Shown here piece after piece: positions 1 to 32,683 of a stretch of DNA of 32,683 nt. The stretch spans positions 3,297,569 through 3,330,251 of the forward strand of contig CP070651.1 in assembly GCA_020354625.1 (NCBI GenBank), read 5' to 3'. This stretch comes from Trueperaceae bacterium. GTDB taxonomy: Bacteria; Deinococcota; Deinococci; Deinococcales; Trueperaceae. The notes under the pieces are model-generated. The model saw nothing but the letters and a program-made list of their open reading frames with translations. It had not been told where the DNA came from and did no database searches. The stretch's first letter is position 1, and every line of letters starts with the position of its first letter. A program made the translations under genes and the position numbers.

Positions 1-290
1 CCCCATTACGGGTTTTGGTTTTGGGTGTTACGAAGGGTAGAGGCTCAGCCTTTACCTTTGCAGCTTGCCCACCCATCACGCATTCCCCATTCCCCATTAC
101 GGGTTTTGGTTTTGGGTGTTACGAAGGGTAGAGGCTCAGCCTCTGCATTTGCTGACTGCCACCCATCACGCATTCCCCATTCCCCATTACGGGTTTTGGT
201 TTTGGGTGTTACGAACGGTAGAGGCTCAGCCTCTGCATTTGCCGACTGCCACCCATCACGCATTCCCCATTCCCCATTACGGGTTTTGTG
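1..290. repeat. Tandem ~90-bp intergenic repeat, three full units plus a partial fourth
   Basis: Units begin with CCCCATTACGGGTTTTG at 1, 92, 182 and 272, giving periods of 91, 90 and 90 bp. The fourth copy diverges after about 19 bp. Each unit has a heptamer-like stretch (ACGCATT, CCCCATT, CCCCATT) and a core containing CGAAGGGTAGAGGCTCAGCC. A related core lies at 4929-4967. The block starts at the window edge, so more copies may lie upstream. Open frames across it on both strands only reflect the period being near a multiple of three, and I do not call genes here. Confidence 0.9.
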
Positions 291-334
291 TTTCGAAAGA
301 CATTGGGTTCGGACAACGTATTTGCCTGTCACCC

Positions 335-362
335 ACGCATTACTCATGACTCATTACCCATG
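335..362. repeat. Heptanucleotide array (4 units)
   Basis: Four consecutive 7-mers, ACGCATT, ACTCATG, ACTCATT and ACCCATG, end the repeat block. They match the consensus ACYCATY seen at 4968-4995 and 9602-9707, so this belongs to the same dispersed family. Confidence 0.85.
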
Positions 363-525
363 ACTGTTTGGAGGTGTCTGCGACATTGTGAGCTGGGCTC
401 AAGTCTTGCCGCAGCGGTTCGACTACCTTTGTGTGTATAGGGTATGTACAAACTTTGAATAATCCTTGACATACCTTGAACCGCATCACCGCGGACGATT
501 GAGCCGCACTCGAAAGGAGCAAGAC

Positions 526-1035
526 ATGAAAAAAGTAATTCTCTCCCTCCTCCTGTCCCTGACCCTTCTCCCCGCCATGGCTGAAGATCACATGCCCGCT
601 ACCGTGGTGGACATCGCTGTGAACAACGAAGGGTTCAGCACCCTGGTTGCAGCCGTAACCGAAGCCGAGTTGGTCGACGTTCTCTCCAGCGAAGGCCCCT
701 TTACCGTCTTTGCGCCCACCGATGACGCCTTCGCCGCCGCCCTCGAAGCCCTCGGCCTCACCGCTGAAGAACTGCTGGCCAGCGACGGCCTGAGCGGTAT
801 CCTCACCTACCACGTGGTTGCTGGTAAGCTCCTCGCTGCCGACGTGATCGCTGCCGTGGAAGCTGCTGAGAACAACGTCGCCATGGTCGAGACCGTCAAC
901 GGCGCTTCGATCAGCGTAGAGATCCGAGACGGCAACGTCATCATCGACGGTACCGCCACGGTCGCCATCACCGACCTCGAGGCTGGTAACGGCGTCGTAC
1001 ACGTCATCGACGCGGTCATTCTCCCCCCCTCGTAA
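526..1035 (+). CDS. Secreted fasciclin-domain (FAS1) protein
   Basis: A 169-residue exported protein with a single FAS1 domain, a fold linked to adhesion and extracellular binding. The first ~19 residues form a classic signal peptide (MKK, a Leu-rich core, PAMA before Glu20). Conserved FAS1 box H1 is seen as GPFTVFAPTDDAF (58-70), the central LTYHVV at 93-98, and box H2 as GVVHVIDAVI (156-165). The ATG at 526 is chosen because AAAGGAG (513-519) lies 6 nt upstream and the signal peptide begins there; the in-frame ATG at 466 would place 20 charged residues before it. Length is typical of single-domain bacterial FAS1 proteins. The gene is monocistronic, closed by a strong hairpin terminator. Its ligand cannot be deduced. 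A TTGACA at 466-471 has no convincing -10 partner. Confidence 0.95.
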   Translation: MKKVILSLLLSLTLLPAMAEDHMPATVVDIAVNNEGFSTLVAAVTEAELVDVLSSEGPFTVFAPTDDAFAAALEALGLTAEELLASDGLSGILTYHVVAGKLLAADVIAAVEAAENNVAMVETVNGASISVEIRDGNVIIDGTATVAITDLEAGNGVVHVIDAVILPPS

Positions 1036-1062
1036 GCTGCAACTCCCCACGATACAGTGCCC

Positions 1063-1101
1063 TATAGAGGCCGGCATGCGCCGGCCTCTATACGTTGTTT
1101 T
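1063..1101 (+). terminator. Rho-independent terminator of the fasciclin gene
   Basis: A perfect 13-bp stem, TATAGAGGCCGGC (1063-1075) with GCCGGCCTCTATA (1080-1092), closes a 4-nt loop and is followed by a T-rich tract (CGTTGTTTTT). It starts 28 nt after the stop codon. Confidence 0.92.
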
Positions 1102-1488
1102 TGCGACTCGAAGCCGAGTTTGGTAGGGACATTTGCCCCTTGCCAAATACCGCACACTCTGGAAGCCTGAAGGTGCATGTGGGAGATGGATTCGTCATTA
1201 CGCCACCTCCCCTTGGTTGAGGAAGTAACGGATGATGCACCACTTCAACTACCGGTTGTACATGCGCTATGCGGAAGAGCGGCTCATGGATCTTCGGGGG
1301 GCGGGTCTCTCCGAAGGGGCGATGGCGCAAGAATCTGAGCGGCAGGCGGCTCCACCAGATGAAGAGAAGGAGACCCTCCGCCACAGCGCTTCGTATCGGG
1401 CAAAGGTCCTTCCTGCGCGCAATCGCGCAAGAGGCCAGCGCCGCAAGCGTAGGGTTGCCTGAGGGGCGCGCCGAGTACATCCGGTAGC
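1102..1488. other. Gap without a supported gene
   Basis: About 390 bases between the fasciclin terminator and the 3' end of the M16 gene. Overlapping open frames exist on both strands, but their translations are Arg/Pro-rich, lack a ribosome binding site and match no family I know. A small hairpin TGCGCG-CAAT-CGCGCA lies at 1414-1429. The segments around 1320-1335 and 1418-1435 share a GCGCAAGA-type motif. The region may be a decayed intergenic repeat. Confidence 0.5.
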
Positions 1489-3261
1489 TTACTCGAGTTC
1501 GATCTCCACCACTTCGCCGAAGTCGCTGAGTGGGCGGTCGAACTGTGTCTTGTCACCGACTACCAGTACGATCATTTCGTCAGGGCGAAGTTCGCTACGA
1601 GCGACCTCTTGAACGCTTTCAGGGGTGATCGCTTGGACCTGTTCGATATAGGTCTCGTAGTAGTTGGGTGCCAACTCCAGCAGTTCAACCCTGGCTGCCC
1701 GGCGGGCGATCGCCGCCGGGGAGGAGAAGCGGAACACCGCCCGGTTGAGGATGATATTGCGCTGCACATCGAGCTCCTCTTGGCTGACGCCTTCCTCTTG
1801 TAAGCGGCGAATCTCTCCGAGGAGGCGCTCGATGACCTCGCCGGTCCGTTCCACCCTGGTGACCGAAAAGGCGTAGAAGTACCCTGGAAACTCGAATCCT
1901 TGGGTCAGCGCGCTGCCGGTCGAGTAGGCCAGGCCGCGCTTGGTGCGGATCTCGGTGGTGATGCGGCTGGAAAACCCCTCTCCGCCCAAGATGCCGTTGG
2001 CGACGTCGAGGGCGTTGTAGGCATCGGTATAGGCCAGCACGCTGGGATGGCCTACAAGGACGATGCTCTGTCCCACCTCTTTGTTCACGTAATAGATCTT
2101 GGGTTCCGGATGGGGGTTGAGGGGTGGGAGTTCCGGGAAGTCGACCTCTCGCGCCCGCCAGGTGCCGAGTGCCTCCTCCAGCAGCTCGACCATCGCTTCG
2201 GTCTCGAAGTCGCCACTGAGGGCCATATAGGTGATGTTCGGCTTGAAATAGCGATCGTGGAAATCGATCAGATCTCGGCGGGTGACCGCATTCAGGGTCT
2301 CTTCGGTCGGTGTGAAGCTGGCGGGATGCCCTTCTGCCAAGCGATTGAAGAACTCTCGCGAGGCGATCCGCATGGGCTGGTCGTTCTGACGGCGCACGCT
2401 TTCGAGCGCCTGCCCACGAGCCACCTCGAGCCGCTCCTCGTCAAAGTCCGGACGCATGATGACATCGGCAAAGATGTCGAGAACCTCTTCGACATTATCC
2501 ACCAGCGACGAGAAGCTGACCGAGGTCAACAGGCCGGAACTCGACACCTCGACCGAGGCGGCCAAGAACTCGAGATCCTCGTCGATCTCATCGGGTGAAC
2601 GGCCTCCGGCACCTCCCGTACGCATCACGCCGGCGGTCAGGTCGGCCAGGCCGACCTTGTCTTCGGGCTCATAGAGGCTGCCCACGTCGAGGTAGGCGAT
2701 GCCATCGATGAGTGGAAGGGAGTGGTCTTCCAGTAGGTATACGACGATGCCGTTGGAGAGCTCCACCCGCGTCGGTTCCGGTGGGGAGAGGGTGATTTCT
2801 GGAAACTCGAGCGCCTCGGCCGCAGGCCAGTCGGAGGGGATGGTGCCCTCCCGCAGCGCGGCTTCCCGGCTCAGCGTGGTGACGCGAGCGTCCAACTGGT
2901 CGAGGTCGGACTCGAGCCCAGCCAGCACCTCCGTTAGGCTCGGGCTCCCTTCTGGTGGCACCAGCGTCTCGCTGAGCGTATCGACTTGAGGGGCGAGATC
3001 GCCCAACAACGTTTGCAAGCTTTCGACGCCTTCCGTCTGGCTCGCGAGCGTGTCGCCGACGGTCTCTACCTGCGTTTCGAGTTCGGCCAAGCGAGCCTGG
3101 AGCGTCGCTTGTTGCTCGGTCAGGGTATCGAGTTGCGCACGGTTACAGGCCGTGAGCGTGAGTAGTAGGGCGAGCACGGCGACGACCGATCTCATCAGAT
3201 GCGTCCGAGGTTGTCTCTGAGAAAGGCGATCTCGGAACCGTTCCTCTGCCTGGAAAGCCAT
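1489..3261 (-). CDS. M16 peptidase-family lipoprotein lacking the zinc motif, with N-terminal coiled coil
   Basis: About 590 residues. A lipoprotein signal (LLLTLTAC, Cys39) is followed by a long heptad-patterned region (about 45-135, rich in Leu/Gln/Glu) and then two M16 halves. Where active M16 enzymes have HxxEH, this protein reads LADLTAGV (His to Asp, Glu to Ala, second His to Gly), so it cannot bind zinc in the usual way. The downstream RTKRGLAYSTGS segment is the conserved Arg/Tyr-type signature of the non-catalytic subunit. The ATG at 3261 is preceded by GGAGG with 7-nt spacing and overlaps the upstream TGA (TGATG), implying translational coupling. An internal ATG at 3195 would give a shorter, neater signal peptide but has no ribosome binding site. 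By analogy with two-subunit M16B peptidases it should pair with the upstream zinc-bearing protein in the periplasm. Confidence 0.92.
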   Translation of the reverse strand: MAFQAEERFRDRLSQRQPRTHLMRSVVAVLALLLTLTACNRAQLDTLTEQQATLQARLAELETQVETVGDTLASQTEGVESLQTLLGDLAPQVDTLSETLVPPEGSPSLTEVLAGLESDLDQLDARVTTLSREAALREGTIPSDWPAAEALEFPEITLSPPEPTRVELSNGIVVYLLEDHSLPLIDGIAYLDVGSLYEPEDKVGLADLTAGVMRTGGAGGRSPDEIDEDLEFLAASVEVSSSGLLTSVSFSSLVDNVEEVLDIFADVIMRPDFDEERLEVARGQALESVRRQNDQPMRIASREFFNRLAEGHPASFTPTEETLNAVTRRDLIDFHDRYFKPNITYMALSGDFETEAMVELLEEALGTWRAREVDFPELPPLNPHPEPKIYYVNKEVGQSIVLVGHPSVLAYTDAYNALDVANGILGGEGFSSRITTEIRTKRGLAYSTGSALTQGFEFPGYFYAFSVTRVERTGEVIERLLGEIRRLQEEGVSQEELDVQRNIILNRAVFRFSSPAAIARRAARVELLELAPNYYETYIEQVQAITPESVQEVARSELRPDEMIVLVVGDKTQFDRPLSDFGEVVEIELE

Positions 3262-4763
3262 CACTGATCCTCCGAACCTTCGCTGATGAGTGTAGCCACC
3301 GTGCGGTTCTCCGGCACCAGGTAGCGGCGAGCGGCTTCCCGCACCTCCTCAGCGGTAACGGTCTCGATAATCGATTCGTAGCTGACCAGGTTCTCCCAGC
3401 CGCCCAAAAAGAGTTCATAAAAGGCGATCTGCGAGGCCAGGCCGCTGCTCGAAGCCAGGCTGCGGATAAAACCGGCCCGCACCTGATTCTTGACCTTTTC
3501 GAGCTCGCGCTCGTCGACCAGATCGGTCTGCAGGCGCTCGACTTCCTGATAGAATGCCTCTTCCAACTCGGTGGTGGTATGTGGAGACCGTGGCAGGGCG
3601 TAGAAGATGAACAGGTTGGGGTAGCGCGTGCCGGGAAAGCTCGAGCCGGTAAAGGCGCTCAGCGCGGTGCGCTCCTCCACCACCATCCGCTTGTAGATGC
3701 GTGAGGTTCGTCCCGAACTCAGGATGGCGCTCGCCACATCCAAAACGTAGGCGCTCCGGTCGGGATAGGTCGGCTTGTGGTACCCGGCGATCACTTGAGG
3801 CTCGGCATCGAATGAAAACTCCACCCGCCTCTCGCTCGATTGCAAGGGTTCAGACGGGATGTCGATGTGCGTCTCGGATCCTTCGGGCAGGGCGCCGAAG
3901 AAGTTTTCGATGATGGCGAGGTCCCGTTCTGGCTCGACGTCTCCGGCCAGCACCAGCACCGCACGGTTGGGTTGGTAGAAGGTGTCGAAAAAATCGAGCG
4001 CGATCTCGGTGCGGTAGGCCGCGATTTCCTCGGGGTCACCGATCAGTGGGCGGCCGTAGGGGTGCACCTTGAAGGCCTCCCGCAAAAACACCTCGAACAG
4101 GGCACCCCGTGGGTCGTCCTCGCTCCTTTGCCGCCGTTCCTCCCGTACTACATCGGCCTCTTCATAAAACGAGCGGAACACGGGATCGAGCAGGATATCG
4201 GCGTAGATACGTGCGTAGAGTTCCAGGCGGTTGTTGGGAAGGGACACCACGTAAGAGGTCCGGTCGTAGCCGGTGCTCGCGTTCAAACCGACCGCTCCGT
4301 TCTGATCCATGAGGCGTTCTAGGTAGTTGACGTCCTGAAGCTCCAGGGCGCGCTCCTGTGCTTCGTTCAACGCTTGCTCGAGTTCGGCCAGCTCTTCTTC
4401 CGAAGCGCCGTTCTCGCGTGCCTCGGCCAGCGTATTGACGTTGAGCTCCACCTCAGCCAAAAGCTCTAGCTCACGCACGGGATCCTTGCTGCCGATCGAC
4501 CGGGTTCCCTTGAAGGCCATATGCTCCACCATATGGGCAATACCGCCGAGTCCTGGGGGTTCGTCTACCCCCCCGACGTCGAACATCAGGTTGAAGCTGA
4601 TGGTCGGGGCAAACTCCTGATCGACCATGATGACGCGTAGACCGTTATCGAGCGTGAAGTCATACACACTATCGGCCAGATCCTGTGCTGAAACGGTGGA
4701 GAGCGTCAGCACAGCCAGAAGCGATAGCGCCACGATGTGATGGATAGACATTCGTAGGTTCAT
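3261..4763 (-). CDS. Secreted M16 family zinc metallopeptidase (catalytic subunit)
   Basis: About 500 residues with a signal peptide ending near VSAQD. The inverzincin motif HxxEH is intact (H77-M-V-E80-H81 in GGIAHMVEHMAFKGT), and the third zinc ligand is Glu208 or Glu209 in DVVREERR. The HxxEH-to-Glu distance is longer than usual because a Glu/Leu-rich, probably coiled-coil insert lies at about 97-145. The ATG at 4763 is chosen because GAGGAG lies just upstream; the in-frame TTG at 4775 overlaps that ribosome binding site. It overlaps the start of the non-catalytic M16 gene by one base, a typical arrangement for heterodimeric M16B peptidases related to the mitochondrial processing peptidase. 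It probably degrades peptides in the periplasm. The substrate is unknown. Confidence 0.94.
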   Translation of the reverse strand: MNLRMSIHHIVALSLLAVLTLSTVSAQDLADSVYDFTLDNGLRVIMVDQEFAPTISFNLMFDVGGVDEPPGLGGIAHMVEHMAFKGTRSIGSKDPVRELELLAEVELNVNTLAEARENGASEEELAELEQALNEAQERALELQDVNYLERLMDQNGAVGLNASTGYDRTSYVVSLPNNRLELYARIYADILLDPVFRSFYEEADVVREERRQRSEDDPRGALFEVFLREAFKVHPYGRPLIGDPEEIAAYRTEIALDFFDTFYQPNRAVLVLAGDVEPERDLAIIENFFGALPEGSETHIDIPSEPLQSSERRVEFSFDAEPQVIAGYHKPTYPDRSAYVLDVASAILSSGRTSRIYKRMVVEERTALSAFTGSSFPGTRYPNLFIFYALPRSPHTTTELEEAFYQEVERLQTDLVDERELEKVKNQVRAGFIRSLASSSGLASQIAFYELFLGGWENLVSYESIIETVTAEEVREAARRYLVPENRTVATLISEGSEDQ

Positions 4764-4892
4764 CGATCTCCTCAACTTTTTTGCCAGTTAAAGGCTCCGC
4801 TGCCTTACCTAGGGTTTAGCCTATCAGTTCGGAGGTTTTCCGTAGGTCATCTCTAAAAAAGGTTCGTTTGACTGTTGCATCTGAAAAGCTAA

Positions 4893-4997
4893 GGTAATGA
4901 GGGATGAGTTATGAGTGATGAGTACGGCGAAGGGCAGAGGTTCAGCCAAAGCGTTTGCTCGCCACCCACGCATTACTCATTACCCATCACCCATTAC
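4893..4997. repeat. Palindromic intergenic element with heptamer-built arms
   Basis: Left arm 4895-4922 is four 7-mers (TAATGAG, GGATGAG, TTATGAG, TGATGAG). Right arm 4968-4995 is four complementary 7-mers (ACGCATT, ACTCATT, ACCCATC, ACCCATT). They form an imperfect ~31-bp inverted repeat around a ~44-nt core holding CGAAGGGCAGAGGTTCAGCC, nearly the same core as in the 1-290 tandem repeat. It sits just after the stop of the M28 gene, so a transcript would carry a long hairpin there. Confidence 0.88.
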
Positions 4998-5002
4998 CGT
5001 AT

Positions 5003-6478
5003 TTACCTTAGATCGGTCCCCCCGGCCAGCGTCATGATGGCGTGGGCGGCGGCGTCCGCCATCTGCTCGAGCACGTTGAAGTCGACATTTTCAATCGTGT
5101 CGCAGGCCCGGTGGTAGCAGGGATCGAAGGCGCGCTCTGCCTCGCCGCCGAAGCGAGCTGCCCCCCTAGCACCCTTGAGATCCTCCGCACCGGTGAAGAG
5201 TCCTCCGACCGGGATGCCGGCTCGGACGAAGGCTGCGTGGTCGGAGCGCTGGCCGATGCTGATGGGGGAAATCGGCAGTTCTTGCGTCTCGAAGTATGCT
5301 TCAAAGATCAGCTCGATCGTCCCCGAACCTTCGGGGAGCGGTATCCCGGAGGTTTGTTCCGAGCTGTCTCCGTCGTATACGAACCGTCCGAAATTCGGCG
5401 AGCCGATCATGTCGAGATTGAGATAAGCGTCGATTCTCTCTAGCTCTTCAGGTGAGAGGCTGTCGACGTAGTGCCTCGAGCCGAGGAGCCCCTGTTCCTC
5501 GGCGCCCCACCAGGCGAAGCGGACCCGGCCCGTCATCGACGAAGAGGCCGGGTCGTTGACGGCGAAGTGTTCGGCGAGTTGGAGTGCGACCTCCAGCAGC
5601 GTGACCGAGCCGCTGCCGTTATCTTGGATTCCGGGGCCTTCACGGACTGAATCGAGATGGGCTCCACTCATGAGGATCTGGCTCGGGTCGCCGGTGCGGC
5701 TCTCTGCGATGAGGTTGCTCGTCGAGGCCCGTTCGGAGAGGGTATCGGTTTTCAGGTGCGCTGTGCCGCCCGCCTGCGCCAACGCCAGGCCGGTATCGAA
5801 GCTTGTGCTCAGGACGGGGATGGTGAGTTCGCTTCGCCCTAGCGAACCGGGGAAAAGCTCCCGTCGCCCAGCCTGTCCTTCGTTGAATATGATGACGGCA
5901 CTCGCCCCTGCGGCCACGGCATTTTGTGCCTTGACCAGGAAGGTGCAGGTGCCTCGTTGCAAGAGGGCGATATGGCCGGTCGTGAAAGATGCGAAATCGG
6001 CCGCTTCACAGCCGCTGGTGGAGCTGTTCACCGCTCCCGGGGGGAGTCGGAGGTCGATGGGTTCTACGGCGGCCGTCACCTCGCCGCTACCGGAAAATGC
6101 CATGGTGGTAACGTCTGTGCCCTCCACAAAGGCTTGTACGTCAGGAGACAGCTGCTCGAGCACGGCGGGGGAGAGCACGTCGAAGACGTCGACCTCGAAA
6201 GGTTGAACGGTGATATCGTAGCCGGCGCTCTCCAACAGTGCCCGGAAGTAGTCTACAGAAGCGTCGTAGCCGGCACTCCCCGCGCTCCGGTGGCCACCGC
6301 TTTGCTCGGCGATCGTCTGAAGGGTGTTGAGGTGCTGCTCGAGAGCTCCACGGGTGACGGCTTCGCGCAAGGCCGCGGAGTTGGCGACGGCGTCGCTGGC
6401 TTCGGCGTCGATCATGAGGCTCTGCATCGAGATGACAAGCCCCAAAATGAGAATAAGGATCGGTCGTTTCGAGTTCAT
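5003..6478 (-). CDS. Exported M28 family zinc aminopeptidase with PA domain
   Basis: 491 residues with an N-terminal hydrophobic signal (about 6-25). A protease-associated domain is inserted at roughly 120-250 (HIALLQRGTCTFLVKAQNA, GASAVIIFNEGQ). The M28 catalytic domain follows with the co-catalytic zinc ligands in family order: His274 (SGAHLDSV), Asp286 (GIQDNGSG), Glu327/Glu328 (WWGAEEQGLLGS), Asp356 (NLDMIGS) and His414 (QRSDHAAF). This matches aminopeptidase Y or Streptomyces aminopeptidase-type enzymes, which remove N-terminal residues from peptides outside the cytoplasm. It is monocistronic, divergent from the glucan phosphorylase gene, and only GTAGG precedes the ATG as a weak ribosome binding site. 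Lying beside the M16 pair, it suggests a cluster for extracytoplasmic peptide use. The exact residue specificity is not readable. Confidence 0.94.
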   Translation of the reverse strand: MNSKRPILILILGLVISMQSLMIDAEASDAVANSAALREAVTRGALEQHLNTLQTIAEQSGGHRSAGSAGYDASVDYFRALLESAGYDITVQPFEVDVFDVLSPAVLEQLSPDVQAFVEGTDVTTMAFSGSGEVTAAVEPIDLRLPPGAVNSSTSGCEAADFASFTTGHIALLQRGTCTFLVKAQNAVAAGASAVIIFNEGQAGRRELFPGSLGRSELTIPVLSTSFDTGLALAQAGGTAHLKTDTLSERASTSNLIAESRTGDPSQILMSGAHLDSVREGPGIQDNGSGSVTLLEVALQLAEHFAVNDPASSSMTGRVRFAWWGAEEQGLLGSRHYVDSLSPEELERIDAYLNLDMIGSPNFGRFVYDGDSSEQTSGIPLPEGSGTIELIFEAYFETQELPISPISIGQRSDHAAFVRAGIPVGGLFTGAEDLKGARGAARFGGEAERAFDPCYHRACDTIENVDFNVLEQMADAAAHAIMTLAGGTDLR

Positions 6479-6522
6479 AACCTACGTTGTCTCACGTTGC
6501 AAGATGAAAAACTAGTAGCTGT

Positions 6523-6552
6523 TTGACAAACTTTCGGTGGGAGGGGTTATGT
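6523..6552 (+). promoter_or_regulatory. Candidate promoter for the glucan phosphorylase gene
   Basis: A consensus TTGACA (6523-6528) is followed after 18 nt by TTATGT (6547-6552). It lies in the 195-bp divergent region, 122 nt before the ATG. The -10 is weak. A later TACGAT (6652-6657) is an alternative. Confidence 0.3.
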
Positions 6553-6673
6553 CTCCCTCTGTTGCAACTGCTGGTAGAACTCCTGCCAGTGGGGTTGCCG
6601 GCCGTCGAGGCGTGGATTTTGGGGGTGGCGAGCGTGAGAGGCATCGGTCGGTACGATAGTATGGGAACGAGCC

Positions 6674-9238
6674 ATGAAACCGATTCATACCTTTGTTGCG
6701 ATCCCTTCGTTGCCGGCTCCTTTGAAGCGGTTACGGGAGTTGGCCTTCAATCTTCGCTGGGCCTGGAATCACGAGACTATCGAGCTTTTCCGCCGGCTAG
6801 ACATCGATCTCTGGGAAGAGGTGGGGCACAACCCTGTTCTCATGTTGGGGACGATCGATCAGGAAAAGCTCGAGTATCTTGCCGATGACGAAGGCTTCTT
6901 GGCACAGCTGGGGCGCGTCGTCGAGGAGTTCGACAGATATCAGGCGGGGGAGTCCAGTTGGTTCCAGCGGGCTTGTGGAGGACGTGAAACCCCCTCGATC
7001 GCCTATTTTTCAGCCGAGTTTGGATTGACCGAGTGCCTCTCCATCTTCGCGGGCGGCCTCGGTGTGTTGGCCGGTGATCACCTCAAATCGGCCAGCGATC
7101 TCGGCGTACCGCTCGTCGGGGTGGGCCTGCTCTACCAGCAGGGCTACTTTAGACAGCTTCTCAACGAAGCCGGTTGGCAGCAGGAGGTCTATGAGAACAA
7201 CGATTTTCACAACCTGCCCCTCACCCTGGAAAAAAAGCCTGATGGAACACCGCTGATCGTCACCGTACCCCATCCGGACCGGCAGGTAAGCGCTCAGGTA
7301 TGGCGAGCGCAGGTGGGGCGGGTCGTGCTCTACCTGCTCGATACCAACCTCCCCTACAACCGCCCAGAAGATCGTGACATCACCGACCAGCTATATGGCG
7401 GTGACCGGGAACTCCGGATCAAGCAAGAGATCGTGCTCGGCATCGGTGGGTACCGGGCGCTCGAGGCGCTGGGGATCGAGCCGACCGTATTTCATATGAA
7501 CGAGGGGCACGCGGCCTTCTTGGTATTTGAGGTCGTGCGCCGGTTGATGGAGCGCCGGAAGCTCTCGTTTGCCGAGGCGAGGGAGGCGGCGGTGCCCAGC
7601 TTGGTGTTCACCAGCCACACTGCCGTTCCGGCGGGTCACGATTTCTTTCCGGCAGAGCTGATGGACCGCTATTTTGCAGATTACGCCCGTATGTTCGGCT
7701 TGTCCCAGCAGGATCTCCTGGCGTTGGGCAGAAAAGATCCGCTCAATGCTAGCGAGGACTTTTGCATGACGGTTTTGGCGCTCCGCTTCGCTGCATACAG
7801 CAACGGCGTCAGCGCGCTCCACGGTGAGGTGACCCGGGACATGTGGCGAGATCTCTGGCCGAATCTGCCTGAAAAAGAGATTCCGATTTCGCACGTCACC
7901 AACGGAGTACACTTTCAGTCTTGGATTTCGATGGAGATGAAAGAGCTCTATGATCGTTACTTAGGTCCTCGGTGGCGCGAAGAACCGGCGGATCATGAGG
8001 TTTGGGAGCGTGTGCACCGTATCGCCCCCGAAGAATTATGGCGTACCCACGAGCTGCGCCGGGAACGGTTGGTGGCGTTCAGCCGTCGTAGGTTGAGAGG
8101 GCAGCTGAAGAGGCGTGGTGCCTCGAGGGCGGTCCTCGAACTCGCTGATGAAGTGCTCGATTCCGAGACGCTCACCATCGGCTTTGCACGTCGCTTCGCC
8201 ACCTACAAACGCGCCAACCTTCTCTTTCGCGATCCGGAGCGGTTGGCCAGGATCCTCAACGATTCCATGCGTCCCGTACAGATCATCATTACCGGTAAGG
8301 CCCACCCACGTGACGATCCTGGCAAGGAGATCGTCCGGCAGATCGTGAACCTGGCCCGTCAAGAGCCTTTTAGACGGCGGCTCGTCTTTCTCGAAGACTA
8401 CGATATGGCCGTCGCCCGCTATCTCGTCCAGGGTGCGGATATATGGCTGAACACGCCACTGCGTTTGCGTGAAGCGTGTGGCACGAGTGGGATGAAGGCC
8501 ACGGCAAATGGAGTGCTCAACCTAAGCATTCTCGACGGTTGGTGGGATGAAGCGTATCAACCCGAGCTCGGCTGGTCGATCGGTCGCAGGGAGACCTACG
8601 CCGATCAGAGTTATCAGGATCAGGTCGAAGCGGAAGCCCTTTACAACCTGCTGGAACAGGAGGTGATTCCACGCTTTTACGACCGTGGTAGCGACGGGCT
8701 CCCCCGGCGTTGGATCGAGACCGTGAAAGCCTCCAGTCAGTATCTATGTCACGTCTTCAATACCCACCGAATGGTGAGTGAATATACCGAAAGGGCCTAT
8801 CTTCCCGCCACCGAGCACTATCGCCAACTATCGGCCAACGGGGTTACCCGTGCCAAGGCTTTAGCTGCCTGGAGAGATCGGATCGAGGCGGCCTGGTCGA
8901 CGGTGAAAGTCGAAGTGGAAAACGGTAGGCCTGCGAACGAGGTGCGGGTCGGCGAGACCTTTCAGGTGAGGGCCCGTCTGTGCCTCGGTATGCTCGAGCC
9001 ACAAGACGTGGTGGTCGAGCTCTATTTGGGCCGAATCGGCGCTGCGGGCGAGGTGGAGGATGCCGAGGTCATCCCCATGCAACTCGACAAGACGTCGGGG
9101 GATGGGTTTTCCTATAAGACCAAACCTCTAACCTGCCGAAGGAGCGGTCTGCACGGCTATACGGTGCGGGTTCGCCCGCATCATCCCGACCTGGCGAATC
9201 CGTTTATACCGGGATGGATCACTTGGGCTTCGGGGTAA
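6674..9238 (+). CDS. glgP: Alpha-glucan (glycogen/maltodextrin) phosphorylase, GT35
   Basis: 854 residues. It catalyses phosphorolysis of alpha-1,4-glucans to glucose-1-phosphate using pyridoxal phosphate. The N-terminal ~15-120 (LRELAFNLRWAWNHETIELFR) is the DUF3417 extension of the short bacterial/archaeal branch. The phosphorylase core shows SAEFGLTECLSIFAGGLGVLAGDH (written in parts: AEFGLTE, GGLGVLAGD), HMNEGHAAF, RFATYKRA, and the cofactor region GTSGMKATANG, in which Lys608 is the expected PLP lysine. This length and domain order fit the Thermus/Thermotoga-type enzyme rather than the longer E. coli GlgP. The start is taken as the ATG at 6674, preceded only by a weak GGGAACGAG. No other glycogen genes are adjacent, so it appears to be a stand-alone locus. 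PLP would be supplied by the pdxS/pdxT genes elsewhere in the window. Confidence 0.96.
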   Translation: MKPIHTFVAIPSLPAPLKRLRELAFNLRWAWNHETIELFRRLDIDLWEEVGHNPVLMLGTIDQEKLEYLADDEGFLAQLGRVVEEFDRYQAGESSWFQRACGGRETPSIAYFSAEFGLTECLSIFAGGLGVLAGDHLKSASDLGVPLVGVGLLYQQGYFRQLLNEAGWQQEVYENNDFHNLPLTLEKKPDGTPLIVTVPHPDRQVSAQVWRAQVGRVVLYLLDTNLPYNRPEDRDITDQLYGGDRELRIKQEIVLGIGGYRALEALGIEPTVFHMNEGHAAFLVFEVVRRLMERRKLSFAEAREAAVPSLVFTSHTAVPAGHDFFPAELMDRYFADYARMFGLSQQDLLALGRKDPLNASEDFCMTVLALRFAAYSNGVSALHGEVTRDMWRDLWPNLPEKEIPISHVTNGVHFQSWISMEMKELYDRYLGPRWREEPADHEVWERVHRIAPEELWRTHELRRERLVAFSRRRLRGQLKRRGASRAVLELADEVLDSETLTIGFARRFATYKRANLLFRDPERLARILNDSMRPVQIIITGKAHPRDDPGKEIVRQIVNLARQEPFRRRLVFLEDYDMAVARYLVQGADIWLNTPLRLREACGTSGMKATANGVLNLSILDGWWDEAYQPELGWSIGRRETYADQSYQDQVEAEALYNLLEQEVIPRFYDRGSDGLPRRWIETVKASSQYLCHVFNTHRMVSEYTERAYLPATEHYRQLSANGVTRAKALAAWRDRIEAAWSTVKVEVENGRPANEVRVGETFQVRARLCLGMLEPQDVVVELYLGRIGAAGEVEDAEVIPMQLDKTSGDGFSYKTKPLTCRRSGLHGYTVRVRPHHPDLANPFIPGWITWASG

Positions 9239-9270
9239 GGTTCGTGCTCGTCGAATGGAAGCGGTGGAAG

Positions 9271-9544
9271 GTGATGAGTAAACAGTAATGAGTGATGAGT
9301 AGGGCAACCGTAAGAGGGGTATGGGTCATGGGGAATGGGTAATGCGTGGGGCAACCGCGAACGCCAGCGGAACTGGAGTTTGTTTGCCCCAAAGGCACAA
9401 GCATCATAGCAGTCCGGCCCAATCGCAACCTTCACAGCACCCATCACTCATCACCCTAAACCGTAATGGGTAAGCGGTAATGGGTCATGTGTGGGTGAAG
9501 GGCACATGGATAGGTTGAACCGCCACGCTTCGAAGCACCCATCA
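9271..9544. repeat. Mosaic of heptamer arrays and palindromes between convergent genes
   Basis: Several ATGAGT/ATGGGT-type 7-mer runs (about 9273-9300, 9320-9346, 9440-9456, 9460-9485) flank unique stretches. An inverted pair GGGGCAA (9348-9354) and TTGCCCC (9384-9390) lies inside. The 12-mer ACCGTAATGGGT at 9460-9471 recurs exactly at 22424-22435. The block occupies the 3'-to-3' space between the phosphorylase gene and the DUF3048 gene, and no coding sequence is supported. Confidence 0.8.
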
Positions 9545-9707
9545 CCATTTTTCCAGTCATACCCACCACAGGAGACTGGATCAGCCGCGACCTTCGCAGC
9601 ACCCATCACTCATCACCCATCACCATTCTTCCAGTCATACCCACCACAGGAGACTGTATCAGCTGCGACCTTCGCAGCACCCATCACTCATCACTCATAA
9701 CCCATCA
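9545..9707. repeat. Tandem repeat of 78 and 85 bp differing by one heptamer
   Basis: Unit 1 starts at 9545 and unit 2 at 9623, both beginning CCATT(T/C)TTCCAGTCATACCC. Unit 1 ends in three 7-mers (CCCATCA, CTCATCA, CCCATCA; 9602-9622). Unit 2 ends in four (CCCATCA, CTCATCA, CTCATAA, CCCATCA; 9680-9707). The exact 7-bp difference shows that whole heptamers are gained or lost. Confidence 0.88.
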
Positions 9708-9745
9708 CCAAGAAGGTAAGCGGTACAAAACCACGTAAACGCTCA

Positions 9746-11944
9746 CTACTCTTGCGCAGTAGCCGAGTGTTCCTGATAGTTTCGGGTCATCACCACCCAG
9801 GTCTTGAAGGGGGCCAGATCGATGATCTCGCCCTGGGCGGAGGTAAAGGCGATGCCCTGGTCTTTGCGCCAGGAGCCTTCGATGGCCCGGCCGCGCAGGT
9901 AGAGGGTGGCCTCGCCGTCTCGCAAGGGGATGTAGAGCCTCCCCTCGGGATCGTTGGGGAGCGGCCTGGCGCTGATGCCGGCTATCAGCACCGCATCGAC
10001 ATAGACCGCCTCACCGTAGGCGTCGTTGGCCCGTTCCCCGTTTCGAACCCAACGGTACAAGTTCAGCTCCGGCACGTAGCCGAAACCGCTCTGGTAGTTC
10101 TGACCGAAGCGGACCTCGATCCGCCCGACCTCCGGCGCCTCCTCGGCAGGACGGTGGATCACCCCGCGCACCTCCCGGCTGTCCCCTAGCTCCAGGCGGT
10201 TCACCGCCTCGCGCAACGAGTTGCCACCCGCATAGAGGTTATAGGGTGCGCTCCGGCCTTCCTGGCGGCTGAAAAGATCACCCCGCTGATACGCGTTCAG
10301 AGTCGGTATCCTGCTCCCCGCAATCGCCACCATCGCGTCGGGGGAGCCTCCATCGTGCACCAGCACCGCTCCCATGGTGAGCGCCAACTCGTGGAAGTAG
10401 GGCCGGGCACTCCGCACTGGGCCCACCCGCTCCGCATCCAAGCGGTCGTACACCGTCATCAGGCGCGTCAAGCCACCCTCTACCGGCATCTCGATGATGA
10501 CCGATGCCTCGAGGAGTCCCGCTTGCGGGTAGCCCCAGACGTTGTCGAGTAACACCGCTACCGCTCGTTCCCGCTCTTCGCGGTAGGAGCGCTCCGGCTC
10601 AACGAGCGCCGCTCCACTCGAACGATCGCTTCCGGTCGGCGAGGCAGCGGCACCCAAGTTGTTCGCGTCTGCTCCTTCTGCAGCCCGGCTCTGTCCCGCC
10701 TGGAGCGCGTTACCACCGGCTTCCTCGCCATCGGTTCGCTCGCTCAGAACCTCGCTGCTCCCCTCCGGACCCTCTCCCTCTACCGGCGCGCCCGCTTCTA
10801 CGACCTCGGAAACTTCCTCACCGACCTCACCCTCACTCCCCTCAGCCACTGCGTCGATCTCGACCTGTGGGGTCACTGCCTCAGAACTCGCAACGGCCTC
10901 TGCTTCCACCTGAGCAGGTTCTTCTTCAACGACAGCCGTGACCTGTGCAGCGACCTGAGGGCTCGGCACCGGGCGGGAAGCCACAACGCTCGCAGCGACC
11001 GTGGGAGTTGGAACGGCACCGGCGGTCGCCACCTGTGCTGCGACCTGCGGAGTGGGTACCTCAGCAACCTGAGCCACGCTCGCACTTACGGAAGGCGCAG
11101 GAACATCCCTAGCCTGCACAACATCGGTTTTGATCTGAGGTGTGGGCACATCTGTTGCTTGGGAAACACTCACCTTCAAATCGGGAGACGGGACCTCTCG
11201 CAAGTCCACTTTGGCTTCCACTTGTGGAGTAGGTACGGCAGCGGCAACAGCGACACTCACATCGAAAGCAGGAGATGGAACCTCCCGCATCTCGAATACT
11301 TCGACGTCCGGTGTCACCATGATCGACTTCGCCTCAGGGACTTGGGCCGCGACCGTCGGCTTCGGAATCATCAGGTCCTGGGCAGAGCTGTTCGAGTTGA
11401 GCTCAACCTCGTCGATTTCTGGAAGCGGCGTACGCAGCGGTGGCGATGTATCGACCGGGACCTCGGCGAGGGGCTCGGTCTGTGACACGGCCTCTTCTAC
11501 CTGAGAGGTCTGCTCGCGGGGCACCTCTTGTGCCGGTGCCTGTACGCTCACATCTGGTTGTCGAGGCACCGAAGCCGAAACATCGCGAGGCACCGCTTCG
11601 CTCTGTGCAGCCTGTGGAGACTGAACGGATCTATTCTGGGGTTGTGTCTGGGGAGCAGTAGCGACCCGCCGACTCGCCGTCCGCCGTTGCGGCTCACCGA
11701 TATCCGACGAGGCCACCTGCGCTGTGGCACTCTGGGGTGCTGGGTCACTCGACGTAGGCGCCTCGGTTACCACTTCGGATTCGGCCGGCGTTCCGATGTC
11801 GATAACAATAAACGTTTCGATCGGCTGCGGCTGAGGCAAGACCAGCGACCACGCGAGCAGCAAGGTACCGAGCATGTGAACAAGTACCGACAAGAGTAGC
11901 GCTCTACGCTTATCGATATCTTGCAACAGCACCTGAAAATTCAC
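9746..11944 (-). CDS. TonB/TolA-like membrane-anchored protein with C-terminal DUF3048 domain
   Basis: 732 residues in three parts. Residues 1-50 hold one transmembrane helix (about 15-35) after a short basic cytoplasmic tail, as in TonB and TolA. Residues 50-450 are a Pro/Val/Ala/Glu-rich, probably extended periplasmic stretch, including eight ~15-residue repeats VP[TSA]P (222-336). Residues ~455-725 are a DUF3048 (YerB-like) domain, recognised by AVLLDNVWGYPQAGL, GGLTRLMTVYD, VGPVRSARPYFHEL and HDGGSPDAM. A TonB C-terminal domain is absent. The GTG start at 11944 follows AGGGGG 8 nt upstream and lies 4 nt after the exbD stop, so it is the third gene of an exbB-exbD operon. I infer that ExbBD energises this protein and that DUF3048 contacts an envelope target. 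DUF3048 has no established biochemical function that I know of. The gene order and fusion are seen directly; the mechanism is not. Confidence 0.88.
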   Translation of the reverse strand: MNFQVLLQDIDKRRALLLSVLVHMLGTLLLAWSLVLPQPQPIETFIVIDIGTPAESEVVTEAPTSSDPAPQSATAQVASSDIGEPQRRTASRRVATAPQTQPQNRSVQSPQAAQSEAVPRDVSASVPRQPDVSVQAPAQEVPREQTSQVEEAVSQTEPLAEVPVDTSPPLRTPLPEIDEVELNSNSSAQDLMIPKPTVAAQVPEAKSIMVTPDVEVFEMREVPSPAFDVSVAVAAAVPTPQVEAKVDLREVPSPDLKVSVSQATDVPTPQIKTDVVQARDVPAPSVSASVAQVAEVPTPQVAAQVATAGAVPTPTVAASVVASRPVPSPQVAAQVTAVVEEEPAQVEAEAVASSEAVTPQVEIDAVAEGSEGEVGEEVSEVVEAGAPVEGEGPEGSSEVLSERTDGEEAGGNALQAGQSRAAEGADANNLGAAASPTGSDRSSGAALVEPERSYREERERAVAVLLDNVWGYPQAGLLEASVIIEMPVEGGLTRLMTVYDRLDAERVGPVRSARPYFHELALTMGAVLVHDGGSPDAMVAIAGSRIPTLNAYQRGDLFSRQEGRSAPYNLYAGGNSLREAVNRLELGDSREVRGVIHRPAEEAPEVGRIEVRFGQNYQSGFGYVPELNLYRWVRNGERANDAYGEAVYVDAVLIAGISARPLPNDPEGRLYIPLRDGEATLYLRGRAIEGSWRKDQGIAFTSAQGEIIDLAPFKTWVVMTRNYQEHSATAQE
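10940..11281 (-). repeat. Coding region of eight ~15-residue VPxP repeats
   Basis: Within the DUF3048 protein, residues 222-335 are eight near-contiguous repeats of 14-15 residues starting VPSP, VPTP, VPSP, VPTP, VPAP, VPTP, VPTP and VPSP, with alternating hydrophobic positions after each VPxP (for example VPTPQVAAQVATAGA). Degenerate relatives extend on both sides. Such a Pro-punctuated array is suited to a long, stiff periplasm-crossing linker. Confidence 0.85.
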
Positions 11945-11948
11945 GGCT

Positions 11949-12356
11949 CTAGCCCCCTGTCGCGATAGCGATCCTTTGCGCCCCAGCCTGCCTGATGAGA
12001 TCCATGACTTGCACGGTCATACCGTGGGGTACCGTCTGATCGGCGCGTAAGACTACAACCCCCTGACCACTCCTGGATAGTAGCTGCCTGAGCGCCACAA
12101 CCAAGTCTTCTTGGGCAACCTCGGTTCCCGAAAGAAATATTCCTCGTTCTTTCGTGATCGTAACGGTGGGCAGCTCGGAAGCTTGCGTCTGAGAGGTTTG
12201 AGCCTGAGGAAGATCGACGGGCAACCCCGACTCGAGGGTGATGAAGGTCGTGGAAACCATAAAGAAGATGATCAACAGGAACACGACATCGACCATCGGC
12301 GTGAGGTTGAGGTTGATGCTCTGCCGACCAAAACGGCTTAGGCTACGATTTCTCAC
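11949..12356 (-). CDS. exbD: ExbD/TolR-family proton-channel subunit
   Basis: 135 residues. A short cytoplasmic N-terminus leads into one transmembrane helix, LTPMVDVVFLLIIFFMV (18-34), holding the conserved membrane Asp23 that carries protons in ExbD/TolR. A periplasmic domain of about 90 residues follows and ends with the typical MDLIRQAGAQRIAIAT. The GTG start at 12356 overlaps the exbB stop by 4 nt (GTGA). With ExbB it forms the proton-driven motor that normally powers TonB. Here the downstream partner is the DUF3048 fusion protein. TolR, its Tol-Pal counterpart, is the alternative name, but no pal or tolB is nearby. Confidence 0.95.
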   Translation of the reverse strand: MRNRSLSRFGRQSINLNLTPMVDVVFLLIIFFMVSTTFITLESGLPVDLPQAQTSQTQASELPTVTITKERGIFLSGTEVAQEDLVVALRQLLSRSGQGVVVLRADQTVPHGMTVQVMDLIRQAGAQRIAIATGG

Positions 12357-13015
12357 CTGGCACCTGAGATCGCTTCCCTAGGAGTTTCACCTCGACGCTC
12401 TTCGCGCCTTGCAGCCACCACTTGCACCACATTGGCCATGAGTTCCTCTCGCCGCCTGTCGATCTCGATCAGAATGTTATCGACACGATTGGCAAGGTAG
12501 TTCTGTCCGATGAGCACGGGGATGGCTACAATGAGACCTGCAGCCGTAGTCACCAACGCTTGACCGATCCCATCTGCGAGTGCCGCCGGATTCCCCGTCC
12601 CCTGCTGCGATATTTCAGAAAAGGCGACGATCATACCAGTTACGGTACCGAGGAGACCCAATAATGGCGCAATCTGAGCGATGGTGGCCAGTGATCTCAA
12701 GCCTTGCGTGAGCCGTTGTTCTTCTTGAAGCGAGGCCTCTTGGAAAGCTGCTTCCACAGCCGAACGACCATACGGCAGCCGCAACAACGCGGCATTGATG
12801 ACGCGAGCGATCGGTCCACCATGCCGCTCACAAGCCGTGAGGGCCAGCTCCAAATCTCGCTCCCTCACTGCTGCATTGACCTTGGTCATGAGCGTGTCCG
12901 CCTCGACACGCTCTCTAGATAGCTTGAATACCCGCTCCAAAAAGAGATAGACGGCATAGAGGGATACAAGCAGTATCGCCACCAGAACGGGACCACCACT
13001 CCTTAGTAGGTCCAT
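12353..13015 (-). CDS. exbB: ExbB/TolQ/MotA-family proton-channel subunit
   Basis: 220 residues with three transmembrane helices: about 8-27, about 113-135 (IAPLLGLLGTVTGMIVAFSEI) and about 150-172 (ALVTTAAGLIVAIPVLIGQNYL). The second and third carry the family signatures GLLGTVTGM and ALxTTAAGLxVAIP, with the conserved Thr residues lining the proton path. The ATG is preceded by GAGGAG. It opens the operon exbB-exbD-DUF3048 gene, with a 4-nt overlap to exbD. Upstream lie two ATGAT-N3-ATCAT palindromes that may be regulatory. No TonB-dependent receptor is encoded in the window. Confidence 0.95.
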   Translation of the reverse strand: MDLLRSGGPVLVAILLVSLYAVYLFLERVFKLSRERVEADTLMTKVNAAVRERDLELALTACERHGGPIARVINAALLRLPYGRSAVEAAFQEASLQEEQRLTQGLRSLATIAQIAPLLGLLGTVTGMIVAFSEISQQGTGNPAALADGIGQALVTTAAGLIVAIPVLIGQNYLANRVDNILIEIDRRREELMANVVQVVAARREERRGETPREAISGAR

Positions 13016-13030
13016 ATAACTCTCCTCAAC

Positions 13031-13079
13031 ATGATGTCATCATCAACGATGTCGCCAACACCGACAATGATTTCATCAT
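13031..13079 (-). promoter_or_regulatory. Pair of ATGAT-N3-ATCAT palindromes upstream of exbB
   Basis: ATGAT-GTC-ATCAT lies at 13031-13043 and ATGAT-TTC-ATCAT at 13067-13079, with centres 36 bp apart and 16-64 nt before the exbB start. Two identical half-site pairs in so short a leader suggest a dimeric repressor operator, or two small RNA hairpins. No regulator can be named. A possible -10 (TATCTT on the minus strand, near 13090) is weak. Confidence 0.35.
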
Positions 13080-13254
13080 CATCACGTCTAAGATATCGTA
13101 TGAAGCAGGGGTTTGAACCACATGAGAAATTTCCTGCACTCGGCACCTTCATGAAGGGCAAGGTGGGCAACCACCTGCACCGATTCGGATGAGTTACGAA
13201 CCCGAGGGACGATCGTGAGCCTCTGGCTACCGTAACAAAATCGATCAACGCCAT

Positions 13255-16032
13255 CTAACCGGTATTCCTCACACCAGCCGATACCCCGATCATGCTGACT
13301 TGGACTGCATATTCGAGCCCATCTCGTTCTGGGCTCCCAGTCATGGACGCCCTAAGGCGCTTGAGCAGTTCGACCTGTAGGTAGCTTATCGGATCTACGT
13401 ACGGATTACGTAGTTCAATCCCTCGAGCCAAGGTCGGGTCGTGCCCGAGCAAGCTCGAACCCGTCACGACCTCGATCTGGGCCACGGTACGATCATACTC
13501 CCGCTTTATTCGTGGCCAGAACTCAGAAACCGAGGAGTCCGGCACGAGCTCGAGGTAACTCTCGAAAATATCGAGATCCGCTTTGGCCAGGCTCATCTGT
13601 GCAAAATCGATCATCGTCTTGAAAAATGGCCAATCTGCGTACATCTCACCCAAGAGTTCACCTTCGAGCACGGCCAATCCGGTACCGAGACCGAACCAAC
13701 CTGGCAAATTGGCCCGACACTGCGTCCAAGAAAAGACCCACGGAATCGCGCGGAGATTCTCGAGAGAGGGGTCCCCCTTACGCCGGGTGGGGCGCGAACC
13801 GATGTTGAGACGGCTGATCTCTTCGATCGGCGTCACGGTATGGTAAAAATCCAAGAATCCTTCGGTCTCGAGCAGATCACGATAGTGATCTTTGGCAACG
13901 GCCGACGCACGGGTAATGGCGTTGCGGTACGCCGGAGGGAGTTCAGGAATCGGACCGGTATCCCGTGCCGACGAGAGGATAAATGCATGCGCGACCTGCT
14001 CTAGATGACGGTGTGCCAAGTCCGGATCCGCGTATCGCTCTGATAAGGCCTCTCCCTGTTCGGTGAGACGCATACGCCCGTTCAGCGATCCCGGAGGTTG
14101 CGCCAGGATCGCTTGACCGGTCGGGCCACCTCCTCTACCGATACTGGTACCACGACCGTGAAATAGCCGAAGCGGGATACCGGCCCGCTGACAGACGGCA
14201 GCAACGCCTTCTTGCGCCTGGTATAAGGCCCAGTTTGCCGCCAAGAACCCGGCATCTTTGTTCGAATCGGAATAGCCGATCATCACTTCTTGAACGCCAC
14301 GCTCCTCGACATGGCGCCGATACACCGGTAGTCGAAAGAGGGCATCGAGGATTCCCGGAGCACGTTCGAGGTCCACTTGGGTTTCAAAAAGGGGCGTGGC
14401 ATCGATATCTAGTATTCCGGCTTGCTTGGCGAGCACCAAGACTTCGAGGACGTCCGATACGCCCTCGGTCATCGAAACGATATAGGACCCGGCCGCCCCA
14501 TCACCATAGCGACGGCGTACACGTCGGTACGTCTTCAAGAACTCGAGCGCGCGACCGAGTTCTTGTCCAAACGGCGCATCGTCAGGCGCCAGGGGACGTT
14601 TCGAGTTCAACTCAGCCTCAAGAACCGCGATTCGCTCCGTCTCATCGAGAGATGCGTAGTTCTCACAGACCTCCGCACGTGCGAGCAACTCATCCACCGC
14701 CCTCTCATGCACGGCGGAGTGCTCTCGCAAGTCGAGCGGAGCCAGGTGGAAACGGAAAGCGGATGCACGGTAGATGGGTGGCCTCACAAACGCCTGGGCA
14801 GCACGACTCCCTTGCCCTTGCTCGAGCGTCTGCTCGATCAGCGCCAGGTCATTCACATATCCACTAGAACCGCCAGGGTAGATCGACTCCCCCGCAAACC
14901 CCGACTCGGAAAGCTGCTCGAGCTCTCTCGACAACAAGCTGTGCATCAGCAAAATCTTTTGGCGATAGGGTTCTTGAGGGAAGCGATCTGGCCGCCCAAA
15001 GACCTCCACCCACTCCTGAAGATCGTCGCGGAAGCGAGGGGTCAACGTGATACGCCTTTCCCACTGCGATAGGCGCTGAACGAGTATGTCGAGATCCGAC
15101 ATGTGACGCTCGATCGCGAGCTGCAGCTGTAACCGGTAGGTCTCCGCCATCACCTCGGGTGTGACGAGCGGGTTTCCGTCACGATCGCCACCGATCCAAG
15201 AGCGCAGGCTGACGACAGATGAAAGCGGTGCCCGTGGTCGGTGCCCATAGTAGGCGTCGAGCGCACTCTCCATATCGACCATAAGACGAGGCAGTGCGAC
15301 GAACAGCGAACGCCGATAGTAGTAAAGTGCGCTTTTCACCTCATCGAGCACGGTCGGCTTCTCACTCAAAAGCTCACGCGTTTGCCAGAGGGTAGCGATC
15401 TCAGCGTAGATCTCACCTTCGAAGGCTTGGCGTTGCTGGGGACTTAGATCGCGTTCGCTCAGGTGCCTCATGGCCGAGGCGATGCGCTCGAGCTTCAAAC
15501 GAACCGTATACCGTTTAACTTCGGTGGGATGAGCAGTGAGGGTGAGTTGAATGTCGAGATCCTCGATAAATTGTTGCACGTCTCGACGAGACCATCCTTG
15601 GTCTCGCAAAACTTTCACGGCTGCGGCAACCGATTCGGATCGGGGTTGCTCGAGGGTAGCCATCCCCTCACGTAACCGATTGACCCGAACCCGGTGGATC
15701 TCCTCCGCAAGATTGACCAGCTGAAAAAAAAGTGTAAAGGCTCTCAACAACCGCTCCGCTGTGTCCAAGGTGAGGCCGGAAAGGAGCTCCTTCAGTTCTT
15801 TTTTGAGCGCAGTTTGACCCGATTCCTGCCGTAACCGTTTCGTGGTCGCGCGAATCGATTCGACGAGCTCGAACAGTCGCTCTCCTTCGAGTTCACGGAG
15901 CACTTGACCGAGTGCTGAACCGAGAAAGTCGACATCGAGCCTAAGTTGCTTAAAAGTATCATCTGCCGCGGCCTGCAACCGGCCCACCCCCTCAACAACT
16001 CGCTCGTAGCGCGCGACCGACACATCGGCCAT
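13255..16032 (-). CDS. ppc: Phosphoenolpyruvate carboxylase
   Basis: 925 residues, the full bacterial length. It converts PEP and bicarbonate to oxaloacetate, replenishing the TCA cycle. Key sites are intact: catalytic His168 in LTAHPTEVKR, GGDRDGNPLVT, the PEP/bicarbonate segments YSDSNKDAGFLAANW and FHGRGTSIGRGGGPTGQAI, the Arg-rich RAIPWVFSWTQCR, and the invariant C-terminus RNTG with the terminal Gly. The start at ATG 16032 has no clear ribosome binding site. The gene is co-directional with exbB (239 nt downstream) and with the phosphodiesterase gene (153 nt upstream), but those gaps argue for its own transcript. Allosteric control is not readable from the sequence. Confidence 0.98.
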   Translation of the reverse strand: MADVSVARYERVVEGVGRLQAAADDTFKQLRLDVDFLGSALGQVLRELEGERLFELVESIRATTKRLRQESGQTALKKELKELLSGLTLDTAERLLRAFTLFFQLVNLAEEIHRVRVNRLREGMATLEQPRSESVAAAVKVLRDQGWSRRDVQQFIEDLDIQLTLTAHPTEVKRYTVRLKLERIASAMRHLSERDLSPQQRQAFEGEIYAEIATLWQTRELLSEKPTVLDEVKSALYYYRRSLFVALPRLMVDMESALDAYYGHRPRAPLSSVVSLRSWIGGDRDGNPLVTPEVMAETYRLQLQLAIERHMSDLDILVQRLSQWERRITLTPRFRDDLQEWVEVFGRPDRFPQEPYRQKILLMHSLLSRELEQLSESGFAGESIYPGGSSGYVNDLALIEQTLEQGQGSRAAQAFVRPPIYRASAFRFHLAPLDLREHSAVHERAVDELLARAEVCENYASLDETERIAVLEAELNSKRPLAPDDAPFGQELGRALEFLKTYRRVRRRYGDGAAGSYIVSMTEGVSDVLEVLVLAKQAGILDIDATPLFETQVDLERAPGILDALFRLPVYRRHVEERGVQEVMIGYSDSNKDAGFLAANWALYQAQEGVAAVCQRAGIPLRLFHGRGTSIGRGGGPTGQAILAQPPGSLNGRMRLTEQGEALSERYADPDLAHRHLEQVAHAFILSSARDTGPIPELPPAYRNAITRASAVAKDHYRDLLETEGFLDFYHTVTPIEEISRLNIGSRPTRRKGDPSLENLRAIPWVFSWTQCRANLPGWFGLGTGLAVLEGELLGEMYADWPFFKTMIDFAQMSLAKADLDIFESYLELVPDSSVSEFWPRIKREYDRTVAQIEVVTGSSLLGHDPTLARGIELRNPYVDPISYLQVELLKRLRASMTGSPERDGLEYAVQVSMIGVSAGVRNTG

Positions 16033-16104
16033 TCAACAGAGCGCCCAACGGTTCACTCTCGGATTCCCCTGCAACCTCGTACAGCACTCTCTCCATCACG
16101 CTCC

Positions 16105-16110
16105 ATTGTA
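16105..16110 (-). promoter_or_regulatory. Candidate -10 box for ppc
   Basis: TACAAT on the minus strand (ATTGTA on plus), preceded by a TAGA dinucleotide run, 73 nt before the ppc ATG. No TTGACA-like -35 is found at normal spacing, so this is weak. Confidence 0.2.
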
Positions 16111-16185
16111 TCTAGGGTACTCGGGCAGCACTCGCGTCCGGCCGCGCACACCCCCAACTGTGAAAAACCTCACTCGTCGCAGGCG

Positions 16186-16950
16186 TCACGAAGCTCGCCA
16201 CTGTACGCGCTCGATCCCGGTCGCTTTGCCATCGACAAGGGTCAGAGCCACAGCACACACCGTTCCTACGCTCTCAGCCGGACGAAATCTTTTTGGAAGC
16301 TTTCTTACAAAACGGTAATGGACCTCTTCAAAGTTCATGCCGATAGAAGAGCTTTGCACACCGGTCATACCGACATCGGTAATGTACGCAGTTCCGTTCA
16401 GAATTGTTTCGTCGGCCGTCTGCACGTGAGTGTGCGTCCCGATCACAGCGCTGGCCCGCCCCGCTAGATGGTAACCCATTACCTTCTTCTCACTGGTCGC
16501 TTCCGCGTGGAAATCGACTACCAGCGTCTTGCCTACTCCATGCTCTTCAGCAAGCACATCGAGTGCGCGGAACGGATCATCGAGCGGATCCATAAACACC
16601 CTACCCATGGCCTGCGCCACCGTGATGGAATCTCCTGCTCGACTCTCAAAGGTAGCCCACCCAAGACCTGGCGTACCGGGTGGATAGTTGAGGGGTCGTA
16701 TGAGGTGAGGCGTCTCTTCGATGAACTCGAGCACCTCTGGTTGATCCCACGCGTGGTTGCCCAGAGTGACTACATCGACACCTGCCGTACGAAGTTGATC
16801 GAAGTGTTTTCTCGTGATCCCGAATCCGCCGGCGACATTTTCACCATTGGCGATAATGAAGTCGAATTGGCCTGCTACTTCTTTCAAGAAAGCTCTCACG
16901 ACTCTGAGACCAGGCTTTCCGAAAATATCACCGATGAATAAGACCCGCAT
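16186..16950 (-). CDS. ymdB: YmdB-type metallophosphoesterase (TIGR00282 family)
   Basis: 254 residues, the family's usual length. The calcineurin-like dinuclear metal site is complete: GDIFGKPG (Asp8), ANGENVAGG, TLGNHAWDQ, VDFHAEATSEK and IGTHTHVQTAD. Relatives include Bacillus YmdB, a 2',3'-cyclic nucleotide phosphodiesterase, and Deinococcus DR1281. It probably acts in the cytoplasm on cyclic nucleotides or RNA ends. In many bacteria the gene lies next to rny (RNase Y); here it follows the ArsC-like gene by 56 nt, possibly as one transcript. GGGGTAGGGC before the ATG is a poor ribosome binding site. The assignment to family is firm; the physiological substrate in this organism is not known. 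Confidence 0.95.
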   Translation of the reverse strand: MRVLFIGDIFGKPGLRVVRAFLKEVAGQFDFIIANGENVAGGFGITRKHFDQLRTAGVDVVTLGNHAWDQPEVLEFIEETPHLIRPLNYPPGTPGLGWATFESRAGDSITVAQAMGRVFMDPLDDPFRALDVLAEEHGVGKTLVVDFHAEATSEKKVMGYHLAGRASAVIGTHTHVQTADETILNGTAYITDVGMTGVQSSSIGMNFEEVHYRFVRKLPKRFRPAESVGTVCAVALTLVDGKATGIERVQWRAS

Positions 16951-17006
16951 GCCCTACCCCACGTACCGGTTACTGGGCAATTCCCGTTCGAAATGGATCG
17001 GTGGAA

Positions 17007-17378
17007 TCAAGATGCCCGCACCTGATCGAACCACGTGCGCCAAAAGGTTTCCTGCCAACCGATCGCAATGTCGCGCCCACTTCGTATTAGAGGCTGGATC
17101 AGTAAACCAGGCTTGTCGACCAAGAGATCGAGGAGGTCATCATCTCTGAGGCGCATCACCTCGAGACCCGACTCACGATAGGGTTTCGAACCCTCGTCGA
17201 TAAGGGCTTCGACACCATATTTTTGAGCAAAGCGGATCAGCTCACCCCGAGATGGTTTTCGAACACTCAGATCGACAAAGTGAGCTTTGATCGCTCGCTC
17301 TTTGAAAAAGCGCAGCGCCTTCTTCGTAGCTTGTGACTTTTTGGTACCAAACACTTGAACAGTGATCTTTTCCAGCAT
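17007..17378 (-). CDS. ArsC/Spx-family thioredoxin-fold protein lacking the catalytic cysteine
   Basis: 123 residues matching the ArsC/YffB/Spx fold: an N-terminal beta strand, VQVFGTKKSQATKKALRFF helix, a VDLSVRKPSRGEL segment and a late PLIRSGRDIAIGW strand that corresponds to the conserved RP(L/I) loop. Active arsenate reductases have a Cys in the loop at FGxxxC; here Ser15 stands there, and the protein contains no cysteine at all. It therefore cannot be a thiol reductase. It may be a regulatory or structural member, like Spx in binding RNA polymerase, but that is inference. A TATAGT box lies 8 nt before the ATG, so the mRNA may be leaderless. The AGGAG one nt from the ATG is too close to work normally. 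It is divergent from the Lrp gene, 41 nt away. Confidence 0.88.
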   Translation of the reverse strand: MLEKITVQVFGTKKSQATKKALRFFKERAIKAHFVDLSVRKPSRGELIRFAQKYGVEALIDEGSKPYRESGLEVMRLRDDDLLDLLVDKPGLLIQPLIRSGRDIAIGWQETFWRTWFDQVRAS

Positions 17379-17386
17379 GCTCCTCG

Positions 17387-17392
17387 ACTATA
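17387..17392 (-). promoter_or_regulatory. -10 box of a probable leaderless transcript (ArsC-like gene)
   Basis: TATAGT on the minus strand, 8 nt before the ATG at 17378, so transcription should begin at or within a base of the start codon. No good -35 is seen. Confidence 0.4.
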
Positions 17393-17419
17393 CCCCGTTG
17401 ATAACGACCCGTACACGTT

Positions 17420-17938
17420 GTGGCCGACGACTCCGGCACATCGGACAGCCCTGGCGTGATCGATTACCGTGATAAGCTATCCGACGTGTTCGACGCCATC
17501 GACCAACAAATTCTCCGTATCCTGCGAACAGAAGGTCGGGCCTCGCACGCGATGATCGCCAAAGACGTCGGCTTGTCTGCACCAGCGGTGGGTGAGCGAA
17601 TCCGCAAGCTCGAGCAGGTAGGAGTGATCACCGGATATGGTGCCGTGTTCGATCCTGAGAAAATCGGCGTCTCAATCTGTGCGTTCGTGGCTATCTCACC
17701 ACAACCCCGCAAACCTGGGGCTTCCCTCGTCAAGAGCCTTCTTGAGCTACCGGAAATTGAAGAGCTTCACGCCGTAGCAGGACAATACAGTTATATTGCC
17801 AAGGTACGAGTTGGCAACACCGAGGAACTAGATGCTTTTCTAGATCGGTTATTCATGCTCGAGGGCGTAGAGCGCACCGAGACGACCATGGTGCTTAAAA
17901 CCAACATCGAACGCCCGATGCACCTGCCCTTCATCTGA
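17420..17938 (+). CDS. Lrp/AsnC family transcriptional regulator
   Basis: Up to 172 residues. The N-terminal winged helix-turn-helix (about 24-80) shows FDAIDQQILRILRTEGRAS, AKDVGLSAPAVGERIRKLEQVGVITGY, the AsnC-type HTH. The C-terminal ligand-binding RAM domain (about 90-165) shows the V-AGQYSYIAKVRV segment that lines the effector site and GVERTETTMVLKT. Such regulators form octamers or dimers that sense amino acids. The start is uncertain: GTG at 17420 gives a 20-residue disordered lead-in and lacks a ribosome binding site, and a later in-frame GTG at 17456 is possible. It is divergent from the ArsC-like gene, which it may control, as Lrp-type regulators often act on neighbours; the effector is unknown. 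Confidence 0.94.
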   Translation: MADDSGTSDSPGVIDYRDKLSDVFDAIDQQILRILRTEGRASHAMIAKDVGLSAPAVGERIRKLEQVGVITGYGAVFDPEKIGVSICAFVAISPQPRKPGASLVKSLLELPEIEELHAVAGQYSYIAKVRVGNTEELDAFLDRLFMLEGVERTETTMVLKTNIERPMHLPFI

Positions 17939-18188
17939 TTTCCTGTTTTTTTGCCCGGCTGCACCGGAACAAACAAACATCGTAGTATCGCAAAAGACCC
18001 AATGATCGGGAGCCGTTTGATCAACGGAGGTTCATATCACTCCGAGCCGTGCTTCGAACCGAAAGGGCTATGGGAGAGTCGCCTATGGCACCCCTACGGA
18101 GAGCGGTCATGACACGTGTGCGGGTCGACTACGGGGACCACACGTGGCGCAGTCCTTCCCCGTTGGAGCCACCCGTCCCCGGCGCGTG
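17939..18188. other. Non-coding interval with several inverted repeats (possible structured RNA)
   Basis: No gene is supported between the Lrp and helicase stop codons, which face each other. The stretch holds CCGTT-tgatc-AACGG (18013-18027), overlapped by CGGAG/CTCCG, then an 8-bp pair CACGTGTG (18113-18120) and CACACGTG (18139-18146), and TGACACG/CGTGTCA arms around that. I compared it by eye with SRP RNA, 6S RNA, tmRNA and common riboswitches and found no match. It could be a convergent-gene 3' structure or an unrecognised RNA; the strand is undetermined. Confidence 0.3.
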
Positions 18189-19757
18189 TCAGAGATGAAT
18201 CGCCTCGAGAAACCAAGGTGGCAAGCGACTTCGTTGACGCTTCAAAAATCGTGGGAAATCGGCATCGAGTAGGTACGTGACCGCAAAATCATCCTCGCTT
18301 CGCACGCTGCGACCATACGCTTGTACCACCGTAAGACAGGTACGCCAGTCGTACCAGGCGGCATCGATCTCCTTCCTACGAGCCACCTGCGGGTCTCCCA
18401 GATACGGATAGGGGATCTTGCAGATGACCTGCCACCGCGAGAGCTCGTCAGTGAGATCGATCCCTTCGGTCATACTCGGAGTCAAAAGGACTGTCGGTTC
18501 CCGGCTATTCAGGTGTTTCTCAAGAGCTACATCTCGTCCTTCACTGGTGAAATGCGTGACGAGTCTCTTCCGGTGCTGGGGAGATAGATTCCTGGCGATA
18601 TAGCCTGCGATTTTGTACGAGTGGGCGTGGATCAGGCCCTTTTCCGTAGAGTGCGAAGTAAAGAGAAGGTTTAGCTGATCGACGATCTTCGGCAATGCTT
18701 GCTCGAGGTAGTGGCGTGTCAGCCGAGCTGTAGGCTTCAAGAATACCGGGCGGTTTTCTGCAGGAAACCCCGATCCGATGCGGATCACTTCGACTTGTTC
18801 ACGCTCGATGCCTAGGCTCCTAAGGAAGGTGGGGGCGTCGAGTATCGTCGCCGAGAGCATCAGAATGCGATCGGCGAACCCAAAGAGGAGCGGTTCAGCG
18901 AACGCGGCCACCTCGACCGGTTTAAATGAGATCGTCTCTCCTTCACTGGAGCGACGCCGCTCGACCACCCACTCCACAAAGTTCTCCTCGCGGCTGTCAC
19001 GTAAGAGCTCGAGGCGTTTCCACTGGTTATCGAGCCAATGCTTGCTCTGCATCGACGCGAGGCTCATCTTGCTGCCAAAGTTGGCATCTCGCAACTCGGC
19101 ATCGAGCTCGCGACTCCGTCGCTTGATCAGAGGCAAGACCTCTTCCGCAAAATCGAAGTAGTCTTCGTCATCGAACGCTACAGGTAGACTTTCGCCGATC
19201 CCAACACGCGCCAAAGCTACGTCGCTTAGGTCGATCTGAATAAAACTCATCAGGGCTGCTTCGGCGTTATGAGCCTCATCGAGCACCAGCAGGTCACGGG
19301 GACCGAATCCGCCGGAGTAGTTGAGTTCTGCCAGATAGTAGGCGTAGTTCATAATCGTACTATCGGCGGCGATTGCACCATCTTTGGCACAAAAGTAGGG
19401 GCAGGCATCGCACTCAGGCAGCCTGCGACCCGCGATACAGGGCGCAGCTGCCGCGTGAGTGGGTGCGATCAGACACGGGTAGTTCCCACGTCCCTTCATG
19501 AGTGCCAACTCGGGAAACGTGCGCACGTACTGGTCCTGCAACACTTTTTGTGCCGTCAACACATAGGCGCTCTCTGCTTCGCGAGTCAAGGTGACAGCGA
19601 TCGCCGATTTGCCAGAGCCCGTCGGCGCTTCAACGATCACAAAACGTTTTCCGGAAGCGAAGGAATCACGGGCCCGGTCGATCACCTCTCTCTGCCCCTG
19701 TCGATATCGCTGGAAGGGAAAGGTCGGTTCGGACACCCCACAGGCTACCACGTTCAT
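18189..19757 (-). CDS. DinG/XPD-like iron-sulfur DNA helicase
   Basis: 522 residues, shorter than E. coli DinG (716). It is a superfamily 2 helicase: Walker A APTGSGKS (44-51), DEAH box VLDEAHNAE (Asp160-His163), and motif VI QAYGRSVRSEDD near the C-terminus. Between Walker A and DEAH lie Cys95, Cys107, Cys116, Cys119 and Cys123, enough for the 4Fe-4S cluster of XPD/DinG enzymes. These unwind DNA 5' to 3' and act in repair and in clearing R-loops or structured DNA. The ATG at 19757 has no clear ribosome binding site. The gene lies 31 nt after the tRNA-Leu terminator on the same strand, so it needs its own promoter or read-through. Whether it is the DinG or the YoaA type is not settled. Confidence 0.93.
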   Translation of the reverse strand: MNVVACGVSEPTFPFQRYRQGQREVIDRARDSFASGKRFVIVEAPTGSGKSAIAVTLTREAESAYVLTAQKVLQDQYVRTFPELALMKGRGNYPCLIAPTHAAAAPCIAGRRLPECDACPYFCAKDGAIAADSTIMNYAYYLAELNYSGGFGPRDLLVLDEAHNAEAALMSFIQIDLSDVALARVGIGESLPVAFDDEDYFDFAEEVLPLIKRRSRELDAELRDANFGSKMSLASMQSKHWLDNQWKRLELLRDSREENFVEWVVERRRSSEGETISFKPVEVAAFAEPLLFGFADRILMLSATILDAPTFLRSLGIEREQVEVIRIGSGFPAENRPVFLKPTARLTRHYLEQALPKIVDQLNLLFTSHSTEKGLIHAHSYKIAGYIARNLSPQHRKRLVTHFTSEGRDVALEKHLNSREPTVLLTPSMTEGIDLTDELSRWQVICKIPYPYLGDPQVARRKEIDAAWYDWRTCLTVVQAYGRSVRSEDDFAVTYLLDADFPRFLKRQRSRLPPWFLEAIHL

Positions 19758-19788
19758 GTTCGACCCGGCCCACTAGGAAATGGCACAC

Positions 19789-19811
19789 AAAAAGCCAGCC
19801 CGAAAGCTGGC
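19789..19811 (-). terminator. Rho-independent terminator of tRNA-Leu
   Basis: Read on the minus strand: GCCAGC, loop TTTCGG, GCTGGC, then TTTTT. It begins 4 nt after the encoded CCA of the tRNA. Confidence 0.88.
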
Positions 19812-19815
19812 CAAT

Positions 19816-19903
19816 TGGTGCCGAGGACGGGACTTGAACCCGTACGACCTAAGCGGTCACTAGCCCCTCAAGCTAGCGCGTCTACCAATTCCGCCACCTC
19901 GGC
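19816..19903 (-). tRNA. tRNA-Leu (anticodon GAG)
   Basis: An 88-nt class II tRNA with encoded CCA. The 7-bp acceptor stem pairs GCCGAGG with CCTCGGC, followed by discriminator A. The D-loop region GGCGGAATTGGTAGACGC is typical of tRNA-Leu. The anticodon arm CTAGC-TTGAGGG-GCTAG gives anticodon GAG, reading CUC/CUU. A long variable arm (GACCGCTTAGGTC) and the T-arm with GTTCAAGTC are present. A terminator follows directly. The GG of the D-loop includes G18, the site methylated by the TrmH encoded just beyond it. Confidence 0.97.
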
Positions 19904-20057
19904 ATAGGATACGAGACGCAACCTGGATGATACGTTTTCGGCTGGAAACTGTCAAGCTATACTCGTTCGTAGGGATTGAAACCAACCCTCATATACTCCG
20001 TGCGACGCATCCTGGCAGACAAGTAACTTTCGACCGCCGAACCTCTTCCGAGCGCGG

Positions 20058-20063
20058 TATCCT
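20058..20063 (+). promoter_or_regulatory. -10 box of a probable leaderless transcript (trmH)
   Basis: TATCCT lies 7 nt before the GTG at 20071, with no ribosome binding site between them. The -35 region is weak. Confidence 0.35.
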
Positions 20064-20070
20064 CTAAAGC

Positions 20071-20724
20071 GTGACAGCGAGACGCTATCAGCGGATCATG
20101 ACCGTGCTCGAAAAGCGGCAACCCGATCTCACCATCATGGCCGAAAGTGTGTACAAACCACACAACCTGTCAGCCATGCTCCGCTCGTGCGATGCCGTCG
20201 GGATCGGTCGCATCTTGGCTGTTAACCCTACCGGTGGGGTCGAAACCTTTACCACGACGAGCGCGAGTGCTGAAAAGTGGGTTGAGGTTGAGACGTATTC
20301 CGCAACAGATAAGGCCCTTACGCACGTTGAGGATCAGGGCATGCAGATCTTGGCAGCACACTTTTCTGAACGTGCCGTCGATTACCGCAGTGTCGATTAC
20401 TGCCGCCCCACCTGTATCGTCTTCGGAAATGAAAAGGACGGTGTGAGTACCATCGCCGCCCGGCGGGCCGACGCCCACATCATCATTCCGATGATCGGCA
20501 TGGTGAGGTCTCTCAATGTCTCGGTCGCCACAGCTGTGATCCTGTTCGAAGCGCAGCGGCAACGGAGTATTTCAGGACACTACGCGTCGCCAAAACTCGA
20601 CGCGGTACAAAGGCACGAGATGGCCTTTGAATGGCTCTATCCGCGAGAAGCATTGCTGTGCCGGGAGAGCGGACGCGCCTACCCACCACTCGACGAAGAG
20701 GGTTCGATCATCCGTAGCGAATGA
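20071..20724 (+). CDS. trmH: tRNA (guanosine-18-2'-O)-methyltransferase TrmH
   Basis: 217 residues of the SPOUT superfamily. It methylates the ribose of G18 in the tRNA D-loop using S-adenosylmethionine. Conserved blocks follow the Thermus enzyme closely: RRQPDLT-type [24 protein letters not shown] (read in parts: [17 protein letters not shown]), [11 protein letters not shown], motif 2 [11 protein letters not shown] and motif 3 [18 protein letters not shown], which form the trefoil knot that binds SAM. The C-terminal [13 protein letters not shown] is also shared. The start is the GTG at 20071, with a TATCCT box 7 nt before it and no ribosome binding site, suggesting a leaderless mRNA. It is divergent from the tRNA-Leu gene and 96 nt upstream of lipB. 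Confidence 0.97.
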
Positions 20725-20807
20725 CGCTTCGATCCAAATCGTAATCTGGCTTCTACATACAACCAGGAATTGAAGGTTGCATTGCAGGGCGCTCCTTAGG
20801 GCTCTGG

Positions 20808-20813
20808 TATGAT
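20808..20813 (+). promoter_or_regulatory. Extended -10 box of a probable leaderless transcript (lipB)
   Basis: TGGTATGAT contains an extended -10 (TG-n-TATGAT, hexamer 20808-20813). The GTG start follows after 6 nt, putting the expected transcription start on the first base of the codon. A TTGCAG at 20782-20787 is 20 nt upstream. Confidence 0.55.
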
Positions 20814-20819
20814 CGAGGT

Positions 20820-21467
20820 GTGGATACGCCTTTTGTCGTGCGCGATCTCGGCCTTCTCGAATACCGCAAAGCACACGAGGTACAGCTCGAAACCCACGCA
20901 GCCGTCGTCGCAAACGAACGACCAGCTACCCTGCTCTTGGTCGAGCACCCCCCCGTGATCACCTTCGGCAAAAAAGGGGGCCGCGAACACCTCCTCGTGA
21001 GTGAGACCCACCTACGTTCACAGGGGTTTACCCTCTACGACATCGAACGTGGTGGAGACATCACCTATCACGGTCCCGGTCAATTGGTCGGCTATCCGAT
21101 CTTCCCTGTGGGAAGACGTGTCCGCGAATTTCTACGGAAGCTCGAAAACGTGATCATCGCAGTCCTCGAGGGCTATGGGATTACCAGTGTCGGAAGCCCG
21201 GGCTATGCCGGTGTGTGGGTAGGTAACGAAAAGGTGGCTGCCATAGGGGTAGCCGTCAAACGCGACGTTTCCTTTCACGGTTTCGCCCTCAACGTGTGCA
21301 CCGAACTCGAGCATTTCAAAACGATCGTCCCTTGTGGCATTGTGGACAAAGGCGTGACCAGTCTAAGCCGCCTACTCGACCGCAAGATCGTCATTGACGA
21401 GGTGAAGCCAAAAGTGATCGAGGAAATGAAACAGGTGTTCTCCATAAAACGAGAGGTCGTCAAATGA
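20820..21467 (+). CDS. lipB: Octanoyl-[acyl-carrier-protein]:protein N-octanoyltransferase LipB
   Basis: 215 residues. It moves octanoate from acyl carrier protein to lipoyl domains, the first step of lipoate assembly. The conserved segments are [29 protein letters not shown], the Lys in [10 protein letters not shown] (Lys138) and the acyl-thioester Cys172 in [12 protein letters not shown]. The start is GTG at 20820, placed right after an extended -10 box, so the message is probably leaderless. The stop overlaps the lipA start by 4 nt (ATGA), so the two are co-translated. Length is normal for the family. Confidence 0.97.
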
Positions 21468-22420
21468 GTCAGCGGACGCCCGACCGAGATGGCATAAAAA
21501 TCGTCAAGCACGGGATTCGTAGCAAGAATCCCGCTCCCGTCCCCAGGCAACCGAAGCCAGAGTGGCTCAAGGTTCGCCTCCCGTCTGGAGGCCGCTATCA
21601 AGCCGTGCGCGAGACCATGCGCGAAAATCGCCTCAGCACCGTCTGCGAAGAAGCGATGTGTCCCAACATTGCCGAATGCTGGAATGCTGGTACCGCTACC
21701 ATCATGCTGTTGGGATCGGTCTGCACCCGGGCTTGCCGCTTCTGTGCGGTCGACACCGGAAATCCGGGCGGATACCTCGACCCAGCCGAACCCGAGTTGG
21801 CAGCTCGGTCCGTTTCGCTCATGGGCCTGAAATACGTTGTACTGACCTCAGTCGACCGCGACGATCTCCCCGACGGTGGGGCAGAACAGTACGCCCGCTG
21901 TGTACGGGCCATCAAAGCGGCTAATCCAGATACCGCTATCGAAGCACTTACCCCTGATTTTCAAGGCGTCACAGATCACGTCCAGATCGTACTCGATTCG
22001 GGAATAGAAGTCTTCGCCCAAAACGTCGAGACGGTGAGACGCCTTACGCATCCGGTGCGAGATCGTCGCGCCAGTTACGACCAGACTCTCAGGGTCCTCG
22101 CGTATGCCAAACAGGCACGCCCAGATGTCTTGACCAAGACCAGCCTGATGGTCGGGCTCGGTGAGACCGATGAGGAACTCCTCGAAACGATGGACGACCT
22201 GCGGGAGATCGGCGTAGATATCCTCACTTTCGGCCAGTACCTGCGACCGACACCGCATCACCTACCGGTCAGACGCTTCGTCACGCCCGACGAGTTTAAA
22301 AGCTATCGACGTTGGGGGCTCGACCGAGGGTTTCTCGAAGTCGTTTCCGGACCCCTGGTTCGCAGTAGTTACCGAGCAGAACGGGCGCTCGAAAAGAACA
22401 ATGTGGGTCTCGCACCCTAA
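21464..22420 (+). CDS. lipA: Lipoyl synthase LipA (radical SAM)
   Basis: 318 residues. It inserts two sulfurs into octanoyl-protein to form lipoyl groups. Both 4Fe-4S motifs are present: the auxiliary cluster Cys61-x4-Cys66-x5-Cys72 ([12 protein letters not shown]) and the radical SAM cluster Cys87-x3-Cys91-x2-Cys94 (CTRACRFC). The C-terminal RSSY (in LVRSSYRAE) supplies the Ser ligand to the auxiliary cluster. Other family blocks include [26 protein letters not shown] and [19 protein letters not shown]. It overlaps lipB by 4 nt. A short remnant of the heptamer repeat lies directly after the stop. Confidence 0.98.
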
Positions 22421-22443
22421 CCCACCGTAATGGGTCATCGGCT
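22421..22443. repeat. Solitary remnant of the heptamer repeat
   Basis: ACCGTAATGGGT (22424-22435) is identical to 9460-9471 in the large repeat block and is followed by CATCGG. It lies just after the lipA stop, as other copies lie after gene ends. Confidence 0.55.
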
Positions 22444-22502
22444 ACAACCTTCGCCCCTGGTCGTCTGCAAAAACGGCGCGACGTGTAACGGGTGAAGCTC
22501 GC

Positions 22503-22883
22503 GTGATCGTGCTCGGTGTGGCCTTGGGGGGAGCGCTCGGAGCGCTCTGTCGATACTATGCGTCCCTGATGCTCTTACCGGCTTTACAGGGTACCGCATT
22601 GGCCGGCTACCCACTGGCCACCGTGCTCGTCAACGTCAGCGGATCGTTTCTACTCTCCCTGCTCCTGTTTCAAGAGCTGTTCACGATCCCTCCAGCGCTG
22701 CGAGCCGCCGTAGGGACCGGTTTCATCGGTTCGTTTACCACCTTTTCCACCTTCGAGTTTGAAAGTGACTTGTTGATTCGCAGAGACGGTTGGGGAATAG
22801 CGAGTACCTATATCTTCGCGAACTTACTCCTCGGCTATATGGCGATTCTACTGGGACGCTGGCTGGTACTGCGATTCAACTGA
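22503..22883 (+). CDS. crcB: Fluoride ion exporter FluC (CrcB)
   Basis: 126 residues with four transmembrane helices. The Fluc hallmarks are GGALGALCRYY at the N-terminus, the channel segment TVLVNVSGSFLLSLL with the conserved Asn, and GFIGSFTTFSTFEFE, whose Thr and Phe residues line the fluoride path. Such proteins form antiparallel dimers in the inner membrane that let fluoride out. The start is GTG at 22503 with no clear ribosome binding site. No fluoride riboswitch is visible upstream. Its 3' end overlaps the convergent pdxT gene by 36 bp. Confidence 0.95.
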   Translation: MIVLGVALGGALGALCRYYASLMLLPALQGTALAGYPLATVLVNVSGSFLLSLLLFQELFTIPPALRAAVGTGFIGSFTTFSTFEFESDLLIRRDGWGIASTYIFANLLLGYMAILLGRWLVLRFN

Positions 22884-23459
22884 ACAGAGTCGATCGAGAA
22901 AATAACCGTGGATCCGGTCATCTCCACTGAGCTCAGGATGGAACACCGTCGCCATTATCCGTCCCTGCCGCACCATAACCGGCGCACCGGCATAGGACGC
23001 CACCACTCGAACAGAAGGTGCGATACCGACGATTCTGGGCGCACGGATAAAGATAGCTCGAAACGGGGTTACGAAGTCGGCGATCTCGAGATCCACTTCG
23101 AACGAATCGACCTGTCTGCCGTATGCGTTACGCGCCACTGAAATCGGCATCAGCCCCAAGCGGGGTTGATCTGGAAAGTCGACGATCTCACTGGAAACAG
23201 CGATCGCACCCGCGCAGGTACCCCAGAGCGCACCCCCACCCCGATAGAAGTCTGTGAGCGCTCGGTCCAACCCGTAGATCTTCATCAGCTTGGCCATGGT
23301 CGTGGATTCTCCACCAGGAATCACGATTCCCAAAAGCCCTTCGAGCTGTTCAGGGAGACGCACTTCCGTGACCGACGCTCCCAAACGTTCGAACGCGAGC
23401 TTGTGCTCACGAAACGCTCCTTGCAAAGCCAAGACACCAACACGCATAGGAGGTATCAT
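22848..23459 (-). CDS. pdxT: Glutaminase subunit of pyridoxal 5'-phosphate synthase PdxT
   Basis: 203 residues. It hydrolyses glutamine and passes ammonia to PdxS. The class I glutamine amidotransferase triad is present: Cys82 in LWGTCAGAI, and the His and Glu in VFHPELSGDDRIH. The N-terminal VGVLALQGAFREH and IPGGESTTM are diagnostic of PdxT rather than other amidotransferases. Two starts are possible: ATG 23459 (MIPPM) or ATG 23447 (MRVGVLALQG, the more usual length). It is the last gene of a minus-strand run and is separated from pdxS by the penicillin-binding protein and S58 peptidase genes, whereas most genomes keep pdxS and pdxT adjacent. Its 3' end overlaps crcB. Confidence 0.96.
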   Translation of the reverse strand: MIPPMRVGVLALQGAFREHKLAFERLGASVTEVRLPEQLEGLLGIVIPGGESTTMAKLMKIYGLDRALTDFYRGGGALWGTCAGAIAVSSEIVDFPDQPRLGLMPISVARNAYGRQVDSFEVDLEIADFVTPFRAIFIRAPRIVGIAPSVRVVASYAGAPVMVRQGRIMATVFHPELSGDDRIHGYFLDRLCSVESQYQPASQ

Positions 23460-23512
23460 GCCACACAGTAGCGCGATGGAAGTGTTGCGTGGTCTAACAT
23501 CGCAAACAGCGG

Positions 23513-24430
23513 CTAGCCACCGCTTCTTCTCACTGCCCGAATTCCTTGCAACACAGCCTCGACCACGACTTCCTGGACCGCAACCGACAGTGCAGCGAGG
23601 GGGAGCGCGGGTCCTCGTGCGGTACTCAACACGAACGCGGAGTCACCATCAAAAACCGTCGTCGGCCGCGTGACCCGCGCCAACCCGTAGTAAGCGTGTT
23701 GAGCGAGCAGATTCGCCCCGGCCTTGGCTAGCGGCGCATCGGTGGCGACTACGATCAAGGTGGTATTCGTACCCATCGATTGATCACCGAAGCCGGTCAC
23801 AAGGTCTTGCAAAGTCCCCAGGCGACCGGCTACCTCTCTACCTGTGTTTGGATCCACCACACACCCGAGCGCATTACAGACCACCAAGGCGGCAACGGTC
23901 ACCCCTTGAAACTCGAGGGCGGCGCAACCGAGACCTCCTGCAACAGCTCTTTCCACACCGAGGTGCTTACCGATCGTCGCGCCGGTCCCGGCACCGACAG
24001 CACCCGTCTCGACAACCCCATAGGTAGCCTCACAAGCCGCCCTGTACCCCTCTTGTTCACCGGGCCGTACGTCGGCACGTCCGACACCGAGATCGTAAAT
24101 AACCGAAGCAGGCACGATGGGAACCAGACCAAACGGTGTCGGAAAACCGATGCCATGCTCTTCTAACCAGCGCATCACGCCGCCTGCCGAAGCCAACCCG
24201 TAGGCACTGCCACCAGAAAAAACCAGACCGTGGATGCGCTCGACCGTCTTGGCCGGATCGAGCAACGCACTCTCCCGCGAACCCGGCGCACTCCCCATGA
24301 TCACACCCGAAGCGAGACAGCCTTCGGGGGGACAGAGCACCACGGTGCATCCGGTCTTTGCCTCGGGATCAGACCAGTGCCCCACCTTCAAACCCTCGAC
24401 AGCTGTAAGCGTTCTGTTCTGGACCGTCAT
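23513..24430 (-). CDS. S58 (P1/DmpA) family self-processing peptidase
   Basis: 305 residues. The family has an Ntn-hydrolase-like fold and cleaves itself to expose a nucleophile; members act as beta-aminopeptidases or D-esterases. Family marks are EGLKVGHWSD, GCTVVLCP, HGLVFSGGSAYGLAS, the glycine-rich GAVGAGTGATIGK and a late GTNTTLIVVATDAPL. DmpA cleaves Asn-Ser at the last of these; here the pair reads Asn-Thr, so a Thr is the likely nucleophile. The ATG overlaps the penicillin-binding protein stop by 4 nt. It is 53 nt upstream of pdxT. Its substrate is unknown; being cotranscribed with a cell-wall synthase is suggestive but not proof of a wall role. Confidence 0.92.
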   Translation of the reverse strand: MTVQNRTLTAVEGLKVGHWSDPEAKTGCTVVLCPPEGCLASGVIMGSAPGSRESALLDPAKTVERIHGLVFSGGSAYGLASAGGVMRWLEEHGIGFPTPFGLVPIVPASVIYDLGVGRADVRPGEQEGYRAACEATYGVVETGAVGAGTGATIGKHLGVERAVAGGLGCAALEFQGVTVAALVVCNALGCVVDPNTGREVAGRLGTLQDLVTGFGDQSMGTNTTLIVVATDAPLAKAGANLLAQHAYYGLARVTRPTTVFDGDSAFVLSTARGPALPLAALSVAVQEVVVEAVLQGIRAVRRSGG

Positions 24431-26637
24431 GGAGAACCAGGGTCTGACCGACCCAAATAGGCATCGACCTCTGAAGGGCTTATCCGCACGATCTCTATAT
24501 GTTCTGGCGGTGTGTCGGAACTGGCACGCACACCTGTGCGTGTATCGATCGGCAGTTCAATCTTTAGTTGGGCGGCACTATCGATCCCACGCAGATCGGT
24601 ATCACTCCGAAACGCGGCTCTCGAACCACCTGGTACGGGCCGTCCCGACTTCCGGTCGATCGTATGGAAGGCGATCCCCTCAGGTACGGGAAACCCCTCG
24701 GGATCTGCAAGAGTACCGCGCAAGGCGTTCTCGACAAAGTCCCTCCAAATATAGATAGGCTGTCGTGAGCTCGTCACGATCTCACCCTGGCCGTCACGGC
24801 GCGTCATGTTTTTCGGCAAGGCCGTGTTGTCATCGTTACCGATCCAAACTGCGGCCACAAACCCCGGAGTAGTACCCACAAACCAGATATCGCGATCTTC
24901 ATTGGTGGTACCCGTTTTACCCGCCACCCAGCGCCCTTCGATAGCGGCCCGCCAGCTCAGGGCGGTCGGGTCCCTGTCGACGACGTTGCCGTGCAACATG
25001 TCGAGAACGATATAGGCCGTCTGTTCTGTCCATACCTGCGAACGCCGCGGTCTGGCCTCATAGAGTACGTTCCCGTCCGAATCCTCCACGCGCGCAACGA
25101 AGTGGGCCTCGACCTGAACCCCCTTGTTGGCAAAGGCTGAGAAAGCAGATGCATGCTGCAACGGCGTCACTTCAAACGAACCCAACGCCAGTGAGTAGTA
25201 GGGCGCAATATTGGTATACCCGAGCTCGCGCGCACGATCGGCCACCGCCTGCGGAGAAGCAGCCTCGAGCGCCTTTACGGCCGGGATATTACGCGAGCGA
25301 TTGACGTGTTCGCGGATGGTCTGATAACCATCGAAGTCTTCATCCCAGTTTTGGGGTTCGTAGTCCTCTTCACCTCGCTGTACAAACGTGGCCGGTTCAT
25401 CTACAAGCACGGTTGCTTGCGAAAAACCGTTGAGTTCGATAGCGGTAGCATAAACGACCGGCTTAAAGGAACTTCCAGGCTGGCGGAGGGCCTGCGTCAC
25501 ACGATTGAACTCCTTCGATTCGACGCCCTCTTGGAGGCGCTCACCCACCATCGCCAACACTTCACCCGACTCCGGAACCAAGCCGACAATGGCGAGCTGC
25601 GAACCTTGGGGAATATCCGCCTTTCTGGAGGCCTCGTTAGCCGCCTGTTGTGCCTGGATATCGATGGTCGTCGTCACCCTGAGTCCACCCCGCCCAAAAA
25701 CCAGGCTCTCTCCATAGCGGTCGGTCAGCCAATTACGGACCGCCAAGACAACGTGCCGCGACAGTTCTGAACTGACACTCGTCCGGATGATCGCTTCCTC
25801 GCCTGTCCTCTCAACCGTCAACAACTCACCATCCGCATCGTAGGAGACACGCCATCCACGAGGTTGGAGTGGGTAGCGCCAGGCTCGATCTCTGGCGTCA
25901 GCGCTGACCATACCTTGGCGCACCATACGGTCGAGGACTTCTTTCATGCTGGCACGCGTTCCCTCGAAATTATTGTGGCGTTCGTTCGGTGCAGGAATCA
26001 GGCGCGCAAGGTAGAGACCCTCAGCCAGGTTCAACTCGATGGGCTCTTTGCCGAAATAGGCTTGCGCTGCCGCGCGGATGCCGTATACATTTCCACCCCA
26101 GAACACCACGTTGATGTAGCGTTGAAGTATTTCGGCTTTTGTCAGACGACGCTCGAGTTCGATCGCAAGCATCAACTCTTTGGCCTTGCGTTCGAGAGAT
26201 CGCTCACTACGAATATCTTCTAGCACCGTATTTTTGATGACCTGAGTGGTGATAGTGGAACCGCCACGACCGGCTTCACCGAAAAACTCCTCGTAGGTCG
26301 CCCGTACGAGGCCAGGCACGTCGAACCCGTAGTGCTTGAAGAACTGATCGTCTTCATAAGCGATGATGGCCTGCAGGGCTGCCGGTGAGATATCGTCTAG
26401 GCCGACTGGAATTCGATTGGTGCCAGCACGGTCTTCACCGACGACCGGGACGATCTCCCCAATCAAGGTGGTACCATCCCGAGCAAAAATCTGCGAGGTA
26501 GCCGTAAAGTCGAGCGCATCGAGCTCGCTCAGGTCAGGCAGGTCTTGGGCCCATTTGAGAGCTGAAGCGGACAACAATGAGGTGATCGATAACACCCCTG
26601 CCAGCAGCAGGATAAAAGAGGCTTGCAAGATTTTCAC
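24427..26637 (-). CDS. Class A penicillin-binding protein (bifunctional transglycosylase/transpeptidase)
   Basis: 736 residues. It polymerises and cross-links peptidoglycan outside the inner membrane. An N-terminal membrane anchor (about 5-27) precedes the GT51 domain (about 50-250), with catalytic Glu95 in YEDDQFFKHYGFD and GGSTITTQVIKN. The transpeptidase domain (about 310-650) has SSFK (Ser389-Lys392), SRN (448-450) and KTGTT (574-578). Order and length fit the PBP1A type. The GTG start at 26637 has TAAGAT 6 nt before it and no ribosome binding site, suggesting a leaderless mRNA. It is 64 nt downstream of pdxS and overlaps the S58 gene by 4 nt. Confidence 0.97.
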   Translation of the reverse strand: MKILQASFILLLAGVLSITSLLSASALKWAQDLPDLSELDALDFTATSQIFARDGTTLIGEIVPVVGEDRAGTNRIPVGLDDISPAALQAIIAYEDDQFFKHYGFDVPGLVRATYEEFFGEAGRGGSTITTQVIKNTVLEDIRSERSLERKAKELMLAIELERRLTKAEILQRYINVVFWGGNVYGIRAAAQAYFGKEPIELNLAEGLYLARLIPAPNERHNNFEGTRASMKEVLDRMVRQGMVSADARDRAWRYPLQPRGWRVSYDADGELLTVERTGEEAIIRTSVSSELSRHVVLAVRNWLTDRYGESLVFGRGGLRVTTTIDIQAQQAANEASRKADIPQGSQLAIVGLVPESGEVLAMVGERLQEGVESKEFNRVTQALRQPGSSFKPVVYATAIELNGFSQATVLVDEPATFVQRGEEDYEPQNWDEDFDGYQTIREHVNRSRNIPAVKALEAASPQAVADRARELGYTNIAPYYSLALGSFEVTPLQHASAFSAFANKGVQVEAHFVARVEDSDGNVLYEARPRRSQVWTEQTAYIVLDMLHGNVVDRDPTALSWRAAIEGRWVAGKTGTTNEDRDIWFVGTTPGFVAAVWIGNDDNTALPKNMTRRDGQGEIVTSSRQPIYIWRDFVENALRGTLADPEGFPVPEGIAFHTIDRKSGRPVPGGSRAAFRSDTDLRGIDSAAQLKIELPIDTRTGVRASSDTPPEHIEIVRISPSEVDAYLGRSDPGSP

Positions 26638-26643
26638 AAGGGC

Positions 26644-26649
26644 ATCTTA
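26644..26649 (-). promoter_or_regulatory. -10 box of a probable leaderless transcript (penicillin-binding protein)
   Basis: TAAGAT on the minus strand lies 6 nt before the GTG at 26637, the same geometry as lipB. It falls in the 64-nt gap after pdxS, so the penicillin-binding protein may be independently transcribed. Confidence 0.4.
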
Positions 26650-26701
26650 TCAATCTTGCCAGTGAGAGACGTGTGGTATCGAACCACGTAGTCGGCGCGA
26701 G

Positions 26702-27622
26702 CTACCAACCGCGACTTGCCAACAACTCCTCTTCGGACAACGTATCGATATTTATGCCGACCATCGCCTCACCCAGGTTGCGAGAAACCTCGGCCAACAC
26801 GGAAGGATTCTGGTAGTGGGTAACAGCTTGAACGATAGCCTGGGCACGTTTCATCCAGGCTTCACTACGGTCTTTTCCACTGAGGCTGGCCGCCGATTTG
26901 AAGATGCCCGAGCCGACGAATACACCATCCATACCGAGCTGCATCATGAGCGCCGCATCCGCAGGAGTCGCCACGCCACCGGCAGCGAAATTGACGACGG
27001 GAAGCCTGCCCTCTTCGTGAACGGACAAAACGAGTTCAAAGGGGGCGCCGTGATCTTTGGCAAAGGTCATGAGTTCATCACGCGACATCGACTGTAACTG
27101 ACGGATACTACCCACTACAGATCTTGCGTGACGCACCGCCTCGACGACGTTACCCGTACCGGCTTCTCCCTTGGTACGGATCATACTGGCACCCTCGCCA
27201 ACCCGGCGAAGCGCCTCGCCGATATTGGTGGCACCGCACACAAAAGGAACCGTAAAGGCGTGCTTATCGATATGAAAGCTCTCGTCTGCCGGGGTGAGAA
27301 CCTCGGACTCATCGACAAAATCGACCCCGAGCGACTCCAAAATCTGAGCCTCGACAAAATGGCCGATGCGCACCTTGGCCATCACCGGGATCGACACCGC
27401 TCCAATAATACTTTCGATCATCCCAGGATCGGACATCCGCGCCACCCCACCTTGCACACGAATGTCGGCGGGGACACGCTCGAGCGCCATCACGGCAACG
27501 GCGCCGGCTTCTTCGGCGATTCTCGCCTGTTCTGCATCGACAACGTCCATGATGACGCCGCCTTTGAACATCTCGGCGAAACCTGTTTTGACCGTAATAC
27601 TACCCTTTGTCTTCTCAACCAT
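26702..27622 (-). CDS. pdxS: Pyridoxal 5'-phosphate synthase lyase subunit PdxS
   Basis: About 306 residues forming a TIM barrel that assembles PLP from ribose 5-phosphate, glyceraldehyde 3-phosphate and ammonia. The two working lysines are seen: Lys83 in VMAKVRIGH and Lys151 in [11 protein letters not shown]. Other invariants are [27 protein letters not shown] and [21 protein letters not shown]. The ATG at 27622 is used; the in-frame TTG at 27634 overlaps the GGGGTGG that could serve as ribosome binding site. The high conservation makes this call certain. Its partner pdxT lies 3.2 kb away on the same strand. Confidence 0.98.
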
Positions 27623-27667
27623 GATCCACCCCAAATCTATCTACCATATGAAACACATAGCCCCCAC

Positions 27668-27673
27668 ATTGTA
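27668..27673 (-). promoter_or_regulatory. Candidate -10 box for pdxS
   Basis: TACAAT on the minus strand, 45 nt before the pdxS ATG. No good -35 is visible. Confidence 0.25.
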
Positions 27674-27766
27674 GCCTTACACCCGCTCCTTTACACTTGG
27701 GTAACAGACACCACTCGCTCATCTTATCTCCCACACAAGCCCTCAATCGTGGCGACACCTACGTAG

Positions 27767-27808
27767 CAGGGGCGGTTTTGTACTCTCCTCCGGCTCGTAA
27801 CGCCCCTG
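27767..27808. repeat. Inverted repeat in the 316-bp gap between trpD and pdxS
   Basis: CAGGGGCG (27767-27774) pairs perfectly with CGCCCCTG (27801-27808) around a 26-nt loop that can extend the stem with GTTAC-like bases. No T-tract follows on the minus strand, so it is not a standard terminator. The rest of 27635-27950 holds no gene I can support. Confidence 0.5.
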
Positions 27809-27950
27809 TCACGGTGGCCCCTCCCCTTTGAATCGCCCTTTTCGGAACTTCCGGGCACGGATGACATCACCGAATTGCCGTTTTTGTGTCCACAAAATGT
27901 TAAAGAGAGACTGGCGAGAAACGGTCACGCCACGGTGAGAGACCTAACGA

Positions 27951-28994
27951 TCAACGCCCTTGGAACGCCAGGAAACGCTCGAGCGTGTCTTGAGCTGTAC
28001 CTGAATCGATCAGCTCTGCCGCCCGCACGACACCAGCAGCCAAGGAGGGGACGTGATCCGCAAGGTAGAGGACCGCCCCGGCATTGAAGAGAACGACATC
28101 GCGGCGGGCACCCCGAATCTCTCCCGCAAGGATTCCTCGCAAGGTGGCTGCATTCTCATCAGGACCACCCCCGTAGAGATCTTCGAGCCTGTGACGAGAC
28201 AGCCCGACCGCTTCGGGCGTTACAGTAAAGGCCTCGACAGTACCGTCAGCGGTGAGCTCACACACCTCGGTCTCTCCGGTAACGGTGAAGTCATCGATCC
28301 CGTCACCATGGACGACGAGTGCCCGTTCGAGTCCCAAACCGTGGAGCACGCGAGCGATCTTCTCCAAAAGCGACGGGGAGTAGAGCCCCATGAGCTGCCT
28401 GCTTGCCCCCGCTGGGTTCGTGAGCGGCCCCAATACATTGAACACGGTACGAGCCTTGAGCTCGGCCCGAATAGGAGCTACAAACTTCATAGCGGGATGG
28501 TGCGCTCTGGCGAAGATAAAGGCGATCCCGATCTCCTCGAGGCTTTGTGTCAACCGATCCGGCGAAGCGTCGAGGTCCACACCGAGAGCCTCGAGCACAT
28601 CGGCCGAGCCCGAACTCTTGGTCACCCCGCGATTCCCATGCTTCGCTACCTTCACCCCTCCAGACGCCGCCACAAAGGCAGCGGTGGTGCTGATGTTGAG
28701 GGTATCGATACCGGTGCCACCCGTCCCACAGGTATCCAAGATGGGCTCGGTAGAGGTGGACTGCACCTTGATCGAACGCGCACGCATGGCCTCGGCAAAG
28801 CCGACAATCTCTTCTACGGTCTCCCCTCGCGTGCGCAATGCCGCGAGCAAGGCAGAGGCCTGCACCGATGAGACCGCACCATCCATGAGGTATCCCATTA
28901 CGCTTCGAGCCTGCTCACGCGACAATACGTCACCATCAAAAACCGTAGATAACACCGAAGCGATATCTTGCGTGGCTTGTTTCTGCTCAGACAT
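27951..28994 (-). CDS. trpD: Anthranilate phosphoribosyltransferase TrpD
   Basis: 347 residues. It joins anthranilate and PRPP in tryptophan synthesis. Diagnostic motifs are DTCGTGGTG (PRPP-binding), NISTTAAFVAA, KHGNRGVTKSSGSADVLEALG and ARAHHPAMKFVAPIRAEL. The ATG is preceded by AGGGGG at 7 nt and lies one nt after the GT2 gene stop, so the two are coupled. trpC, trpF, trpB and trpA are not in the window, so the later tryptophan steps must be encoded elsewhere. Length is normal. Confidence 0.98.
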   Translation of the reverse strand: MSEQKQATQDIASVLSTVFDGDVLSREQARSVMGYLMDGAVSSVQASALLAALRTRGETVEEIVGFAEAMRARSIKVQSTSTEPILDTCGTGGTGIDTLNISTTAAFVAASGGVKVAKHGNRGVTKSSGSADVLEALGVDLDASPDRLTQSLEEIGIAFIFARAHHPAMKFVAPIRAELKARTVFNVLGPLTNPAGASRQLMGLYSPSLLEKIARVLHGLGLERALVVHGDGIDDFTVTGETEVCELTADGTVEAFTVTPEAVGLSRHRLEDLYGGGPDENAATLRGILAGEIRGARRDVVLFNAGAVLYLADHVPSLAAGVVRAAELIDSGTAQDTLERFLAFQGR

Positions 28995-28995
28995 G

Positions 28996-29829
28996 TTATA
29001 TCCCCCTCAATCGATCCTCAGCACCTTCTAAGTAGGCACGTTCGTAAGCATACCGCTGGGGCGCAAAACCTTTCATCAACGTACCAAACGGAGTTCTAAA
29101 CAGGGCCCGTTTGAGGGCGAGCAGCTGGGGGTGGACCCCGAGCCTAAAGGCGAGCCGGGGGTAGCGGCGAGCGATGAGCACCGCATTTCCTCCAGCACTA
29201 CGGGCCTTGGCAAGATCGGTGGCTCGCATCGGATTCGCTCCCACATGATCTACCATTGCACCCTGTAAAGCGTCGATTTCCAGGCCTCTAGCGAACACTT
29301 TATAACCGAGGAGCAGATCTTCGCCACCGTAGTCGACCAGCCACTCATCGAACCCATCCACCTCTTGGAAGATAGCTGCCGGCAGACTGGTATTGGCTCC
29401 GTTTACATTCCAGTAGTGAGCCCGATTAGGAGACCAGCACACAACCTCCGGGCCGTCGATGAAACGGATCCCACCGACCAAGAGACGTGGCGCTACGCGC
29501 TGGGCTTGCCAATGTAGCTCGAGGGTGCGCTCGGCGAGCAGACAATCGTCATCGGAAAGGTAGTAATATTCACCCCGTGCTCGACGCGCACACGCGTTAC
29601 GCGCCCGAGAGACCGACACGGCCTCATCCAACTCGATCACGTGCAGCGCAAAGGGGTAATGCTGACCCCTGAGAAACGCCTCGGTTTCAGCACAGGGACC
29701 GTTGACACAAACGATCCACTCGAAGCGTGCATAGGATACTGTCTGATCGACGAGCGATGCACCTTTGAGGCGGAGGATATCCGGGCGGTTACGGGTTACC
29801 GTTAGCACGCTGATGTCAGGCTTATCCAT
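28996..29829 (-). CDS. Family 2 glycosyltransferase (GT-A fold) within the trp gene cluster
   Basis: 277 residues. The N-terminal strand DISVLTVTRNRPDIL starts a GT-A fold, the metal-binding acidic cluster is SDDDC (Asp93-Asp95), and an acceptor-side GGEDLLLG supplies the ED motif. SRARNACARRARGEY is also typical of GT2. No transmembrane segment is evident, so it should act in the cytoplasm, transferring a sugar to a glycan, lipid or protein. The donor and acceptor cannot be named. It stands between trpG (142 nt upstream) and trpD (1 nt downstream). Nothing links it to tryptophan synthesis. No other polysaccharide genes are present. Confidence 0.88.
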   Translation of the reverse strand: MDKPDISVLTVTRNRPDILRLKGASLVDQTVSYARFEWIVCVNGPCAETEAFLRGQHYPFALHVIELDEAVSVSRARNACARRARGEYYYLSDDDCLLAERTLELHWQAQRVAPRLLVGGIRFIDGPEVVCWSPNRAHYWNVNGANTSLPAAIFQEVDGFDEWLVDYGGEDLLLGYKVFARGLEIDALQGAMVDHVGANPMRATDLAKARSAGGNAVLIARRYPRLAFRLGVHPQLLALKRALFRTPFGTLMKGFAPQRYAYERAYLEGAEDRLRGI

Positions 29830-29971
29830 TACGTCCTATAAACGCCAAACCGGCTTTCAGCGCACGAGTTGGGCAAACAGGTTTCTTCTCTTTCTCGCTC
29901 TTTTTGGGTGATTTCGACGCTACCAAAAGGCGATTTGATTGACCCTGCGGGCACGCTCATAACAGCAATAC

Positions 29972-30547
29972 TCAGCACAAATCGAGAAAGTTTTGAAGGA
30001 GCCGATAACCGTCTACCGTCAAAATGCTCTCAGGATGGAACTGCACCCCCCAAACCGGATGCTCGACGTGCCGAAAACCCATGATCACCCGCTCGCCATC
30101 ATCGTCCGTCCACGCGTTGACCGTGAGTTCCGGAGGCGGATTCTTGACGATGAGTGAATGATACCTGGTAGCGGTCAACGCTTCAGGCAGACCTGCAAAC
30201 GTGCCCGTACCATCGTGGTGTATACGGCTCGTTTTACCGTGCATGATCTTCGGGGCCGCAACCACCTCGGCTCCGTAAGCCGTTCCGATGCTCTGATGCC
30301 CGAGACACACGCCATAGATGGGAATGCGGCTGCCGTAGCTCCGGATCACGTCGACCGAAAGCCCAGCCTCGTGCGGCGTGCAGGGTCCGGGGGAGATCAC
30401 AATACCGTCTGGATGTAAGGTGTCGATCTCGCTGAGCTCGAACCGGTCGTTGCGCCAGATGGTGAGGTCGACACCGAGGTGCCCCAAGTATTGGACCAGG
30501 TTATAGGTGAACGAATCGTAGTTGTCGATAACGAGTATCTTTTTCAC
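29972..30547 (-). CDS. trpG: Anthranilate synthase component II (glutamine amidotransferase) TrpG
   Basis: About 191 residues. It delivers ammonia from glutamine to TrpE. The class I triad appears as Cys in YGVCLGHQSIG and His/Glu in QFHPESILT; SPGPCTPHEAG and the N-terminal VIDNYDSFTYNLVQYLG are family hallmarks. PabA of folate synthesis is nearly indistinguishable, but the trpE and trpD neighbours favour TrpG. The start is GTG at 30547. AAGGAG lies 14 nt before it, rather far. A GCACAG/CTGTGC hairpin sits between it and trpE, 40 nt away. The longer upstream open frame is not coding. Confidence 0.95.
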   Translation of the reverse strand: MKKILVIDNYDSFTYNLVQYLGHLGVDLTIWRNDRFELSEIDTLHPDGIVISPGPCTPHEAGLSVDVIRSYGSRIPIYGVCLGHQSIGTAYGAEVVAAPKIMHGKTSRIHHDGTGTFAGLPEALTATRYHSLIVKNPPPELTVNAWTDDDGERVIMGFRHVEHPVWGVQFHPESILTVDGYRLLQNFLDLC

Positions 30548-30587
30548 GATGATCGATATGGCTCCTTCGCACAGCCACCTGTGCAGG

Positions 30588-32024
30588 TTACGCCAAGCCC
30601 TCGGTCGCCATTTCGACCGCCTTGCGAAGGGCTGCAAGCTTGTTGAGCGACTCCTGATACTCGAACTCCGGATCGCTGTCAGCCACCACACCCCCACCAG
30701 CTTGAAGATGCAAGCGACCCGCTGTGATCACCACGGTACGGAGCGTGAGGGCCATATCCATGGCCCCAGCAGCGCTGATGTAGCCAAACGCACCGGCATA
30801 GGGTCCGCGCCTGACGGGTTCGAGTTCATCGATAATTTCCATGGCCCTGATCTTCGGGGCGCCGCTGGCGGTACCCATGGGGAGGGTGCTGGCCAGTGCA
30901 TCGAGAGGCGTCTTCCCTTCGGCCAGCTCGCCTGTGACGGTCGAGACGATATGCATGACGTGACTATAGCGCTCGATTCGCATCAGGTCCGAAACCTTGA
31001 CAGAACCGTAGCTACAAACGCGGCCGAGATCGTTCCGCCCGAGATCGACTAGCATGATGTGCTCGGCACGCTCTTTCTCATCGGCGAGCAACTCCTTTGC
31101 CAAGGCCTCGTCTTCAGCAGGCGTGCTCCCCCGCTTGCGCGTTCCCGCAATCGGGAGGGTTTCAACCGTTCGCCCATCACTCCTCACGAGGCTCTCGGGG
31201 CTGCTCGCGACCAGAGTGACCGGCCCTAGATCGAGATACCCGAGGTAGGGGCTGGGATTCACGGTCCGCAGCGCCCGGTAGATCGCAAAGGGGTGTACAC
31301 CGAGTTCAGCGGTCATCCGCTGGCTCGGGACGACCTGAAAGATGTCTCCGGCACGGATATATTCGACCGACTTGGCGACCGCCGCCATGTAACTTTCCTT
31401 GGTGAAGTTGGACGTAAACTCCGTGAGACGTCCCGCCCTGTCACCCGGTACACCCGGTAGGGGCCCGCGCAGTCTCTGGTAGGTCTCTTCCACCAGCTCG
31501 CCGGCCCGCGCCTCGTCCGCCTCATTGCCCACTTCAGCGGGCGCAACGATAAAAATCTTGCGCTTCAAGTGGTCGAAGATGACTAATACCTCGGGTTGAA
31601 TAAAGAGCAGATCAGGAACGCCGAGTTCATCGGGATTCCCATCGGGGAGAGTCTCGTAGCGCCGGATCAGATCGTAACTGGAGTATCCGACCGAACCCGC
31701 CCAGAAACTCGGCAGCGCCTCCGCGGGTTCGCTATCCCGAACGGTCATATCCCACAACACTTTCAAGGGATCGGTTACCTGCGTTCGTTTTGCGCCGTCA
31801 GCACTCGTCAGAACGATCTCGGCACCACGCGCCTCGAGACGCCGACGTTCTCCTGTGCCGATGAACGAGTAGCGCGCGACGCGTTCCCCTTGTTCTACAC
31901 TCTCGAGCAGAAAGCTCGGATGCCCCGCGACCTTGAGATACGCAGTAAGGGGGGTCTCGAGGTCTGCCAAGACCTCTTTGTAGACGGCTCGGATTTTCGT
32001 GCGTGATTCTTCTTCGTTCGTCAA
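30588..32024 (-). CDS. trpE: Anthranilate synthase component I TrpE
   Basis: 478 residues. It converts chorismate and ammonia to anthranilate. The N-terminal LLES (39-42) is the tryptophan feedback site. The chorismate-binding domain shows IAGTRKRGSTPAEDE, HIMLVDLGRNDLGRV, PMGTASGAPKIRAMEIIDELE and GGVVADSDPEFEYQE, with the Glu/His residues of the active site. The call over aminodeoxychorismate synthase (PabB) rests on LLES and the trpG/trpD neighbours. The start is TTG at 32024, with GGAGA 8 nt upstream; an ATG start is not available nearby. It heads the minus-strand run. No trp leader peptide or attenuator was found. Confidence 0.96.
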   Translation of the reverse strand: MTNEEESRTKIRAVYKEVLADLETPLTAYLKVAGHPSFLLESVEQGERVARYSFIGTGERRRLEARGAEIVLTSADGAKRTQVTDPLKVLWDMTVRDSEPAEALPSFWAGSVGYSSYDLIRRYETLPDGNPDELGVPDLLFIQPEVLVIFDHLKRKIFIVAPAEVGNEADEARAGELVEETYQRLRGPLPGVPGDRAGRLTEFTSNFTKESYMAAVAKSVEYIRAGDIFQVVPSQRMTAELGVHPFAIYRALRTVNPSPYLGYLDLGPVTLVASSPESLVRSDGRTVETLPIAGTRKRGSTPAEDEALAKELLADEKERAEHIMLVDLGRNDLGRVCSYGSVKVSDLMRIERYSHVMHIVSTVTGELAEGKTPLDALASTLPMGTASGAPKIRAMEIIDELEPVRRGPYAGAFGYISAAGAMDMALTLRTVVITAGRLHLQAGGGVVADSDPEFEYQESLNKLAALRKAVEMATEGLA

Positions 32025-32037
32025 GTGCTTTCTCTCC

Positions 32038-32068
32038 TATATACCTGGTAATGCGGGCGTTCTAACAA
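32038..32068 (-). promoter_or_regulatory. Candidate promoter of the trp genes
   Basis: Read on the minus strand: TTGTTA (32063-32068), 19 nt, TATATA (32038-32043), 13 nt before the TTG of trpE with the GGAGA ribosome binding site between. The spacer is slightly long. Confidence 0.35.
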
Positions 32069-32478
32069 GGCCGAGTAGCCGAAGGCAAAGATGATACGCT
32101 GCGCGAACGCCGCCATCGCCCAAGCACGCCCGTCCAGGAAGGGGGAACGACCATGGAGCGAGTATACCTCAATGTTGTCCCCCCATCAGACTCGAAATCG
32201 ACGCCCCCGACATTCCAAACATACGGAATGAGGATACCCAAAAGCCGACCGACAGGAGCAGGACATTTGTCTCTACGAACCACCCCACTCACTCTGACCA
32301 TAATCGTAAGCATGAGTTACGGCCTGTCTCCAGATTCAACCTTTGCCACTGTGTGTTTCGGTATCGACCTAGGGCAACGAGCAGCAGGGCTTAGATGAGG
32401 TGAAGACTTCAGTGATTCAACAAAAACATAGACGAGAGAAAGGGTTCTTGTTTGATCTCACGACCTCACGCGCACAGC
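32069..32478. other. Divergent intergenic region without a supported gene
   Basis: About 410 nt between trpE and the cupredoxin-like gene. Two overlapping open frames (minus 32062-32313, plus 32153-32398) have unfamiliar low-quality translations. CATTCC (32210-32215) and GGAATG (32224-32229) form a short hairpin. I see no attenuator, T-box or known riboswitch. Confidence 0.5.
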
Positions 32479-32492
32479 AAAGGAGCGCTCTA

Positions 32493-32683
32493 ATGAAACG
32501 TGTACCGAGACTCGCTATTCTATTGGGTCTTCTCGTCGGGAGCTGGTGCCTGGCACAAGGCTTTCAACAGGAAATCATTATCAACATGGGCGAGATGTTC
32601 TTCCAACGCACAGGACAGGCTCAAAACGAGACAATCTCACTCGAGACGGCCGTACCCTACCGCCTGACGTTCCGAAATATCGG
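32493..32683 (+). CDS. Secreted protein, probably cupredoxin-like (cut by window end)
   Basis: Only the first ~64 codons are visible. A clear signal peptide (MKRVPRLAILLGLLVG...CLAQ) is followed by EIIINMGEMFFQRTGQ and LETAVPYRLTFRNIG. The pattern of a beta strand, a Phe in the second strand and YRLTFRNIG is that of plastocyanin-like cupredoxin domains, in which the copper-binding His usually follows soon after N-x-G. The ligands lie beyond the window, so copper binding is unconfirmed. The ATG has an excellent ribosome binding site, AAAGGAG (32479-32485), 7 nt upstream. It is divergent from trpE. Confidence 0.75.
   Translation, partial: MKRVPRLAILLGLLVGSWCLAQGFQQEIIINMGEMFFQRTGQAQNETISLETAVPYRLTFRNI

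Follow-up and report, generated by a model that had tools for sequence, protein, structure and literature searches.

The systems closest to the locus described here are the Ton system, in which TonB works with ExbBD, the Tol-Pal system, in which TolA works with TolQR, and the vWA-tipped force transducers reported in 2025 by Williams-Jones et al. (PMC12204202). The latter consist of a helix, a disordered linker and a foreign tip, and their genes often stand behind a TPR gene; the same report states that further such systems await discovery, and it mentions neither YerB nor Deinococcota. The SHLS motor-docking motif is used here as defined in PMC12905483, from which the roles of the proton-path residues of ExbB and ExbD are also taken. 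In E. coli the segment PISVTMVTP constitutes the D-box, which is bound by the ExbD dimer (PMC10907165). Among the diderms of the Terrabacteria, SLH-type tethers (OmpM) are described as common (PMC10628300). The literature searched assigns no function to DUF3048, and YerB, the only clear fold match of the domain studied here, is itself uncharacterised; elsewhere yerB is listed among core sporulation genes and as a putative lipoprotein.

The operon and its three proteins

The window is the whole stretch of DNA analysed, 32,683 nucleotides of contig CP070651.1 of a Trueperaceae bacterium, whose genome measures 4.29 Mb in one contig and is 97.6% complete. Three genes occupy positions 9746-13015 on the minus strand. 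An earlier sequence-only reading had them overlapping or 4 nt apart, and both coordinates and reading frames proved correct: exbB (12353..13015, minus strand), encoding an ExbB/TolQ-like proton channel subunit of 220 aa (PF01618, E 4.6e-32), overlaps exbD by 4 nt, and exbD (11949..12356, minus strand), with a GTG start and encoding an ExbD/TolR-like subunit of 135 aa (PF02472, E 4.7e-32), is followed after a gap of 4 nt by a fusion gene (9746..11944, minus strand). Pfam and AlphaFold resolve the 732-aa product of the latter into a TM anchor, a disordered arm and a DUF3048 head. Between the operon genes, the minus strand showed no terminator-like site. Metabolic genes (PEPC, YmdB, glucan phosphorylase) flank the operon and do not themselves indicate a role in the envelope.

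The motor assignments lie far above the curated Pfam cut-offs (110.9 bits vs 22.9 for PF01618 and 111.2 vs 25.4 for PF02472), and PF01618, PF02472 and PF11258 each have one match in the genome. TolQ/TolR models outscore ExbB/ExbD models for both window proteins, with scores that stay below the equivalog cut-offs. The residues of the proton path, namely the Asp in the ExbD helix and the Thr pair of the ExbB pore, are present in the window genes. In alignments that took in Trueperaceae, a second Deinococcota family (f4, Thermaceae-type), lineages with an alternative tip (see below) and Atribacterota, the pore threonine stretches LLGTVTGM and ALVTTAAGLIVAIP are conserved across Deinococcota and Atribacterota, and the proton-carrying Asp in NLTPMVDVVF is found in 10 of 10 aligned rows.

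The fusion protein starts with one membrane helix (residues 10-35; 11840..11917, minus strand), seen in the AlphaFold model and in the sequence, which bears out the single TonB-like anchor proposed earlier; it has no lipobox Cys. Within this helix, KRRALLLSVLVHMLGTLLLAWS, the pattern S19-x3-H23-x6-L30 places Ser, His and Leu as in the SHLS motif, while the fourth position is not Ser. Ser-x3-His occurs in all Trueperaceae fusion helices read, and Ser19 is invariant in an alignment of 11 fusions from two phyla (A5). The Atribacterota helices have Ser-x3-Asn instead, and in the Thermaceae-type family f4 the His of the docking motif is lost and the Ser is mostly absent too. Behind the helix follows a hydrophobic strand between prolines, PIETFIVIDIGTP in the window and IMVTLVELP in Atribacterota. 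By the definition in PMC10907165, the proline-flanked segment PQPIETFIVIDIGTP (about residues 40-53; 11785..11826, minus strand) is D-box-like; it is comparable with the E. coli PISVTMVTP and may be a putative ExbD-binding element.

The arm (residues about 42-458; 10571..11821, minus strand) is predicted to be disordered, with pLDDT mostly under 50 and repeated VPTPQVxAxV-type units. With about 417 residues it has the length expected of the Pro-rich periplasmic stretch of some 400 residues that had been proposed, and the idea of an arm stands; its composition (Pro 12%, Ala 16%, Glu 11%) is that of a Pro/Ala/Glu-rich segment and is less purely proline-rich than claimed. Arm lengths are 309-481 aa in Trueperaceae, 235-368 aa in f4 and 166-179 aa in the Atribacterota fusions. 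In ten stand-alone DUF3048 proteins that were read, the linker is 6-49 aa long, as against 166-481 aa in the fusions.

The protein ends, as the sequence-only reading had it, in DUF3048, and the domain is complete. Its N-terminal half (residues 456-583; 10196..10579, minus strand; PF11258, E 4.4e-32) includes VEGGLTR, GPVRSAR, HDGGSP and SAPYNLY, and its C-terminal half, DUF3048_C, covers residues 609-717 (9794..10120, minus strand; PF17479, E 8.4e-11); both score above the Pfam cut-offs (111.7 and 42.7 bits). The full-length AlphaFold model shows a folded domain from about residue 462, and the head folded alone reaches a mean pLDDT of 94.9. It superimposes on B. subtilis YerB (2PSB) with Z 33.8 over 270 residues at 2.4 Å and 26% identity. 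Foldseek matches other than 2PSB were at noise level, and distant relatives of the fold may still exist. Pfam gave no match to TonB_C, TolA or vWA in the fusion protein (TolA at E up to 0.1). A C-terminal TonB_C or TolA match, which would have spoken against the earlier proposal, is thus absent, the tip being covered whole by DUF3048 and by YerB 2PSB. A TonB or TolA tip was rejected on these grounds, as Pfam gives no match and the fold does not match TonB.

An alignment of 63 DUF3048 sequences has 16 invariant columns, including E47, E51, R56, G70-P71, R73-S74-A75-R76, R122, P129 and N131 (alignment numbering), and the head of the fusion keeps the residues that are invariant from Bacillota to Patescibacteria. 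It is unlikely that the head is a degenerate spacer, since these residues are kept, and it probably retains the activity of the lipoprotein form.

Distribution of the operon and of its tips

DUF3048 was found in 34 of 39 Trueperaceae genomes and in every one of the 26 with a completeness of 90% or more. The operon recurs in all 26 of these near-complete genomes, the adjacency to ExbD having been checked where contigs allow, and the same exbB-exbD-fusion operon is found in f4. Wherever a Deinococcota locus extends far enough upstream, DUF3048 comes directly after exbD in a single open frame; the exception is an extra copy in one genome (G008), on a contig of 10.9 kb that matches neither ExbB nor ExbD. 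Since, apart from this copy, the fusion is one open frame in the Deinococcota loci, a joining of two genes by sequencing error, named beforehand as a possible flaw, is excluded. A frameshift or chimera was likewise rejected, the identical open-frame arrangement being present in many genomes.

A scan of a genome collection, which is a sample, gave at least 80 DUF3048 loci in many phyla. Among the matches listed, ExbB and ExbD adjoin DUF3048 in all 7 Candidatus Atribacteria loci and in 3 of 5 Deinococcota loci, of which the remaining two, L109 and L124, start at the end of a contig. Around the DUF3048 loci of Bacillota, Chloroflexota and Patescibacteria, neither was present in the flanking sequence retrieved (up to 4.5 kb). 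The stand-alone proteins whose N-termini were read have lipobox-like or membrane-anchor starts, and among 63 neighbours of stand-alone genes, mostly ribosomal L25, cytidine deaminase and histidine kinases, there was no consistent envelope partner. In Atribacterota, DUF3048 is present in 46 of 50 genomes, with ExbD just upstream in 26 of 30 loci and the other four ending too soon; several genomes have an additional short stand-alone DUF3048 gene, and exbB is preceded by the gene of a large TPR protein in the two loci scanned. A DUF3048 motor had been proposed for the diderm Deinococcota, where the operon is indeed present, but the scope of the operon is wider, as it is near-universal in Atribacterota too. 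In the tree of DUF3048 heads, Deinococcota and Atribacterota form separate clades, and a joint clade of the two is not rejected (p-AU 0.436).

In three further families of the same order (f2, f3 and f5), the third gene of the operon encodes a helix with Ser/Thr/Ala-x3-His, a long low-complexity arm and another tip of about 110 residues, which matches no Pfam or NCBIfam family. This gene is usually followed by one for a secreted protein forming a family of its own. No solved structural relatives were found for either the alternative tip or the secreted protein behind it; on first impression the tip appeared LPP20-like. In one Thermaceae-type locus with the alternative tip (L105), ExbD, helix, arm and tip lie in one open frame of 534 aa, which links ExbD to the transducers of this plan. 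In the tree of ExbB and ExbD the support for each group as a clade is 98-100%, and uniting the two DUF3048-bearing groups of Deinococcota is not rejected (p-AU 0.574). Judged by these sequences, the Deinococcota have one motor operon with alternative tips, that is, a head swap, because the third gene of f2, f3 and f5 shares the plan of the fusion but not its tip.

A candidate force transducer and its alternatives

We favour, with a probability of roughly 60%, the reading that exbB, exbD and the DUF3048 fusion form a PMF-driven periplasmic force transducer with a Tol-like job, the head of which acts on a cell-wall component shared with monoderms. ExbB and ExbD would form a motor of the TolQR/ExbBD type in the inner membrane, and the Ser/His helix of the third protein would dock on ExbB, its D-box-like strand on ExbD. 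The long extended arm would cross the periplasm and let the head work deep in the wall, where the YerB domain may engage peptidoglycan or a peptidoglycan-linked polymer. Cycles of proton flow would pull on this contact and thereby help to keep cell wall and outer membrane in step, a task like that of Tol-Pal, performed without Pal. We infer the assembly, the transmission of force, the target in the wall and the resemblance to Tol from the features described above, and the same applies to force reaching DUF3048 and to the object that would be pulled. YerB-type proteins serve bacteria that have no outer membrane, and the ligand of the head is therefore more likely to lie at the wall or the inner-membrane surface than to be an outer-membrane protein.

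The Tol-like role is suggested by the absence of Pal: OmpA/Pal (PF00691) has no match in the host genome. Neither have TonB_C (PF03544) and the Plug domain of TonB-dependent receptors (PF07715), and TonB_C was also without a match in three further fusion-bearing Deinococcota genomes. The host genome encodes three SLH proteins, and the two that were read to the end have a signal, SLH, a collagen-like stretch and a barrel-like terminus. At the level of sequence, they are consistent with a two-membrane cell in which the outer membrane would be tethered to the wall without Pal.

The main rival to the force transducer is a tether, either static or gated by the PMF, in which ExbB and ExbD would anchor or regulate the head at the wall without a stroke and the arm would be a leash for a YerB enzyme or binder. 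Stand-alone DUF3048 proteins operate without a motor, the arm is predicted to be disordered, and the invariant polar residues E47, E51, R56, R73, S74, R76, R122 and N131 (alignment A4) resemble an active or binding site, all of which fit such a leash; the intact proton-path residues of ExbB and ExbD, the largely kept docking motif and an operon conserved in two phyla point instead to a proton flow that matters, and we regard the tether as rather unlikely. An importer of the TonB kind, in which DUF3048 would be a divergent receptor-binding tip energising outer-membrane uptake proteins, has in its favour that the fusion resembles TonB in its three-part plan, its docking motif and its D-box-like strand, and that 2 of 7 Atribacterota genomes have a true TonB (with TonB_C), which places Ton machinery in that phylum. 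The missing Plug and TonB_C matches in the host genome, the occurrence of DUF3048 on lipoproteins of monoderms, which have no outer membrane, and a fold unlike that of TonB make this reading improbable. It is more improbable still, to the point where we give it hardly any weight, that motor genes and DUF3048 gene adjoin by chance or as a quirk of one lineage and do not cooperate. The unrelated metabolic flanking genes would agree with such a coincidence; the tight spacing recurs, however, in Trueperaceae, Thermaceae-type Deinococcota and Atribacterota, the fusion carries most of a docking motif, and these are the sole motor genes of the host genome.

The force transducer as a dedicated device is supported by the conservation, the motor residues, the partial or putative docking motifs and the host genome's lack of matches to TonB, TonB-dependent receptors and Pal. 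Counting against it are the loss of the docking His, and mostly of the Ser, in f4, the fourth SHLS position of the window protein, which is not Ser, and neighbouring genes that are silent on the envelope. Since the three-gene arrangement is kept in two distant diderm phyla, the system is probably a previously unrecognised machine performing mechanical work on the cell envelope. It is tempting to speculate, and we do so tentatively and at odds well short of even, that a YerB-headed proton motor acting directly on the wall is an envelope-constricting machine of Pal-less diderms, encoded by an old operon whose tips were exchanged among lineages, with DUF3048 in Trueperaceae, Marinithermus-like bacteria and Atribacterota and the unnamed domain in the Thermus-like bacteria and further Deinococcota.

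On how the outer membrane is energised and kept in place in diderms lacking Tol-Pal, the operon offers a concrete candidate machine, which two deep-branching phyla conserve. DUF3048/YerB, a widespread domain found also in Bacillus and Patescibacteria, is now tied to a motor and hence to the cell envelope, and the tips of transducers appear as exchangeable modules. Cultured relatives presumably exist, which would make the machine accessible to testing.

Comparison with known systems

With the YerB/DUF3048 lipoproteins, such as B. subtilis YerB (2PSB), the head has the fold and the invariant residues in common; those proteins differ in having a lipobox or signal-anchor and a linker of 6-49 aa (ten proteins read), and the examined flanks of their genes (up to 4.5 kb) contain no motor genes. 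The Ton system shares the motor pair, a single N-terminal helix with Ser-x3-His-x6-Leu, a D-box-like strand, an extended proline-containing arm and a C-terminal globular tip. It differs in that the tip here is DUF3048 and not TonB_C, the host genome matching neither TonB_C nor Plug, in the arm of 309-481 aa in Trueperaceae, and in the transducer gene, which here lies inside the motor operon. Tol-Pal has the same order of motor, motor and transducer, and the better scores of the window ExbB and ExbD with TolQ/TolR models and the lack of Ton receptors in the genome also bring the locus closer to it, whereas the fusion has no TolA Pfam match, the host genome no OmpA/Pal match, and the fold of the tip is that of YerB.

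The vWA transducers share a motor-adjacent gene, an SHLS-type helix and a disordered linker ending in a foreign globular tip, and in some of them an upstream TPR gene as in the Atribacterota loci; their tip is a von Willebrand A domain and they occur mainly in Gracilicutes, whereas the tip here is DUF3048. The new kind of envelope energy transducer that had been envisaged is partly supported, as a dedicated transducer, and, with the vWA-tipped precedent of 2025 (PMC12204202), is not wholly new. The locus is best read as one more class among the proton-driven periplasmic force transducers, standing beside TonB/TolA and the vWA class of 2025.

Alternative-tip transducers and their neighbours

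In three other Deinococcota families (f2, f3 and f5), the transducer of the ExbB-ExbD operon terminates in an unnamed domain of about 110 aa with the pattern CAVVVDARGL...VWPD...CQVVFLR, for which sequence comparison with Pfam, NCBIfam and the PDB gave zero matches. Such transducers are encoded at the loci L102:8625-9941, L098:6999-8846, L101:7229-9055, L104:8378-9736 and L106:8623-9852. The gene directly downstream in four of these loci (L102:9946-10641, L098:6255-6980, L104:9756-10394 and L101:6437-7204) codes for a secreted and conserved protein, 212-255 aa long, which matches no family and is a candidate partner of the transducer. At L105:7615-9566 a helix-arm-tip transducer is joined in frame to ExbD (534 aa); the ExbB of this locus has only 116 aa, and the branch of L105 in the ExbB-ExbD tree is very long (2.61).

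Observations in the genome of the window

In the intergenic stretch before exbB (window 13016-13254), GATGATGA/TGATGATGACATCATG elements occur repeatedly and show inverted symmetry. Two SLH proteins of this genome (L226:431-1801 and L227:382-1818) have a collagen-like GPAGPxG stretch separating the SLH domain from a barrel-like C terminus.

Additional DUF3048 genes and the Atribacterota operon

A second DUF3048 copy in genome G008 (L082:3086-4894) has GPVRGAR replacing GPVRSAR, and neither ExbB nor ExbD was matched on the same contig; this copy is possibly decaying. Several Atribacterota genomes (G113, G144, G158 and G143; L219-L222) also carry a second copy, a short stand-alone DUF3048 gene; the four that were tested group in a clade of their own. 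Upstream of exbB in Atribacterota, a large TPR protein with YfiO-like repeats is encoded (L132:3-2576 and L112:3-2756), similarly to what is reported for operons of the motor-coupled von Willebrand A transducers (PMC12204202).
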